Positions 1-64,000 of a stretch of DNA of 64,000 nt are shown here, in pieces (the first letter of the stretch is position 1; every line of letters starts with the position of its first letter). The notes beneath the pieces were generated by a model. That model saw only the letters and a list, made by a program, of their open reading frames with translations. It ran no database searches and had not been told where the DNA came from. The translations under genes were made by a program, and so were the position numbers. Source of the stretch: Planctomycetota bacterium (GTDB taxonomy: Bacteria; Planctomycetota; Planctomycetia; Pirellulales; PNKZ01); NCBI GenBank assembly GCA_018242585.1, contig JAFEBQ010000024.1:62001-126000 (forward strand), read 5' to 3'.

Positions 1-2919
1 GTACGCGCTGGCGATGCCGGCCACCTGATCTTCGCCAGCAGGTTTTATCACCCGATCGGCCAGCCCTTCGGCAAAGCCGCGCACGGCCGGGCTGTTCAAC
101 AACATCAGCGATTGCGGCGCGATCGTGGTCTCGCCCCGCACGGCCAGGTCTTGCAACGTGTCGGGGCCATCGAACAGGACCATCATCGGCACCAACTTGC
201 TTCGCTTGACGAAGAAGTAGATGCTGCGGCGGCGTTGCAGGGGGTCGCGCTCGCTGGGGCCGAACATGGTCGCGTCCCAGCGGCCGCTGGCCACCAGCAT
301 GGCGTCGCGAATCGACTCGGCTTCCAACCGCTGCATCGGTCGATACCAGCACCAGCGGTTATCGACGTCGGCCTTCAATCGCGCGGCATCGGTCGCGCCA
401 TTCTGCATGTAGACGCTGCTGGTCATGATCAACCGGTGGATCGGCTTCAACCGCCAGCCATTGCGAATCAATTCATTGGCCAGATAGTCGAGCAGCTCGG
501 GGTGCGAAGGCCGTTCGCCGTTGAAGCCGAAGTCGCTCGGCGTCGAGACCAGCCCGCGGCCCATGTGGTAATACCAAAGCCGATTGACGATCACTCGGGC
601 CAACAACTGGCCAGCGCCATATTCGGTATCGGTCATCCAGGCGGCCAAGGCGCGGCGGCGGTAGGAAAGTTTGCTGCCGGCCGGAGGCGCTTGCTGCCAA
701 TGGGCAGCGCCATCGCTGGCGCGCACAAGCACTTGCAGGTAGCCCGACCGGCTTTCTTCGACTTTCTGATTCGGTTCCCCTCGCTTGAGCAGGTGCATCT
801 TTTCGTAGTAATCGGGCCCCTGTGTGTGCAGGCGAATGGCGGGCACGCCCTCGCTGCAAATCATCATCCGCTCTGATGGTACAACCGGTGCACTTGCCAA
901 CAGACTTCGAACATCGGCCAAGCGTCGTTGCCCCTCGGAGCTCATGTCGAGGTAAAGATCAGCCAGAGTCGTTCGCTGAGTAGGCGTCAACGAGTCAAAT
1001 CCGTTGGCTTTGAATTGATGCAAAACCGTCGCCTGGGCCAAAGTGATTTCATCTTCGCCGGCGGCCAAGGGCTCGGCTTGGGCGCTGACTGACAGTCGTA
1101 CGCGCCCGATCGATGGTTCCGTGCCATTGAACGTGAGCGTCAGTTGCAGCTTGGTGCCCGGCCCGAACCCGAACGGCTCGTCGGCGACGAACACCGCCAC
1201 CTGTGAAACCCCGGGCCGATTCTTCACGCGCCAGCCTGTATTCGGCTTGTCGTCAATGGCGTCGGAAGCCCGCGATTGAGTTTCTTCTTGTGTGGCCCAC
1301 GCATGCTGGAATTTGATATCGCGGCGTTGCTTACCGTCGGCGCTGATCACCTGCAATTTGAGTCCATTCAATTGGAAGTCGCCATCGACGCCGAGCCCCG
1401 GCCCCCCCCGAGGCAACCTGGGATCGAATAGCGCCTCGAGCCGAATCGCCCTCAGCCCGTCGTGATCCACCGTCGCATTCAGCGTCCGCGTGTCGTTTCC
1501 TAAAGTATTCGAAACCTTGGCCAGCACCGAGCCATCAGGTTCTTTCTTGAATCGGCCACTCTTGTCGTCAACGACTGGATCGACCACCAGCCAGCGCGGC
1601 TCGGCGAAGGGAGGGGCTTGCCCACGTGCGAGCTGTTCAAGCTGCTGGGAGGCTTGCTGGCTTCGCCAGGCCGCGTTGGCCTCGTGCGTTGCTTTCGCCT
1701 GAAAATAGAACGGGCGTCGTCCCGCCTCATATTCTTCATTAATGGCTTCCACATCCTGATTCGATCGCACCGTCGTCGCGAAGGTGGCCACCATGCGGTA
1801 GTAATCGCCGACTGGAATCGGGTCGTACTTGTGGTCGTGGCATCGCGCGCAACCAATGGTCAGCCCTAACATCGAGGTGCCGATCGTGCGGACCACGTCG
1901 TCTAGCTCGTCGTAGCGCTCTTTCTCGGCCTGGTTCGCCGTGATCTGTGTGGCGTGGACGCCGGCGCCAAGGAAGCCCGTCGCCGCCAGGGCCTGGGGGT
2001 CGTCCCCCGCCAATTCGTCGCCGGCGATCTGCCAGCGCACGAACTGATCGTACGGCATGTCCGAGTTCAGCGCGCGAATCACAAAGTCGCGATAGCTGTA
2101 TGCGTACGGCCGGTCGTAGTCCTGCTCGAAGCCGTGGCTTTCACCCCAGCGGGCCAGGTCGAGCCAGTGCCGCCCCCACCGCTCGCCGTGATGCTCGTCG
2201 GCCAGCAAGCGATCAATCAGCTTCTCGTACGCTTGCGGATCCTTGTCGGCCAGGAACGCTTCGACCGCGTCGGGCGACGGCGGCAGGCCAAGCAAATCGA
2301 AATACGCGCGGCGCACCAGCGTCAGGCGATCGGCCGCCGGATTGCCGCGCAGCCCGTTGGCTTCGTAAGCCGCCACAATGAACCGGTCGATCGGCGTGCG
2401 GCACCAGCTGGCGTCTTTCGGCTCCGGCGGTTTGACCGGCGCCAGGGGTTGAAACGCCCAGTGCTTCCGGTCGGCTTCGATGTCGATCACCCGCTTTGAC
2501 GGCGACTTGGCGGCCGTCGCGCGCGGGTCCGGCGCGCCAAGCCGCACCCATTCAGCGATGGCCGCGATCTCGCGCTCGGCCAGCTTCCCCTTCGGCGGCA
2601 TCTGCACGTCTTGGTTCTCGTGATACTCGACCGCGCGGACCAGCAAGCTCTGCTCCGGCTTGCCACGCACCAGCACCGCGCCCGAGTCGCCACCTTTTTC
2701 CCAACCGGGGCGACTGTCGAGCAGCAGGCCTCCTTGCACGATCTTGGACGAAGCCGAGTGGCACTCGTAGCAATGCGCCACCAAGATCGGCCGCACATGC
2801 TGCTCGAAGTAAGCGACACCGGCGGCGTCGGGCTGGTCGGGCGTGGCCGCGCCGGTCGGTCGTGCGCCCAGCGCCATGAGCAAGGCCGCCACGGTCACAA
2901 TGATTCGACAACGATTCAT
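1..2919 (-). CDS. PSCyt1/DUF1549/DUF1553 secreted cytochrome-like protein (3' end outside window)
   Basis: An open frame runs from an ATG at 2919 to the left edge without a stop (973 codons visible). The N terminus is hydrophobic and looks like a signal peptide. A first haem-type motif (CYECH, about residues 50-54) marks a planctomycete cytochrome C domain (PSCyt1). DUF1549 follows, with a second CxxCH (CARCH, encoded near 1830). DUF1553 lies in the distal part, with RVIVNRLWYYHMGRGLV encoded near 550-600. Such proteins are exported and in planctomycetes are usually paired with DUF1501 proteins; the biochemical role is not established. The partner gene, if any, lies outside the window on this side. 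Three separate motifs were checked and share one frame, so there is no frameshift in the visible part. Confidence 0.93.
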   Translation of the reverse strand, partial: MNRCRIIVTVAALLMALGARPTGAATPDQPDAAGVAYFEQHVRPILVAHCYECHSASSKIVQGGLLLDSRPGWEKGGDSGAVLVRGKPEQSLLVRAVEYHENQDVQMPPKGKLAEREIAAIAEWVRLGAPDPRATAAKSPSKRVIDIEADRKHWAFQPLAPVKPPEPKDASWCRTPIDRFIVAAYEANGLRGNPAADRLTLVRRAYFDLLGLPPSPDAVEAFLADKDPQAYEKLIDRLLADEHHGERWGRHWLDLARWGESHGFEQDYDRPYAYSYRDFVIRALNSDMPYDQFVRWQIAGDELAGDDPQALAATGFLGAGVHATQITANQAEKERYDELDDVVRTIGTSMLGLTIGCARCHDHKYDPIPVGDYYRMVATFATTVRSNQDVEAINEEYEAGRRPFYFQAKATHEANAAWRSQQASQQLEQLARGQAPPFAEPRWLVVDPVVDDKSGRFKKEPDGSVLAKVSNTLGNDTRTLNATVDHDGLRAIRLEALFDPRLPRGGPGLGVDGDFQLNGLKLQVISADGKQRRDIKFQHAWATQEETQSRASDAIDDKPNTGWRVKNRPGVSQVAVFVADEPFGFGPGTKLQLTLTFNGTEPSIGRVRLSVSAQAEPLAAGEDEITLAQATVLHQFKANGFDSLTPTQRTTLADLYLDMSSEGQRRLADVRSLLASAPVVPSERMMICSEGVPAIRLHTQGPDYYEKMHLLKRGEPNQKVEESRSGYLQVLVRASDGAAHWQQAPPAGSKLSYRRRALAAWMTDTEYGAGQLLARVIVNRLWYYHMGRGLVSTPSDFGFNGERPSHPELLDYLANELIRNGWRLKPIHRLIMTSSVYMQNGATDAARLKADVDNRWCWYRPMQRLEAESIRDAMLVASGRWDATMFGPSERDPLQRRRSIYFFVKRSKLVPMMVLFDGPDTLQDLAVRGETTIAPQSLMLLNSPAVRGFAEGLADRVIKPAGEDQVAGIASAY

Positions 2920-3140
2920 GCCGAGCAGACCTCAAAGGCAAGCAGGGAAACTACCGGCCGGGGCAGGAGCAGCGATCGGCGTCGCACGCGCCGGCGGCCG
3001 CCTGGGGTGGGGCCCGCGTGACCTTGCCGCGTATCGGGCACGCGGCACGTATCTCGTCGGGCGTGGTCCCATTATACTGGCGGGAACCGGCCGCTTAAAC
3101 GCTTTTACGCCGGTTTCCCCTGCTGTCACGAGCCCTGGCG

Positions 3141-4979
3141 ATGCCCAGCCACGAACTAAGCCGCCTGCAATTGTTGGCCGAAATCGACGCTTTGCTGGCC
3201 CAGCTGCGCGCCTGGAGCGACCGCGCCCCCGATTGGCCGCCGGCGCGCGCGGCGGCAGCACTAGTCGATCGGCTGCAAGCGCGCGCCGAGCAAGTGCGAC
3301 TGAGGATCGAAGCGCCGCTGGTCGTGGCCACGCTCGGCGGCACGGGCACCGGCAAGAGCACGCTCGTCAACGCGCTGGTCGGCGCCGAGGTGACGACCGC
3401 GGGGCGCGAACGACCGACCACGCGCCAACCGGTGCTCGTTACTCGGCCGGGGTTCAAGCCCGAGTGGCTGGGCATCGATCCCACGAGCGTGCGTCATGTC
3501 GAAGCCGACAGCCCGACGCTGGCCGACTATGTGCTGCTCGATTGTCCCGACCCCGATACCAGCGAAGATCCCGCATCGGCGTCGAGCAACTTGGCGCAGT
3601 TGCGCCGGTTGATCCCTCAATGCGACGTGCTGTTGGTTACCACCACGCAGCAGAAATATCGCAGCGCGCGTGTGGCCGACGAACTGGCCGAAGCGGCCAG
3701 CGGCGTCCGGCTGGTGTTTGTGCAGACGCACGCCGACACCGACAGCGACATTCGCGACGACTGGCGGCGCGCGCTGGGCGACGAGTTCGCCGCGGGCGAG
3801 ATGTTCCTTGTCGACGGTCCCGCGGCCTTGCGCGATCAGCAACAAGGGCTCGCGCCGCGCGGCGAGTTTGGCCGGCTGGTCCAATGGCTGGCGCGGCAAC
3901 TGGCGGGCACGGCACGGCTGAGGATTCGCCGGGCCAATCTGTTGGACTTGCTCGACGAGTCGCTGGCCGCGTGCCGCGCGCGCGTTGACGCTGGTTTGCC
4001 GCAGCTTGAACAGCTTGAATCGGCCATCGTCGAACAGCGCACGCGTGTGGCGACGCAACTGGCCGAGCGCTCGGCCGCTGGTTTAACGCGGCATCGACGC
4101 GCTTGGGAGAATCGCATTCTGGCCGAAGTGACCGGCGCGTGGGGACTGAGCCCGTTCTCGGGATTGCTGCGTCTTTATCTCGGCCTGGGCGGGTTGTTGA
4201 GCAGCCTGATGCTGCTAAAGATGCGCTCGACCGCCCAGGTGGCGATCTGGGGAGCGATGGAAGGGGCCCGACGGCTGCGCAACCGCTGGTCGGCGGGCGA
4301 GGCCGAGTTGCCAATGGGGGATGCGGCGCTGACACTGGTCGATGAAGAAACCTTGCGAACCGGCGCCGTGATTGTCGATGGCTACGCGGCCGAGGCGCAA
4401 CTGCCGCGCACTGGCACGCACGGCACGGTGATCAGCGGGCAGACATCGCAGATGGTCGGGCGCTTCGCCGCGCGCGTGGCCAACGACGTGCAGGAGTTGG
4501 TCGCTGGGCTGGCACAACGGCACACCGGCTGGTTCACGCGGCTCAGATACGAACTGTTGCTGCTGGTCGTCCTAGGCGGGCTTTTCTTTCGCTGGGGGCG
4601 GAACTTCTTTTACGATTCCTGGCTGGCCGTCGAGTTCGGCCGCTCGGAGCAGGCAGCGCCGCTGCTGGGGACCGACTTCTACTGGGGAACCGCGTTCGCG
4701 CTGTTGATCTGGTGTGGGTTGTTGCTCTGGCTGTTCACGGGCCGGCTGCGGCGCGGCTTGTCGGCCGAGTTGAAACAAGCCGAGCGCCGCTGGGCTCGAC
4801 CAGAACTGACCGCCGGGCTGTTCGCCGACCTAGAAGAGCGCTTGCGCGCGGTGCGCGTGTGGCGCGAGGAGTTGATCGACCTGCAAACTCGCACGTCGGC
4901 GCTGGGGAATCAAGCCTTGTCGCCGAGCGAATCGCTCGGACAACGCACGGCGCGCTCGACGGCGACTTCTGCCTCGTGA
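3141..4979 (+). CDS. Membrane-associated dynamin/YfjP-like GTPase
   Basis: The protein has 612 residues. The P-loop is GGTGTGKST (about residues 66-74), followed by a threonine-rich switch I (RPTT, 91-94). The G3 position reads DCPDPDT (134-140), where most GTPases have DxxG. The G4 position seems to be THAD inside VFVQTHAD. Hydrophobic segments occur at about residues 335-360, 468-482 and 515-532, so the C-terminal half probably sits in or on the membrane. The architecture recalls bacterial dynamin-like or Era/YfjP-type GTPases of unknown substrate. It is divergent from the gene at 2919, with about 220 bp between. The ATG at 3141 was chosen because the N-terminal helix reads well from there; no strong ribosome binding site is visible. 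Confidence 0.8.
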   Translation: MPSHELSRLQLLAEIDALLAQLRAWSDRAPDWPPARAAAALVDRLQARAEQVRLRIEAPLVVATLGGTGTGKSTLVNALVGAEVTTAGRERPTTRQPVLVTRPGFKPEWLGIDPTSVRHVEADSPTLADYVLLDCPDPDTSEDPASASSNLAQLRRLIPQCDVLLVTTTQQKYRSARVADELAEAASGVRLVFVQTHADTDSDIRDDWRRALGDEFAAGEMFLVDGPAALRDQQQGLAPRGEFGRLVQWLARQLAGTARLRIRRANLLDLLDESLAACRARVDAGLPQLEQLESAIVEQRTRVATQLAERSAAGLTRHRRAWENRILAEVTGAWGLSPFSGLLRLYLGLGGLLSSLMLLKMRSTAQVAIWGAMEGARRLRNRWSAGEAELPMGDAALTLVDEETLRTGAVIVDGYAAEAQLPRTGTHGTVISGQTSQMVGRFAARVANDVQELVAGLAQRHTGWFTRLRYELLLLVVLGGLFFRWGRNFFYDSWLAVEFGRSEQAAPLLGTDFYWGTAFALLIWCGLLLWLFTGRLRRGLSAELKQAERRWARPELTAGLFADLEERLRAVRVWREELIDLQTRTSALGNQALSPSESLGQRTARSTATSAS

Positions 4980-4998
4980 GCGTAGCGAACCTCTTCAA

Positions 4999-5131
4999 CC
5001 CTCGCCCCTTGTGGGAGAGGGTGGTTCGCGTAGCGAACCGGGTGAGGGGTGCGCCTCAGGCTTGCGCGACAGGCAACTTCATTACCCCTCATCCGGCCCT
5101 TCGGGCCACCTTCTCCCGCAAGGGGAGAAGG
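4999..5131. repeat. Intergenic palindromic element, CCCTCxCCCC/CTTCTCCC type
   Basis: This element lies between the 3' ends of two convergent genes. It consists of short inverted repeats: CCCTCGCCCCTTGTGGGAG, then GGTTCGCGTAGCGAACCGG, then CCCTCATCCGGCCC, then CTTCTCCCGCAAGGGGAG. Closely related modules occur at 33813-33923, 38774-39140, 42683-43048 and 50563-50856. It could act as a bidirectional terminator, or be a non-autonomous mobile repeat. Confidence 0.8.
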
Positions 5132-5181
5132 CTGATACTCGCCGCTTTCAGATAGGAAGCACAACTGGGAATACAGCCACC

Positions 5182-5682
5182 TCACTTCTTCCCCATCGCT
5201 CGTTGCTGGCGGAAGAACTGGGTCAGCAGCTCGCCGCAGGCTTCGGCCATCACGCCCCCGACCACCTGGCAACGGTGATTGAGTCGCGGGTCGTTCAGCA
5301 GCTTGTACAGCGACTGGACCGCGCCGGCCTTGGGATCGGTCGCGCCGTAAATGACCCAAGGGATGCGGGCCTGGATGATCGCGCCGGCGCACATGGGGCA
5401 GGGTTCGAGCGTGACGTACAACAGACAATCTTCCAAGCGCCAATCGTTCAGGCCGCTGGCCGCTTGCGTGATCGCGATCATCTCGGCGTGGGCCGTCGGA
5501 TCGCGCAACGTCTCGCGCTGGTTATAGGCGGCCGCGATCACTTGTCCGCCGTGGACAATCACCGCGCCGACCGGCACCTCTTGCTCGGTCGCGGCGCGCT
5601 TGGCTTGCGCAATGGCCTGGGCCATGAAGTCTTCGTGGCGAATCGGGAGGTCTTCGTAGTCGTTGGCGTCGTTTGTCGACAT
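5182..5682 (-). CDS. tadA: tRNA-specific adenosine deaminase TadA
   Basis: The product deaminates adenosine to inosine at the wobble position of tRNA-Arg(ACG), an essential decoding step. With the start at 5682 (MSTNDAND) the protein has 166 residues, close to the usual family length. The zinc ligands and proton shuttle are present: HAE at residues 65-67 (His65, Glu67) and PCPMC with Cys95 and Cys98. An upstream in-frame start at 5724 would add 14 residues of unlikely sequence, so the inner ATG is preferred. It lies 66 bp downstream of the TIGR03790 gene on the same strand and is probably co-transcribed with it. Confidence 0.95.
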
Positions 5683-5748
5683 ATCAATTCGTGTTACGCG
5701 GCGGCGCACCGTGCCCCCGGTCATTGACCGGGGGCTGAGGGTGGAGTG

Positions 5749-7938
5749 TCACTTCGTTTTGGTTTCTGCTTGAGGAACGGTTGCTGGCTTGGGAGGTTCG
5801 GCCGAGGCGAAGTGGCGCAGCCACAGGCCGTTCAACGGTCGGATGCCCGCCGCGCCAAAGGCTAGCTCCAGCCGCGCCGGCGCGCCGGCCTTGCCGACCA
5901 GGCGCACCTGGTGCCGGCCGCGTGCCAGGTTGACCGGCGCCATCCGCAACGCGTCCGGCTCGCTCTCCGCATCGTAGACCGTTTGCCCATCGACGGAAAT
6001 GGCCAGCCGGCCCCCGTGGCGCAACTGGAACTGATGAACGTCGGCCGCGGGCGTCTCGATCAATCCCACGATGGTGTACGTCTCGCCTGGCTTGGCGCCG
6101 GCCTCGCGCAGCCAATGCTCGTTCGCCACTTGATGAATGATCTGCTTCCGCCCGTCGGAGGTTTCGAGAACAAAGCCCGGCAACAGCGGCTCGTCGGCGT
6201 CGATCCCCTGGCCGTGAATCGGCGGCATCGGTTCGACATAGAGGTCCAGCGGCTTCGACACGATCTGCACATCGGGGGCCAGGTGTCCGATCGCCACGGC
6301 CTGCAACCGCACCGGCCCCATGCCGAACACCAACGGGTCAAGGTTCAACTCACCCGCTTCGCCCGCCACGCGCGCGATCGGGCGCGATTGATGGACCAGG
6401 ACGATTTGCGCCGCGCCGGGCGACGCCAGCGCCAGACGTAACGACTCGCCCCAGCGCACCGTGCCGACGTCGGTGCGACGCAACGTGACCGATTGCCCTC
6501 GATTGTTGAACCAGCCGGGAATGACAATTTGCGCCTGCGTTTCGAGCGGGCTCAGTTCGCTCGCCGCCAGGCGCAGCTCGTGATAGCCGTCGGACATCGC
6601 GGCCGTGTTGACCGTGACCGTTTCAAAGCCGGCCGACGTGGCCAGGTGTTGACCATCGAGGTACCACTCAAAGCGGTCGATCGGCGCGCGTCCTTGGGCG
6701 ACGATGGCCGGCGTCAGGCGCACGCCACCGCGCCATTCCGCGGCCAGCGGCTCTTGCAGTGCGAGTTGCGCACGATCGGCCCAGGGCTGGCACAAGGGAT
6801 CGCCGACGACCAGCAACTGGTACGGCGACGCGACCGATTGATAGAACGCCTCGGCCAGCGAACACCCGCGGGCGTAGTGGACGTGGACAAACGGCAACGG
6901 AAACTTGGCTTGCAGGGCGTAAGGCTCGACGACGGTGCCGCTGGCGCCGGCGGCTCCGCCGCGCAACAAGTTGGTCAGTGGCGTCTGGGCGTCGCCATAA
7001 CGGAACATGCCGCCGCAACTGGTCAGGTTGTCGCCGATAGCGCCGGGCAGGAACTTCGAGCCTGACTCCTGCCAGTTGAAGTCGGCCGCCCCCATGGTCA
7101 AGCCCACAACGTCGGGCTTGCCGCGCGGCAACGGCGTGCTGACCACCTCGGCGCGCAAGGCCAACTTGGCAAGCGCACCCGCGGCCGCCGCCATGGTCGG
7201 CTGGCGCGTGCGCGTGCGCACATCGCCATCGAGCGTGAAGTAAACGGTTCCCCGCGGGTGCGAACCGTCGGCGGCGGCGCTTTGGCGCAAGCTGTCGATC
7301 GCTTCGGTCACCGATAGTCCGCGGCCGCTGGTGACGGCCAGCATGGTCGACAGCAGGTATCGTCGGCCACCCGCTTCCAGCCGCGCGCCGTCGCGCCCCC
7401 AGCCGTACCAACTGCGAAAGGCGCGCGTGTCGGGGACTTCGTCGAATTGTTTGACCGGCGGGCAGTATTGATTGGCGGCTGGCGAGAGAAAGTCGATGTC
7501 CCCCGCGCTCAACGTCGGCGCGAAATAGGAAAGCCCGGTCAATGAGCCGACGGGACGCCACTGGATGGGCAGATTCGCGCCCGCCAGGGGGCCGCTGAAA
7601 TCAACAGCCCAGGGAAAATCGCTGGAATAGACGAGGTAGTCGATCTGCCCAGCCAGGCGGCGCTCGTCGATTGCGCGCATGGCCGGCCGCAGAATCAGTG
7701 TCAGGAACTGGTCGGCCGAAACCTGATCGATCGGCCCGGCATAATCCAAGTACAGCACGTTCGCCGGCGCCAACTGGCGCAAGCGGATGAAATGATTCGC
7801 CACACTGATCGACGCCCAACTGCGGGTGTTGACGACCAACAGGACATTCTCGGGCCCGCCGCCGGCGCGCGCCGCAGAGACAAAACCGAACAGCGCGGCC
7901 AACACAATCGCGAACTGCCGCGCGTGGCGAGTTAGCAT
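5749..7938 (-). CDS. TIGR03790 family exported protein
   Basis: The N terminus MLTRHARQFAIVLAALF followed by GFVSAARA is a clear signal peptide, so the ATG at 7938 is preferred over an in-frame start at 8010. The segment NVLLVVNTRSWASISVANHF and the following RLRQLAPANVLYLDY match my recollection of TIGR03790, an uncharacterised family found in genomes that also carry exosortase. The body contains TMLAVTSGRGLSV and GAIGDNLTSCGGMF, also typical of that family. The remaining C-terminal part looks beta-rich and could be carbohydrate-binding-like. The mature protein of about 705 residues is predicted to be extracytoplasmic. No enzymatic function is known. It probably forms an operon with tadA downstream. 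Confidence 0.8.
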   Translation of the reverse strand: MLTRHARQFAIVLAALFGFVSAARAGGGPENVLLVVNTRSWASISVANHFIRLRQLAPANVLYLDYAGPIDQVSADQFLTLILRPAMRAIDERRLAGQIDYLVYSSDFPWAVDFSGPLAGANLPIQWRPVGSLTGLSYFAPTLSAGDIDFLSPAANQYCPPVKQFDEVPDTRAFRSWYGWGRDGARLEAGGRRYLLSTMLAVTSGRGLSVTEAIDSLRQSAAADGSHPRGTVYFTLDGDVRTRTRQPTMAAAAGALAKLALRAEVVSTPLPRGKPDVVGLTMGAADFNWQESGSKFLPGAIGDNLTSCGGMFRYGDAQTPLTNLLRGGAAGASGTVVEPYALQAKFPLPFVHVHYARGCSLAEAFYQSVASPYQLLVVGDPLCQPWADRAQLALQEPLAAEWRGGVRLTPAIVAQGRAPIDRFEWYLDGQHLATSAGFETVTVNTAAMSDGYHELRLAASELSPLETQAQIVIPGWFNNRGQSVTLRRTDVGTVRWGESLRLALASPGAAQIVLVHQSRPIARVAGEAGELNLDPLVFGMGPVRLQAVAIGHLAPDVQIVSKPLDLYVEPMPPIHGQGIDADEPLLPGFVLETSDGRKQIIHQVANEHWLREAGAKPGETYTIVGLIETPAADVHQFQLRHGGRLAISVDGQTVYDAESEPDALRMAPVNLARGRHQVRLVGKAGAPARLELAFGAAGIRPLNGLWLRHFASAEPPKPATVPQAETKTK

Positions 7939-8043
7939 CGGACCAAGCCGTCGGTTCGGCGATCTTTCCGGGGCGAATGTGACTGGGTTCGCGCGATCCA
8001 TGTTCGCCACCTTCGACCAAGGCCCCCGGCCCGTGTGCGCACT

Positions 8044-8688
8044 TCAACTCTGGAACGAGCGACGGACGTTGTCATCGAGCAGCACGACCAGCGACCAGAT
8101 GCCGAACGGCAGCCCCAGGACGCAGCACGGGTAGTTGCACGGAATCATCAACAGAATCGTGGCGGTCATCGCCATGGTGTAGCTTTCGAGTTTCCGCATC
8201 TTGTTGGCGCCAACAATGACGACGATCGACAAGATCAGCCCCCAACCGTAGAGCGCCACGACGACAAAGTTGAAGACCGCTTCGGGCTGCTGCTGATTGA
8301 TCCCACCCAGCGCAACGACCAGCACCGCAATCGTAAAGATCACATACAACACGGCACTAATACTGGCCACGACGATCATGGCGATCGCCGGCGCTTGCAC
8401 ACGGTCGCGAGCAATGCGAGGCAAGACGGTCGACGCGGTACCGGCGTTGCTGGCCGGCGCGGCGTAAGGATTACCCGGGTCGAACGTCCCCGCCGGCGGC
8501 GGCCCAAAGTTCGGCATCGGCGGCGGGACGTTCGTGGTCGCGAACGACGGCGAAGGGGGCGCCGCGGGGGACGCGCTGGGAATCGTGGTGACCCCACCAC
8601 ACGACGGGCACTTGGCCTGCTGACCGGCCGACTGATCGGGTACGCGCAGCAGCTTCTGACATTGCGGACAGACAAACTCGATCGGCAT
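8044..8688 (-). CDS. Zinc-ribbon membrane protein
   Basis: The 214-residue protein starts with a zinc-ribbon-like module (CPQC at residues 7-10, CPSC at about 27-30). A Pro/Ala-rich linker of about 50 residues follows. The C-terminal half has three or four hydrophobic segments, including IAMIVVASISAVLYVIFTI, GWGLILSIVVIVGA and a last one containing MIPCNYPCCVLGLPFGIWSL. Planctomycetes encode many such ribbon-plus-membrane proteins of unknown role. It lies 105 bp upstream of the TIGR03790 start on the same strand. Its stop codon is beside the TIGR03790 leader, so one transcript is possible. Confidence 0.75.
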   Translation of the reverse strand: MPIEFVCPQCQKLLRVPDQSAGQQAKCPSCGGVTTIPSASPAAPPSPSFATTNVPPPMPNFGPPPAGTFDPGNPYAAPASNAGTASTVLPRIARDRVQAPAIAMIVVASISAVLYVIFTIAVLVVALGGINQQQPEAVFNFVVVALYGWGLILSIVVIVGANKMRKLESYTMAMTATILLMIPCNYPCCVLGLPFGIWSLVVLLDDNVRRSFQS

Positions 8689-8810
8689 GGTGCAACTCGC
8701 GGGTGGCGCTCGCTCGGCGGTGGCCTGACGGCATCAGCATGATCGAATCGCCGTGAGTTTGCAAAGCGCTCAGGCAACGGGTCGTGGGACAGTTTGCATC
8801 TACGACGTTG

Positions 8811-8885
8811 GGTGGCGGGGTCAGAGCGCAGCGATGGCCCCGTGGTTACGGTTCGGGGCCATCACTTCGTTCTGACCCCGCCACC
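8811..8885. repeat. 75-bp imperfect palindrome
   Basis: The sequence from GGTGGCGGGGTCAGAGC to its mirror GTTCTGACCCCGCCACC pairs over almost its full length. The arms are about 32 bp and a TGGTTACGG centre separates them, with only a few mismatches. It sits between the divergent zinc-ribbon and dinG genes, so it lies in a promoter region rather than at a gene end. Confidence 0.85.
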
Positions 8886-8966
8886 CCGCTTCAGCAAACT
8901 GCCCCACCACCGAGCTGTCGCGCCGCTCGGCTACCCGTCCCAGCCCGATCGTGATAGGTTGAGCAA

Positions 8967-10985
8967 ATGTTGTCATGCGCCGAAATCTTGGGCCCCCAGG
9001 GTCGCATCGCTCAGCGGCTGTCGAACTATGAACGCCGCGACGAGCAATTGGCCATGGCCGAGGCCGTCGCGTCGGCGATCGCCGAGCGGCGACACCTGCT
9101 GGTCGAAGCGGGCACCGGCGTCGGCAAAAGTTTCGCCTACCTCGTCCCCGCAATTCTGACGGCCGCGCAAGAAGGGCGTGAGTCGGGCGAGAAGCCGCGC
9201 CGCGTGGTGATCAGCACCCACACGATTAGCCTGCAGGAACAACTGCTCGGCAAGGATCTGCCGCTACTGCGGGCGGTGATCCCGTTGGAGTTCACCGCGG
9301 TGCTGGTCAAAGGGCGGCACAACTACCTGAGTCGCCGCCGACTGAAGAACGCCATGAAGCGGGCCGATTCACTGCTCGGTTCGGCCGAAGAGTTCGACCA
9401 GTTGCGCTACTTGCAGCGGTGGGCCGAGACGACCGGCGACGGTTCGCTGGCCGATTTGGACTTCCGCCCGTTGCCGTCGGTCTGGGAAGAAGTCGAAAGC
9501 GACCACGGCAACTGCATGGGGCGGCAGTGCCCGACGAACAATGAATGCTTTTACTACCAGGCGCGCCGCCGGGCTCAGAACGCGCAAATCCTGGTCGTGA
9601 ACCACGCCCTGTTCTTCAGCGATCTGGCGCTGCGCCGCTCGGGGGCGAGTATTCTGCCCGATTACGACATCGTCGTCTTCGACGAGGCCCACACCTTGGA
9701 AGCTGTCGCCAGCGACCACCTGGGGCTGGGCTTCACCTCGGGGAGCGTCGAGCATTTGCTGAATCGCGTCTATAACGATCGGACGAACAAGGGGCTGCTT
9801 GCCAACCATCGTTTCGGCCAGGCGTTCGATCTGGTTTCGGAAAGTCGGCAGCGCGCGGCCGAATTCTTTGACGACATCGACGAGTTGGTCGACCGATTGC
9901 CCAACGGGCGCGTGGGGCGACCCAAGCCGGTGGCCAATCGCTTGTCGCCGACGCTGGTGAACCTGGCCCGCGTGGTGCGCTCGTCGGGTGATAATGTCTC
10001 GTCGCCGGAAGAGAAGCAGGACTTCACGGCGGCGCACGATCGGCTGCTCGGGCTGGCCGAAGAGGTCGAAGCCTGGTGCGAGCAGCAAGTGGCCGACGCG
10101 GTCTATTGGGTCGAACGAAGCGAAGGGCGTCGCCGCCGGCTCCGATTGCAAGCCGCGCCGATCGACGTGGGGCCGACGCTGCGCGCTGAGTTGTTCGAGA
10201 AAGTATCTTCGGTGATCATGACCAGCGCCACGTTGTGCGTCGGCCGGCAGCCGTCGTTCAACTTCATGCAATCACGCATCGGCTTGACCCAGGCCGAAAC
10301 CTTGGCGCTCGGCAGCCCGTTCGATTACCAGCAACAGGCCGATCTGGTGCTGCTGCCCGACATGCCCGACCCGGTGAAGCAACGGCTGGCCTACGACCGG
10401 ATGGTCCCCGAGATGGTGCGGCGCTACGTGGCCGAAAGTGACGGCCACGCCTTTGTGCTGTTCACCAACTATGAATTGCTGCGCCAGGTAGCCACCGAGT
10501 TGACCCCGTGGCTGGCCGCGCGGAATCTGGCGCTCTACAGCCAGGCCGATGGCATTCCACGCACGCAGATGATCGAGCGGTTCAAGGAGAACCCGCGGGG
10601 CGTGCTGCTGGGGACGGACAGTTTCTGGCAAGGGGTCGACGTGCCCGGCTCGGCGTTGCAGTTGGTGATTATCACCAAGCTGCCGTTCGCGGTCCCCGAC
10701 ATGCCGCTGACCGAGGCGCGGATGGAGCGTCTACGGGCCGGTGGCGGCAACCCGTTCCGCGATTACCAATTGCCCGAGGCGGTGCTGAAGTTGAAACAAG
10801 GCTTCGGCCGGTTGATCCGGACCAAGCAGGACCACGGCCGGGTGGTGATCCTGGACTCGCGGATGGTCACGCGCCCCTACGGGCGACAGTTCCTAGAGTC
10901 GTTGCCCAATTGCCGCGTGGTACGCCATTCGGCCGTGGGGGAGTCGGCCGACGCGGATCGGGACCGGGAAGAGTACCAGGGGTAG
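8967..10985 (+). CDS. dinG: DinG/XPD-family ATP-dependent DNA helicase
   Basis: The 672-residue protein is a superfamily 2, XPD-like 5'-3' helicase. Visible motifs are Walker A EAGTGVGKS, motif Ia STHTISLQEQLL, the DEAH box VVFDEAHTLE, the SATL motif MTSATLC, GTDSFWQGVDVPG, and the final GFGRLIRTKQDHG (QxxGRxxR type). The region that binds a 4Fe-4S cluster in E. coli DinG keeps Cys183, Cys188 and Cys194 with identical spacing (C-x4-C-x5-C). The first ligand position, inside KGRHNYLS, is Ser122 instead of Cys. The family unwinds D-loops, R-loops and forked DNA in repair. The gene stands alone, with repeats on both sides. Confidence 0.92.
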   Translation: MLSCAEILGPQGRIAQRLSNYERRDEQLAMAEAVASAIAERRHLLVEAGTGVGKSFAYLVPAILTAAQEGRESGEKPRRVVISTHTISLQEQLLGKDLPLLRAVIPLEFTAVLVKGRHNYLSRRRLKNAMKRADSLLGSAEEFDQLRYLQRWAETTGDGSLADLDFRPLPSVWEEVESDHGNCMGRQCPTNNECFYYQARRRAQNAQILVVNHALFFSDLALRRSGASILPDYDIVVFDEAHTLEAVASDHLGLGFTSGSVEHLLNRVYNDRTNKGLLANHRFGQAFDLVSESRQRAAEFFDDIDELVDRLPNGRVGRPKPVANRLSPTLVNLARVVRSSGDNVSSPEEKQDFTAAHDRLLGLAEEVEAWCEQQVADAVYWVERSEGRRRRLRLQAAPIDVGPTLRAELFEKVSSVIMTSATLCVGRQPSFNFMQSRIGLTQAETLALGSPFDYQQQADLVLLPDMPDPVKQRLAYDRMVPEMVRRYVAESDGHAFVLFTNYELLRQVATELTPWLAARNLALYSQADGIPRTQMIERFKENPRGVLLGTDSFWQGVDVPGSALQLVIITKLPFAVPDMPLTEARMERLRAGGGNPFRDYQLPEAVLKLKQGFGRLIRTKQDHGRVVILDSRMVTRPYGRQFLESLPNCRVVRHSAVGESADADRDREEYQG

Positions 10986-11441
10986 TGGCAATCGCGGGGC
11001 CGTTCCAATTGGGTGGCACGTCCCAAGCGCAGCGCAGGGCGTGGGGCAGCGCCAATAAACACCCGGAGTCGGTATCTGCCTCCCCACGCCCCAGGAGGGC
11101 GTGCCACCCCGGCGTCATTCCCGCCTGCGCGGGAATGACGGCCCGGACAGGCACGGTACAACGAATCGATAAATACGCTAACTCGGCCTAAATATGGGGC
11201 ACGCGATGCCTGAACCCCGGGCAGGGGCCGGCCGCGGGGGCCGATTATGCCGGCTTCGCGCCTCGCGTCGGCGAAAATCTTAGGCGGGCCAACTCGTTGT
11301 AAGTTTTGCACTTGCGCCCGATCGCCAACCGCCGCCGGCAAGTCGCCTCGCCCGCGGCACGCCAGTTGAATAGGGAGAAGTTGGCTCGTCGTTTTCACGC
11401 CGAGCGAAACCCTGCTGAGCTTCGACTTTTTCCTGGCGGTG
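10986..11441. repeat. Gene-free stretch with two palindromic elements
   Basis: An element at about 11010-11110 has outer arms GGGTGGCACG and CGTGCCACCC and inner arms GCGTGGGGCAG and CTCCCCACGCC. It is followed by a perfect 12-bp-arm palindrome at 11113-11140 (CGTCATTCCCGC, 4-bp centre, GCGGGAATGACG). The same CGTCATTCCCGC module recurs as a larger inverted pair at 52643-52715. No gene was recognised in the rest of the stretch. Confidence 0.8.
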
Positions 11442-12404
11442 ATGGTGATGATGATGCCCTTTCAGCCTTTCGCGGCGATTGTTTTGGGTGTGGCGATGCT
11501 GCAGGCTGCCGCGCTCCAGCGGCCCACCTTGGCGTATGGTGCCGAGTGCCCTTGCTGCGCTGGTCGCGAGTGGCGCGACGCCGGCTGGCAGTTCCTGGAG
11601 ACCGAGAACTTCAAGCTCTGTGCTCGGGCCACGGCTGACGAAGTCCGTCAACTGGCCCATTCGTGCGAAGAACTGCGCAAACACCTCGACACCAAGTGGC
11701 TGGGGACGACCGTCGAGCAGCAAGCCGAGCGTGAACGCTGGACGCCGCGCTGCCTGGTCTATGTCCACCCGACTGCGGCCAGCTATCTGCGCGAAGTCGG
11801 CCCCGGCCAACAGACCGCCGGTTCATCGCTGGTCGAGTTCGACAAGGGACAACTGATCACGCGGCGGATCGACCTGCGGGCCGATCATCCCGAAGGCTAT
11901 CAAGACGCGCTGGCCCACGAGATGACTCACGTGGTCGTGGCCGATCGGTTCATCCAATCGCCGTTGCCGCGCTGGGCCGACGAGGGAATGGCGGTGCTGG
12001 CCGACTCGCGCGAGAAGCAGAAAGCGCACAACGCGGACTTGCACGACTCGCGCCGCAACGGGACCGCGTTCCGGCTGGCCGAGTTGTTCGCCCTGGAAGA
12101 GTATCCCCAGCCGCACCGGCAAGCGGCCTTCTATGGCCAGAGCGCGTCGCTGGCGCGCTACCTGGTCGAGCGTCATTCGGCCGACAAGTTCGTGGCCTTC
12201 ATCGAAGTCGCCTGCCGCTCGGGCTATGACACCGCGGCCCGCGAAGTGTACGGGCTGGCAAGCTTGGTCGAGTTGGAACAAGGCTGGATCGCCCACCTGA
12301 AAACGCCGCAAGCGGCGATGGTGAGCGAAGACACGGCGCCGCTGAAGAACATGCCGATCATCGGGCGGCAATTGTCGATGAACCAGCCGCGGCGGGGACG
12401 ATAA
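11442..12404 (+). CDS. Secreted gluzincin-type metallopeptidase-like protein
   Basis: The protein has about 320 residues. The N terminus has a hydrophobic stretch (PFQPFAAIVLGVAMLQAA) resembling a signal peptide, then a cysteine-rich start (ECPCCAGREW). The zinc-binding motif HEMTH lies at about residues 159-163, and the downstream glutamate is in WADEGMAVLAD (about residue 181). This HExxH plus E arrangement matches the peptidase MA / DUF1570-like families, which are common in planctomycetes. The substrate is unknown. Start choice is uncertain: a run of GTG and ATG codons at 11439-11455 allows several starts, and none has a strong ribosome binding site. Confidence 0.75.
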   Translation: MVMMMPFQPFAAIVLGVAMLQAAALQRPTLAYGAECPCCAGREWRDAGWQFLETENFKLCARATADEVRQLAHSCEELRKHLDTKWLGTTVEQQAERERWTPRCLVYVHPTAASYLREVGPGQQTAGSSLVEFDKGQLITRRIDLRADHPEGYQDALAHEMTHVVVADRFIQSPLPRWADEGMAVLADSREKQKAHNADLHDSRRNGTAFRLAELFALEEYPQPHRQAAFYGQSASLARYLVERHSADKFVAFIEVACRSGYDTAAREVYGLASLVELEQGWIAHLKTPQAAMVSEDTAPLKNMPIIGRQLSMNQPRRGR

Positions 12405-12444
12405 GCGGCAAAACCCTAAGCACGCATGACGAAGAAACGCAATT

Positions 12445-12604
12445 TACACCTCTCCCTTTAAGGGAGAGGTCGCGAACGAAGTGAGCGGGTAAATGCGTTG
12501 TAGGCCGAGTGGTGTCGCGCAAAGCGGAAGCACACTGATCGCAAACCTTGTTGGTCTTGAGCGCTTTTACCCTCCCTCTTGCCCCTCCCTGAGAGGGAGG
12601 GGTG
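12445..12604. repeat. Intergenic palindromic element, CACCTCTCCC type
   Basis: The element starts with ACACCTCTCCCTTTAAGGGA and GAGGTCGCGAACGAAG, and ends with CCTCCCTCTTGCCCCTCCCT and GAGAGGGAGGGGTGTT. An element of the same layout lies at 60165-60330. It is placed between convergent genes and may terminate transcription. Confidence 0.75.
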
Positions 12605-12681
12605 TTCATCGTTGATGGCGCTGGCGTTTTTCCTCCGTCATTCGTCATTCTCTCTGGCTCCGTGGTTCATCCGCGCGGCGC

Positions 12682-12716
12682 AAAAAAAGAGCCGGCCCCT
12701 GGTCGGGACCGGCTCT
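12682..12716 (-). terminator. Rho-independent terminator of the small secreted protein gene
   Basis: Read on the minus strand, AGAGCCGGTCCC pairs with GGGGCCGGCTCT across a GACC(A) loop, with one G-U pair, and a run of seven T follows. It lies 48 bp beyond the stop codon at 12764. Confidence 0.88.
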
Positions 12717-12763
12717 TGGCGTTTGCGGTCTTGCGCTGCGTAGTGAGTCGCGAAGCGTTTCGC

Positions 12764-13117
12764 TTAGAAGCGGAGCAGCGCCTTGGTGTCGGCACGCAGG
12801 TGGCCCGTTGATACATTGCCGCGAGCGCCTAACGTGCGGCTCGGCATGTACGAGTAGCTGCGAGTGCTACGCGGCGCGACCGACGTCGAGTTGTTTGTTG
12901 CCGGAGCCGGGCTGTTCTTCACAGCCGGGGCGCGTTCGACCTTGGTGGCCGGAGCAACCTGCTGAGCAGGAGCGTACGAATAGGCGCGCATCGAACGACG
13001 ACCCACGTTCTGGTTCAGATCGTTCAACACCTTGTCATGGGCGCTGTTCCCGTAAGGAGCGGCATTGGCCGAAGCGGCCACGAGCAACGCAATGACCGCG
13101 GCACTGATGTAACGCAT
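12764..13117 (-). CDS. Small secreted protein with two RSxRxYSYxP repeats
   Basis: With the ATG at 13117 the protein has 117 residues and starts with a signal peptide (MRYISAAVIALLVAASANA). The start is supported by a good ribosome binding site, GGAGG about 10 bases upstream. Two related segments, RRSMRAYSYAPAQ and PRSTRSYSYMPSR, flank an Ala/Pro/Thr/Asn-rich linker, so the mature protein looks low-complexity and extracytoplasmic. The gene has its own terminator (12682-12716) and a plausible promoter (13199-13224). No enzyme family is recognised. Confidence 0.75.
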   Translation of the reverse strand: MRYISAAVIALLVAASANAAPYGNSAHDKVLNDLNQNVGRRSMRAYSYAPAQQVAPATKVERAPAVKNSPAPATNNSTSVAPRSTRSYSYMPSRTLGARGNVSTGHLRADTKALLRF

Positions 13118-13198
13118 GGTCTCTTTCCTCCGCCCATCACTGGGCACTAGACATTTGGGCGAGCGATGCAACTGACGTCGGCGTGCCAGACACTACTT

Positions 13199-13224
13199 AT
13201 TATATAGGTGTCCGGTATTGGCAA
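13199..13224 (-). promoter_or_regulatory. Candidate sigma-70-type promoter for the small secreted protein
   Basis: The minus strand has a perfect TATAAT at 13204-13199 and TTGCCA at 13224-13219. The spacer is only 14 bp, shorter than the usual 16-18, so the -35 assignment is doubtful. The surrounding AT-rich patch stands out in this GC-rich window. It would give a leader of about 75 nt before the ATG at 13117. Confidence 0.45.
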
Positions 13225-13536
13225 GCCAGATTGGTTCACGGGATCATTAACCTCGGCCACCTGCCGATGCGAGGCCGGCGATCTCCCCCCCTGGAACCTG
13301 GCCGACGCCAATCACCACGGCTCCCGACGCATTCAAAATCTAATGCGCGTTGCGCCCCAGGTGGTGAAATCCGCAGGCGTTTCCGGCTTGCCGCAACGGC
13401 AAAGGCCGGGGTAATCGTTACAGAAGTGTCATGCGACATGGGGCGAAGCGCCCGCTCTCACCCAGCGGTAGCGTACCCAACAGTACGGCGAGTTTGTGCC
13501 AAGTGTCACGAAGTTAGCCGCCGCGGATGATTGAAA

Positions 13537-13722
13537 ATGGGGCCGCGACAGTTTGAGTTTTTGCCGCCCAGTCGATTGACCGTCGGTAGCATGACGCGGG
13601 GCGATGTGCCTATTCACGGCCTGTATTTCTTGGTTCGCATTGTCTGGCTCATTGTCGCCGCCGTTGCGGTCACGGCAGCGCTGATCGGCGCGATGATCTA
13701 TTGGCGCGTCCGGGCGAAGTGA
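13537..13722 (+). CDS. Possible small single-span membrane protein
   Basis: A 61-codon frame ends in a convincing membrane segment (LYFLVRIVWLIVAAVAVTAA) followed by a short basic tail (YWRVRAK). The start may be at 13537 or at the inner ATG at 13591 (MTRGDVPIH). Neither has a strong ribosome binding site. It is called mainly because the hydrophobic segment is well formed; it could still be chance. The gene-free flanks (13225-13536 and 13723-14086) hold nothing else recognised, except a GGGTGCTCTGTGAGC / TTCGCAGAGCACCCT inverted pair at about 13768-13858. Confidence 0.4.
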   Translation: MGPRQFEFLPPSRLTVGSMTRGDVPIHGLYFLVRIVWLIVAAVAVTAALIGAMIYWRVRAK

Positions 13723-14086
13723 ACAACGCGGGAGTCTGTGTTGGCGCGATCGCTGACGGCTTGGCAGGGTGCTCTGTGAGCGCCTTATTTTCACGCGGCC
13801 CGACGAAACGCCTTGCCCATCATCGATCGACACCCGGCGCGTGTTCGCAGAGCACCCTAGGCGAATACACGACCCGCTCTCAGGCAAAATCGCCGTGTCG
13901 TCCCCTCAAAACCGCATGGTTGACCCCGTGTTTCCGCGTGCTTAAAGTGGAATCTCCCGCGGACTTTGCGTCCCTGGCTTCGGTCGCGCCGCCAAGCCAG
14001 CGGGCAACTCCGTCTCGTCGACTTCGCAGGTTCTCATCGTCATCGCAAGTTCTCGTCCGTTTCTTCGGGGAGTCGCGCCGCTCGCC

Positions 14087-14875
14087 ATGTTGGCCAAACG
14101 TATTATCCCCTGCTTGGACGTGAATGCCGGCCGCGTGGTCAAAGGGACCAAGTTCGTCGAGCTGCGCGACGCCGGAGACCCGGTCGCGGTCGCGGCCCGC
14201 TACGAAGCCGAAGGGGCCGACGAGCTGGTCTTTCTGGACATCACGGCCAGCCACGAAGGTCGGGCGATCATGCTCGACGTGGTCCGCCGGGTCTCCGAGA
14301 CGATCTTCATGCCGTTTACCGTCGGCGGCGGCATCCGCACCCTCGAAGACGCCACCGCCCTAATTACCGCCGGGGCCGAGAAGGTCAGCATCAACTCCGC
14401 CGCCGTCCGCACCCCCGAACTGATCTCGGCCGTGGCCAAGAAGTTCGGCAGTTGCGCCACCGTGGTGAACATCGACCCCAAGCGCGTGGTCCGGGACGGG
14501 CAAACGATCTGTGAAGTGCATATTAACGGGGGGCGGATCGGCACCGGGCTCGAAGCCGTGGCCTGGGCCCGCCGGGTCGAGGAGCTGGGAGCCGGGGAAA
14601 TCGCCCTGACCAGCGTGGATGCCGACGGCACCAAGAACGGCTACGATCTAGAGCTGACGGCCGCGGTCAGCTCGGCCGTGTCGATTCCGGTCGTGGCCAG
14701 CGGCGGCGCAGGGCGGCCGGAACACCTGGCCGACGCCATCCTGTTGGGTAAAGCCGACGCCGCGCTGGCGGCGGGCATTTTCCATTTTGGACAATACACG
14801 ATTCGCGAGACGAAACAGATCATGGCGGCGCGAGGGATTCCGGTTCGCGGGCTCGTCGAGGGACACGCCGCCTAG
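14087..14875 (+). CDS. hisF: Imidazole glycerol phosphate synthase cyclase subunit HisF
   Basis: The 262-residue TIM-barrel protein catalyses the ammonia-dependent cyclisation of PRFAR to imidazole glycerol phosphate and AICAR in histidine biosynthesis, together with the HisH glutaminase. Both catalytic aspartates fall at the canonical positions: Asp11 in CLDV and Asp130 in NIDPKRV. The phosphate-binding loops [10 protein letters not shown] (80-89) and [13 protein letters not shown] are present, as is ASGGAG near the end. No other his gene is nearby. The short spacing to pilT (85 bp) probably reflects gene density. Confidence 0.97.
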
Positions 14876-14960
14876 CGCCGATCGACATGCCGACTTGCGC
14901 CGATAGTCAAGGTATTTAGCGCCGGTTGACGGTGAACGGATTTTCAAAGGACGATCGATC

Positions 14961-16148
14961 ATGAAACAAGACGCGACTGATACCAATAAGGATCCGATGG
15001 CCGCCCCCTCGATCGACGCGCTGGCGGCCAAGTTCGTCGCCAAAAAAGAAGAACTCGAGATCGACAAGCTGTTCCGCGCGCTGGTCAAGCTGAAGGGGAG
15101 CGACTTGCACCTGAAGGTCGGCCGCCAGCCGATCGTGCGCGTGAATGGCACCTTGCGGCCGCTGAACCGCGACCCGATCGACGACGCCGAAATGGTCCGC
15201 CTGTGCCTGCCGCTGTTGAGCGAGCGCAATCGCAAAATCTACGAAGAGAGCGGCGGCGCCGACTTCGCCTATAGCATCGAAGTCGACGGCACGCCGTGGC
15301 GATTCCGCGTGAACTTGCTGCAACAGTTGGGTCACGTTGGCATGGTGGCTCGCCGCGTGAATCAGTGGATTCCCGACTTCGAAGGGCTAAACCTGCCGCC
15401 GGTGATGGTCGATCTTTGCAAATACAGCCAAGGGATGGTGCTGCTGGCGGGCGTGACCGGCTCGGGCAAAAGCACGACGATCGCGTCGATGCTCAACTGG
15501 GTCAATAAGAACTACAGCAAGCACATCCTCACCCTCGAAGACCCGATCGAATTCGTGTTCACCGAGGACAAGTGTCTGATCAACCAGCGCGAGATCGGCC
15601 TGGACGTGAAGGACTTTGGCATCGGCATGAAGCACGCCGTCCGCGAAGACCCGGACGTCATGCTGGTGGGTGAAATGCGCGACGAGGAAACATTCCTCAC
15701 CGCCATTCACGCGGCCGAGACGGGGCACCTGGTGTTCGGAACCATTCACGCCAGCAGCGCGCCCAGCACGATCGGGCGTATTCTCGACTTGTTCCCGCAA
15801 TCGATGCACTCGTCGCTGCGCAGCGCGATTGCCATGAACATGAAGGCGATCGTCGCGCAGAAGCTGTTGCCGTCGATCAAGGAAGGGGTGGGACGCGTGC
15901 CGACCGTGGAGATCATGACCTTCAACGCCACGGTGCGAAAGCAAATCCTGGAAGAGAAGGACGAAAAACTGGCCGACGTGATCCGCATGTGCGAGAAGGA
16001 AGGCATGCAGGACTTCACGATGAGCCTCAAGGATTTGGTTGACCGGCAACTGATCGATCGGGCCACCGCCTTTGAAGTGGCGCCGAACGTCGAAGCGCTG
16101 AAAATGGCGCTCAAGGGCATCAATGTTTCGCAACCGGGAATTCTGTAA
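14961..16148 (+). CDS. pilT: PilT-type retraction ATPase
   Basis: The 395-residue protein has all PilT/GspE secretion-ATPase motifs intact. These are Walker A GVTGSGKS (164-171), the Asp box TLEDPIEF, Walker B with MLVGEMRD (about 233-240) and the His box TGHLVFGTIHAS. A C-terminal region with the AIRS-like element of PilT is replaced by FPQSMHSSLRSAIAMNMKAI. PilT powers pilus retraction or twitching. The start ATG at 14961 follows GGACGATCGATC, so the ribosome binding site is weak. The stop codon is directly followed by the ATG of the next gene (TAAATG), which points to translational coupling. Confidence 0.9.
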   Translation: MKQDATDTNKDPMAAPSIDALAAKFVAKKEELEIDKLFRALVKLKGSDLHLKVGRQPIVRVNGTLRPLNRDPIDDAEMVRLCLPLLSERNRKIYEESGGADFAYSIEVDGTPWRFRVNLLQQLGHVGMVARRVNQWIPDFEGLNLPPVMVDLCKYSQGMVLLAGVTGSGKSTTIASMLNWVNKNYSKHILTLEDPIEFVFTEDKCLINQREIGLDVKDFGIGMKHAVREDPDVMLVGEMRDEETFLTAIHAAETGHLVFGTIHASSAPSTIGRILDLFPQSMHSSLRSAIAMNMKAIVAQKLLPSIKEGVGRVPTVEIMTFNATVRKQILEEKDEKLADVIRMCEKEGMQDFTMSLKDLVDRQLIDRATAFEVAPNVEALKMALKGINVSQPGIL

Positions 16149-18023
16149 ATGTCGCGTTGTCGGTGCATCGCCATGTTGGGGGCGCTCGCATTCTGCGCCC
16201 TGTTCACTACGTGGGCCACGGCCCAGAACCCTGCCACGCCGGGCAGTACCGCGCCCGGCGCGACGGCCGACGCACCCAGCGACGGCTGGCCCAAGGACTT
16301 GGACCGGCTGACCAATCTGCAACAGCCGACCGCGTTTCAGCGCGGCAAGGGGGGCTATCTGAGCCCCATTCGCCTGGGGCTCTGCTGGCTGGTCTTCCTG
16401 GGTTGGATCGCCACGACCGATTGGGTGAATCGCGACGCCCAGCAGTTGGAAGGGGCGTACTACCGCTGGAACACGATCCTGGTCGCGTCGTTCATGGGGG
16501 CGCTGGTTGTCGTTTGGCTCCTCGATTCAAGCATCATGCTCACGCTGCCGGTGTTGCTGGGGGCCTGGCTCGCGCCTGTGGGCTTGTACGTGTTTCGTCG
16601 CAACTCCACCGTCGGCGATCACGAGAAGGTACTCACGCCGGAACACGTCCGCTTTGTGCTGGCGCCGCATCTCAAGCGGCTGGGCATCAAGATCACCGTC
16701 GAAAAGAAAGCGGTCAAGAAGGCCAAGGACGCCGGGCCGCCGATCGATTTCAACGCCACCGCGAAAGCGACCAAGCCCGAGAACATGGCACTGTCGCTCA
16801 ACGCCAAGGACTCGCCGGGTTTCAAAGAGGCCGGCCTGTTGGTGATCGACGCCCTGCAAAAGCGTGCCAGCCAGATCATGCTCGACTTCACGCGCGAAGG
16901 GACCGTGGTTCGCTACCAGATCGACAGCGTCTGGAGCGACGCCGGCCCGCGCGACCGGCAAACGGCTGACCCGCTGCTGGCCACGCTCAAGTCCGTGGCG
17001 GGAATGAAGGCGGAGGAACGGGCGGCCAAGCAGCGCGGCAAGTTCGAAGCCGTCTATGAAAAGGCCAAGTACCGCCTTAACCTGCAAAGTGGCGGGACCA
17101 AGACGGGCGAGCGAGCCATTGTGCGCATCGACACGGGCGCCGCTCGCAAGGCGCGATTCACCGACCTGAATCTGTCCGCCAAGCAAGTCGAGGATCTGAC
17201 CGCCGCCCTGCAAGAAAAGCAAGGCCTCGTGCTGGTCTCGGCCCCCACGGGGCACGGACTGACCACGTTGATCTCGGCCACGACCGCCTCCATCGATCGC
17301 TTCACGCGCAACGTGATGGCCATCGAAGAAGCCTCGAATCGCGAGATGGAAGTCGAAAACGTCCAGGCCAAAACCTACGACGCCGCCGAAGGTCGCGCGC
17401 CCGACGTGGCGCTGGTCGAAGCGATCCGCGAGTTCCCCGAAGCGATCGTCTTTCCCGAGGTGACCGACGGCAAGGTCTTTGGCATGCTCTGCGAGCAGGT
17501 CAACGAAGGACACATGATCATCGCCGGCCTCCGCGCCCGCGAAGTGGGCGAAGCGCTGCTCAAGGTGCTGATGCTCAAGATTCCGATCAAGGTCGTCGGC
17601 AGCACGGTGACCGCGGTCGTCAACCAGCGGTTGGTCCGCAAGCTATGCACCGATTGCCGCGAGGCCTACGACGCCACGCCGCAGATGCTGCAACAGTTCC
17701 GGCTGCCCGCCGACAAGGTGACCCAATTCTATCGGCCGCCCCAAGCGGACGCCGCGGGCAAAAAGAAGGCCGAGTGCAAATCATGCGGCGGCACCGGATA
17801 CCGTGGCGTGACGGGGCTGGTCGAGGTGTTGTTCATGAACGACGCCATGCGAGCCGCGCTGGCCAATCTGCCCAAGGTCGAACCGGCCAAGCACGTCGAC
17901 TACCTGCGCCAGTCGGCACAGAAAGCCGGCATGCGCACGCTGCAAGAAGAAGGCATCGTGCTGCTGGCCCAAGGCATCACGTCGCTGCCAGAACTAAAAC
18001 GCGCCCTGACCGAGAAAGAATAA
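16149..18023 (+). CDS. Membrane-anchored GspE/PilB-like protein with degenerate ATPase motifs
   Basis: The 624-residue protein has an N-terminal signal-like segment, two or three further hydrophobic segments (about residues 75-145) and a C-terminal GspE/PilB fold. The Walker A position reads APTGHGLTT: the invariant Lys is Leu371. The Asp box is EEA instead of EDP. The Walker B region reads EAIVFPEVTD, so only the Glu is kept. The second His of the His box is lost (GHMIIAGLR). The zinc tetracysteine module typical of GspE/PilB is intact (CTDC and CKSC). It is coupled to pilT with zero spacing. I infer a structural or regulatory paralogue that cannot hydrolyse ATP in the normal way. Confidence 0.85.
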   Translation: MSRCRCIAMLGALAFCALFTTWATAQNPATPGSTAPGATADAPSDGWPKDLDRLTNLQQPTAFQRGKGGYLSPIRLGLCWLVFLGWIATTDWVNRDAQQLEGAYYRWNTILVASFMGALVVVWLLDSSIMLTLPVLLGAWLAPVGLYVFRRNSTVGDHEKVLTPEHVRFVLAPHLKRLGIKITVEKKAVKKAKDAGPPIDFNATAKATKPENMALSLNAKDSPGFKEAGLLVIDALQKRASQIMLDFTREGTVVRYQIDSVWSDAGPRDRQTADPLLATLKSVAGMKAEERAAKQRGKFEAVYEKAKYRLNLQSGGTKTGERAIVRIDTGAARKARFTDLNLSAKQVEDLTAALQEKQGLVLVSAPTGHGLTTLISATTASIDRFTRNVMAIEEASNREMEVENVQAKTYDAAEGRAPDVALVEAIREFPEAIVFPEVTDGKVFGMLCEQVNEGHMIIAGLRAREVGEALLKVLMLKIPIKVVGSTVTAVVNQRLVRKLCTDCREAYDATPQMLQQFRLPADKVTQFYRPPQADAAGKKKAECKSCGGTGYRGVTGLVEVLFMNDAMRAALANLPKVEPAKHVDYLRQSAQKAGMRTLQEEGIVLLAQGITSLPELKRALTEKE

Positions 18024-18049
18024 GACCGTACGTGACTAAGATAAGTCCC

Positions 18050-18136
18050 CCAATGCCTAAATCCCAATGACCAAGAAGAGAAATATCTGTCGTTCGATTA
18101 GCTACCAAGGCTTTGGTCATTGGTCATTGGGACTTG
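18050..18136. repeat. Inverted repeat, CAATGACCAA type
   Basis: The left arm AAATCCCAATGACCAAG (about 18058-18075) and the right arm CTTTGGTCATTGGTCATTGG (about 18110-18130) flank about 35 bp. Relatives of this module occur at 34962-35028, 37401-37473 and 44159-44245, always between genes. Confidence 0.75.
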
Positions 18137-18205
18137 AGGATTAGAACACCGACCGCCCCTGCGTATTCGACATTCTGGTTTCGTCATTCGGATTTTGAAA
18201 AGAAC

Positions 18206-18793
18206 ATGTCCATCATCTATCCCGTCCTGCTGCTGTTGATCCCCTTTGCCACGTTCGGATTGATGCGTCCGGCCGGACTGTGGGGAAACCTGATCGCGCT
18301 GGTCAATCTGTTGATAGCGGCGCTGTTGGCGATGAACTATTTCGAGTGGGCGGCCGGGTTCCTGGTCGACATGATGCCGTCGCTGGCTTATTACGCTGAC
18401 TTCATGGCCCTGTGGGGGATCTTCGCCGGCGTGGCGTTTCTGCTCAAGGCAATCACTGACCGAGTGTCGCTGGTCCGGGTCCGATTCTCCAAGCCGGTCG
18501 AAGGCCTCGGCAATGCCGCGGCGCTGCTGGCGATTGGCTGGCTGATGCTCTGCTTCACGGCCGCGTCGATTCACGTGGCGCCGCTGGGGCGGACGGCCGT
18601 ATTCGATGGCTTCACGCCGACGCAGGGCGCGCTGTGGGGCATGTTCCCCGATCGGCTCTGGCTGGGCCTAGTCCAGCGCACGTCCGAGGGGGCGTTCGCC
18701 GACGGCGAAATCTTCGACAAGGACGGCTCATTCCTGGTCCGCTACGCCGCCCGCCGCGAACTCTTTGAACGCCCCACGCCGAAGGCGCCCTAG
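18206..18793 (+). CDS. CvpA family membrane protein
   Basis: With the ATG at 18206 the protein has 195 residues. The first hydrophobic segments (IIYPVLLLLIPFATFGL, WGNLIALVNLLIAALLA, LWGIFAGVAFLLKAI and AALLAIGWLMLCFTAAS) give four probable membrane spans, the pattern of CvpA (colicin V production) proteins. The C-terminal tail (about 60 residues) is soluble and charged. An upstream in-frame start at 18113 lies inside the CAATGACCAA repeat and encodes unlikely residues, so it was rejected. No partner gene is adjacent. Planctomycetes often carry such a protein without a known role. Confidence 0.75.
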   Translation: MSIIYPVLLLLIPFATFGLMRPAGLWGNLIALVNLLIAALLAMNYFEWAAGFLVDMMPSLAYYADFMALWGIFAGVAFLLKAITDRVSLVRVRFSKPVEGLGNAAALLAIGWLMLCFTAASIHVAPLGRTAVFDGFTPTQGALWGMFPDRLWLGLVQRTSEGAFADGEIFDKDGSFLVRYAARRELFERPTPKAP

Positions 18794-18802
18794 GCGTCAT
18801 TT

Positions 18803-19046
18803 CGCCACCGAGGCACTGAGACACGGAGGTCTGCACGGAGGGGACTTTGAAGAGGAAATGATGAGTGCTGAGTGAGGAGTGATGAATGGGGAGTGGCGCG
18901 CGGGCCATTGGCCCTGCGACGAAACCGACAAGCGTGGCTCCTTCCACTTTCTACTTTCTGTACTCTCCTCTCTCATTCCCCCTCTCCTCTGCCTCCCTGC
19001 ATTTCCCCTCCGTGCAAACCTCCGTGCCTCTGTGTCTCCGTGGCTA
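18803..19046. repeat. Long inverted repeat, CCACGGAGRCACRGAG type
   Basis: The left arm GCCACCGAGGCACTGAGACA and its continuation CGGAGGTCTGCACGGAGG pair with CCTCCGTGCAAACCTCCGTG and CCTCTGTGTCTCCGTGGC at 19003-19046. Between the arms lies a module of GAGTGCTGAGTGAGGAG type, which also occurs at 28086-28115. No gene was recognised in the stretch. Confidence 0.75.
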
Positions 19047-19940
19047 ATCCCCTCCGCCGAGCACGTCGCGCAATTTAAAGTGGAACTTCCCCAGCTTGCC
19101 GCCGTAGTTGCCGGCGCCGATCCTCGCCACGTCCGGCCCCGTGGCTGCCCGCACGGCCGCCGCCATTGCGCGGGCCACGGCCGCTTCGTCGATGCCGTCG
19201 ATCACCACTTCCAAGGCGTGATTCGCGGCCGGGTGCAACTGCGTCTCGACTTGGCCGCGCAGCGTCGGGCAATAGGCCTCGGCCGTGCTGGCTCGCAGCT
19301 TCTTGTAGCGCGAGCCGACCTTGCTGCCGCTGCGAGCCACGCCGCCGGGAAAGGGCGTGATCACGCCGGCCATCTCGGCCAGCGAGGCCACCGCACGGCG
19401 GGCCGAGGACAAAGCCGCGTCAAGTGCAGCCGCCTGGATGATCAGATTGCCGCCCGCCACTCCCTTGCCGACGCCGACGTAATCCTCGGCTAGGAACTCG
19501 CCGTCCATCACCGGCACGCGCCAATAGCGGCGGCCAGCCAACTTCTTACTGCGCTGAAAACCATCGCCGAAATAGCGAATGTGCTTGCCGAGCGCGATTC
19601 GTTCTTCGGCGTCGTGCAGGCCGTTGTAGACCGCCGTCGTCGGGCAGGTCATCAGACATTGCCCCGCGCGGCGCGGCACGGCTTCGACCAGCGCCTGGGT
19701 GGCGAAGCCGAACATCAAGACGGCCGCACCCGGTCGCCGGTCGGGCGTTTCGTCCGGTGACAGCCGACGTTCGACTCCCGCTTCGACGTCACAAGCGATG
19801 ACGCTGGTGCCATAGCCGGTGAACGCGGCCAAGGCCGCCGTCAGCCAATGCTCGTCGTGCGCCGTAACGATCACGCGCGTGAAGCGCATCCGAAACGCTT
19901 CGGCAAAGGAATCTTCGATTTCGGTATGGTTGAGAAGCAT
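19044..19940 (-). CDS. ftr: Formylmethanofuran:tetrahydromethanopterin formyltransferase Ftr
   Basis: With the ATG at 19940 (MLLNHTEIEDSFAEAF) the protein has 298 residues, the normal Ftr length. The segments RVIVTAHDEHWLTAA, GFGTS-like GYGTSVIACDVEAG, CPTTAVYNG and the C-terminal LHPAANHALEVVIDGID fit the family. Ftr transfers the formyl group between methanofuran and H4MPT. In methylotrophs and planctomycetes it works in the oxidative direction for formaldehyde detoxification. No other H4MPT gene (fhc, mch, mtdB, fae) is in the window. The downstream side abuts the long inverted repeat (18803-19046), whose right arm ends at the last codons. Confidence 0.92.
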   Translation of the reverse strand: MLLNHTEIEDSFAEAFRMRFTRVIVTAHDEHWLTAALAAFTGYGTSVIACDVEAGVERRLSPDETPDRRPGAAVLMFGFATQALVEAVPRRAGQCLMTCPTTAVYNGLHDAEERIALGKHIRYFGDGFQRSKKLAGRRYWRVPVMDGEFLAEDYVGVGKGVAGGNLIIQAAALDAALSSARRAVASLAEMAGVITPFPGGVARSGSKVGSRYKKLRASTAEAYCPTLRGQVETQLHPAANHALEVVIDGIDEAAVARAMAAAVRAATGPDVARIGAGNYGGKLGKFHFKLRDVLGGGD

Positions 19941-20114
19941 GTCAGGTGGGGGTGTTGGGGGGTGGGGGCGTGGGGGAGTCAAATTGCCGCGACAATCGAA
20001 GACTTTCTCAGACAAATCAAGTTGAATGGCTCGCAAAAAGCAAGATGTCTTTGAACTTCACTCCCCCACCCCGCAACGCCCCCACATCCTCGCCGTGCCT
20101 CGGTGGTTAGCATT

Positions 20115-21404
20115 TCACGCCAAACCAAACCTCGCGTCGATCGGGCGTTGATACTCGCGTAGCGTGCCGCTCAACACTTCGTCCAGCGTCACGCGGCGGC
20201 CGGCCGTGGCCGACTCGATCAACGCAAACGCCGCCGCCAGGTCGCGCATTCCTTCGCGGCCGCTGGTCAACGGCTCGCGGCGCTGGCGAATCGCGTCCAG
20301 CCAATCGTGCTGGGCCAGGGCGAAACTGTCGTCCAGGCCGAACGGGAATTCTTGGGCTTGCCGCTGGGCGGGGGCATGTTGCCGATAGAGCGCGGCCAGG
20401 CTGCGGTGCGACCCATCGGCCAACACGACATGATCGCCGGTCACGCGCCCTTGCGAACCATAATAAATCGTCCCGCCGCCCCCTGAGTCGGTGTTCCGCG
20501 CGTCAATATTCCACAGCGCCGCGCCGCCGCAGCCGGCCCAACTGGCCGACAACTGGCCCGCGACGCCCCGCTCGGTATCGAACGAGGCAAAGACCGTGTC
20601 GTCGGCGTCGCAATCCATCTCGTGGACCACGCGCCCTTGCCGGTCGAGCATCGCCCGGCGCGGTTCGACGATGGCCGTCTGGGCCGTGACGTGGCGAATC
20701 TCGCCGGCCACGTGGCGGACCTGGTCGAAGAAGTGGACCCCCAGGTCCAGGCTGATGCCGCCCCCCTCGTCGCGAACGTGCCGCCAGGGAGTCTCGGCCA
20801 CGATCAGCCGGGGCGCCCACCAGACGCCGACGTAGCCCATCAGCACCATCTGCAGCGCACCGCAAAACGAACCGGCGGCCTGGTCGGCCTCGAACAGCCA
20901 GCGTAGATGACGCGTGGCCGGCGCGAAGCGAAAGTTCTCGAACACGCCGAACACCCGATCGCCGGCTTCGGCCCGGTCGCACATCTGCCGAGCCGCCGCC
21001 ATGCTGACGGCCAGCGGCTTTTGCGACAACAGATGCTTGCCGCCGTCGAGGGCCGCGGCCGCTACCTGGTGGTGCAGGCTGTGGGTCGTGAAGTCGTTCA
21101 CCGCGTCGATCGGCGCGCGGGCCACCATCTGGCGGTAATCGGTGTAGACCTCGACCGGCGTGTCGGGCTGAAAGTCGCTCAGGTATTCATCGCCGATGGC
21201 CAGCGGATCGCCGGGGATGTTGCTCACCGCGGGGCGCTGCGCCGGCCCGTGGCCGCGACGGACGTAGCCGAGCGCGTCTTCCTCGCGCCGGGCACACAGC
21301 GCGGTGATGCGGAAGTCATCAACGCCGGCCTCGCGCAGCAAGCGATACCCGCGCAGATGCGCTGCCAGAATCCGCCCACAGCCAACAATGCCGATGCGAA
21401 TCAT
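20115..21404 (-). CDS. Gfo/Idh/MocA family NAD(P)-dependent oxidoreductase
   Basis: The 429-residue protein starts with a Rossmann fold (IRIGIVGCGRILAAHLRG) and has the characteristic lysine in HLLSQKPLAVS, where most members read EKP. The middle segment DEGGGISLDLGVHFFDQVRH and the C-terminal beta-sheet domain complete the fold. Family members oxidise or reduce sugars and inositols. Planctomycetes carry dozens, and the substrate cannot be told from the sequence. It lies upstream of ftr on the same strand, with a gap of 174 bp that holds part of a repeat. Co-transcription is possible, but a functional link is not evident. Confidence 0.88.
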   Translation of the reverse strand: MIRIGIVGCGRILAAHLRGYRLLREAGVDDFRITALCARREEDALGYVRRGHGPAQRPAVSNIPGDPLAIGDEYLSDFQPDTPVEVYTDYRQMVARAPIDAVNDFTTHSLHHQVAAAALDGGKHLLSQKPLAVSMAAARQMCDRAEAGDRVFGVFENFRFAPATRHLRWLFEADQAAGSFCGALQMVLMGYVGVWWAPRLIVAETPWRHVRDEGGGISLDLGVHFFDQVRHVAGEIRHVTAQTAIVEPRRAMLDRQGRVVHEMDCDADDTVFASFDTERGVAGQLSASWAGCGGAALWNIDARNTDSGGGGTIYYGSQGRVTGDHVVLADGSHRSLAALYRQHAPAQRQAQEFPFGLDDSFALAQHDWLDAIRQRREPLTSGREGMRDLAAAFALIESATAGRRVTLDEVLSGTLREYQRPIDARFGLA

Positions 21405-21479
21405 GGTGTTCTTACGCTTCCGACGTTCAAGGGAACAGTCGTCGTTGAGTGGTTAGCGTAGCCTTGATCTTCTACGAGC

Positions 21480-21677
21480 ACCAAAGGTGCGCCCCATACC
21501 AGCCTGGGGCATCGCCCCAGGTCTCGGCCCGCAGCATCAATTAAGGGCTGTAAGCCCGCCCCATGTTTGGTGCGTTGCCGATTGCGCGTTGGGTCGGGCT
21601 TTCAGCCCTTGGGATCAATCGCAAACATTTACCCAGGGCGTTGCCCTGGGCTGGTATGGAGCGGGCCGTTGGCCCTT
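21480..21677. repeat. Direct repeat copy 1, CCATACCAGCCTGGGG element
   Basis: The element is itself palindromic: GCCCCATACCAGCCTGGGGC near the left end faces CCCTGGGCTGGTATGG near the right end, and AAGGGCTGTAAGCCC faces GGGCTTTCAGCCCTT inside. A second copy in the same orientation lies at 22147-22347. The two copies bracket the antitoxin and toxin remnant. The rest of the gap from 21405 holds nothing recognised. Confidence 0.88.
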
Positions 21678-21731
21678 GAGACGCTCGGCTGCACACGCAG
21701 CATAATTGCCACGCCTATAGCCAGCATCAGT

Positions 21732-21791
21732 TTAGATGCGCCGAATGGTGGCTCGCAACTGCCGAGATTCACTCGTCGTGCGCGATTTCAT
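21732..21791 (-). pseudogene. Truncated remnant of a RelE/ParE-type toxin gene
   Basis: A 19-codon frame starts at an ATG overlapping the antitoxin stop codon (ATGA) and reads MKSRTTSESRQLRATIRRI. From memory, toxins paired with this antitoxin type commonly begin MKSRTT followed by a residue pair and FRxL, so the first 12 or so codons look genuine. The frame then ends in TAA, and direct-repeat copy 1 starts about 55 bp further on. I infer that a full toxin gene of about 90 codons was truncated. Confidence 0.5.
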
Positions 21792-22006
21792 AATCGCTCG
21801 GGATCGAGTGGCTCGGTCTTCCCGGCGCGATGTTCGGCAATCGCTTCCGACGCCAAGTCGATTAGCTTATCAGACGTTTCGGCAATCGACTGATCGAACC
21901 TGTTTTCAGCGGCGATTTCGGCCAACACGCGCGCAGCGATCACGTCTTGCTCAGCGGGTGACAACTGAGCGGCTGCGGCGAAAGCTTGTTGTAAGAGATC
22001 TGACAT
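21788..22006 (-). CDS. Putative antitoxin of a decayed type II toxin-antitoxin pair
   Basis: The 72-residue protein (MSDLLQQAFAAAAQLSPAEQ at its start, KTEPLDPERL at its end) resembles short antitoxins found in front of RelE/ParE-like toxins in cyanobacteria and planctomycetes. The ATG at 22006 has a good ribosome binding site (GAGGAG, 8 bases upstream), so it is chosen over the GTG at 22015. The expected toxin gene follows with a 4-bp ATGA overlap but stops after 19 codons. The locus lies between two direct copies of a 200-bp element. Confidence 0.65.
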   Translation of the reverse strand: MSDLLQQAFAAAAQLSPAEQDVIAARVLAEIAAENRFDQSIAETSDKLIDLASEAIAEHRAGKTEPLDPERL

Positions 22007-22146
22007 CGCGGGCACTCCTCAATTGATTATGCACCGCAAGCCAGCCTGTGGAAAGAGACTTTTCATTCTTCGTAGGGTGCTCTGCGAGCACCAAATCATC
22101 GCGTTCCGGGCCGAATCGCATCGCTCTGCGATCGCGTGTCTGAAAC

Positions 22147-22347
22147 ACCAAAGGTGCGCCCCATACCAGCCTGGGGCATCGCCCCAGGTCTCGGTTCACA
22201 ACGACATTTAAGGGCTGTAAGCCCGTCCCATTTTCCGCGCGTTGTCGTTGGCGAGGATTGGGACAGGCCTTCAGCCCTTGGGATCAATTGTGGACGTTAA
22301 CCCAGGGCGTTGCCCTGGGCTGGTATGGGGCCGGGCCGTTGGCCCTG
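22147..22347. repeat. Direct repeat copy 2, CCATACCAGCCTGGGG element
   Basis: This is the second copy of the element at 21480-21677, in the same orientation. Long identical runs occur at both ends and there is divergence in the middle. Flanking it are a TAGGGTGCTCTGCGAGCACC module (22074-22093) and the inverse GTGCTCACAGAGCACCCTACG (22433-22452). The whole gap 22007-22490 appears to be built from repeats, with no gene recognised. Confidence 0.88.
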
Positions 22348-22490
22348 AAGACAGCCGACTGCATCCGTCAACGCGATTTGCACGCCGACGATCACCATCG
22401 GCCCGGACACGTGGGGCGCGTGAAAATGTGGTGCTCACAGAGCACCCTACGCGGCGGCAGGCAAGTGCGAGATACCCGCCAATGCGCCCG

Positions 22491-23351
22491 TTAGACTTCC
22501 AGCGCTTCGGCCAGCCGGGCTAACGCTTCGGTTTCGATCTGACGCACGCGCTCGCGGGTCAGGCCCAATTGCTCGCCGATTTCCTTCAACGTCCGCGGCT
22601 CGTTGTCGTCGAGGCCGAACCGCATCCGCAGGATCGTCGCTTCGCGCGGCTCCATCGTCTCCAGCAGCCGCAGCACCTGGCTCAGGTTGTCACCGTCGAG
22701 CATCTCGACATCGGGCGACTTCATCCGCTCGTCGGTCACCATTTCGCCCAGCGACCAGCCGGCCTCGGGCTGATCGGTTTGCGGCGTCGAGTTGTAAATC
22801 CTGATCGCCTTCTTGATGATCGGCAGCTTCTTGCGGGCCAAGCCGAGCACGCGGGCTACTTCTTCAGGAGTCGGCGTGCGGCCCAGCTCTTCGGTCAGGC
22901 GATTGCTCGCGCGGCGCCACTTGCTGAGCAACTCGACCATGTAGGCCGGAATGCGAATCGTCTTGCCGGTGTTGATCAGGGCCCGCTTGATCGATTGCTT
23001 GATCCAATAGCTGGCGTAGGTGCTGAACCGAGTCCCCATGCCCGGGTCAAAACCTTCGACCGCTCGCAGCAGCCCCAGGTTCCCTTCTTCGATCAGGTCC
23101 TGCAAGCCCAGCCCCTTGCCGGTGTAGCCGCGGGCGATGTTCACGACCAGTCGCAGGTTGGCACGGACCATCCGGTCGCGTGCCGCGGCGTCCCCTTGGG
23201 CGATGCCGCCCGCCAACTCGCGCTCGTCCTTGGCCGTCAAGAGGGCCGTCTCATTGATCGCACGCAAGTAAGTTTCGAGCGGCGACTGGACGGCAGCGCT
23301 GGGCTTGCGGCGGGTGCGCGGGGCGGACGTCGTGCTGGCTTTTCGTGGCAT
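22491..23351 (-). CDS. Sigma-70 family RNA polymerase sigma factor (RpoD/RpoS-like)
   Basis: With the ATG at 23351 (MPRKASTTS) the protein has 286 residues. It has region 1.2 (LETYLRAINE), region 2 (NLRLVVNIARGYTGKGL, DLIEEGNLGLLRAVEGFD and YASYWIKQSIKRAL), region 3 (GRTPTPEEVARVLG) and the region 4.2 helix-turn-helix (TLKEIGEQLGLTRERVRQIE). It lacks region 1.1, so it is group 2/3-like or a short primary sigma factor. Planctomycetes carry several of these. An upstream in-frame start at 23426 would add 25 residues. No anti-sigma gene is next to it. Confidence 0.93.
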   Translation of the reverse strand: MPRKASTTSAPRTRRKPSAAVQSPLETYLRAINETALLTAKDERELAGGIAQGDAAARDRMVRANLRLVVNIARGYTGKGLGLQDLIEEGNLGLLRAVEGFDPGMGTRFSTYASYWIKQSIKRALINTGKTIRIPAYMVELLSKWRRASNRLTEELGRTPTPEEVARVLGLARKKLPIIKKAIRIYNSTPQTDQPEAGWSLGEMVTDERMKSPDVEMLDGDNLSQVLRLLETMEPREATILRMRFGLDDNEPRTLKEIGEQLGLTRERVRQIETEALARLAEALEV

Positions 23352-23900
23352 GATCGTGACGCTGGGTGAGTCGGTCGTAAAGGGAGCGGCGTGCGTGACG
23401 CTTGTCGTCCGCGGGCGGCGAACCATCCACGGCGTCGTGCGGCCAGGGTGTTAAACTGTACGCATCAACTGCGACAAGTAGGCTATCGGCCCCCCGAACG
23501 CCCCTTCTGCAAGCAGTCGGCTAACACGATACATGCGACGAATGTTCGTAACGCTCGGCTAGTAGCGAAAATAGTAGCGACCCGCCGCGCCGAGCCGACC
23601 GCGGCGAGCGTCACGCCGGTTGTGTCGAAGGTGCGGGGCCACGTGTAACGACGGTGCCGGATGAGCGGCAATCGTTCGCGGCACGTCGTTCCAAACGTAA
23701 CGCACTGCACGCGCGAGGCACGTTTTTTGGGCGTTCTCGTAACTCGATCTGTGCCGCTCAGGCGGCTTTCACACGCGCCGTGGGACATTTGGTTGAACCA
23801 CGCTGGGTAAGGCAGTAGTCTAGGTTAACCTGCCTCGACTGCGCACGCCGTGGGGATATTTTGCCAGGCACGATCGCTCGACCCCGACGGGTTTTTGTTC
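23352..23900. other. Gene-free stretch between divergent sigma factor and kinase genes
   Basis: About 550 bp hold the promoters of two divergent genes. I see no convincing ORF with a family signature, no repeat module of the kinds found elsewhere and no terminator. The in-frame GTG at 23850 could extend the kinase by 17 residues, but the sequence there looks non-coding. Confidence 0.5.
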
Positions 23901-26900
23901 ATGAACGCGCAGCAATTTCTTGACAGCCTGACCTCGCACAGCATTTTGTCGGCTGCCGAGCTGAGCACCGTTCGCGACGCGCTCGACGCGACCAAGTTGA
24001 ACGCCGACGCCGAGCCCATCGCCAAGGAGCTAGTCCGCCTGGGCAAGCTGACCAAGTACCAGGCCTCGAACGTCTATCGCGGGCGTGGCAAGGGGCTGGT
24101 GTTTGGCGAGTACGTCATCCTCGACAAAATCGGCGCTGGCGGCATGGGGCAAGTGTTCAAGGCCCAGCATCGGCGGATGAAGCGCACCGTCGCGCTCAAA
24201 ATCTTGCCGACCGAGGCCACCAAATCGCCCGGCGTCGTCAAGCGTTTCTACCAGGAAGTCGAGCTGGCGGCCCGGCTTTCGCACCCGAACATCGTCACCG
24301 CGTTCGACGCCAGCGAAGCCCACGGGCTGCACTACCTGGTGATGGAGTTCGTCGACGGAAGTGATCTGTCGTCGGTGCTGTCGAAGCATGGCCCCCTGTC
24401 GATCGAGCAGGCGATGAATTGCGTGATGCAGGCGGCCCGCGGCCTGCAATACGCCCACGACCAGGGGATTATCCACCGGGACATCAAGCCGGGCAATATC
24501 CTGATCGACCGCAAGGGGGGCGTAAAGATTCTGGACCTGGGGCTGGCTCGGCTGCAAAACGGGCTGGGGCACGTGGACGACGGCGCTGGATTGACCATGA
24601 GCGGCCAGGTGATGGGGACGGTCGATTACATGTCTCCCGAGCAAGCGCACGACACCCGCTCGGCCGATCACCGCTCCGACATCTACAGCCTGGGGTGTAC
24701 GCTCTATCGGCTGATTACGAACAAGGTGCCGTACCAGGCCGACACGATCTTGCAGAAGATTCTGGCCCATCGCGAGCAGCCGGTTCCGTCGCTGCGGACG
24801 CTGCGACCCGAAGCGTCCGAGCGGCTCGACCAGTTGTGCCAGCGGATGCTGGCCAAGCGCCCCGAGGACCGTCCCGCCTCGATGAACGACGTGGCCAAGG
24901 CGATCGAAGGACTGCTAGCCGGCAAGAACGACGAAGCTTCGTCGGTGATTATGCTGAGCGAAGCGCTCGAAGGGGACGAGCTGCAAAGCTTTTTGAAGTC
25001 GGGCATTGGCTCCGGCTCGGCGTCGAATGTCAAGCCGCCGCCGTCGAACTCGTCGCCCAGCGTCGTGCCAACAGCGTCGGCTTCGCCGCCACCACATGCG
25101 CCGACCGGGCGCGCGCTGGCCACGGCCAAGGCGATTGAGCCGAGCAACGCCGCGGTCGTTGCGCCGGCGACACGTAGTCGTTTACCGATCTATGCCAGTG
25201 CCGGGGCGGCTGCGGTGTTGCTGCTGGCGATCGGCGCGTACGCACTTTGGCCGCGCGGTGACGCTCAGCAGCAAGCCGCGAAGGTCGACGACCCGAACGA
25301 CCGGCCGTTCGTGATTCCGCAACTGGCACCGAATGAACCGGCGGCCAATCCCGCCGACAAGCCCACGCCGCCGCCACCGACGAACAACGAAGGCAAACCA
25401 CCGAGCAAACAAGGTCCGCCCAAGCCGCCCCCGCCGCAGGGTTTGCCATCGTCTACGACACCACCGGCGCCGACGATGGTGGCCAGCACAGCGCCGGCCG
25501 TCACGCCTGAGCCGCCGAAAGAAAACGCACAGGCCACGTCTGCGCCTCCAACTCCCACGACGACCGACGCCAAGCGTAAGCCAGCGCCGCTGACCGAGCC
25601 GGTCGACCTGCTCAAGCTGATGGCCGCCAAGCCGGTGGAGGGGAACTGGGCGATGGATGGCAGCGTGCTGGTCCATCGCAAATCGACCGACGGGCATTAC
25701 AAAATCGCGGTACCCTACGCGCCGCCCGACGAATATGACCTGACGGCCGAGATCGAGGGGCCGCTGGCCCAGACGCTCGTGCGTGTGGGGCTGAACGTGC
25801 AGGGGCGAGGGACTGCCGTCAACTACACCAGGCGTTCGCCCCAGGCGGCAATCTCGATCGATTCGACCGAGCCGACGTTCCAGTTCGCGCGCAGCGTGCC
25901 GGTGGCCGCGGCCGACGCGGGGCGGGTCGTCCTGGCGTGCGCGGTGCGGAAGGGACGCTTCTTTGTCGCCGCCAACGGCGTGCCGGCCATCGATTGGCAA
26001 GGGAACCCCGACACGCTGCAATTGCCTGGGCATATCGCCGTCGGCGAGCCGGGAGATTTGGTGCTCGGTTGTCAAGGTTCGACCTCTGACATCCGTTTCG
26101 CCAAGCTTGAAATCGCGCCGCCGAAGGTGGAACTACCCGCCTATGGGCGATTCGACCTGCTGGCGTTGTTCGATCCCAAGCGCGACGTCACGACCGGCGT
26201 CGCTCGTCGCGACAAAGGGGATTTGCTGATCGAGCCCAACGACGGCCGCACGACGTCGCTGGTTGGCATCGAGACGAATCATCCGGCGGAATACACACTG
26301 ACCGCAGTAGTCGAACGGATTGGCAGCTTCCAGGAACTATTCCTCGGCATGCCGTTCGGCAGCTCGCGCGCCGCCGTGTCGGCAGATCATGGCGGGGCCA
26401 CCGACATTTACGGGGCCAACAAGCCGTATGCCAAAGCCTGGGCGCTTACGCCGTGGCGTTTGCACACCCTGGTCTGCTCCGTCAGCGCGACCGAGGCGAC
26501 CCTGTCGCTCGACGGCCGCGAGATCGTCCGCTGGGAGCGCCCGCCGTACGAGTATGGCCCCTTCTCGCAGTTCGAGGGGACCAGTCCGCGGAGCTTTGCC
26601 CTGTGGTGTACCCAAGTCAGCGGCTTCCGCATCCACGCGCTCGAAGTCACGCCGCGCGGGTGGCAGCGCTTGCCTGCGCCACCGACCGAAGCCGCGGCTC
26701 AGGCAGCCGAGCAGATCGTGGGCGAAATGGCCACCAACAAGAATCGGCAGCAAGTCGCGCAACTGCTGTGGCAGCGCTCGGCTGAAGCTCACGCCGAACC
26801 GGCGCGGCGGTACGCGCTGCTGGAACAAGCGGCCCTGTCGGCGGCGCAAGCAGGAGATTTGAACCTGGCCTGTCACGCGGTGACCGATCTGGTCCGTTCG

Positions 26901-27977
26901 TTCAACATCGACTCGCGCACGGTGTTCGCCAACGTGATCGGCGAGACGTTCAAAGCGGCCAAAAGCGCCAACGAAAAGAAGGCATTGCTCGAAGAAAGCC
27001 TGCGGCAGATCGATCGGGCCGCAGCACTGGAAGAATGGGACTTGGCGGTCGAGATTCAGACGGCGGCGGCGAATATGGCCAAGCCGGTGACGTCGGACAT
27101 CGCCAAAGAGCTGAAGGCTCGCGGCATTGAATTGCGGCTTTATCAACAACTGGCCGCGGCCAACCGCGCGGCGCAAGAGAAGTTGAGCGCGGACAAGAAA
27201 GACGTCGAGGCGAACCGGGCCGTGGGGCGCTACCTGGCGCTGGCGCGCCATGACTGGTCGGCGGCGGCCAAGGCGTTGCAAGCTGGTGAAGATGCAACCC
27301 TGGCGGCGATTGCCGACGGCGAGACGGCGAAGTCGCACTCGGCCGACGAGCTGGCGGCCCAGGGAGATCGCTGGTGGGGGTTGTTCGAAAAAGGCGAGGT
27401 GCCGGTGAAGTACCTGGCGATGGAGCGCGCGGCCAGTTGGTATCGCCGCGCGCTGATCGCTTCGACCGGCAAGCCCAAGGCCACGATCGGCCAACGGCGG
27501 CAAGCGGCCGCCCAGCAACGCAAGGCGTCGGCGCTGGCCTTCGTGCCGCGGCATCCGCTGGACGCGGTACCGATCGGCGGTCACTGGTACAAGGTCTACC
27601 GTTCGGGGGTGACCTGGAAGCAGGCGGCACAGTTCTGCGAAGAGATCGGCGGCAATCTGGTGATCATCGACAACGCGGACGAGAACCAGAGGGTCGCGCA
27701 ATTGATCGTGGCCAGCGCCAAGGGGAAAGAGGAACGCGGCATCACCTGGCTCGGCCTGACCGACGAAGCCAAGGAAGGGGAGTGGCGGTGGGTCGACGGG
27801 ACGCCACTGTTGCCGACTTCATTCACGAATTGGTCGGCGAATCAGCCGGACAATGGCGGCGGCGACTCGGACGCGGCGTTCTTGGAAGCGGTCGTTCAAT
27901 CCGGCCAGGCGACGATTCGTTGGGACGACATCAACGGAGCGAACCACTTCGCGTTCGTGTGCGAGTGGGAGCAATAA
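23901..27977 (+). CDS. Transmembrane Ser/Thr protein kinase with C-terminal C-type lectin domain
   Basis: The 1,358-residue protein has a short N-terminal planctomycete kinase leader (residues 1-65). A Hanks-type kinase domain follows (about 71-345) with GAGGMG (78-83), Lys100, HRDIKPGN (192-199) and DLG (212-214). A linker and one membrane span (about residues 430-447, ASAGAAAVLLLAIGAYALW) come next, then a Pro-rich stretch. Outside the membrane lie two beta-rich laminin-G/DUF1080-like segments, a helical region, and a C-type lectin-like domain at about 1220-1357. The lectin has WLGL, NQPDN (QPD type) and WDD, with the outer disulfide cysteines (FCEEIGG, FVCEWEQ) but not the inner pair. I infer that it senses sugars or peptidoglycan outside and signals inside. 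Confidence 0.9.
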   Translation: MNAQQFLDSLTSHSILSAAELSTVRDALDATKLNADAEPIAKELVRLGKLTKYQASNVYRGRGKGLVFGEYVILDKIGAGGMGQVFKAQHRRMKRTVALKILPTEATKSPGVVKRFYQEVELAARLSHPNIVTAFDASEAHGLHYLVMEFVDGSDLSSVLSKHGPLSIEQAMNCVMQAARGLQYAHDQGIIHRDIKPGNILIDRKGGVKILDLGLARLQNGLGHVDDGAGLTMSGQVMGTVDYMSPEQAHDTRSADHRSDIYSLGCTLYRLITNKVPYQADTILQKILAHREQPVPSLRTLRPEASERLDQLCQRMLAKRPEDRPASMNDVAKAIEGLLAGKNDEASSVIMLSEALEGDELQSFLKSGIGSGSASNVKPPPSNSSPSVVPTASASPPPHAPTGRALATAKAIEPSNAAVVAPATRSRLPIYASAGAAAVLLLAIGAYALWPRGDAQQQAAKVDDPNDRPFVIPQLAPNEPAANPADKPTPPPPTNNEGKPPSKQGPPKPPPPQGLPSSTTPPAPTMVASTAPAVTPEPPKENAQATSAPPTPTTTDAKRKPAPLTEPVDLLKLMAAKPVEGNWAMDGSVLVHRKSTDGHYKIAVPYAPPDEYDLTAEIEGPLAQTLVRVGLNVQGRGTAVNYTRRSPQAAISIDSTEPTFQFARSVPVAAADAGRVVLACAVRKGRFFVAANGVPAIDWQGNPDTLQLPGHIAVGEPGDLVLGCQGSTSDIRFAKLEIAPPKVELPAYGRFDLLALFDPKRDVTTGVARRDKGDLLIEPNDGRTTSLVGIETNHPAEYTLTAVVERIGSFQELFLGMPFGSSRAAVSADHGGATDIYGANKPYAKAWALTPWRLHTLVCSVSATEATLSLDGREIVRWERPPYEYGPFSQFEGTSPRSFALWCTQVSGFRIHALEVTPRGWQRLPAPPTEAAAQAAEQIVGEMATNKNRQQVAQLLWQRSAEAHAEPARRYALLEQAALSAAQAGDLNLACHAVTDLVRSFNIDSRTVFANVIGETFKAAKSANEKKALLEESLRQIDRAAALEEWDLAVEIQTAAANMAKPVTSDIAKELKARGIELRLYQQLAAANRAAQEKLSADKKDVEANRAVGRYLALARHDWSAAAKALQAGEDATLAAIADGETAKSHSADELAAQGDRWWGLFEKGEVPVKYLAMERAASWYRRALIASTGKPKATIGQRRQAAAQQRKASALAFVPRHPLDAVPIGGHWYKVYRSGVTWKQAAQFCEEIGGNLVIIDNADENQRVAQLIVASAKGKEERGITWLGLTDEAKEGEWRWVDGTPLLPTSFTNWSANQPDNGGGDSDAAFLEAVVQSGQATIRWDDINGANHFAFVCEWEQ

Positions 27978-28010
27978 GTGTCCGCCTGGGCGGGGCAGGG
28001 TGGGAGAGGA

Positions 28011-28210
28011 AGCCCGAATGACGAAATCCGAATGTCGAAGCGGGGGATTTACCACGGAGACACAGAGGGCACGGAAAGGGGAAGTGATGAATGCTGAGTG
28101 ATGATTGATGAATTGAGGAAGGGCCCGCGCGCTCCCGCTCGAAACTCATCATTCAGCACTCAGCAATCATCACTTCTTTCGTCATTCGGATTTCGTCATT
28201 CGTCATTTAC
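28011..28210. repeat. Nested inverted repeats with ATGACGAAATCCGAATG and GCTGAGTGATGA modules
   Basis: Outer arms (GAATGACGAAATCCGAATG at 28014-28032 and CATTCGGATTTCGTCATTCG at about 28183-28202) enclose inner arms (GATGAATGCTGAGTGATGA at 28086 and TCATCATTCAGCACTCAGCA at about 28145). A CCACGGAGACACAGAGGGCA module lies between them on the left. Folded as RNA this would be one long hairpin. Confidence 0.75.
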
Positions 28211-28234
28211 CAATCACCGCAGCCCATCGATTCG

Positions 28235-28771
28235 CTATTCCTCCTCCCAGTGGTTTGTCACGGGGATACCGTTTTCCATCGCGGCGTCGATGATCATCTT
28301 GGCCGGCGTGCCGCGGATAAGGTCGCCGATCGGCACGCTGTCCAGCTTGCCTGATTTGAGGTAGCAATCGATCCAGCGATCGTTCGGGTTGCTTTTGCTC
28401 TTGGCCAGCACGATCCTTTGGACGTCGTCAAAGTGAACTTCGTGGTAGTTCGGCCAGAGCCAGAATCCGGCACGGAAGGTGAACTGGGCCGAGTTGACCG
28501 TCACGCGATCGACGAGAAAGCAGGGGGCCAGCAGCAGGAACACAAACGTCGCCACCGCCACCAGGATCGACTTGCCCAGTCGGCGGAGCGGCACATAGAT
28601 GGCGACGACCGACAAGCCGCCGACGCCCAAGGCGAACAGCAGACAACTGACCCACAACTCGAACGAGAAGATCGTCGTGTCGCCGACAACCCGCTGATCA
28701 ACGCAGCCGGTGATGAGAGCGGTCAGGCTACAAACACCGAATCTTCGAAGCTGATGTGGCTTGGAGATCAC
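28235..28771 (-). CDS. Putative lipoprotein/membrane protein translationally coupled to an antitoxin-like gene
   Basis: The GTG at 28771 overlaps the TGA of the upstream antitoxin-like gene (GTGA), so a start there gives a 178-residue protein. A lipobox-like LITGC follows a short basic N terminus (VISKPHQLRRFG), and two hydrophobic segments come later (ELWVSCLLFALGVGGLSVVA and SILVAVATFVFLLLAPCFLV). The C-terminal half contains HEVHFDDVQRIVL and VPIGDLIRGTP. No family is recognised. The longer in-frame start at 28873 lies inside the antitoxin gene and was rejected. This gene stands where a toxin would be expected. Confidence 0.65.
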   Translation of the reverse strand: MISKPHQLRRFGVCSLTALITGCVDQRVVGDTTIFSFELWVSCLLFALGVGGLSVVAIYVPLRRLGKSILVAVATFVFLLLAPCFLVDRVTVNSAQFTFRAGFWLWPNYHEVHFDDVQRIVLAKSKSNPNDRWIDCYLKSGKLDSVPIGDLIRGTPAKMIIDAAMENGIPVTNHWEEE

Positions 28772-28974
28772 GACAAGCAAAGCACTCGGCGTTTGATTTC
28801 GTCCCAGGAAATCGTGGCTGCGGGATTCGCCGCCCAATTGGCTTTGCGGCGGGCTAACTCCTCTTTCTGCCAATCATGCACCGGCACGGCCTCGGGCGTC
28901 GACGCCAAATCATCCCACAAGTCTTCGACAAGCTGCAACTTCTCGGCCGGCGTGAGGTCAAAGATCGATGCCAT
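28768..28974 (-). CDS. Addiction-module antitoxin-like protein, TIGR02574 type
   Basis: The 68-residue protein MASIFDLTPAEKLQLVEDLW followed by DDLASTPEAVPVHDWQKEEL has the signature of the TIGR02574 putative addiction-module family (LTPAEKLQLVEDLWDDLA, then a DEIKRR-type tail). Such proteins normally precede a RelE-like toxin. Here the next gene overlaps by 4 bp and encodes a membrane or lipoprotein-like product instead. The ATG at 28974 lacks a strong ribosome binding site. No promoter was identified. Confidence 0.75.
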   Translation of the reverse strand: MASIFDLTPAEKLQLVEDLWDDLASTPEAVPVHDWQKEELARRKANWAANPAATISWDEIKRRVLCLS

Positions 28975-29097
28975 GACGCATTCCCACTTGCGATTGAAGA
29001 TTCCCACGACACTATTCGCTCAGGGGCACAGGCTCGGGCTCATTATAACCTGATGCCGACCGCTGCTGCCTGATAACTTTGCGTCCCCTTTTCACCT

Positions 29098-29201
29098 AGC
29101 ACCCCCTCACCCCCAGCCCCTCTCCCACGGAGGGGCGAGGGGAGGAAAACCTCGCGCACTCACCAATAAAAACAGGCCCCGAGATTGGCTCTCGGGGCCT
29201 G
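29098..29201 (-). terminator. Palindromic module and rho-independent terminator after rpsA
   Basis: At 29173-29201 the arms CAGGCCCCGAGA and CTCTCGGGGCCTG pair. Read on the minus strand, the hairpin is followed by TTTTTATTGG, a clear terminator 62 bp beyond the S1 stop codon. A CCCCTCACCCCCAGCCCCTC module (about 29105-29150) follows. The remaining bases of the gap between 28975 and 29262 show nothing else. Confidence 0.85.
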
Positions 29202-29262
29202 CTTTGCTGTTCAATCTATTGCAGCCGCGCCGCTCAGATGAGCGACGCTCGCGCGATCAAGC

Positions 29263-31038
<1,776 letters not shown>

Positions 31039-31227
31039 GGAGTGAAGAGCCGTTACGGAACCGTTCGACAGCGAGCCGGCAGGAGTCTTGTGAAAGTTGC
31101 CGGCCGAAAGGCCCAGCGGGGCCGATGGCGCGTCGGAAGTGCCGCCAGTAAGAGAGACAAGGCAAAAGTGCCAGTTGTCTGAACCGGTCCCCACGCGGAG
31201 ACTCCTCGGCCCAAACAAAGATTCGTA

Positions 31228-31256
31228 AATATATCGGTTTCAAGGGTATACGGCAA
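31228..31256 (-). promoter_or_regulatory. Candidate rpsA promoter with long leader
   Basis: On the minus strand TTGCCG (31256-31251) and TATATT (31233-31228) are separated by exactly 17 bp, inside a conspicuous AT-rich patch. Transcription would begin near 31221 and leave a leader of about 183 nt before the ATG at 31038, long enough for autoregulation of S1. Confidence 0.6.
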
Positions 31257-31355
31257 TCCTGGCAACCGCTGGTCGAGCCAGCGATCGCGGCAGCTTGCCC
31301 AGACGCCCACAACTCCCCGCAAAAGCCTCGTATTCGTGGTCACCCGGCCGTTTCG

Positions 31356-31392
31356 TTTAACAAATAAATGTATTATATATGATATAGTTATT
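31356..31392 (+). promoter_or_regulatory. Promoter overlapped by a 30-bp palindromic operator candidate (HTH-fic)
   Basis: TTTAAC at 31356-31361 and TATGAT at 31378-31383 are spaced by 16 bp. The segment 31363-31392 is an imperfect palindrome, with AATAA at one end and TTATT at the other, and covers the -10 element. An autorepressing HTH protein bound here would block the promoter. It is the most AT-rich site seen in the window. Confidence 0.55.
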
Positions 31393-31428
31393 AGCGAGTC
31401 CGCCCGCGACACCCGCTGCCTTGGTGCC

Positions 31429-31812
31429 ATGATGAACAGTCCCGCCTTTGCAGCACTGCTCAACGCCCGTCGCAAGTTACTCCGCATGAGCGTGCGTTCG
31501 ATTGCTGAACTCAGCGGAGTATCGACCGCCACGGTCAACCGCCTGCTCGGCGGCCAGTTCGACCGCACCGAATTCCGGCACGTCGTGGCAGTCGCGGCAA
31601 CCCTGGGTATCGAGTTCGAACCGCGAGTCCAGGACGCCAAACTCGTCACCACTCGACAGGCGCGGCGGAAAGCTCAAAAGCTGGTCGCGCTGGTGCAAGG
31701 CAGCTCGGCCCTCGAGCAACAAGCGGTCGACCGGCGCGCCTATGCAAAAATGCTCAAACGCACCGAGACGGAATTGCTCAACGGCTCGCGCAAGCAGCTC
31801 TGGTCGCGGTGA
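31429..31812 (+). CDS. HTH regulator/antitoxin of a Fic toxin pair
   Basis: The 127-residue protein (ATG at 31429; 31432 is equally possible) has a Cro/XRE-like helix-turn-helix, SVRSIAELSGVSTATVNRLL, near residues 22-41. A basic C-terminal half reads RRKAQKLVALVQGSSALEQQ and ends TELLNGSRKQLWSR, a layout typical of antitoxins paired with Fic proteins. It lies 3 bp before the fic gene, so the two are co-translated or coupled. The upstream AT-rich palindrome (31363-31392) suggests autoregulation. The extended in-frame start at 31336 runs through the promoter and was rejected. Confidence 0.75.
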   Translation: MMNSPAFAALLNARRKLLRMSVRSIAELSGVSTATVNRLLGGQFDRTEFRHVVAVAATLGIEFEPRVQDAKLVTTRQARRKAQKLVALVQGSSALEQQAVDRRAYAKMLKRTETELLNGSRKQLWSR

Positions 31813-31815
31813 AGC

Positions 31816-32409
31816 ATGACGCCCGCATCGCCACTCGATGGCGCCACTCCGCTCGACGATCTTTCGGGGCTGAAAGTACGCTCGATCACCACGCGCGGCC
31901 AGTTGGACGTCGCCGAAGCCGAGAATATTCGCCTGGCGCATGTCAAATACCTGGCCAGTCGACCGGGTCGGCGCGCCGCCCCCTTTGACGCGCGCTGGAT
32001 GAAAAAGCTGCATCGCGAGATGTTTGGCAAGGTCTGGCGCTGGGCGGGCGAGCCGCGGCGATTCGAGCTGAATCTCGGCGTCGCCTGGACACAGATCGAG
32101 CCAGCGCTGCTCGAATTGGAACAGACGCTCGCGTTTTATCGCGGCTCGACCGTGCCCCTCTTGGAACAAGCGACACGCCTGCACCATCGTAGCGTGCAGA
32201 TCCATCCGTTTCCGAACGGCAATGGTCGCTGGGGACGGCTGTTGGCGAATATCTGGCTCAAGCAAGCGGGCCGTGAACCGACGGCCTGGCCCGAGGTGCT
32301 CGGCGGCAAGAACGACGTGCGTCGTGAATACCTGGCGGCACTGCGCGGGGCGGACCAAGGAGATCTGGGTCCATTGCTTGGCATGCAGTCGCGATTCACA
32401 CCTGCCTGA
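31816..32409 (+). CDS. Fic domain AMPylase-like protein (mobile mystery protein B type)
   Basis: The 197-residue protein begins with ATPLDDLSGLKVRSITTRGQ and carries LHREMFGKVWRWAGEPR, both typical of the TIGR02613 (mobile mystery protein B) family. The catalytic Fic motif is intact: HPFPNGNGRWGR at residues 130-141, with His130. Fic proteins transfer AMP (or other nucleotide groups) to target proteins and act as toxins or regulators. No internal inhibitory helix of the S/TxxxE(G/N) type was found, and none is obvious in the HTH partner. The partner is not the usual mobile mystery protein A. Confidence 0.85.
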   Translation: MTPASPLDGATPLDDLSGLKVRSITTRGQLDVAEAENIRLAHVKYLASRPGRRAAPFDARWMKKLHREMFGKVWRWAGEPRRFELNLGVAWTQIEPALLELEQTLAFYRGSTVPLLEQATRLHHRSVQIHPFPNGNGRWGRLLANIWLKQAGREPTAWPEVLGGKNDVRREYLAALRGADQGDLGPLLGMQSRFTPA

Positions 32410-32421
32410 ATCGTCGCGGCC

Positions 32422-32586
32422 TCAGGGATTGATCCCCTGGGCATAGCGGTTCTTCTCATTGAGCTTGTTCAGGTCGGCCTGGTCGGACGATTTGCCTCCC
32501 AGAAACGACGGCAACAAGTCCCCGGCCGAACCTCCGGCCACGCACACAGCCGCTAACAAACACAGAATCAACAACTCGCGACGCAT
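32422..32586 (-). CDS. 54-residue secreted peptide
   Basis: This short frame (54 codons plus stop) encodes MRRELLILCLLAAVCVAGGS as a signal-like start, then AGDLLPSFLGGKSSDQADLN and KLNEKNRYAQGINP. The basic N terminus, hydrophobic core and small residues before the presumed cleavage point look like a real signal peptide. The ATG at 32586 is convergent with fic (stop at 32409) and divergent from the TPR gene. No family is recognised. The function is unknown and coding status is inferred from composition only. Confidence 0.55.
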   Translation of the reverse strand: MRRELLILCLLAAVCVAGGSAGDLLPSFLGGKSSDQADLNKLNEKNRYAQGINP

Positions 32587-32767
32587 GAGCTTGCCATCGA
32601 TGGTCTGAAAAGCCGGCGGAAAATACCGCCCTGCCTGGGGCGCGGCAAGAGAAATCTCGCTGGGCTGCTAGCGTGACGACGGGAATTGGTACGACTGCCG
32701 CCGGTTTGACCGGCCAGCGAGCGGCTGCCAGCCTTGACGGCATTTCGGCCCCGCCCCTATATTGCCC

Positions 32768-32793
32768 CAAATCCTCGTGCCGCGAGGATTTTT
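32768..32793 (+). terminator. Terminator-like hairpin in the leader of the TPR gene
   Basis: AAATCCTCG pairs with CGAGGATTT across a short loop (TGCCG), and a run of T follows. It lies about 147 bp upstream of the ATG at 32940. There is no co-directional gene just upstream except the fic gene, whose stop lies 360 bp away, so it may attenuate the TPR gene's own leader. The remaining part of the 32587-32939 gap shows no gene. Confidence 0.6.
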
Positions 32794-32939
32794 TCGTTTC
32801 GCCCATTGAACTTACGCCGCGCCGCTCGCCATCGGTCCGGGACGCTTTCACGTGTCCGACGACCGCGCGATCGGGCCGGCATTTTTGCTCCGCCGAACCG
32901 TGCCCACGACGGAACCGCGGCAGACAAGGCCCCCTTGCC

Positions 32940-33767
32940 ATGAAGTCCGAACGCCGTCACGAGTTACAACGCAACTCCCTGGCCGATGTGCTCGAGCACG
33001 GGGTCAAGGACGTTCAGAAGTACGCCCCGGCAGTGGCCGCCACGATCGGCGCGATCGTGGTCCTGGTCGTCGTCTATCTGATCATCTCCACGCGCTCGGC
33101 CAACGCCGAGCGCTCGGCCTGGCGCGAGTACGTCGTCGCCAGCGAGTCGCGACTGGGCGCTCAGGAGAACATGACCCGGGTGGCCGACGACTACAGCGAT
33201 TACATGGGGGGCCAGTGGGCCCGGCTGACGTTGGCCGATCGGCAATTGGAAGTCGGCGTCGATCAGTTGTTCCAGGACCGAACCGCAGCCAAGACCTCGC
33301 TCGAATCGGCGATCGAGCAATACAACCAACTGCGCGCCACGACCCACATCAGCGAAATGCAATCGCGTGCGCTGATCGGCCTGGGTCGTGCATACGAATC
33401 ATTGGCCCAGCCCGAGGAAGCCGTCAAGCAATACGACGAGCTGATCAAGAACTACCCGGGCACCGAGTTTGCGATCGAAGCCCGCGAGCGGCGCGACGAC
33501 CTGGAAAAGCCGGCCTCGAAAGAGTTCTATCAATGGTTCTGGGCGTTGAAGATCACGCCCCCGTCGCGCGAGCCTGGCACGCCGGGCTTCCGCCCGCCGT
33601 TCGACATGCAATCGTTGCCCAGCGACGCCCCCGGTGGCCCGACGTCCGTGGCCCCCCCCGCCCCGCCGACCGGAGTCATTCCGCCGGTCACAACGACTCC
33701 ACCGGCGACATCTACTCCGCCGGCCACCACCGCACCGGTCACTCCCCCAGCAACCACGCCGGAGTAG
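32940..33767 (+). CDS. Membrane-anchored TPR protein, YfgM-like
   Basis: The 275-residue protein has a short basic cytoplasmic start (MKSERRHELQRNSLADVLEH), one membrane span (PAVAATIGAIVVLVVVYLII) and a periplasmic TPR-like region (including SRALIGLGRAYESLAQPEEA and QYDELIKNYPGTEFAIEA). A Pro/Thr-rich tail (APPAPPTGVIPP and repeated PPAT) follows. The layout matches YfgM-like ancillary proteins of the Sec translocon and similar TPR proteins. The ATG at 32940 is preferred over an upstream in-frame start at 32673, because the latter crosses the terminator-like hairpin. It precedes rluD in the same orientation. Confidence 0.75.
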   Translation: MKSERRHELQRNSLADVLEHGVKDVQKYAPAVAATIGAIVVLVVVYLIISTRSANAERSAWREYVVASESRLGAQENMTRVADDYSDYMGGQWARLTLADRQLEVGVDQLFQDRTAAKTSLESAIEQYNQLRATTHISEMQSRALIGLGRAYESLAQPEEAVKQYDELIKNYPGTEFAIEARERRDDLEKPASKEFYQWFWALKITPPSREPGTPGFRPPFDMQSLPSDAPGGPTSVAPPAPPTGVIPPVTTTPPATSTPPATTAPVTPPATTPE

Positions 33768-33812
33768 AATGGCGTTAGCTGGAACCGGTTCGCGTCGCGG
33801 CGCAAGCCGCGC

Positions 33813-33923
33813 ACCCTCGCCCCTTGTGGGAGAGGGTGGTTCGCGCGGCGAACCGGGTGAGGGGAATGAGGCGGGTACACAACTCGTCCCCTCAATCCAA
33901 TCCTCTCCCGTGAGCGGAGAGGG
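33813..33923. repeat. Palindromic element inside the 5' part of the rluD frame
   Basis: ACCCTCGCCCCTTGTGGGAG, then GGTTCGCGCGGCGAACCGGG, then a CCTCTCCCGTGAGCGGAGAG end. It is close to the element at 4999-5131. It contains no stop codon in the rluD frame and would be translated as SPLVGEGGSRGEPGEG if the ATG at 33769 were used. Confidence 0.85.
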
Positions 33924-33957
33924 AGCCCATGACGTCCTTACTCCCGAGCCCTCAGCC

Positions 33958-34965
33958 GTGTCCTCCGAGCCCATCGCTGGCGAGACCTTGTTGCTGGTTG
34001 TTCCCGAAGCCGAGGACGGCCAGCGGCTCGATGCCTTTCTCGCCCGGCAATTGCCCAGCTACAGCCGCACCCACCTGCGCCGCGCTATCAACGCGGTCGG
34101 CGTCAAGCTCGACGGCCGCCGCGTGAAGGCCAGCCACCACCTTCGCACCGGGCAGCAAGTCTCGATTGTCGTTCCCGAGGTACCGCGGCTGGGCCCGCTG
34201 CCCGAGGACATTCCGCTCGACGTGCTGTACGAAGACGAGGTGATGGCGGTCATCAACAAGCCGGCCGGCATGGTCGTGCATCCGGGCCGAGGTCACTGGG
34301 ACGGCACGTTGGCGAGCGCCCTGCGGCACTACTTCGAGCAACTCAGCCAGACTGCCGGGCCGACGCGGCCAGGCATCGTCCATCGGCTCGATCGCGACAC
34401 GAGCGGCGCGATCCTGATTGCCAAGGACGACATCGCCCACTCGCTGTTGTCCGATCAGTTCGAGCAGCGCACGGTCGACAAGACGTACTTTGCCATCGTC
34501 GCCGGCGAGCCCGATCGGGATCGAGACTGGATCGACCTGCCGATCGGTGTTCACCCTTACCAGCGCGAAAAGATGGCCGTCCGCCACGACCACGCCACCA
34601 GCCGGCCAGCGCAGACCTTTTACGAAGTCGTCGAGCGATTGCACGGCTTTGCGGCCGTCCGGCTGACGCCCAAGACGGGTCGCACGCACCAGATTCGCGT
34701 CCACCTGGCCAGCATCGGCTGCCCGGTGTTGTGCGACCGATACTACGGGGGCCGGGCGTCGCTACGCGTGTGCGACGTGCTGCCCGGCTCGACCGACGAG
34801 TCGCCCCTGCTCGAAAGGCAAGCGCTGCACGCCCAATCAATCGCGATCGATCATCCGACGCGGGGAAACCGGCTGACATTCAACGCCCCGCTGCCGGCCG
34901 ATTTGGAAGCGACGCTCACGGTGCTACGGCAGCGACAGGGCAAGCCGGCAACAAAGCACCAATGA
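33958..34965 (+). CDS. rluD: Ribosomal large-subunit pseudouridine synthase, RluD family
   Basis: From the GTG at 33958 (VSSEPIAGETLLLVVPEA) the protein has 335 residues. An S4 domain (GQRLDAFLARQLPSYSRTHL) is followed by the PseudoU_synth_2 catalytic domain with HRLDRDTSGAIL, the catalytic Asp being in RLDRDTSG. TGRTHQIRVHLASIG confirms the RluA/RluD class, which makes pseudouridines in helix 69 of 23S rRNA. The ATG at 33769 is also in frame and would add 63 residues encoded by the intergenic element, so the GTG is preferred; the true start is uncertain. It lies 190 bp downstream of the TPR gene. Confidence 0.88.
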   Translation: MSSEPIAGETLLLVVPEAEDGQRLDAFLARQLPSYSRTHLRRAINAVGVKLDGRRVKASHHLRTGQQVSIVVPEVPRLGPLPEDIPLDVLYEDEVMAVINKPAGMVVHPGRGHWDGTLASALRHYFEQLSQTAGPTRPGIVHRLDRDTSGAILIAKDDIAHSLLSDQFEQRTVDKTYFAIVAGEPDRDRDWIDLPIGVHPYQREKMAVRHDHATSRPAQTFYEVVERLHGFAAVRLTPKTGRTHQIRVHLASIGCPVLCDRYYGGRASLRVCDVLPGSTDESPLLERQALHAQSIAIDHPTRGNRLTFNAPLPADLEATLTVLRQRQGKPATKHQ

Positions 34966-35028
34966 CTAAATCCCAATGACCAAGCAGAAGCAGCCTTGGT
35001 CATTGGTGCTTGGACATTAAGGCTTGGC
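34962..35028. repeat. Inverted repeat, CAATGACCAA type, at the end of rluD
   Basis: The left arm CACCAATGACTAAATCCCAA TGACCAAG starts inside the rluD stop region. The right arm CTTGGTCATTGGTGCTTGGA lies at about 34998-35017. It is one of four copies of this module in the window. Confidence 0.75.
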
Positions 35029-35030
35029 GC

Positions 35031-35261
35031 TTAACAGGCGTCTTTCGGCCCCAGTCGTCGCGGACCTTGCCGGCGCAATCGCGCGCGGCGGGCGGCGAGC
35101 ATCACGCCCCAAAAGGCCAGAAAGCCCAGCACGCAGGCCATCACCAACAGCGGTCGCGACCAGTTGGCGTTGCCGGCCATGAAGTACGTGCCCGCGGCTT
35201 GGAACAATCCAAACGCAATCAAACAGGCGGCGACAATGGCGAAGAATTTGCCGAATTGCAT
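35031..35261 (-). CDS. Small two-span membrane protein
   Basis: The 76-residue protein has two hydrophobic segments (FFAIVAACLIAFGLFQAAGT and LLVMACVLGFLAFWGVMLA) and a strongly basic C-terminal tail (RRARLRRQGPRRLGPKD). The ATG at 35261 is preceded by CCTCCCCCCC on the plus strand, which gives GGGGGGAGG, a strong ribosome binding site on the minus strand. No family is recognised. It lies downstream of fabF on the same strand, separated by an inverted repeat (35268-35352), so it may or may not share the fab transcript. Confidence 0.65.
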   Translation of the reverse strand: MQFGKFFAIVAACLIAFGLFQAAGTYFMAGNANWSRPLLVMACVLGFLAFWGVMLAARRARLRRQGPRRLGPKDAC

Positions 35262-35267
35262 GGGGGG

Positions 35268-35352
35268 AGGGGAAGTTGCAAGTTGCTGGTTGCTAGCGGC
35301 TAGTTAAGACAAAGCAATCGAAGCATTTCACTAGCAACTAGCAACCAGCAAC
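35268..35352. repeat. Inverted repeat, AGTTGCTGGTTGCTAG type
   Basis: GAAGTTGCAAGTTGCTGGTT followed by GCTAGC faces ACTAGCAACTAGCAACCAGC followed by AACTT near 35330-35352. A half copy of the same module lies at about 60088-60118. It sits between fabF and the two-span membrane protein gene. Confidence 0.8.
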
Positions 35353-35354
35353 TT

Positions 35355-36656
35355 TTATCTCAGCTTGGAAACGATCAGCGTAATATTCTGCCCGCCGAAA
35401 CCAAAGCTGTTCGACGCGGCGACGTCGCACTTGGCCTTTCGCGCTTCGTTGGGAATATAGTCCAGGTCGCACTCTGGGTCCGGCGTGTCGTAATTGATCG
35501 TCGGGGGGAGCGCCCCGTCGCGCATCGCCAACAGACAGACGATCAACTCGGTTGCCCCGGCCGCCGCGATCAGGTGCCCCATCATGCTCTTGGTGCTCGA
35601 CACGGGCAGCTTGTAGGCCCGCGGGCCGAATACCTGCTTGATGGCCAGGGTCTCGACCTTGTCGTTGACCGTCGTGCTGGTGCCGTGGGCGTTGATGTAG
35701 TCGACCTGGTCAGGGTTGATGTGCGCGTCGGCCAGCGCCATGTTCAGGCAACTGATCGCGCCGCGCCCTTCGGGATGAGTATCCGTAATGCGGTAGGCGT
35801 CGGCCGTCGAGCCATAGCCGATCACTTCGCCGTAAATCTTCGCGCCGCGGCGGCGAGCGTGCTCCAACTCTTCGAGCACCAGCATCGAGCCCCCTTCGCC
35901 CAGCACGAAACCATCGCGGTCCATTTCGAACGGCCGCGAGGCCCGGGCCGGCTCGTCGTTGCGCATCGAGAGGGTCGTCAGCAGATTGAATCCCGTGACG
36001 CCGAACGGGTGGATCATGCTGTGGGCGCCCCCCGAGAGCATCAGATCGGCGTCATTGCGGCGGATGATCTCGACGGCTTCGCCGATGGCCTGGCTGCTGG
36101 CCGCACAAGCGGTCAGGCAGTTGAAGTTCGGCCCTTGCGCGTTGAACAAGGCGGCCAGATGGGCCGCCGGCATGTTCGGCTCTTGTTCCAACTCGATCTG
36201 CGGATCGAGGATTTCCATCCCCTTCTTGGCGAACTTGGTGGCGCAGAATTGGTCGCCGTCGATGGCCGCCACCATCATGTCGGTGAACAAAATGAAGTCC
36301 TGCTGCCCTTCGCCCGCCCCCAGGTAGACGCCAAACCGGGTTGGATCAACGGGGTTCGCGCTGCGCAGGCCGGCGTCCTGCATTGCCTGGCACGCGGCGC
36401 CGACGGCAAAGCGCGTCTGCCGGCCGGTCTTCTTCCATTCGTCAGGGTTCTCGCCGACCTTCGCCAGGTTCCAATCGCGGACCTCGGCCGAGATGCGCGT
36501 GGGGAACTGGGCGGCGTCGAACAGCGAGGTATAGCCCACGCCCGACTCGCCGGCCAGCAAGCGGCGCCACATGGTCTCGGGATCGTGCCCCATCGGGGTC
36601 ACGCAACCAATGCCGGTGACGACAACGCGACGACGCGAGGCTTCGACCATGGCCAA
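35355..36656 (-). CDS. fabF: 3-oxoacyl-ACP synthase II
   Basis: The 433-residue condensing enzyme has the Cys-His-His triad intact: Cys184 in LTACAASS, His324 in NAHGTST and His361 in KSMMGHLIAAAGA. It condenses malonyl-ACP with acyl-ACP. It is the last gene of a four-gene fab-type cluster on the minus strand (dehydratase, ACP, dehydratase, synthase). The N terminus VEASRRRVVVTGIGCVTPMG is canonical; the ATG at 36656 or an ATG two codons later may be used. The 172-bp gap to the preceding dehydratase holds a 22-bp-arm hairpin. Confidence 0.95.
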   Translation of the reverse strand: MAMVEASRRRVVVTGIGCVTPMGHDPETMWRRLLAGESGVGYTSLFDAAQFPTRISAEVRDWNLAKVGENPDEWKKTGRQTRFAVGAACQAMQDAGLRSANPVDPTRFGVYLGAGEGQQDFILFTDMMVAAIDGDQFCATKFAKKGMEILDPQIELEQEPNMPAAHLAALFNAQGPNFNCLTACAASSQAIGEAVEIIRRNDADLMLSGGAHSMIHPFGVTGFNLLTTLSMRNDEPARASRPFEMDRDGFVLGEGGSMLVLEELEHARRRGAKIYGEVIGYGSTADAYRITDTHPEGRGAISCLNMALADAHINPDQVDYINAHGTSTTVNDKVETLAIKQVFGPRAYKLPVSSTKSMMGHLIAAAGATELIVCLLAMRDGALPPTINYDTPDPECDLDYIPNEARKAKCDVAASNSFGFGGQNITLIVSKLR

Positions 36657-36738
36657 CGCTTCCTGTGAAGAAAGGCTTCGTGTGAACTCAGACGATCCGA
36701 GCGGCGGGCACCATGCTCTCGCTGGCGTAGCGCCCTCG

Positions 36739-36794
36739 CACCCAAGCCGGCGGCTCTGCCGCCTCGGCCGGTGGCAGAGCCGCCGGCTTGGGTG
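36739..36794. repeat. Perfect 22-bp-arm inverted repeat
   Basis: CACCCAAGCCGGCGGCTCTG CC at 36739-36760 pairs perfectly with GGCAGAGCCGCCGGCTTGGG TG at 36773-36794 across a 12-bp centre. It lies between two genes of the fab-type cluster. It may terminate or attenuate transcription, or stabilise upstream mRNA. Confidence 0.85.
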
Positions 36795-36828
36795 AGGCTC
36801 TAACGCTTTGCGGCTACTCCCTTGCGCA

Positions 36829-37359
36829 CTAACCGGCCAGCGTGCCGCGCAGCTCTTTCAATCCCGGCGGTTCTTGCAGGGGGCTCCCGTCCGGGGCCCG
36901 GCCCACGTCGAACACGCCCAGCAGTTTCATGGTAAAGACAAAGTTCTTGGGCTCGAACAGCGTGCGGGCCCGGGTGCCGTCGCGCAAGTGGACGAACACG
37001 ATCTCCATCTCGGCCTGCAGCTTGTCGCGCACATGGCTGGTGGCCGTCACACGTCCGCCGTCGGCGTCGATGTGATCGAGCACCGCGGTGTAGATCAGTT
37101 GATCCCCCGGCACGGCCGGAAAGTGGAACGTGGCCTTGGGAATCTTGGCCAGAATCACCTTCTCGTTAAAGCCGTTTACTTCGCCCACCAGCAGGCCGCC
37201 CGTCTGGGCCAGCCCCTCGGTGATCAGCGAGTTGGGCATCACCGGATAGCCGGGGAAGTGATCGTGCAGGTGGTCCTCGGCCAGCGAGACGTTCTTGACC
37301 GCCTTGGCGCGTTTGCCACTATCGAACTCGATAAAGCGATCAATCCAGATCCAACGCAT
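36829..37359 (-). CDS. FabZ-like hot-dog dehydratase 2
   Basis: The 176-residue protein keeps the catalytic pair of FabZ/FabA: His34 in HFPGYPVMPNS and Glu48 in LITEGLAQTGG. It has the same layout as the other dehydratase of the cluster (His34, Glu48), but MPNSL replaces the usual MPGVL. It has a 15-residue C-terminal extension. The product probably dehydrates 3-hydroxyacyl-ACP, with a different chain-length preference. Its start at 37359 lies next to a CAATGACCAA repeat (37401-37473). It is third in the cluster's transcription order. Confidence 0.85.
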   Translation of the reverse strand: MRWIWIDRFIEFDSGKRAKAVKNVSLAEDHLHDHFPGYPVMPNSLITEGLAQTGGLLVGEVNGFNEKVILAKIPKATFHFPAVPGDQLIYTAVLDHIDADGGRVTATSHVRDKLQAEMEIVFVHLRDGTRARTLFEPKNFVFTMKLLGVFDVGRAPDGSPLQEPPGLKELRGTLAG

Positions 37360-37400
37360 GGCGATGCCGACGTTTGAGGAGCTTCGTAAACGAGTGTTCT

Positions 37401-37473
37401 ATTGACCAATGTCCAAGTCCCAATGACCAAGGGAGTGTCCCTATTGGTCATTGGTCATTGGGATTTGGTCATT
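37401..37473. repeat. Inverted repeat, CAATGACCAA type
   Basis: ATTGACCAATGTCCAAGTCC CAATGACCAAG at 37401-37431 faces TATTGGTCATTGGTCATTGG GATTTGGTCATT at 37442-37473. It lies between ACP and dehydratase 2 genes. Confidence 0.8.
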
Positions 37474-37478
37474 TGCGT

Positions 37479-37862
37479 TTAGCCCACCTTGCTCTGCACG
37501 TACCGGACCATGTCCTGCACGGTCAACTGGTTGGCAAAGTCCTTGACCACCGGGTTCGTTTCGAACTTGGACAAGTCGGCGAACGGCATCCGCTTCTTCA
37601 GCTCGGCCACGCCTTCGGGCGTGACCTTGCCGTTCTGCACATAGGTCGTGCTGCCCAAGATATCTTCGGGGAACAGCTCGCCGCGCGGCACCTTGATGCT
37701 GAACGCCTTTTCCAGGCGGAACACGATGTCCAGGAAGTCGATGCTCTCGGCCCCCAGGTCGCCGACCAGCGTGGCTTCGGGCGTCACTTCGTCGTCGTCC
37801 ACGCCCAAGGCGTCGACCAGCGCGGTGCGAATCTTGGCGAAAATCTCATCTTGCGTCGGCAT
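37479..37862 (-). CDS. acpP: Acyl carrier protein with internal insert
   Basis: The 127-residue protein is an acyl carrier protein: EATLVGDLGAESIDFLDIVF contains the phosphopantetheine serine (Ser40) in ESID, where most carriers read DSLD. After helix III an insert of about 40 residues (NGKVTPEGVAELKKRMPFAD and following) precedes the final helix LTVQDMVRYVQSK, so the protein is 45-50 residues longer than a standard ACP. It lies between the two dehydratase genes. The insert may mark a specialised carrier for this cluster. Confidence 0.9.
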   Translation of the reverse strand: MPTQDEIFAKIRTALVDALGVDDDEVTPEATLVGDLGAESIDFLDIVFRLEKAFSIKVPRGELFPEDILGSTTYVQNGKVTPEGVAELKKRMPFADLSKFETNPVVKDFANQLTVQDMVRYVQSKVG

Positions 37863-38019
37863 CTGGCATTACTCCCAAGTCTTTTCCACAGGTTTACGGT
37901 TCGGTGTTTCGCATCGGGTCAATCCGCATGCGGCGCTCGACTGCCCTTTACCGGCACTGCCTCCGGAGCGCTTGCCTCGTTCATCAGCACTGCTTTCCAT
38001 CGGCAGTGCGGCGGCAGGG

Positions 38020-38523
38020 CTACTTGGCCGCGCCGACTTCGGTCTGGTTCAACTCCGTCCGATTCAACAACGCAAACAATTCTTTCATCTTCATCGTGAC
38101 GATCTCGTCGATCAGCCCCTTGGTCGGGTCTTGATCGCCGAGGTTGTATCGTTCCAGTTCCAGGCGGGCCGACACGACCAGCGTCGCGCCGACCATCCCT
38201 TGCGCCTTGAACTTGGCCGTCCGCGGCCCCTGGTCCATCAGCTCCGACGTCACAGTCAAGGTCTGACCCGGCTCGACGAAGTTGGCGTATTTCACATTCC
38301 GCGCCTCGCGCAGCACGACCGTGCTGTGGGCGAAGTTCTCGGTGGCCCGCATCAGCCAGGCGCTGGCCTGGGTCAACGCTTCGAGCATCAGCACGCCGGG
38401 CATGACCGGAAAGCCAGGAAAATGGTCGGCCAGGTATTCCTCGGCCAGCGACAAGTTCTTAGTGGCAACGATCTTGCTGCCGGACTGCAGCTCAACAATG
38501 CGATCGACGAGCGTGAATCTCAT
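38020..38523 (-). CDS. fabZ: FabZ-like hot-dog dehydratase 1
   Basis: The 167-residue protein has the catalytic His34 in HFPGFPVMPGVL and Glu48 in MLEALTQASAW. It belongs to the FabZ/FabA-like dehydratases, which remove water from 3-hydroxyacyl-ACP. It is the first gene of the fab-type cluster in transcription order. A tandem repeat of a 20-22-bp unit (38532-38597) ends just upstream of its start codon. The symbol is given by family and not by demonstrated substrate. The 157-bp gap to the ACP gene holds nothing recognised. Confidence 0.85.
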   Translation of the reverse strand: MRFTLVDRIVELQSGSKIVATKNLSLAEEYLADHFPGFPVMPGVLMLEALTQASAWLMRATENFAHSTVVLREARNVKYANFVEPGQTLTVTSELMDQGPRTAKFKAQGMVGATLVVSARLELERYNLGDQDPTKGLIDEIVTMKMKELFALLNRTELNQTEVGAAK

Positions 38524-38531
38524 GTACCAGG

Positions 38532-38597
38532 GTCACAGCCTGAGGCTACTAGTGTTACAGCCTGCGGCTACCGGTGTTACAGCCGGCGGCGGCTTAG
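38532..38597. repeat. Three tandem copies of a 20-22-bp unit upstream of fabZ
   Basis: The units begin GTCACAGCCTGAGGCTACTA (38532), GTGTTACAGCCTGCGGCTAC (38552) and GTGTTACAGCCGGCGGC (38574). They end within 10 bp of the fabZ ATG. The rest of 38598-38773 shows no gene. Confidence 0.7.
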
Positions 38598-38773
38598 CGG
38601 AGGTTCAACGGGCCTACGGGGATAAGTCGTTGAGTATAGTTATCGACCCGCCCGAGAACAACCGCTAATCGAGCCGTGGGCAGACGCAGTTAAGTCATTG
38701 GGCCGTTAACGCTTACGCAACGGGAAACCCCGCCCCGCCCCGCGCGACGCGGCGATCTTCCCCCTCGGCATCA

Positions 38774-39140
38774 ATCGCGAGCGACCCGAATACAACCCTT
38801 CTCCCTCCGGGAGAAGGTGGCGGCGCTAGCCGACGGATGAGGGTCGCGCGTCAATCTGGCGCGACTCAAGCTGCAATATGGACCCTCATCCGGCCTTCGG
38901 CCACCTTCTCCCGGAGGGAGAAGGGTTTGCGCGCGCTCGGTGATGATGGAAGCCCTCACGCTGGCACTCCCGAATCCAAATCGGGTAGCACCGGTTGCTT
39001 GTCAACCGGTATCGCGCAGCGACAAGAGGCACAGCGCACTGGCAAACCCAGGCGGAAACTCGCCACCGACTGACAACGTCGTCCAACGCCTCTTGCGGGC
39101 TGCGCCCGCCCCGGTTGGCAAGCAACCGGGGCTACCCAGA
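38774..39140. repeat. 367-bp direct repeat copy A, left of the nuclease-methyltransferase
   Basis: Starts with GCGAGCGACCCGAATACAAC and CCTTCTCCCTCCGGGAGAAG, includes CCTCATCCGGCCTTCGGCCA and CCGGTTGCTTGTCAACCGGT, and ends GGTTGGCAAGCAACCGGGGC TACCCAGA. Copy B, in the same orientation and with the same order of modules, lies at 42683-43048. Each copy contains two palindromic modules joined by a spacer with CGCGCGCTCGGTGATG. The 130 bp between this copy and the ATG at 39270 contain nothing else recognised. Confidence 0.92.
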
Positions 39141-39269
39141 TGTGAAGCCGCGTCCCCTCAGCCTTCCGCCATTCGGCGCGATCCTGATATGATTCCAGCC
39201 TTGCTTATCTGCCGAAGCTTCTTGCGTCCGCTTCCGCTCCACCGCACGGCCAGCAACGGGTCACCCTGA

Positions 39270-42200
39270 ATGCAGGATTTGAAACAGGCCGTCGCTCGAT
39301 TCGGCGCCGAAGCGGCTGCCAAGCTGGCCAACCCCAGCGCCACGGGCGAGCCCGAAGATCAGCTCCGCGCCCCGCTCGAAGGGCTCTTCGCCGATCTGGC
39401 CGAGCAATGTGGCTTCAAGCGCGAGTGGGTTACTGCCGTCGGCGAAACATCCCTCTCCGCGCTCAAGACGCGCCCCGACTACGCCATCACGCTGCGCAAC
39501 GTGCTGGTCGGCTACGTCGAAGTCAAAGCCCCCGGCAAAGGAGCCGACCCGCGCCGCTACAAGGGGCACGACAAAGACCAATGGGAACGACTGCAATCGC
39601 TTCCCAACTTGTTGTACACCGACGGCAATGCGTTCAGTCTGTGGCAGAACGGCGAGCTGGTCGGCTCGATCGTCGAGCTATCGGGGGACATCGAGACCTC
39701 CGGCGCCAAGCTCGCCGCCCCGCCCGAGTTGCTCGCGCGGTTTGCCGACTTCCTCCGCTGGGAACCCATTCCGCCCAAGTCCGCCGCCGAGCTGGCCCAC
39801 GTCGCCGCTCGGCTCTGCCGACTGCTGCGCGACGAAGCCACCGAGCAATTGGCCGAGAAAAGTCCCGCCCTCACGGCGCTGGCCGCCGACTGGCGCAAGC
39901 TTCTGTTTCCCGAAGCCAACGACCAGCAATTCGCCGACGGCTATGCCCAGGCCGTCACCTTCGGCTTGCTGATGGCCCGCTCGAGCAACATCCAACTGGC
40001 CGACGGGCTGGACCTGGTCGGTAAACATCTGGGCAAGACCAACTCGCTGATCGGTGCGGCCTTGCGATTGTTGACCGACGAAGTCGACAACGAAGCCACA
40101 CTCAAGACCTCGCTGCGAACGCTCGTCCGCGTGCTCGACGCTGTCGACTGGCAAGCGATCAGCCAAGGCAAACCGGACGCCTGGCTCTACTTCTACGAAG
40201 ACTTTCTGGCGGAATATGACAACGCACTGCGCAAGCTGACCGGCTCGTATTACACGCCCCCCGAAGTCGTCGAGCCGATGATCCGCCTGGTCGACGACGC
40301 CCTGCGCCGCCACTTTGGCCGCAGCGCTGGCCTGGCCTCGGCCGACGTCACGTTGGCCGACCCCGCCGTCGGCACCGGCACGTTTATCCTGGGCGTGCTG
40401 CGCAGCATCGAAGCCGCCGTCGAAGCCGACCAGGGAGCGGGCGCCGTCCCCCAGGCTATCGAGTCGGCCATCGCGCGGCTGATCGCGTTCGAGATGCAGC
40501 TCGGTCCCTTCGCCGTGGCCCAGTTGCGCATCCACGCCGAGCTGCTCCGCATGATCGGCAAGCCGCCGCGAGCGGCATCGCGGATGTTCGTCACCGACAC
40601 GCTGGGCAACCCCTATGCCGAGGTCGAAGAGCTAGGCTCCCTGTACCGGACCATCTCCGAATCGCGGCTCAAGGCCAACGAGATCAAACGCAAGGAACCG
40701 ATCACCGTCGTGATCGGCAACCCGCCCTACAAGGAAAAGGCCAAGGGGCGCGGCGGTTGGATCGAAGAAGAACGGCTCAACCAATGGCTGCCGCCGGCCG
40801 ATTGGGGCGTGGGAGCCCACGCCAAGCATCTGCGCAACCTGTACGTCTATTTCTGGCGCTGGGCCACTTGGAAGGTCTTTGACCACGATCCCAAGAACGA
40901 CACCGGCATCGTCTGCTTTATCACGGTGGCGGGCTTTCTGAACGGGCCGGGCTTTCAGCGGATGCGCGACGATCTGCGCCGCAAGGCCGATCGGATTTGG
41001 ATCATCGATTGTTCCCCCGAGGGGCACCAGCCCGACGTCCCCACGCGCATTTTTCAGGCGGTCCAGCAACCGGTCTGCATCGTGCTGGCCGCGCGGTCCA
41101 AGCAAAAAGCCGCCGACCAGCCGGCCACGGTCAAATACACCGCCCTCCCCGCGGGGAAGCGCGAGGAGAAGTTCGCGGCACTGGCCAAGCTGCGGCTCGA
41201 AGCGAAGATCTGGCAGGATTGCTCGACCGACTGGCGCGCGCCGTTTCTCCCCGCCGCCACGGGTGACTGGGCCGGCTACCCGGCGCTCGACGAGTTATTC
41301 GCGTACAACGGCTCAGGCGTGCAAACCAAGCGAGTCTGGGTCTTCGCGCCCGATCCGGAATCGCTGGAACGCCGCTGGATAAAACTTATTCAGGCCCCGA
41401 TCGAGAAAAAGGAGGACCTGTTTCACCCAACGCTGCGTGGTGGCAAGCCTGCTGACCGGCATATTCGATCGATCGTTCGAATCCCTTTACCGGGCTTCAG
41501 GCTCGCGACAAAACCGCTAATTGACGAAAAGGGCGATTGTGCAACGCCAGTGCGTTATGCGTTCCGGTCCTTTAACCGGATGTGGATAATCCCGGACCCG
41601 AGAGTCATTACGCAACCCAATGCAGACCTTTGGAGTTCGTACTCCGAACGGCAAGTGTACATGACGGCCCCTTCAGATCGATCGCCGACAATTGGGCCTG
41701 CATTTACCTTTTCCGCTTACGTTCCCGATCTCCACCATTACAACGGCCGAGGTGGACGGGTGTTTCCCCTCTGGCGTGATGCGGCCGCGACGACCCCCAA
41801 TCTGCCGCCGAAGCTGCTCGACTTTCTGACCAAGAAATACAAGCGGCTCGTGACCGCCGAGGATTTCCTGGCCTATCTGGCCGGCGTGGCCGCCAGCCCG
41901 GCCTACACGGCGCGGTTTCAGGACGATCTGGCCCAGCCCGGCTTGCGGATCCCTATCACCGAGCAGCCCAAGCTGTTCACCGCGGCGGTCGAGTTGGGGC
42001 GGCGCGTGATCTGGCTGCACACGTTCGGCGAGCGCTTTGCCGACGCCGGGGACGACCGACCGGCGGGTCCGCCGCGGTTGCCCAAGGATCGCGCGCCGCG
42101 GATTCCCAAGCAGGGGGCCATTCCCGACGACCCAGACAACATGCCCGACGAAATCGACTACGACGAACCGCAGCAGCGCCTGATCGTCGGTCGCGGCTAC

Positions 42201-42485
42201 ATCGAACACGTGCCCGCCGCGGTGTGGCAATACGAGGTGTCGGGCAAGCGGGTGTTGACGCAATGGTTCAGCTACCGTAAGAAAAACCGCGAACGCCCCA
42301 TCATCGGCGACCGCCGGCCGCCGTCGAAGCTGGGGGACATCCAGCCCGACCACTGGCTGGCCGAGTACACGACGGAATTGCTCAACGTCTTGAATGTCTT
42401 GGCGTTGCTGGTCGAGCTGGAACCCGCCCAGGCGAAACTTCTGGAGGCGATTTGTGAAGGACCGACACTTGATTTCCGTGGATGA
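39270..42485 (+). CDS. Fused nuclease-N6-adenine methyltransferase, type IIG/ISP-like
   Basis: The 1,071-residue protein has an N-terminal PD-(D/E)xK-like nuclease signature (Asp70 in RPDYAI, Glu84-x-Lys86 in YVEVKAPG). A helical region follows, then a gamma-class methyltransferase domain with DPAVGTGTF (motif I, 364-372) and NPPY (484-487). The C-terminal part should hold target recognition. No helicase motifs were found, so it is a single-chain type IIG-like enzyme and not a full ISP translocase. The segment about 700-825 (41370-41745) is much lower in GC than its flanks. The gene sits between 367-bp direct repeats and overlaps a small acidic protein gene by 32 bp. Confidence 0.88.
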   Translation: MQDLKQAVARFGAEAAAKLANPSATGEPEDQLRAPLEGLFADLAEQCGFKREWVTAVGETSLSALKTRPDYAITLRNVLVGYVEVKAPGKGADPRRYKGHDKDQWERLQSLPNLLYTDGNAFSLWQNGELVGSIVELSGDIETSGAKLAAPPELLARFADFLRWEPIPPKSAAELAHVAARLCRLLRDEATEQLAEKSPALTALAADWRKLLFPEANDQQFADGYAQAVTFGLLMARSSNIQLADGLDLVGKHLGKTNSLIGAALRLLTDEVDNEATLKTSLRTLVRVLDAVDWQAISQGKPDAWLYFYEDFLAEYDNALRKLTGSYYTPPEVVEPMIRLVDDALRRHFGRSAGLASADVTLADPAVGTGTFILGVLRSIEAAVEADQGAGAVPQAIESAIARLIAFEMQLGPFAVAQLRIHAELLRMIGKPPRAASRMFVTDTLGNPYAEVEELGSLYRTISESRLKANEIKRKEPITVVIGNPPYKEKAKGRGGWIEEERLNQWLPPADWGVGAHAKHLRNLYVYFWRWATWKVFDHDPKNDTGIVCFITVAGFLNGPGFQRMRDDLRRKADRIWIIDCSPEGHQPDVPTRIFQAVQQPVCIVLAARSKQKAADQPATVKYTALPAGKREEKFAALAKLRLEAKIWQDCSTDWRAPFLPAATGDWAGYPALDELFAYNGSGVQTKRVWVFAPDPESLERRWIKLIQAPIEKKEDLFHPTLRGGKPADRHIRSIVRIPLPGFRLATKPLIDEKGDCATPVRYAFRSFNRMWIIPDPRVITQPNADLWSSYSERQVYMTAPSDRSPTIGPAFTFSAYVPDLHHYNGRGGRVFPLWRDAAATTPNLPPKLLDFLTKKYKRLVTAEDFLAYLAGVAASPAYTARFQDDLAQPGLRIPITEQPKLFTAAVELGRRVIWLHTFGERFADAGDDRPAGPPRLPKDRAPRIPKQGAIPDDPDNMPDEIDYDEPQQRLIVGRGYIEHVPAAVWQYEVSGKRVLTQWFSYRKKNRERPIIGDRRPPSKLGDIQPDHWLAEYTTELLNVLNVLALLVELEPAQAKLLEAICEGPTLDFRG

Positions 42486-42660
42486 GTTGCGGGCCGCCGG
42501 GGCCTTGGACGTGCCGGCCGCCTGGCGCAAATCGCTGGGGAGCCAGCGAGACTTATTCTCGGGCCTGTTCGACGATGACGATGCGCCGGCCGCGAACCAG
42601 CCGTCCGCCGCGTCCGACGCGGACGACACGGACAACGACGACGCGACGGCCGAGGATTAG
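42454..42660 (+). CDS. Small acidic partner of the nuclease-methyltransferase
   Basis: The GTG at 42454 gives 68 residues (VKDRHLISVDELRAAGALDV PAAWRKSL and so on) ending in a strongly acidic tail (FDDDDAPAA and TDNDDATAED). The start is supported by a ribosome binding site TGGAGG inside the methyltransferase gene, about 8 bases upstream. The frame overlaps the methyltransferase end by 32 bp, so both products come from one mRNA. A longer in-frame start at 42394 encodes unlikely residues. No family is recognised; a DNA-mimic or regulatory role is only speculation. Confidence 0.7.
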   Translation: MKDRHLISVDELRAAGALDVPAAWRKSLGSQRDLFSGLFDDDDAPAANQPSAASDADDTDNDDATAED

Positions 42661-42682
42661 CGGCATCGCCGACGAGCCTCAC

Positions 42683-43048
42683 TCGCGAGCGACCTGAATA
42701 CAACCCTTCTCCCTCCGGGAGAAGGTGGCGGCGCTAGCCGACGGATGAGGGTCGCGCATCAGTCGGGCGCGGCTCCGAGCGCAGAGTGGACCCTCATCCG
42801 GCCTTCGGCCACCTTCTCCCGAAGGGAGAAGGGTTTGCGCGCGCTCGGTGATGGTGGAAGCCCTCACACTGGCGATCGTGAAACCGAATCGGGTAGCACC
42901 GGTTGCTCGTCAACCGGTGTCGCGCAGCGACAGGAGGCATCGAGCGCCGCGAAACCCAGATGGGAACTCGCCACCGACGGACGACGTCGCCCGACGCCTC
43001 TTGCGGGCTGCGCCCGCCCCGGTTGGCAAGCAACCGGGGCTACCCAGA
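42683..43048. repeat. 367-bp direct repeat copy B, right of the nuclease-methyltransferase
   Basis: It matches copy A at 38774-39140 over its whole length, with scattered substitutions. The same junctions are kept, for example GGGAGAAGGTGGCGGCGCTA and GCCGACGGATGAGGGTCGCG. A related element in inverted orientation lies at 50563-50856. The last 25 bases before the GspF-like stop codon are unrelated. No gene lies in the stretch. Confidence 0.92.
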
Positions 43049-43073
43049 CCAAATCCTTCACCGCTCCACGCCG

Positions 43074-44111
43074 TCACATGACCTTGTCCAGCATGCCGAA
43101 GTAAAACGACGCCAGGCGGAAGATCACAATCGTGATCAACGCCGCCACCACGGCCCACACGGCAAAGCCGGCCACAGTGGCCAGCGCCGCCAGCGCTCGC
43201 TGGGCTCGATCGTTGTACTGCTCGGAAAGATTGGCCAACGTCTCGCTCAGCCGGCCGCTCTTCTCGCCCACCTCGACGGCGTCGAGAAAGTCGGTCCGAA
43301 ACGCGCCGGTCGCCGCCAGCGCCTCGGTGATCTCTTGCCCCTTGCGAACCCGCAGCGTGACCGAGTCGATGTGATCGGTGTAATGGGCGTTCTGCGTGCT
43401 GCGCAGACTCATCGGAATGGCCTTCAATACATCCATGCCCGAGCCATACGTCAGCTCCAGCGACCAGGCGAACCGGGCCAGGGCCAACGTCTCGAACGTG
43501 TTGCCGATGACCGGCACCAGAAACAGCCCGCGCTGCAGCGGCCGCGCCCAGAAGACACCGCGCCGCGTCGCCTGATATACAACGACCAACACCACGGCAA
43601 TCACGGCCAGCACCGAGACGTACACCAACACGCCATGCGTTCCCATCAGCCCCAGGCCCAACGGGTCAAGGCGATCCTTCTTGGGAACCCCGTCTTGAAA
43701 CACGCCGAGCAACCAGATCAACAGCCCCACCACCCCCAGAGCGGCGAACAACTGGACCAGCGGCCAGGTGATGCTTTGCACGAACTGCCGACGCAGCTTC
43801 AATTGCAGCTCGTAATGCTCGGCCAGCGCTCGCAGCGTCTCGGCCAGGTGCCCGGTCGCGTCGCCCAGCGAGACCATCTCGTGAAACAGCCGGGGGAAGT
43901 AGCTGCCCGTGGCGGCCACGGCCGCGGTGACCGATTCGCCGCGAGCGACGGCCTGGTAGACCTGGTCCATGTGGCGGCGCACGGCGCGCGGCGAGCGTCC
44001 TTCGGCCTCGCGCTGAAAAGCCTTGCGCAGCTCGATCCCGCTGGTCAGCGCCGTCGAAACGCGCCGACAGAGTTGTTCAAGATCAAAGAGACTGATCCGG
44101 GCGGAGAACAT
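43074..44111 (-). CDS. Type II secretion/type IV pilus inner-membrane protein, GspF/PilC-like
   Basis: The 345-residue protein has the duplicated GspF layout. Each repeat has a helical cytoplasmic domain (RVSTALTSGIELRKAFQREA and ARFAWSLELTYGSGMDVLKA) followed by membrane spans (LVQLFAALGVVGLLIWLLG, LVYVSVLAVIAVVLVVVY, AGFAVWAVVAALITIVIF). The motif VEVGEKSGRLSETLANLSEQ is typical. The N terminus reads well from the ATG at 44111. It may serve with pilT (14961), though the two are 28 kb apart. No other secretion gene lies next to it. Confidence 0.88.
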   Translation of the reverse strand: MFSARISLFDLEQLCRRVSTALTSGIELRKAFQREAEGRSPRAVRRHMDQVYQAVARGESVTAAVAATGSYFPRLFHEMVSLGDATGHLAETLRALAEHYELQLKLRRQFVQSITWPLVQLFAALGVVGLLIWLLGVFQDGVPKKDRLDPLGLGLMGTHGVLVYVSVLAVIAVVLVVVYQATRRGVFWARPLQRGLFLVPVIGNTFETLALARFAWSLELTYGSGMDVLKAIPMSLRSTQNAHYTDHIDSVTLRVRKGQEITEALAATGAFRTDFLDAVEVGEKSGRLSETLANLSEQYNDRAQRALAALATVAGFAVWAVVAALITIVIFRLASFYFGMLDKVM

Positions 44112-44158
44112 GTTTTCATTCTAGTACCAAGCTGCGTAAGTAGTAATGGAGAAGCCGC

Positions 44159-44245
44159 AATGCCCAAGTACCAATGACCAAGTGATCCGGGGGGCCAGTG
44201 CTGCCTGTGTCCCCCTTTTGGTCATTGGGATTTGGTCATTGAGGC
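44159..44245. repeat. Inverted repeat, CAATGACCAA type
   Basis: AATGCCCAAGTACCAATGAC CAAG (44159-44182) faces CTTTTGGTCATTGGGATTTG GTCATTG (44216-44242). A 35-bp centre contains CGGGGGGCC and CCCCC runs. It is the fourth copy of this module. Confidence 0.75.
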
Positions 44246-44332
44246 TTTTTACTTGGATATTCGACTTTCGCCGGCGGGCAAAATAGAATCCGCCATGAGT
44301 TCCCGTCCCGCGTTACCAGCCGAGAATGCCCG

Positions 44333-45193
44333 ATGCCTGCTCCCGCCAAGCCGCTCTGGAACCGTGTGGCCGTCGTCGGCGTCGGCATGATCGGCGGCTC
44401 GATCGGCGTCGCGCTGCTGCGCCGCGGCCTGGCCCGCGAGGTGGTCGGCATCGGTCGCAACGCCGGCTCGCTGGCTGCCGCGGCCGACGCCGGCGTGATC
44501 TCGCGCGGCACCACCGACTTCGAAGCGGGCATCGACGGCGCAGGCCTGGTCGTGGTTTGCACTCCGGTCGGTCAGATTGCCGACTTCGCGCTCCGCGCCT
44601 GCAAACAGCTCGGCGACAGCGCGCTGGTGACCGACGCAGGGAGCACCAAGCGCGAGATCGTCACGGCCGTCGAACGCAAACTTCCCAAGGGGGCGCTCTT
44701 CGTCGGCAGCCATCCGCTAGCCGGCAGCGAGAAGAGCGGCCACCATGCCGCCATGTCCGACTTGCTGGTCGGGCGCACCGTGATCATCACGCCCACGCGC
44801 AAGACGCCGCTCGAAGCGACCGCCGAGGTCGAAACCTTCTGGCGTCGCTTGGGGGGGGCGACCATCACCATGACTCCCCAGGCCCACGACCGGGCCGTGG
44901 CCGCGATCAGCCATTTGCCCCATCTCGCGGCGGCTGCGCTGGCTGCCTCGACCCCCAAGCAGTATTTGCCCTTGGCGGCGCGCGGCTGGCTTGACACCAC
45001 ACGAGTTGCGTCGGGCGACGTGGCGATGTGGCGGCAGATCTTCGAGAGCAATCGGGCCGAAGCCTTGACGGCCTTGGCGCGTTATGAAAAGGTACTGGCA
45101 GCCTGTCGTCAGGCGCTCAAACGCGGCGATTTCCGCCGGCTCGAACAACTGCTGTTGAAAGCGAAACAAACCCGCGATGCTCTGGGAAGTTGA
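44333..45193 (+). CDS. tyrA: Prephenate/arogenate dehydrogenase
   Basis: The 286-residue protein starts with a Rossmann motif ([20 protein letters not shown]) and has the conserved [12 protein letters not shown] loop with the catalytic His. It oxidises prephenate or arogenate in tyrosine synthesis. The end of the gene overlaps the next ATG by 17 bp, so translation is coupled to purL. No ACT domain is present. The ATG at 44333 lies 89 bp after the CAATGACCAA repeat. Confidence 0.93.
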
Positions 45194-48152
45194 CATCCAC
45201 CCGGCCGAAGGTCAGGCCGATCTGCTCGGTCGCCAGTTGGCCGCCGAAGCGACCAACTTGGGGCTCGCCGGAAATCTGAAAGTCGCCACCGCTCGCGGCT
45301 ATCTGCTGCAAGGCCAGCTCGACCAATCGCTCGTCACACGCGGCGCGCGAAAGTTGCTGGCCGATGCCGTCGTCGAACGCTACGTCGTCGGCCGCCCGGG
45401 GGAAAGCTCGCTGGGCCAGGGGCCGGCGGGGCTGGGTTGCCTGGTCCACGTGCTGCCCAAGCCGGGCGTGATGGACCCCGTGGCTCAAAGCGCGCAGTCG
45501 GCGCTCAACGACTTGGGCGTGCCGGTCGAAGCCGTCCGCACGTTGAAGAAGTACTGGCTGTCGTCGGTCGACGACGCCACGCTGAAAACGCTGTGCAGCA
45601 AACTGCTTGCCAACGACGCCATCGAACAAGTGGTGGTCGGCCCCCTGAAATGGGAGCGGATGGAGATCGGCTCGCCGTATCAGTTCAAGCTGATCCGCGT
45701 TCCCTTACGCGAGATGAACGACGATCAATTGGTGCGCCTGAGCCGCCAGGGGCAGCTGTACCTGAGCCTGGTCGAGATGCAGACCATTCAGGCGCACTTC
45801 CGCACGCTGCGCCGCGATCCGACCGACGCCGAGCTCGAGACGCTGGCTCAGACCTGGAGCGAGCATTGCAGCCACAAGACCCTGGCCGGGCGTGTGCGCT
45901 ACCGCGGTCCCGAAGGGGAACGCCGGTTCGAGAACATGCTCAAGGAAACGATCTTCGCCGCCACGCAGGAATTGCGCAAGCAATGGGGCGCGGATGACTG
46001 GTGCGTGAGCGTGTTTCGCGACAACGCCGGCGTGGTCCGCTTTGACGATGAATACAACATCGTGTTCAAGGTCGAGACGCACAATCACCCGTCGGCGCTC
46101 GAACCCTACGGCGGCGCGAACACGGGGCTTGGCGGCGTGATCCGCGATCCGCTGGGGACCGGGTTGGGCGCCAAGCCGATCTGCAATACCGACATATTCT
46201 GCTTTGCACCGCCCGAAACGCCGGCCGCCGAGATTCCCGCCGGCGTGTTGCACCCCAAGCGCGTGATTCGCGGCGTGGTCTCGGGCGTGCGCGACTACGG
46301 CAACCGAATGGGCATTCCGACGGTAAACGGCGCGGTCTACTTCGACCGCCGCTACCTGGGGAACCCGCTGGTTTACTGTGGCAACGTCGGCTTGTTGCCG
46401 CGCGACAAGTCGTTCAAGGAAGCCAAGCCGGGCGATTACATCGTCGCCGTCGGCGGGCGAACCGGTCGCGACGGCATCCACGGCGCGACGTTCAGCTCGG
46501 CCGAACTCACGAGCGAGAGCGAATCGCTCTCCGGCGGCGCGGTGCAGATCGGCAACGCTATCACCGAGAAGATGGTCGTCGACGTCGTGCTGCAAGCCCG
46601 GGACCGGAACCTGTTCAGCGCCATCACCGACTGCGGCGCTGGTGGCTTCTCAAGCGCCGTGGGCGAAATGGGTGAAGAGATCGGCGCCGAGGTCTGGCTC
46701 GATCGCATTCCGCTCAAGTACGAAGGTTTGTCCTACACCGAGATGTGGATCTCGGAAGCCCAGGAACGAATGATCCTGGCCGTGCCGCCCGCGAACTGGC
46801 AGGACTTCTCGGACCTGTGCGCGGCCGAAAGCGTCGAAGCCACGGTGATTGGCGAGTACAAGGCGACGGGACGATTGGTGCTGCACTACCACGACGAAGT
46901 CGTCGCCGACCTGACGATGGAGTTCCTGCACGGGGGCCGACCGCCGGTGGTGCGCGAGGCGGTTTACCAGCCCGCCCCGACCACGGCGCAACCGCTGCCG
47001 AACAAGTACGACTGGAACTACACGGGCGAGCTGCTCAAGATTCTCGGCTCGCCGAATGTCTGTAGCAAAGAGTGGATCATCCGGCAGTACGATCACGAAG
47101 TCCAAGGTGGCAGCGTCGTCAAGCCGCTGGTCGGCATTGCCAACGACGGCCCCAGCGACGCGGCCGTGGTCCGCCCGGTGCTCGGCTCGCGGCGCGCCAT
47201 CGCCGTCTCGTGTGGCATGAACCCGCGGTTCGGCGAGTTCGACACCTATCACATGGCCACCAGCGCCATCGACGAAGCGATCCGCAACTGTGTCGCGGTC
47301 GGCGCCGACCCCAGCCGCATTGCCGTGCTCGACAACTTCTGCTGGGGCGATTGCGAGCGGGCCGAGACGTTGGGCTCGCTGGTCCGATCAGCGCTCGCCT
47401 GTTACGACATGGCGATCGCGCTGGGCACGCCGTTCATCAGCGGCAAGGACAGCTTGAACAACGAGTTCCGCTACGAAGCGAACGGTCAGAAGCAATCGCT
47501 CAGCATTCCTCCCTCGCTGTTGATCAGCGCGATGGGGCAACTGGCCGACGCTTCGCAGGCCGTCACGATGGACCTGAAGCAGTCGGGCAATCTGCTCTAC
47601 CAGGTCGGCCTGACCAAGGACGAAATGGGGGGCTCGCACTTCGCCCTGGTCGAAAACTTGTCAGGCGGACAAGTTCCCACTGTTGACGCCGACGTGGCGC
47701 GGCGCACGTTCGCGGCCCTGCACGGCGCGATCAAGAGCGGGCTCGTCGCCGCGTGCCACGACTTGAGCGAAGGGGGCCTGGCCGCGGCCGCGGCCGAGAT
47801 GGCCTTTGCCGGCGGACTGGGGGCGCAACTGTTCCTGGCCGACGTGCCGGCGGCGGCGGGCATTGCCGACACGCCGCGCGGCACGGCCGTGCTGTTGTTC
47901 AGCGAGTCGAACACCCGGTTCCTGTGCGAAGTGCCCCAGGACAAGAGCGCCGCGTTCGAGCAGGCCCTGGCTGGCCTTCCGCACGCGGCCGTGGGCGAGG
48001 TGACCCGCGGTGGCCGGCTGGAAATCGTCGGCTTGCCACAAGCGGCCGCCAACATCGAAGCCAGCGAACCCGATGACATGGCGGCCCCGACGGTCGTTAC
48101 CGCCAGCGTGGCCGAGTTGAAGCAAGCCTGGCAAGCGGCGCTGAAGCTGTAG
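45177..48152 (+). CDS. purL: PurS-PurL fusion: FGAM synthase large subunit
   Basis: The 991-residue protein begins with two PurS-like segments ([20 protein letters not shown] and [20 protein letters not shown]), followed by the duplicated PurL ATPase fold. The signatures [54 protein letters not shown] and [10 protein letters not shown] fit the family. It makes formylglycinamidine ribonucleotide from FGAR and uses ammonia from PurQ. The glutaminase domain is absent, and purQ follows as a separate gene (49121) after an intervening DNA glycosylase gene. The start at 45177 overlaps the tyrA end by 17 bp. Confidence 0.95.
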
Positions 48153-48209
48153 TCGCGTCGCCAGGCTCATCGCGATCCATTCAGCCTGCACTTCGCACAT
48201 CGTGAATAG

Positions 48210-48345
48210 TGGGTGGCCCAGCCGCTAGCCGGCTGGGTTGCGAAGCAACAAGAAGAACTCGGTGCTTTGAAGCAAGGGGCTGCCTGAACGTCTTACATCT
48301 TTCTTGTCGCTGCGCGACCCGGCCGACAAGCAGCCGGGCCACCCG
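48210..48345. repeat. Inverted repeat, GGGTGGCCCAGCCG type
   Basis: GGGTGGCCCAGCCGCTAGCC GGCTGGG at the left faces CAGCCGGGCCACCC at the right. Inside, AAGCAACAAGAA faces TTCTTGTCGCTGC. It lies between purL and the glycosylase gene. Confidence 0.75.
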
Positions 48346-48393
48346 ACTTCTTGCTCTCACAGCAAAGCTCATCTGTCACCAAGAGTCCCCAAC

Positions 48394-48990
48394 ATGCCAC
48401 TGCCAGCGCCGCTCGATCGCGATTTTTTCGCGCGCGACACGTTGGTCGTGGCTCGCGAGCTGATCGGCACCACCCTGGCCGTGGGACGTTGCGCCGGCCG
48501 GATCGTCGAGACCGAAGCCTATGTCGACGACGCAGCATCCCACTTCGTCACGCGCCGGAACCAGGCCGTCATCATGGCCACCACCTACGGCCGCGTGTAC
48601 GTCTATTTCATCTATGGCATGTACTACTGCCTGAATTTCACGGCCGATGCCACGGGGCCCGGCGCGGTTCTGATTCGGGCCATCGAGCCCACGCGCGGCA
48701 TTCCGACGATGATGGCCCGCCGTGGCGTGAGCTCGCTCAAGCGCTTGACCACTGGCCCGGGGCGATTGTGCCAGGCGCTCGACATCGATCTGAGCGATAA
48801 CGACCGGCTGATTGGCCGACGGATTCGCGTTCTGGCCGCCGACGTCGATTGGCAAGTCGAAGCCAGCCCCAGGATCGGCATTTCCCAGGCCCAGCATTTG
48901 CATTGGCGATTCTCGGCCGTGGGCAACCCGTTCGTCATGCCGCACAAGCCGGTTACTGCCGCGGCGAAAAAGCCCCGCCGGGCTCCTTGA
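48394..48990 (+). CDS. DNA-3-methyladenine glycosylase, alkyladenine (AAG/MPG) family
   Basis: The 198-residue protein has the AAG signatures LDRDFFARDTLVVARELIGT, RIVETEAY (general base Glu), VYFIYGMYYCLNF and GAVLIRAIEP. It excises alkylated and deaminated purines from DNA in base-excision repair. An upstream in-frame start at 48304 lies in the repeat and was rejected; the ATG at 48394 fits the family's N-terminal length. The location between purL and purQ is unusual but shows no functional link. The C-terminal tail is basic (KPVTAAAKKPRRAP). Confidence 0.92.
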   Translation: MPLPAPLDRDFFARDTLVVARELIGTTLAVGRCAGRIVETEAYVDDAASHFVTRRNQAVIMATTYGRVYVYFIYGMYYCLNFTADATGPGAVLIRAIEPTRGIPTMMARRGVSSLKRLTTGPGRLCQALDIDLSDNDRLIGRRIRVLAADVDWQVEASPRIGISQAQHLHWRFSAVGNPFVMPHKPVTAAAKKPRRAP

Positions 48991-49120
48991 GGAATCGGGC
49001 TGATTTCCGGAGAATAGGGCGGCACGTTCGACCCAGCGTACGAGGCTTTGCCGTCGAGGGTCGGCCGCGTGCGTCGGCTCCTTTCCTATCTTCCCGCTCA
49101 CGAGCGCAACAGCGACCTCC

Positions 49121-49909
49121 ATGGCACGTCCTCGCGTTTTGGTTCTGCGAGCCCCTGGCACCAACTGCGACCTCGAGTCGTGCTATGCGTTCGAGCGCGC
49201 CGGCGGCGAGGCCGACGCCTTGCACGTCAACCGGCTGCTCGAGAACCCTCGCGTCCTCAGCGATTACCAGATTCTCTGTTTCGCCGGCGGGTTCAGTTAC
49301 GGCGACGACATTTCGGCCGGCCGCATCCTGGGGAGCCAGCTCCGGTTGCACCTGAACGAGGCGCTGCACGAGTTCAAGGTGGCCGAGAAGCTGATTATCG
49401 GCATCTGCAACGGCTTTCAAATTCTGATGCAGTCCGACTTGCTGCTGGCGGAACACCCGGCCGCCGATGGCGAGCCCGAGCCGGCCGCCACGCTGACGAA
49501 CAACGATTCGCACCGCTACGAAGACCGCTGGGTCCACCTGGGCGTGTCGAGCGACCGTTGCGTGTTTTTGCGCGGCATCGAGCGGATGTACCTGCCAGTG
49601 GCCCACGGCGAAGGCCGGTTCGTCCCGCGCAGCGCCGCGATCGGCGAGCACTTGCGTGGGGCAGGGCAGCTTTGCCTGCGCTACACGGCGGCCGACGGCA
49701 GCCCGGCGAAGGGTTTTCCGGACAACCCGAACGGCGCGTGGGACAACGTAGCGGGCGTGTGCGATGTGACGGGGCGGGTGTTCGGTTTGATGCCCCATCC
49801 CGAGCGCCACATCGAGCGCACTCAACACCCGCGCTGGACTCGCCCCGAGACCACGCAAACCGGCGACGGTTTAAAGATCTTCCAGAACGCGGTCAGCTAC
49901 TTCGGGTAG
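49121..49909 (+). CDS. purQ: FGAM synthase glutaminase subunit
   Basis: The 262-residue class I glutamine amidotransferase has the nucleophile Cys96 in GICNGFQ and the His226-Glu228 pair in MPHPERH. It delivers ammonia to PurL. FSYGDDISAGRILGSQL is typical of the family. The ATG at 49121 starts MARPRVLVLRAPGTN. The gene is separated from purL by an alkyladenine glycosylase gene and may be on the same transcript. No terminator is visible between them. Confidence 0.95.
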   Translation: MARPRVLVLRAPGTNCDLESCYAFERAGGEADALHVNRLLENPRVLSDYQILCFAGGFSYGDDISAGRILGSQLRLHLNEALHEFKVAEKLIIGICNGFQILMQSDLLLAEHPAADGEPEPAATLTNNDSHRYEDRWVHLGVSSDRCVFLRGIERMYLPVAHGEGRFVPRSAAIGEHLRGAGQLCLRYTAADGSPAKGFPDNPNGAWDNVAGVCDVTGRVFGLMPHPERHIERTQHPRWTRPETTQTGDGLKIFQNAVSYFG

Positions 49910-49930
49910 ATAGCGTCACATCGGACCCTC

Positions 49931-50060
49931 GGGTAGCACCGGTTGCTCGTCAACCGGTGTGGCGACAGCCACAAGAGGCATTGGTACAAGCGCCGCCTCG
50001 TTCGCGAATTCGCAGCTTTCCCCACGTCATCTTGCGCGCTGCGCCTGCTAGCAACGGCTC
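49931..50060. repeat. Element related to the 367-bp direct repeat (partial)
   Basis: CGGGTAGCACCGGTTGCTCG and TCAACCGGTGTGGCGACAGC, then a diverged right end (GCGCGCTGCGCC, AACGGCTCGACG). It holds the CCGGTTGCTCGTCAACCGG module of copies A and B without the CTTCTCCC module. It lies after purQ. Confidence 0.7.
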
Positions 50061-50143
50061 GACGAGCATATTGGCCTAGCTGCCAAAAAACTTGGGCCGC
50101 TAAGATGCCAACTCATATCGTGGTTCATTTATTGGAGGCGATT

Positions 50144-50494
50144 ATGCTCGGCCGTTGCTTACCGTTGTCCGCGACTCTTCTGTTGTTCAGTCTGACGCTG
50201 AACGCAACAGCCGAGGACGAGCAACCGACTCCAGCGTTTGATCTCACGGGCGTCAGATGTCAGGTTTCGACGCGCATGGAAAACGACTCAGCGATGTCGT
50301 ACGAAGGAGTTCTCAAGTCAGCCGACAAAAAAACCGTCGTGATCACGGTGGAGCGAACGCGCGCCATGACGCTTCACAAGATTCCGATCATCGGCGACGT
50401 GCATGTCTCGAACGAATGGACTCGCGCCGACCGGCACGATGTCACGCTCCCCTTCGAGTCGGTGCGAGCAATTACGCTATTGAAAAGCAAGTAG
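50144..50494 (+). CDS. Small secreted protein of unknown function
   Basis: The 116-residue protein has a signal peptide (MLGRCLPLSATLLLFSLTLN ATA) and a compact beta-rich body (SYEGVLKSADKKTVVITVER, KIPIIGDVHVSNEW and LPFESVRAITLLKSK). The ATG at 50144 has a good ribosome binding site (TTGGAGGCGATT). GC is lower than in the neighbours. The longer in-frame start at 49943 passes through a repeat and was rejected. No family is recognised. Confidence 0.7.
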   Translation: MLGRCLPLSATLLLFSLTLNATAEDEQPTPAFDLTGVRCQVSTRMENDSAMSYEGVLKSADKKTVVITVERTRAMTLHKIPIIGDVHVSNEWTRADRHDVTLPFESVRAITLLKSK

Positions 50495-50562
50495 CGCTAA
50501 GTGTCCGCCACTACGAAAGAGCCAAGGTACGGTGAACCTGACCTTTCAAACAACTACAGCGG

Positions 50563-50856
50563 GGTAGCACCGGTTGCTCGCCAACCGGTGCTACCCAATT
50601 CGGTTTCACGAGCGCCAGCGCGAGGGCCTCAATCACCACCGAGCGCGCGAACCCTTCTCCCGCCGGGAGAAGGTGGCCGAAGGCCGGATGAGGGTCCACT
50701 CGGCGCTCGGAGCCGCGCGCGACTGATGCGCGACCCTCATCCGTCGGCTAGCGCCGCCACCTTCTCCCCGGGGGAGAAGGGTTTTCATTCAGGTCGTTCA
50801 CGATTGAGACTGTCTAGCCGTGCTCGGCTACGCGGTTGGCAAGCAACCGGGGCTAC
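50563..50856. repeat. Inverted copy C of the 367-bp repeat family
   Basis: Relative to copies A and B the modules run in reverse: GGTAGCACCGGTTGCTCGCC, then CAATTCGGTTTCACGAGCG, then CACCGAGCGCGCGAACCCTT, then CTCATCCGTCGGCTAGCGCC, then the GGCAAGCAACCGGGGCTAC module at the end. It lies between the small secreted protein gene and the convergent sulfatase gene. The rest of 50495-50888 shows nothing else. Confidence 0.85.
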
Positions 50857-50888
50857 ACGACTCTGCGGAAGCACTTCCCGCCGCGCGC

Positions 50889-52520
50889 CTACTGCTTTTT
50901 GATATCCGCGCCCCAGTCGGTGTGATCCGGGCCGGGCCAGTCGTCGACGAACGATCGCGCCGCCCATGCCTGCCATGCTTGCTCCATCCGCGCGGCCACC
51001 GCGGGCTGTTCTTTGATCAGGTCGCGCTGCTCGGTCCGGTCGGCGTCGATGTCGTACAGCTCCCACGGGCCGCGCCACTTTTGCACCAGCTTCCACCGTC
51101 CGTCGCGAACCGCCTTGTTCCCTTCATGCTCCCAGAAGATCGGCTGCGAGCGCGCGAGCGACTGCCCATGGAACGCCGGCCGCAGCGACACCCCTTCCAT
51201 GGGCAGAATCTTCTCCCCCTTGAACTCGGTCGGATAGTTCGCGCCCGTCAGGTCAACCGCCGTGGCCATCACATCGATCAAATGCGCCGGCTGCTTCTCC
51301 AGGCTGCCGCGCCGCTCGGCGGGAATGCCGCGCGGCCAATGCACGACCAGCGGCGAGCTGATGCCCCCTTCGTGCGTGAAATGCTTGTAGCGGCGGAACG
51401 GCGTGTTGGCGGCCGTGGCCCAGTTCATGCCCAACAGCACGTACGAGTCGGGCCCACCGATCGGTCCTTCGCCGCGCGTCGTGCCCGGCGGGCCACCCTC
51501 GGCATTGCCGCCGTTGTCGCTGAGGAACAGGATCAGCGTATTGTCCAGCAGCTTGCGCTCGGTCAGGCCATCGACCAGCCGCCCCATGCTCCGATCGATG
51601 CACTCGATCATCGCGGCATAGACCTCCATCATCCGCTGGAACCGTTCCTGCTGCTCTTCATTGCGCGTGTCCCAAGCCGGCGACTCGGCCGGGCGCGGCG
51701 CGAGCGGCCAGGCTGAATCGACCAGGCCCAGCTCGATCTGCTTGGCGTGCCGCGACGCGCGGAGTGCGTCCCAACCTTGCACATATCGGCCGCGCTGCTT
51801 GGCGATCATGTCGGCCGGCGCGCGCAGCGGAAAATGCACCGCTCCCTGAGCAATGTACAGAAAGAAGGGCTTGTTCGCCGCCTGGGCTTCATCGACGAAC
51901 TTCAGCCCCCAGTCAACGAACAAATCGGTCGAGTACCAGTCGCGCCCCAGCTCGGGCGAATCTTTCGCAATCTCGCGACCGTTCAGGTACAGGTTCTCGG
52001 TCCCCGGCCGGTCGGACTCGCGGGGGAAATAAACCTCGCCGTACCGCGCGTTGAGCGAACGGTCAAATCCGCGCTGCCACGGCGGCGTGCCATTCTGTTG
52101 CCCCAAGTGCCACTTGCCGGTCATGGCGGTCAGGTAGCCCGCCTCGCGCAATACCTCGGCCATGGTCACACAGCGCGGCAACAACCGGCCGTGAAACCCC
52201 TTCGACTCCGGTTCAACTTTGTTATCGAGCCAGCCCAGGCCGGCCTGGTGCGAGTAGAGCCCGGTCAGCAACGCGGCCCGCGTCGGGCTGCAGCGCGGCG
52301 TGTTGTAGAACTGAGTAAAGCGCAAGCCGTTCGCGGCCAGGGCATCGAGCCGCGGCGTGGCGACCTCGCTGCCGTAGCAACCGATGTCCGACCAGCCCAT
52401 GTCATCGACCAGCACGACAACTATATTCGGCCGCTCGGCCGGCGCGTCGGCAGCGTAGCTTTGTAACGAGCAAAGCCCAACCAGGCCGGCAACGAGAAGA
52501 ACCAAAAGCGTGCGCGGCAT
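50889..52520 (-). CDS. Secreted sulfatase (arylsulfatase family)
   Basis: With the ATG at 52520 (MPRTLLVLLVAGLVGLCSLQ, then SYAADAPA) the protein has 543 residues and a signal peptide. Metal-binding VVLVDDMGWSDIGCYGS and the formylglycine motif CSPTR (Cys77) identify a type I sulfatase, activated by formylglycine-generating enzyme. Its likely substrate is a sulfated polysaccharide, as for the many planctomycete sulfatases. An in-frame start at 52592 lies inside the GTAGGGTACGC repeat and was rejected. The gene stands alone. Confidence 0.95.
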   Translation of the reverse strand: MPRTLLVLLVAGLVGLCSLQSYAADAPAERPNIVVVLVDDMGWSDIGCYGSEVATPRLDALAANGLRFTQFYNTPRCSPTRAALLTGLYSHQAGLGWLDNKVEPESKGFHGRLLPRCVTMAEVLREAGYLTAMTGKWHLGQQNGTPPWQRGFDRSLNARYGEVYFPRESDRPGTENLYLNGREIAKDSPELGRDWYSTDLFVDWGLKFVDEAQAANKPFFLYIAQGAVHFPLRAPADMIAKQRGRYVQGWDALRASRHAKQIELGLVDSAWPLAPRPAESPAWDTRNEEQQERFQRMMEVYAAMIECIDRSMGRLVDGLTERKLLDNTLILFLSDNGGNAEGGPPGTTRGEGPIGGPDSYVLLGMNWATAANTPFRRYKHFTHEGGISSPLVVHWPRGIPAERRGSLEKQPAHLIDVMATAVDLTGANYPTEFKGEKILPMEGVSLRPAFHGQSLARSQPIFWEHEGNKAVRDGRWKLVQKWRGPWELYDIDADRTEQRDLIKEQPAVAARMEQAWQAWAARSFVDDWPGPDHTDWGADIKKQ

Positions 52521-52535
52521 GATGCGATTCCTCTG

Positions 52536-52608
52536 GTAGGGTACGCATCTGTGCGTACCTAAAGTTTCGTTTGGCCACAGCATGGTACGCACGGGGTGCG
52601 TACCCTAC
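52536..52608. repeat. Inverted repeat, GTAGGGTACGCATCTGTGCG type
   Basis: GTAGGGTACGCATCTGTGCG TACC faces GGTACGCACGGGGTGCGTAC CCTAC at the right end. A second copy occurs at 61679-61742. It sits just upstream of the sulfatase start. Confidence 0.85.
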
Positions 52609-52642
52609 GGGCTGATCTATATGAAGACTTTCAACATATCTT

Positions 52643-52715
52643 CCGTCATTCCCGCGCAGGCGGGAATCTAGTGGAAAGACTTCACTCTAGATTCCCGCCT
52701 GCGCGGGAATGACGG
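52643..52715. repeat. Large inverted pair of the CGTCATTCCCGC module
   Basis: CCGTCATTCCCGCGCAGGCG GGAATCTAG faces CTAGATTCCCGCCTGCGCGG GAATGACGG across a 15-bp centre. Single palindromes of the same module occur at 11113-11140. It lies between the sulfatase promoter region and the next gene's stop codon. Confidence 0.85.
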
Positions 52716-52736
52716 CGCGCGGCACATAAGGGTGAA

Positions 52737-53462
52737 TCACGAAGGCAGCGAGCCGGTTAGGCGGCGGTAGCGGGCGTGCAGGTCGCGGGTGATCCAACCC
52801 AGGTAGATGTTTGCTCCCAGCGACGCGAACAACGCGATCAAAGCCACCATCAGCGGCAGCCACGGGCGCGGCTCGTCGGTCGTCGCCTTGGCCGCCGTGT
52901 GGGTAATCTTCAACTCGGACGGTGACGGCGGTTCCACGGCCGGCGGGTTGCTGGCGGCGGCTGATGCAACGGCCGTCAGCGGCGGCGCTGGCATCTGGGC
53001 GCTGGCCGGCGTGACCTGCGGATCGAATCGCGCCGGCTCAGGCTCCCCGGTGACATCGGTCGGGCGAATGCGCCGCCCCGTGCTCCCCGGCAGGTACGCG
53101 TTTTCATGGTGCGCGTTGGTCGCGGGCAATGCGGCCACGCTGGTCGGCGCATTTGTGGCCGCGGCGCTTGACGTCACCGTCGCTGGCTTCGCGGCCGTCG
53201 CGGTTTCGCCGCTTGGCGCAAGGGAAGGTGCGGGTGTCGATTCTTGCTCGGCAGGCAACTGCGGCGCGATCAGCTTTGGACCAGTCTCAGCCGGCGCACT
53301 AACCACCGGCGGCGCGACCATCGTATTGGCCAAGGGGAACGGGTCCGGCGGGGGAGGCAAGGCGATCTGCCCCGCGGCCGAGCGCGCGACGCCCAGCATC
53401 GCCATCAGCCCGACGACGGACAGCCCACCACGTAACCACCGCTGACAGTTCGTGCGGAACAT
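52737..53462 (-). CDS. Ala/Pro-rich exported protein with C-terminal membrane span
   Basis: The 241-residue protein has a signal-like N terminus (LRGGLSVVGLMAMLGVARSA), a long Ala/Pro/Thr-rich segment (about residues 35-200) and a membrane span near the end (PLMVALIALFASLGANIYLG), followed by a short basic tail. It looks like an anchored extracytoplasmic spacer or stalk. No domain is recognised. The gene lies 27 bp downstream of the permease gene on the same strand, so the two are probably co-transcribed. Confidence 0.65.
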   Translation of the reverse strand: MFRTNCQRWLRGGLSVVGLMAMLGVARSAAGQIALPPPPDPFPLANTMVAPPVVSAPAETGPKLIAPQLPAEQESTPAPSLAPSGETATAAKPATVTSSAAATNAPTSVAALPATNAHHENAYLPGSTGRRIRPTDVTGEPEPARFDPQVTPASAQMPAPPLTAVASAAASNPPAVEPPSPSELKITHTAAKATTDEPRPWLPLMVALIALFASLGANIYLGWITRDLHARYRRLTGSLPS

Positions 53463-53489
53463 CGCTAGTTTCCTTCTTTCTCGCGTCGC

Positions 53490-54995
53490 TCAACTCGCCG
53501 ATCCGGTCGGTACGGTAGCGGCCTCGTTCGTGGCCTCGGGCGAACTGCTGATCGTGGGGACCGCCGGGCGTGTTTCATTGCCCCGCAGATCGAGCGTCGC
53601 CAACTCGGTGCGCAACATCGATAATAACGTCTGCAAAATCGCGACGACCATCGGGCCGACGACGATGCCGATCGGTCCCAAGGCCTGGGCCCCGCCCAAC
53701 ACGCTCAACAAGCCCAAGAGCGGGTGCAAATTCGACCGGCCGTGCAGCACCAACGGCTTGATCACATTGTCGCCGACGACGCCCACCACGATGGCATACA
53801 CGGCCAGCACCGCCGCCGCCTGTGGCCGACCGTCGTGGATCAGCAGCCACAACGAGCACGAGCCCCAGACCGGAATCGCCCCCACGAACGGCACGATCGC
53901 CAGCACCATCGTCAGCACCGTCAACAGAAACACGCTTTCAAAGCCGCACCACAAGTACGCTCCGCTCATCAGAATGCCCTGCACGGCCGCCGACAGCAGC
54001 ATGGCCAGCAAGATCGCCCGCATCAGTTGGCTGAACTCGTCGAGCAGTTGTACTTCGTAGCGGTTCTCGAGCGGTGTCAACGTCATCAAGTGATCGATCA
54101 TAGCCGGGCCGTCGGCCAGAAAGTAGTACAACGCCACGGTCATCACGGCGAGCCCGACGAAGACTTGCAGCAGCATGGTGCCGACGAACTGCGTCGTGCC
54201 GACGGCCATCGGGCCGGCGAGCGTGCGAACCTCTTCGCGAATCTGGTCGACCTGCGCCGGGTCAAGGCGCAGCAAATGCTTGACCCACGAGCGAACCGGC
54301 CCGCCATAGATCGACAACCGCAGTTCCTCGAACGTGCCCGACGCCTTGGCCAGCGCGGCACGGAAGGCCGCATCGTCCTTGCGGGCTTTCAGCAACTCGC
54401 CCAGTTCGTCCTGAAAGGCGGCGATCCGATCACTGAGAACTTTTTGCCGCGCGGCCACGGCTTCGTCAGTCGGCGCGCCAACCTCGGCGGGCCACAACTC
54501 GTGGACAAATTGACCGGTCAGCAGCACCAGCCGCTCGATCGTTTGTTGCCGGCTGATCGAGTCGTCGCGGCCAAAGGGGAACTGGCTCGGCTCGCCCAGG
54601 CGGTGCAACGACGCTTCGATCTCTCCCAAGCGTTGCTCGGCCAGCGGGCCGGGCAAGTCCAGGTCGAACTTCCGCCGCCACTCGTCGGCCTGCTTGAGCA
54701 TGCTTTGCTGGTCAAAGTCGCTGACTAGCGAGATCGACTCGGTGGCGGCCCGCGTCACGATCCACAAGGCGGGCAGTAACAAAATCAGCAGCACGCTCAA
54801 CGTGGTGATACCGGCGGCCAATCGTTCGCGCCCGCCCAGTCGCTGCGACAGTCGCAGGTGCAACGGCCGGAAGATCACCACCAGCAAGATCGCCAGAAAC
54901 AGCGGCAGCAAAAAGCCGGACAGCACCTCGAACGACAGAAAGCCAAAGACGGCGACGATGCCGATCAGCACCAGAAAAGAGAAGAGTCGCTTCAT
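53490..54995 (-). CDS. AI-2E family transporter-like permease
   Basis: With the ATG at 54995 (MKRLFSFLVLIGIVAVFGFL) the protein has 501 residues. Hydrophobic spans include LLPLFLAILLVVIFRPLHL, TTLSVLLILLLPALWIV, LVGTMLLQVFVGLAVMTVAL-like near residue 290, and four near the end. A typical AI-2E-family segment is seen in PFVGAIPVWG and VGDNVIKPLVLHGRSNLHPL. A soluble loop of about 160 residues between the second and third span (around residues 110-270) is longer than in most members. Substrate and direction of transport are not known. Confidence 0.82.
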   Translation of the reverse strand: MKRLFSFLVLIGIVAVFGFLSFEVLSGFLLPLFLAILLVVIFRPLHLRLSQRLGGRERLAAGITTLSVLLILLLPALWIVTRAATESISLVSDFDQQSMLKQADEWRRKFDLDLPGPLAEQRLGEIEASLHRLGEPSQFPFGRDDSISRQQTIERLVLLTGQFVHELWPAEVGAPTDEAVAARQKVLSDRIAAFQDELGELLKARKDDAAFRAALAKASGTFEELRLSIYGGPVRSWVKHLLRLDPAQVDQIREEVRTLAGPMAVGTTQFVGTMLLQVFVGLAVMTVALYYFLADGPAMIDHLMTLTPLENRYEVQLLDEFSQLMRAILLAMLLSAAVQGILMSGAYLWCGFESVFLLTVLTMVLAIVPFVGAIPVWGSCSLWLLIHDGRPQAAAVLAVYAIVVGVVGDNVIKPLVLHGRSNLHPLLGLLSVLGGAQALGPIGIVVGPMVVAILQTLLSMLRTELATLDLRGNETRPAVPTISSSPEATNEAATVPTGSAS

Positions 54996-55157
54996 TCGCA
55001 CGCAAATCTCCCGGCTCGCCTCGCCCTGTCCCCTCACGGCCGCGTTGGCTGACCGGTTATTGTAGTCGAATTGGATCGAGAAGTCGCTAAGATCAAACGG
55101 CTGCCGCTGTCTTAACGCAAACGGCGGCCTGTAGTCACCATAAAACAGAGCAAGATC

Positions 55158-55952
55158 GTGTACCTCATGTACGTCGACGAAAGCGGTGACTGCGGCCTGC
55201 CGGTTGACGGCTCGCCGTCGAGCCACTTTTGCCTGACGGGCCTGGTGGTGCATGAGTTGCGTTGGCGCGACACGATGGTGCAACTGCTCAGTTTCCGACA
55301 CTGGCTCAAGCGTCGCTACAAGGTTTACCTGGACGACGAGCTACACGCGGCGGACATGATTTCCAAGCCCTCGAAGATTGCTCTTTCGCTCCGGCAGCTT
55401 GCGAAGCACCAGCGACCGGCAATCATTCGTCACTTTGCGGATGAGATCGCAACTTTGTCAGACGTGAACCTGATCAACGTGGTCGTCGATAAGCGGACAG
55501 GTCACGCGCCCAACAAAGACGAGGTTTTTCGCTGGGCTTGGTATTCGCTGTTCCAGCGCTTCGAGAATACGATTCGTTTTCAGAACTTTCCCGATCCGAA
55601 GAACGCCGACGACCGGGGGATCGTCTTTCCCGACGCCACCGATGGACCGAGACTAAAACGGTTTCTCGATTCGATGCGGCTTAGCAATCAACTCAAGGTG
55701 CAGCAACGATCCGGGACGTTCGTTTACCACAACCAGCCGATCCGAGCCATTGTTGAAGATCCCGTGGTGCGAGATTCGCAACATTCGTATCTCATTCAGG
55801 CGGCGGACTGTGCCGTGTTTCTCCTCAAGCAGTATGTACAGCCATCGGCGTACATGAAAAAGCATGGCGGCAATGCTTATTTCAAGCGGCTCGATCCGGT
55901 GCTGTGCAAACTCGCCTCGAATAAAGACCCTGAGGGGATCGTACGCCTATGA
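55158..55952 (+). CDS. DUF3800 domain protein
   Basis: The 264-residue protein starts with the GTG at 55158 (YLMYVDESGDCGLPVDG). The DESGD motif near the N terminus and RDSQHSYLIQAADCAVF near the C terminus are the DUF3800 signatures, an RNase H-like fold with likely nuclease activity. Lys/Arg-rich segments and a highly charged middle (RTGHAPNKDEVFRWAWYSLF) are seen. GC is lower here: in bases 55681-55740, 31 of 60 are G or C by hand count. It is on its own between two multi-gene regions and may be horizontally acquired. Confidence 0.78.
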   Translation: MYLMYVDESGDCGLPVDGSPSSHFCLTGLVVHELRWRDTMVQLLSFRHWLKRRYKVYLDDELHAADMISKPSKIALSLRQLAKHQRPAIIRHFADEIATLSDVNLINVVVDKRTGHAPNKDEVFRWAWYSLFQRFENTIRFQNFPDPKNADDRGIVFPDATDGPRLKRFLDSMRLSNQLKVQQRSGTFVYHNQPIRAIVEDPVVRDSQHSYLIQAADCAVFLLKQYVQPSAYMKKHGGNAYFKRLDPVLCKLASNKDPEGIVRL

Positions 55953-56112
55953 GCGGCGGCGCAAAAAAATGGGGCCCCCTTGCGGAGGCCCTGGTGGATC
56001 CTACTCTCCGGACTTACCCGGATTTCAGATCCAATTAAATCGTATGTCGCATTCTTCGGTCGAACAAGAACAAAAACTATGCCATTTACAGCCCGAATTC
56101 ACCTAATCCGAT

Positions 56113-57102
56113 ATGCAGCCGCAGATTGGGCCTAATCATGCGAGTCTCACGTTGAATCGACCGCGGCTGCGACGACTGGTGTTCCTGACGCTCAAATGCG
56201 CGATTGTCGCCGCGCTGGTGTGGGGCGTCTGGAAAACGCTGGTGGTCGCCTGGGCCGAGTTGGAGCGCCATGCCTGGTCGCCGGCCGAGTTGCGCCCCGG
56301 CTGGTTGGCCGCGTCGGCGGCACTCTACATCGCGGCGCTGGCCTGTTGGGGGACGTTCTGGTGGCGGGCGCTCGGGCAATTGAACCAGCCGGTCGGTTGG
56401 CTGCGCACGTTGCGCGCCTACTGCATCGGCCACTTGGGGAAATACGTCCCGGGCAAGGCGTTGGTCGTCGTGCTGCGCGCGGGGCTGGTCAGCGGCCCGG
56501 GCGTCAACACTCCCGTGGCCGCGGCCAGCGTGTTTCTGGAAACATTGACCATGATGGCCGTCGGCGCGTTCTGCGCCGGCGCGCTGTTGGCCGTTAGCTT
56601 TCGCGATCAGCCCTGGCTGATGTTGCTGGCCCTAGGCTGCGCCGTGGGGGCGGGCGTCGGCACGTTGCCCGCGGTGTTTCGCGCGGTCGTATCGCGCGTC
56701 GCGCGGGGCAAGGTTGACGCCGCTTCGCTCGACCGGCTGGTGGCCGCGCCGTGGAGTTGGTTGCTCACAGGCTGGGGCGTCGAGGCGGCAGGCTGGGCGC
56801 TGCACGGAGCGAGCTTGTGGGCCGCCGCCATCGCCACGGGGCTCTTAGCGCCCTCGTTCGACCTGCAAGGTTTGATCTTTTGCACGGCGGCTGGCGCGCT
56901 GTCGATCGTGGTCGGCTTTGTGGCGCTCGTGCCCGGCGGGGCCGTGGTTCGCGAGACGGTGCTGTTGGCGCTGTTGCCCCCGCTGTTCGCGGCCGACGGC
57001 GAATCGGCGGCGCTGGTCACGGCCCTGGTTTCGCGCGTGGTGGCGCTAGTGGCTGAACTGCTGGTTTCAATTATCCTATATCCAGCGGCGCGACGCGGCT
57101 GA
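56113..57102 (+). CDS. Lysylphosphatidylglycerol synthase-like membrane protein (UPF0104)
   Basis: The 329-residue protein has about eight hydrophobic segments, and the motif GHLGKYVPGKALVVVLRAGL is characteristic of LPG_synthase_TM (flippase-like) proteins. LSIVVGFVALVPGGAVVRET VLL is the second conserved segment, near residue 260. It lacks the soluble LPG synthase catalytic domain. Such proteins often accompany glycosyltransferases, and one (GT2) begins 213 bp downstream on the same strand. Together with the coupled membrane protein this suggests a glycan or lipid-carrier pathway. Confidence 0.82.
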   Translation: MQPQIGPNHASLTLNRPRLRRLVFLTLKCAIVAALVWGVWKTLVVAWAELERHAWSPAELRPGWLAASAALYIAALACWGTFWWRALGQLNQPVGWLRTLRAYCIGHLGKYVPGKALVVVLRAGLVSGPGVNTPVAAASVFLETLTMMAVGAFCAGALLAVSFRDQPWLMLLALGCAVGAGVGTLPAVFRAVVSRVARGKVDAASLDRLVAAPWSWLLTGWGVEAAGWALHGASLWAAAIATGLLAPSFDLQGLIFCTAAGALSIVVGFVALVPGGAVVRETVLLALLPPLFAADGESAALVTALVSRVVALVAELLVSIILYPAARRG

Positions 57103-57243
57103 AACTGACGCTCGACCTGTACTTGGTTTGAAAACGCATTAAACAAGGCGGCAATTGACGCGGCCCGGACGGTCGACGACCATAGTGGTCCCACCTCGGC
57201 CCCGGCCCGCCTGCCCCCGCACGGTTCTTCTCTCGGCAAGACT

Positions 57244-57307
57244 TGTTTCTGAGCACTCGTGTTTCTGGACAATTATGTTTCTGAGCAAGCGTGTTTCTAA
57301 TCAAACA
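57244..57307 (+). repeat. Four tandem 16-bp repeats upstream of the GT2 gene
   Basis: TGTTTCT begins at 57244, 57260, 57276 and 57292, exactly 16 bp apart. The first and third units continue GAGCA and the second reads GGACA. The last unit ends 8 bp before the GT2 start codon (57316). The spacing corresponds to about 1.5 DNA turns. Confidence 0.85.
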
Positions 57308-57315
57308 GTAGCTCG

Positions 57316-58296
57316 ATGAAAATCTCGGCAGTCATCCCGGTCTGCAACGAAGACGAAAGCGTCGGCACGCTGCACGGCGAGCTGAGCGCCGTCGCGCGCG
57401 ACCAGGGTTACGACTTGCAGATCGTGTTCATCGATGACGGCTCGACCGACGACACCTGGAAGGCCATACGCGGCCTGGCCCAGCAAGACCCCCGCGTACA
57501 TGGCATTCGCTTCCGCCGCAACTTTGGCAAGGCGGCGGCGCTGACCGCGGGCTTTCGCGCGGCGACCGGCGATGTTGTGATCACGCTCGACGGCGATTTG
57601 CAGGACGACCCGGCCGAGATTCCGCGATTCTTGAAGCAACTCGATGACGAACATCTCGACGTGATTAGCGGCTGGAAGCAGGTCCGCCACGACCCCTGGC
57701 ACAAGGTCGGGCCGTCGCGGGTGTTCAACGGCATGGTCAGTTGGCTGACCGGCGTCAAGCTACACGACCACAACTGCGGTATGAAGTGCTACCGTCGCGA
57801 GGTGCTGGGCGAGGTCCAGCTCTACGGTGAACTGCACCGCTTCGTGCCGGTGCTGGCAGCGGCGCGTGGCTTTAAGGTCGGCGAGATGGTCGTCACGCAT
57901 CGCCCGCGACAGTTCGGCCAGTCGAAATACGGTGTCCGCCGGTTCGTAAAAGGCTTTCTCGACCTGCTGACCGTGACGTTCCTGACAGGTTTCGGCCAGC
58001 GGCCGCAACATTTGCTGGGAACCTTGGGGCTGTTGTTCTTTGTGGCCGGCGGCGCCGAGTTGCTTTATCTGGCCGGATATTGGCTGGTGAACACGCTGCA
58101 AGGGATCGATCCCAAGCTGCACCAGCGGCCTGCTGTCATTTACTCGGTGGGGATGTTGCTGCTGGGGGGGCAATTGCTTTCGATCGGGTTGTTGGCTGAA
58201 ATGATTACTTCGTTTCAAAGCCGCACGACCGACGCCTATTCGATCGCCGAGCAGACCGTCGCGCCGGCCGATCCACACCCCACGCCCAAGCCATGA
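57316..58296 (+). CDS. Family 2 glycosyltransferase (dolichyl-phosphate mannosyltransferase/ArnC-like)
   Basis: The 326-residue protein has a GT2 fold (SAVIPVCNEDESVGTLHGEL, FIDDGSTDDTW, TLDGDLQDDP) and two C-terminal membrane spans (LLGTLGLLFFVAGGAELLYL, SVGMLLLGGQLLSIGLLAEM), the layout of ArnC/DpmG-type enzymes that charge an undecaprenyl or dolichyl carrier with sugar. Its TGA overlaps the next ATG (ATGA), which couples it to the following membrane protein. It has an unusual tandem repeat just before its start. Confidence 0.9.
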   Translation: MKISAVIPVCNEDESVGTLHGELSAVARDQGYDLQIVFIDDGSTDDTWKAIRGLAQQDPRVHGIRFRRNFGKAAALTAGFRAATGDVVITLDGDLQDDPAEIPRFLKQLDDEHLDVISGWKQVRHDPWHKVGPSRVFNGMVSWLTGVKLHDHNCGMKCYRREVLGEVQLYGELHRFVPVLAAARGFKVGEMVVTHRPRQFGQSKYGVRRFVKGFLDLLTVTFLTGFGQRPQHLLGTLGLLFFVAGGAELLYLAGYWLVNTLQGIDPKLHQRPAVIYSVGMLLLGGQLLSIGLLAEMITSFQSRTTDAYSIAEQTVAPADPHPTPKP

Positions 58297-60080
58297 GCGC
58301 CCAGCCCAATCAACCATCGCAGCCATCGAACAAGCCGGGGGGCAACGCGCCCAACAAGCCCAGTGCTTCGGGCAGCACGTTCAACGTCGCCCCGTCCAGC
58401 ACGTCGTCATCGAGTACGCAGGGCAAGCCGAACGCGCCGGCCACCAAGCCAACGACCCCGCCGGCCAAGCCGAAGACCGAGGATGATCCCCGCGTCGCGT
58501 TGCGTCGCAGCTTGTATGCCGTGCTGATCGTCGTCGGTGTCGGTGGCATGTCGGGACGCATCCTGGCGGTGAACTCGGTCGACAAGATCGGCCAGGAAGC
58601 GGTGCTGCGCAAGACGCAGCCCGAGCGGATAATCCAGCGTCCGTTCCTGAGTGGCAACGACCGGAGCCGCTGGTGTACCGTCCGCTCGCTGGTCGAGTTG
58701 GGGACGTACCAGATCGACAACATCGTGAACCAGGAGAACTGGGATACGATCGACATGGTCAAGCATGACGGGCATGGCAAGCTGCCCACGCCGCCGGCGC
58801 GCTTGGCCGCGGACGAAGGGCACCTATATTCGAGCAAGCCGCCGTTCCTGTCGTCCCTGATCGCGGGCCCTTACTGGGTGATCGTCCGCGCCAGCGGTTG
58901 GACGCTCGGGACTCATCCTTACTTCGTCGGGCGCACGCTACTGATTCTGGTCAACGTGCTGCCGGCGATTTTCTACTTCATCGCTGTGGCCCAGATGGTC
59001 GAGCGCTACGGCCGCAGCGATTGGGGCCGGCTGTTCGCCATGGCCTGCGCCGTGTTCGCCACTTTCCTGTCAACATTTGCCGTGGTGCTGACCAACCATT
59101 TGCCGGCGGCCTATGCGGCGGCCATCGGGCTGAACGCGGCCCTGAAAGTCTACATCGACAGGAACACGAGCTGGTTTCAGTTTCTGCTGGCTGGCTTCTT
59201 CTCGGCCTTTGCGGCGGCGTGCGAGTTGCCGGCCTTGGCGCTGTGCGCCGCGTTGTTCGTGGCGCTGCTGTTGACGTCGTGGCGCAAGACGCTGTTTGCC
59301 GCGCTGCCTGGCGCGCTGATCGTCGTCGGAGCTTTCTTCGGCACGAACTATGCCGCGCACGAGACGCTGCTGCCGGCCTATGCCATGCGGCACGGTGACG
59401 AAGCGCCGGCGGTCGGGGCGACGACTCCGGCTGCGGCTCCCGCTGCCGCGCCAGCGGATCCTTTTGCGGCGGCCCCCGGCGCGCCTGCGCCGAACGCTCC
59501 GGCGGCAACACCCGCCGCGGCGAAAGCCGCGCCGCAGCAGCGCTATGGCTGGTATTTCTTTGACTACAAGCGCGGCGAACGGGTGATTCCCAGCTATTGG
59601 AGCGACCCGACCAAGCAAAGCGCCATCGACCGTGGCGAGCCGGACCAGGCGATCTACGCCTTTCACGCCCTGGTTGGTCATCACGGCATCTTCTCACTGA
59701 CGCCGGTTTGGTTGCTGGCCCTGGTCGGCGGGTTGGCCTGGCTGTTTCGCGCGGGGCGAATGCGCTGGGCCGCGCTGGCGCTCTTGGCCGTCTCGTCCGT
59801 CTGCATCGTCTTCTACATCATGCGGCCGATGGCCGATCGGAATTACGGCGGCATGACCAGCGGCTTTCGCTGGGCGTTCTGGATGGCGCCGCTATGGCTG
59901 GTGATGATGCTGCCGGCCGCCGACGGGGCGGGCAAGAACCGCATCCTGCGCGGCGCGTGCCTGATCTTGCTGGTGATGAGCGTTCTGTCGGTCACCTATC
60001 CGACCTGGAATCCCTGGACGCAACCGTGGCTGACGGATTTTTTGCTGGAACGCGGGTTGATTGGTTTGGGGCCGCGGTGA
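58293..60080 (+). CDS. Large multi-span membrane protein coupled to GT2
   Basis: The 595-residue protein has a low-complexity N terminus (Gln/Pro/Ser/Thr/Lys-rich to about residue 65), one span near 75-95, then about ten further spans. A Pro/Ala-rich soluble insert (about residues 371-411, ending before QQRYGWYFFDYKRGER) lies within the chain. The segments GHLYSSKPPFLSSLIAGPY and NYGGMTSGFRWAFWM recall GT39-like or PMT-type glycosyltransferases, though I see no clear family signature. The ATG overlaps the GT2 stop codon. I infer that it uses the sugar carrier made by the GT2. Confidence 0.65.
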   Translation: MSAQPNQPSQPSNKPGGNAPNKPSASGSTFNVAPSSTSSSSTQGKPNAPATKPTTPPAKPKTEDDPRVALRRSLYAVLIVVGVGGMSGRILAVNSVDKIGQEAVLRKTQPERIIQRPFLSGNDRSRWCTVRSLVELGTYQIDNIVNQENWDTIDMVKHDGHGKLPTPPARLAADEGHLYSSKPPFLSSLIAGPYWVIVRASGWTLGTHPYFVGRTLLILVNVLPAIFYFIAVAQMVERYGRSDWGRLFAMACAVFATFLSTFAVVLTNHLPAAYAAAIGLNAALKVYIDRNTSWFQFLLAGFFSAFAAACELPALALCAALFVALLLTSWRKTLFAALPGALIVVGAFFGTNYAAHETLLPAYAMRHGDEAPAVGATTPAAAPAAAPADPFAAAPGAPAPNAPAATPAAAKAAPQQRYGWYFFDYKRGERVIPSYWSDPTKQSAIDRGEPDQAIYAFHALVGHHGIFSLTPVWLLALVGGLAWLFRAGRMRWAALALLAVSSVCIVFYIMRPMADRNYGGMTSGFRWAFWMAPLWLVMMLPAADGAGKNRILRGACLILLVMSVLSVTYPTWNPWTQPWLTDFLLERGLIGLGPR

Positions 60081-60164
60081 CCTGGGAAAAGTTGCGAGTT
60101 GCTGGTTGCTTGTTGCTAGTCGGGACGGCCGAACTGCATTCGGTCGCTCCGCGGCCGCTGCCTT

Positions 60165-60330
60165 ACACCTCTCCCTTGATGGGAGAGGTCGCGAGCGCAG
60201 CGAAGCGGGTGAGGGTGAAAACGCTGCCGGCTTGGTGCATGGCACAACTCGCCGGCACTCTGAACTCAATACCGCAAGGATGTGAGCGCGTTGACCCTCC
60301 CCCAACCCCTCCCTGAAAGGGTGGGGTGTT
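60165..60330. repeat. Intergenic palindromic element, CACCTCTCCC type (copy 2)
   Basis: ACACCTCTCCCTTGATGGGA, then GAGGTCGCGAGCGCAGCGAA, ending CCTCCCCCAACCCCTCCCTG AAAGGGTGGGGTGTT. The same layout is found at 12445-12604. A half copy of the GTTGCTGGTTGCT module (about 60088-60118) precedes it and a CTGACAACTGACCACGGACA module (60372-60420) follows, so the whole gap 60081-60422 is repeat-like. Confidence 0.8.
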
Positions 60331-60422
60331 TGCGTGTTGCCGCGTCAGGGACGCAAAGCAATGGACTACAACGGACTACTGACAACTGACCACGGACAAA
60401 CCGCAACTGACAACGGACACGA

Positions 60423-61682
60423 ATGTTCAACGACCAAACGATTCAAACCATCCGCAGCCAGTTCCCGGCTCTCGCGCGCACTGTCAACGGCGCGCCGGCT
60501 GTGTTCTTCGATGGCCCGGCCGGCAGCCAGGTGCCGCAGCGGGTGATTGACGCCATCGCCGAATACCTGGCGAACTGCAACGCCAACCACGCTGGATGTT
60601 TCGCCACGGGCATCGAAAGCGACGCATTGTTGGACGAAGCCCATCGGGCCGCGGCCGCGCTGTTCGGCAGCGAGGACGCCGGCACGGTCGCCTTTGGCCA
60701 GAACATGACCTCGCTGACCTTCGCCCTCAGCCGGGCGCTGGCCCGCACTTGGCGCGCCGGCGACGAGATCATCGTCAGCCGGCTCGACCACGACGCGAAC
60801 TTCACGCCCTGGATCCTGGCGGCCCAGGACGCCGGCGTGGTCGTGCGGTTCATCGAAGTGCGGGCCGACGATTGCACGCTTGACCTCGATAGTTTTCGCC
60901 GGGCCTTGTCGCCACGCACGCGGCTGGTGGCGGTCGGCGCGGCCAGCAACGCCGTCGGCACGGTACACCCGGTGGCCGAGATCGCCACCGCGGCCCACGC
61001 GGTCGGGGCGCTGGTGTTCGTCGACGCCGTCCATTACGCGGCCCATCGCATGATCGACGTGGCGGCGTGGGACTGCGATTTCTGTGTCTGCTCGGCTTAC
61101 AAGTTTTTTGGGCCCCACGTTGGCTTGCTGTGGGGGCGGCGCGAGCTGCTCGAATCGCTGGTGGCGTACAAGTTGCGACCGGCGCCGAACGAGCTGCCCG
61201 GCAAGTGGATGACCGGCACGCAAAGCCACGAAGGAATCGCCGGCGTGCTGGCCGCGATCGATTACCTGGCCGATCTTGGTCGCGCGTGCGAGCCGGCCGC
61301 GCCCGAGCCCAATGCAATCGAACGGCGCGCCGCGCTGACGGCAGCGTATCAGGCGATCAGTGCTTATGAGCGCGAGTTGTCGCGACACATGCTGACCGGC
61401 CTGGCCCGATTGAGTGACGTGCGCGTGTGGGGCATTACCGCGCCCGAGCTGCTGGGGGAGCGCGTCTCGACGTTTGGCCTGACCCATCGCCGTTTGCCGG
61501 CGCGCGAGCTGGCCGAGCGCTTGGCCGCGGCGGGCGTGTTCTCCTGGGCGGGCAATTTCTACGCGCTGCCGCTGACCGAGTCGCTGGGGCTGGAGCCCGA
61601 GGGGATGCTCCGACTGGGCATGCTGCACTACAACACGAAAGCCGAAATCAATCGGGCATTGGACGTGCTAAAACAATTGTAG
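60423..61682 (+). CDS. Class V aminotransferase, cysteine desulfurase-like without the active-site Cys
   Basis: The 419-residue PLP enzyme resembles the SufS/CsdA group (TIGR01976-type). The Schiff-base Lys227 lies in CSAYKFFGPHVGLLWG, and substrate-binding DAVHYAAH and SRLDHDANFTPW are visible. In SufS the catalytic Cys sits in GHHCAMPL; the aligned segment here is AGNFYALPL, so the position is Tyr380. Transsulfuration by a persulfide is therefore unlikely, and the substrate is unknown. The stop codon TAG overlaps the first bases of the GTAGGGCACGC repeat. No Suf or Isc gene is adjacent. Confidence 0.82.
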   Translation: MFNDQTIQTIRSQFPALARTVNGAPAVFFDGPAGSQVPQRVIDAIAEYLANCNANHAGCFATGIESDALLDEAHRAAAALFGSEDAGTVAFGQNMTSLTFALSRALARTWRAGDEIIVSRLDHDANFTPWILAAQDAGVVVRFIEVRADDCTLDLDSFRRALSPRTRLVAVGAASNAVGTVHPVAEIATAAHAVGALVFVDAVHYAAHRMIDVAAWDCDFCVCSAYKFFGPHVGLLWGRRELLESLVAYKLRPAPNELPGKWMTGTQSHEGIAGVLAAIDYLADLGRACEPAAPEPNAIERRAALTAAYQAISAYERELSRHMLTGLARLSDVRVWGITAPELLGERVSTFGLTHRRLPARELAERLAAAGVFSWAGNFYALPLTESLGLEPEGMLRLGMLHYNTKAEINRALDVLKQL

Positions 61683-61742
61683 GGCACGCATCTGTGCGTA
61701 CCGAGAATCAGCACGAAGGTACGCACGGGGTGCGTACCCTAC
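61679..61742. repeat. Inverted repeat, GTAGGGCACGCATCTGTGCG type (copy 2)
   Basis: GTAGGGCACGCATCTGTGCG TACC faces GGTACGCACGGGGTGCGTAC CCTAC. The element is similar to the copy at 52536-52608. The TAG of its first bases forms the stop codon of the preceding gene. The remaining gap to 61883 shows no gene. Confidence 0.85.
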
Positions 61743-61883
61743 GGCTGTTTGGCGTGCTAGCCACCGAAGCGTTGGCGGCGACGTGGGCGCTGGTTTACAA
61801 TACACCCCTGCCCGCCTGGGTGCCGGTTGGCTGCTTAACACCTACCGGCGCTGATCCTGCCTACCCCCACTGAGTGCTCGCCC

Positions 61884-63290
61884 ATGTCGTCGAGCTTTGC
61901 TTGCTCCGATTTCCGGTCCGCGTCGCACGCGCGGCGCGATTTGCTGCGCGCGGGCGGGTTGGGGCTGTTCGGGCTGTCGATGCCGCGCTGGTTGCAAGCC
62001 GCCGAAAAGTCGGCGGCCGCCGGCACGGCCATTCGCGCCCGGGCCAAGCGCATTATCTTCCTCTACCAGTTCGGCGGGCCGAGCCACCTCGAAACCTTCG
62101 ACATGAAGCCCGACGCGCCGGACGGCATTCGCGGCTTGTTCAATCCGATTGCCTCGAACGTGCCGGGCGTGCAGGTCTGTGAGCACTTGCCGGCGATGGC
62201 CAAGGTAATGGATCGGGTGACCGTCGTGCGGAGCATGACGCACACGATGAAGAATCACAACTCGGCGTCGTACTATGCTCTGACCGGGCGCGCGCCGCCG
62301 GTCGATGATATTCGCCTGAAAGATTCGCTCGACCTGGCGCCGGCCTACGGCAGCGTCGTCGATCGGCTGGCGCCGAATCGCTCGGGCATGCCGACGTTCG
62401 TTGCCCACCCCTACGTGCTGAGCGACGGTTCGCGCACGCCGGGGCAGTTTGGCAGCTATCTGGGCAAGCAGCACGACCCGTTTCTGATCCAGTCCGATCC
62501 AAACCGCAGCGATTTCAAGCTGCCCGAGCTGAGCCTGCCGTCGGGCCTGTCGCTCGATCGGTTGGAAGATCGCCGACACTTGCAGCAACTGGTCGACAAG
62601 CAAGGGAAGCTGATGGACTACTCGGCCCGAGCCCGCGGGCTGGACGCTTATTACGAAACGGCGCTCGAGATGTTGCGTTCGCCGGCGGTGGCCAAGGCGT
62701 TCGATTTGTCGGCCGAGAAGCCCGAGCTGCGCGATCGCTACGGCCGCACCACGTACGGTCAAAGCTGTCTGCTGGCGCGACGGCTGGTCGAGGCGGGCGT
62801 GAAGTTCGTCAGCGTCTACTTCGCCGAAGGGATCGGCGGCCAAAGCACGACCTCCGGTGGCTGGGACACTCACGGGTTCAACGACACGCGGATGTTCCCG
62901 ATCATGGAGAAGTACCACCTGCCGTCCACCAATCAGACGCTGCCGGTGCTGCTCACTGACTTGGACGAGCGCGGCTTGCTGGACGAAACCTTGGTGGTGT
63001 GGGTGGGCGAATTCGGCCGCACGCCCAAGATCAACAAGAGCATCAGCCGCGATCACTGGCCCGACTGCTACACGGCGCTGCTGGCCGGCGGCGGAGTGAA
63101 GCGCGGCTATGTGCATGGGGCCAGCGACAAGAACGGCGCGTACCCGCTGCGCGATCCGGTGAAGCCGGACGATCTGGCGGCGACGATGTTTTACCTGCTG
63201 GGGATCGATCCCGAGAGCGAAGTGTACGACGCGTCGAACCGGCCGCTGGCGATCTCAGCCGGCAAGCCGGTGTTTGAGGTCATGGCTTAA
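61884..63290 (+). CDS. Tat-exported DUF1501 protein
   Basis: The 468-residue protein has a Tat signal with RRDLLR (HARRDLLRAGGLGLFGLS) and the DUF1501 signatures FLYQFGGPSHLETFDMKPDA, RSMTHTMKNHNSASYYALTG, GGWDTHGFNDTRMF and VVWVGEFGRTPKINK. DUF1501 proteins are sulfatase-like in fold and in planctomycetes are typically paired with DUF1549/DUF1553 proteins, as at the left edge of this window. The pair is not adjacent here, but a separate partner may exist downstream. Its function is not established. Confidence 0.93.
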   Translation: MSSSFACSDFRSASHARRDLLRAGGLGLFGLSMPRWLQAAEKSAAAGTAIRARAKRIIFLYQFGGPSHLETFDMKPDAPDGIRGLFNPIASNVPGVQVCEHLPAMAKVMDRVTVVRSMTHTMKNHNSASYYALTGRAPPVDDIRLKDSLDLAPAYGSVVDRLAPNRSGMPTFVAHPYVLSDGSRTPGQFGSYLGKQHDPFLIQSDPNRSDFKLPELSLPSGLSLDRLEDRRHLQQLVDKQGKLMDYSARARGLDAYYETALEMLRSPAVAKAFDLSAEKPELRDRYGRTTYGQSCLLARRLVEAGVKFVSVYFAEGIGGQSTTSGGWDTHGFNDTRMFPIMEKYHLPSTNQTLPVLLTDLDERGLLDETLVVWVGEFGRTPKINKSISRDHWPDCYTALLAGGGVKRGYVHGASDKNGAYPLRDPVKPDDLAATMFYLLGIDPESEVYDASNRPLAISAGKPVFEVMA

Positions 63291-63302
63291 GACTGAAAAT
63301 GC

Positions 63303-63650
63303 CTAGCCACGGAGGCACGGAGACGCGGAGGTTGACACGGAGTGGAGTCGAAGGAGTAGAAGGCGGAGGGATAGAAGAACGCTTGCGGTTTAGTCGCTGC
63401 GCCAGAGGCCCTCGCGCCGAAGATTGAACCGCAGAGACGCAGAGTTAAGGATTGAGAAAGAATAATACGGAATGAGTTCATCCCCTTTTTCTCCCTCTCT
63501 CAAACTCCCCTCCGTGTTCTTCTCTGTGACCTCTGTGTCTCCGTGGCAAATCCCTCCTCTTCGTGGTCGAATCCTCTTCGTCATGCGGATTTCGTCATTC
63601 GTCATTTTCCACTCCGTGCCCTCTGCGTCTCTGCGGTACAAATTGATTTC
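63303..63650. repeat. Repeat-rich gap with CACGGAGRCRCGGAG and CTCTGCGTCTCTGCGG modules
   Basis: GCCACGGAGGCACGGAGACG at 63303 faces CTGTGTCTCCGTGGC near 63531-63546. AACCGCAGAGACGCAGAGTT at about 63428 faces CTCTGCGTCTCTGCGGT near 63620. A GGATTTCGTCATTCGTCATT module (about 63585-63606) also occurs at 28190-28210. No gene was recognised in this gap. Confidence 0.75.
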
Positions 63651-63669
63651 ACAACAATAGGACACAACC

Positions 63670-64000
63670 ATGATTCGCACGCTTGTTGGTTCGTTGATCT
63701 GTCTGGTCGCATTGGCAGCTTCGGCGCGCGCGGCGGATTCGGCTGGCGATCGGTACTTTGAGATGCGCACTTACATCACCCACGATGGGCGAATGGACGC
63801 GCTGTTGGCCCGCTTCCGCGATCACACGAATGCGATCTTTGTCAAACATGGCATCACGCCGATCGGCTATTGGGTGCCGACCGAAGGGGAGAACGCCGAA
63901 AACACGCTGGTCTACATCGTGGCCTATCCCAGCCGCGAAGCCCGCGAGGCATCGTGGAAGGCGTTCCGCGCCGACCCGGCCTGGCTGGCGGCCAAGGAAG
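63670..64000 (+). CDS. NIPSNAP family protein (5' part; continues beyond window)
   Basis: From the ATG at 63670 the frame stays open to the right edge (110 codons). It starts with a signal peptide (MIRTLVGSLICLVALAASAR), then DRYFEMRTYITHDGRMDALL and FRDHTNAIFVKHGITPIGYW and VYIVAYPSREAREASWKAFR, the NIPSNAP signature. Planctomycetes often carry a secreted NIPSNAP protein downstream of DUF1501. The function is unknown; the family is thought to be involved in vesicle or membrane processes in eukaryotes. Confidence 0.9.
   Translation, partial: MIRTLVGSLICLVALAASARAADSAGDRYFEMRTYITHDGRMDALLARFRDHTNAIFVKHGITPIGYWVPTEGENAENTLVYIVAYPSREAREASWKAFRADPAWLAAKE

Follow-up and report, generated by a model that had tools for sequence, protein, structure and literature searches.

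Based on sequence, residue conservation, selection and structure prediction, we identified in a 64,000-nucleotide stretch of planctomycete DNA (the window) a gene whose product, P1 (624 aa; positions 16149–18023, + strand), is supported as a GspE-like pseudo-ATPase encoded beside an intact PilT, its inactivity being judged from its residues. The PilB core fold, a tetracysteine module and several inter-domain and C-terminal invariants of P1 are under purifying selection, as is, in most lineages, its three-helix membrane anchor, and the ATP site is dismantled across the whole order Pirellulales. In our judgement it is somewhat probable that P1 is a conserved, inner-membrane-anchored pseudo-ATPase descended from a motor of the PilB/GspE clade and now the dedicated partner of the adjacent retraction ATPase, PilT2.

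To our knowledge, secretion and pilus motors are regarded as obligate ATPases, and in the open-access literature we found no description of pseudo-ATPase pilus motors or of a planctomycete GspE with CvpA. A dead motor that is selected order-wide and tied to an active PilT provides a natural experiment for finding the parts of the PilB ring that are needed besides hydrolysis. Planctomycetes bear pilus-like fibres and crateriform structures that are unexplained (PMC5394234), and the gene cassette around P1, itself uncharacterised in planctomycetes, may, by way of speculation, bear on both.

The P1 gene, its cassette and its protein

A preliminary description of this DNA had placed a GspE-like protein next to pilT, and its frame, coordinates and adjacency were all correct: the ATG of P1 is the base immediately after the TAA of pilT, with stop and start contiguous at 16148/16149, as expected for a PilU-like gene position. 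The only Pfam domain above cut-off is T2SSE (residues 231–618, 1.2e-44, 152.9 bits), and P1 falls below the NCBIfam cut-offs of both the PilB equivalog TIGR02538 (157.9 bits against 675.65) and the GspE equivalog TIGR02533 (159.1 bits against 630.25). It also scores far below the cut-off of the PilT/PilU family TIGR01420 (36.5 bits against 319) and carries the tetracysteine, unlike PilU. The N-terminal MshEN/T2SSE_N domain is present in the three canonical, intact PilB/GspE paralogues of the genome, to which P1 is only 25–27% identical, and absent from P1 and from its intact relative at locus L009. Elsewhere the genome carries a canonical type IV pilus set (PilB, PilT, PilB, PilC), a T2SS-like set and three Tad-type sets.

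The upstream neighbour, PilT2 (14961–16148, +), exceeds the TIGR01420 cut-off (386.4 bits against 319.1) and retains every motif of a PilT/PilU-family retraction ATPase (GVTGSGKSTT, LEDPIEF, DPDVMLVGEMRD and TGHLVFGTIH), so that the earlier view of an intact PilT holds. Its assignment as PilU was rejected, as its closest solved relatives are PilT proteins, with PilU lower. PilT2 was found, linked or unlinked, in 26/26 P1-bearing genomes tested; linkage to pilT has been lost in several relatives having an intact P1. Before PilT2 lies hisF (14087–14875, +), identified from its sequence as an imidazole glycerol phosphate synthase subunit gene and present in 68/98 P1 loci, where it almost always shares the strand and usually lies ~3.8 kb before the end of P1; it is probably only a positional marker. 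Downstream is the gene for a CvpA-like membrane protein of 195 aa (18206–18793, +), found behind P1 in 65 of the 98 loci, including those of intact-ATPase relatives. Pfam Colicin_V was detected in 19/20 homologues of this protein (best 2e-11), and a Foldseek search of its AlphaFold2 model (pLDDT 90.8) against the PDB gave no significant match. The order hisF-pilT2-P1-CvpA is conserved across the phylum, in dead and intact lineages alike, and no pilin or further pilus-machine gene lies within the cassette. The divergence of P1 correlates with that of PilT2 beyond hisF (partial r 0.63, 36 loci; 0.31 for the CvpA-like gene), which is weak support for a partnership because all of these genes are neighbours and contact is not fully separable from shared operon history. 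In Pirellulales, the gene after the CvpA-like one often encodes a DUF4190-like membrane protein (L069:4716–5426, − strand, and 27 other loci).

An AlphaFold2 model of P1, built with 49 orthologues from the window and from genome-contig loci as input, has a pLDDT of 87.4 and a pTM of 0.74. Foldseek matched it to 5tsh_C, a PilB with AMP-PNP bound (TMt 0.90), and VIA-align against three PilB crystal structures gave Z scores of 39.9–40 (best 40.0, with an rmsd of 2.5 over 377 aligned residues). Three membrane helices are predicted ahead of the ATPase core, at residues 73–99, 104–124 and 129–154 (16365–16610, +), in the place that the MshEN domain takes in canonical PilB/GspE, and W86, W92, D96, W107 and N108 are conserved in this region. 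From sequence and model, we infer that the protein begins with a stretch resembling a signal peptide, that its N-terminus is periplasmic and that three spans lead to a cytoplasmic core. The preliminary description had regarded the spans as an addition, which has the timing wrong: helices are also predicted in the intact relatives, where checked, which makes the anchor ancestral and the loss of catalysis a later event. In Pirellula/Laterigemmans-type P1 (L026, L121, L135, L146) the helices have been lost from a protein still encoded behind pilT, and anchoring is therefore not universal.

The dismantled ATP site in Pirellulales

Residues were counted over 127 distinct Pirellulales ATPase domains, keeping in mind that these sequences are not phylogenetically independent. 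The Walker A motif of P1 reads, as previously reported, APTGHGLTT (residues 365–373; 17241–17267, +), with a leucine, Leu371, in the lysine position; its codon is CTG at 17259–17261. No lysine occurs in this column (0/127), which holds L in 104 sequences, Y in 11, F in 4, M in 4, A in 2 and V in 2. A sequencing error or misframe behind Leu371 is ruled out by the agreement of these 127 relatives. A lysine in orthologues had been named beforehand as evidence against the loss; within Pirellulales none keeps it and orthologues of other orders do, which points to an inactivation event and not to a misaligned motif. The last P-loop glycine, Gly370, is invariant (127/127), and the first is kept in 11/127.

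The claim that the Asp box, Walker B and HIS box are altered as well stands for only part of each motif. In the Asp box the Mg-binding glutamate E393 is kept in P1 (Glu in 109 of the 127 sequences) and D394 is changed to E. Walker B, EAIVFPEVTD in place of a DVxxVGEIRD-type motif in the alignment (residues 431–440; 17439–17468, +), retains the catalytic glutamate E437, with the preceding glycine replaced by proline and the arginine of GEIRD by threonine; position 437 is acidic in 107/127 Pirellulales sequences (Asp 85, Glu 22). The altered HIS box, likewise located by alignment (residues 455–462; 17511–17534, +), keeps H455 and has lost the histidine that contacts the gamma-phosphate (R462 in P1), and the two HIS-box histidines survive in only 9/127 and 8/127 sequences. 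With R271 and R286 of PilB as reference for the arginine fingers (PMC5424180) and equivalence inferred from alignment spacing, the first position is Asn311 in P1 (17079–17081, +) and Arg in intact relatives, and the second, R326, is kept. Most Pirellulales sequences have lost both fingers, which survive in 21/127 and 14/127. The zinc-type tetracysteine module (C500, C503, C543 and C546; 17646–17786, +), earlier described as intact, is present in P1 and invariant in all 127 sequences of the order.

A P1 orthologue was detected in 366/396 Pirellulales genomes (E 1e-45), with named records including Bythopirellula, Botrimarina, Pirellula, Thermogutta, Mariniblastus and others; a first scan of genome contigs with P1 itself as query gave no match. 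Between close pairs of dead copies dN/dS was mostly 0.02–0.18, commonly about 0.03–0.1, similar to intact copies. A decaying pseudogene is rejected by these ratios together with the order-wide retention.

Two dead copies stand in tandem after pilT in some Pirellulaceae and in one f3 genome. Such tandem pseudo-ATPases were seen at L111, L127, L130, L133 and L161, between pilT and the first-found P1, and at L286:4814–9133, and every tandem copy read lacks the Walker A lysine. Where f100 genomes own a further, intact copy with a membrane anchor, the one linked to pilT is dead all the same; at L079, from one f100 genome (530–2269 and 5644–7470), an intact PilB-like gene precedes the dead, pilT-linked one by ~3.4 kb. 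In Pirellulales, the dead state is tied to the pilT-linked slot. Genomes of f4 (L193, L196–L199) carry an extra soluble dead PilB-like copy of ~440 aa, which in G024 (L198) has three genes similar to T2SSF in the next few kb.

Origin and probable repeated loss of catalysis

Intact ATPases occupy this slot in other orders and classes. Within the same class, all four motifs (Walker A, Asp box, Walker B, HIS box) are essentially intact in the slot ATPases of f111, f112 and f113, G689 excepted; the ATPases of f4, f34, f48 and f52 are intact too. The membrane-anchored PilB-like ATPases of f4, f111, f112, f113, f34 and f52 share with P1 the membrane helices, the tetracysteine and a place behind pilT2 and/or before the CvpA-like gene, but differ from it in that all four motifs are complete. 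In f77, f72 and f50 the place after pilT is taken by a second dead lineage, with Walker A motifs reading GPAGSGRTT, GPKKSGVTT and GQAGTGVTS, respectively.

In a tree of the adjacent PilT, Pirellulales joins f4 (99/100), and a grouping of Pirellulales with f77 is rejected (p = 2e-12). A first quick P1 tree grouped the dead lineages at 80%; with the catalytic columns removed, holding Pirellulales with f4 gave a p-AU of 0.383, P1 alone being undecided, and with wider sampling two changes of the lysine state were needed. Keeping in mind that the P1 tree alone is no proof, we favour the interpretation that catalysis was lost at least twice, probably independently, because of the PilT tree, the cassette position common to the intact relatives and the two lysine-state changes. 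A single ancestral loss was considered and set aside on the same three grounds. It seems that one membrane-anchored ancestor gave rise to the dead state on more than one occasion. The ATPase of G689 (f111; L296:5502–7355, +), in the same slot, has kept the Walker A lysine and lost the catalytic glutamate and the HIS box; it is a third, partial case and possibly an intermediate of inactivation.

Candidate roles of P1 beside PilT2

Linkage, co-occurrence, correlated divergence and the PilB-type fold suggest, in line with the preliminary description, that P1 may act as a scaffold or adaptor for PilT, or as its regulator. In this model the helices of P1 would hold it to the inner membrane, where it would still assemble a ring like that of PilB, or a platform that binds a ring, and would dock with the PilT2 hexamer and a platform protein, possibly also with the CvpA-like membrane protein; PilT2 would do all the hydrolysis, with P1 providing position, retention or gating of the motor. 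The nearest precedent in function is the PilT/PilU pair: PilT with a dead Walker A remains able to bind PilU and to support retraction driven by PilU (PMC6821130, PMC6762196). That pair is the mirror image of our proposal, as there the ATPase-dead PilT ring is the obligatory docking partner of active PilU. PilU resembles P1 in that its gene lies directly 3' of pilT, in the pairing of two motor proteins and in that one partner can be ATPase-dead; PilU, however, is PilT-like, lacks the tetracysteine and has an intact Walker A, whereas P1 is PilB-like, membrane-anchored and dead. With PilB/GspE ATPases P1 has in common the core N2D-CTD fold (Z 40 to PilB), the zinc tetracysteine, the conserved GER and a C-terminal G-T-E motif, but it differs from them in having no Walker A lysine, in the loss of most arginine fingers and HIS-box residues, in its three membrane helices instead of MshEN and in its gene position behind pilT.

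Counting against a purely structural partnership, ATP binding is possible, given invariant Gly370 and the E393 and E437 kept in P1. These residues, with H455 and the order-wide conservation of Glu393 and of an acidic residue at 437, would also fit a regulated, low-activity ATPase that binds nucleotide or hydrolyses slowly via a non-canonical site. We regard this as improbable, since the lysine is missing throughout the order, the first P-loop glycine, both arginine fingers and the HIS box are mostly lost, and separate lineages have lost largely the same set of residues. The degeneration of most catalytic motifs could likewise suggest a relic decaying after loss of function, but with open frames, low dN/dS and retention in most genomes of the order, together with the invariant cysteines and a high-confidence fold, this has almost no likelihood.

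The main rival to the partnership with PilT2 is signalling, in which P1 would be a relative of PilB that stays permanently apo-like, free of nucleotide, and relays the state of the pilus or envelope, for example to surface-polysaccharide or attachment control, without touching motor mechanics. In Myxococcus, a PilB unable to hydrolyse ATP signals for exopolysaccharide production in the absence of pilus assembly, and the conformation that signals is apparently the nucleotide-free one (PMC5544727). The N-terminal stretch and modelled membrane helices of P1 might suit sensing, and since MshEN is absent, c-di-GMP control via that domain has been lost, which fits the same reading. No conserved signalling gene lies beside P1, however, its constant neighbour being pilT, and we hold signalling to be unlikely. 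Poorer still are the prospects of a dominant-negative subunit that enters mixed rings and inhibits or tunes canonical PilB/GspE, unrelated to PilT2: the core fold is that of PilB and the genome has three intact paralogues with which to mix, but P1 is linked to pilT and not to pilB, its identity to those paralogues is low and, with an anchor of its own, it is less likely to mix with them.

Returning to P1 as partner of PilT2, a wider proposal can be offered tentatively, with more doubt than confidence. Planctomycetota may possess a PilT-centred envelope machine composed of PilT2, the anchored PilB-like protein and the CvpA-like protein, in which, for two lineages or more, an obligate pseudo-ATPase would occupy the assembly-motor position and PilT2 alone would power a non-canonical filament or uptake device, not a normal type IV pilus. 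An orphan T2SSF protein could belong to the same machine. The window encodes one such PilC/GspF-like platform protein (345 aa; 43074–44111, −), with no ATPase gene beside it and a clear orthologue in 21/21 Planctomycetia genomes tested, and it is a possible platform for PilT2 and P1. Elsewhere, at 39270–42485 (+), the window encodes a 1071-aa putative fused restriction/DNA-methyltransferase with an NPPY-type motif, recognised by reading only.
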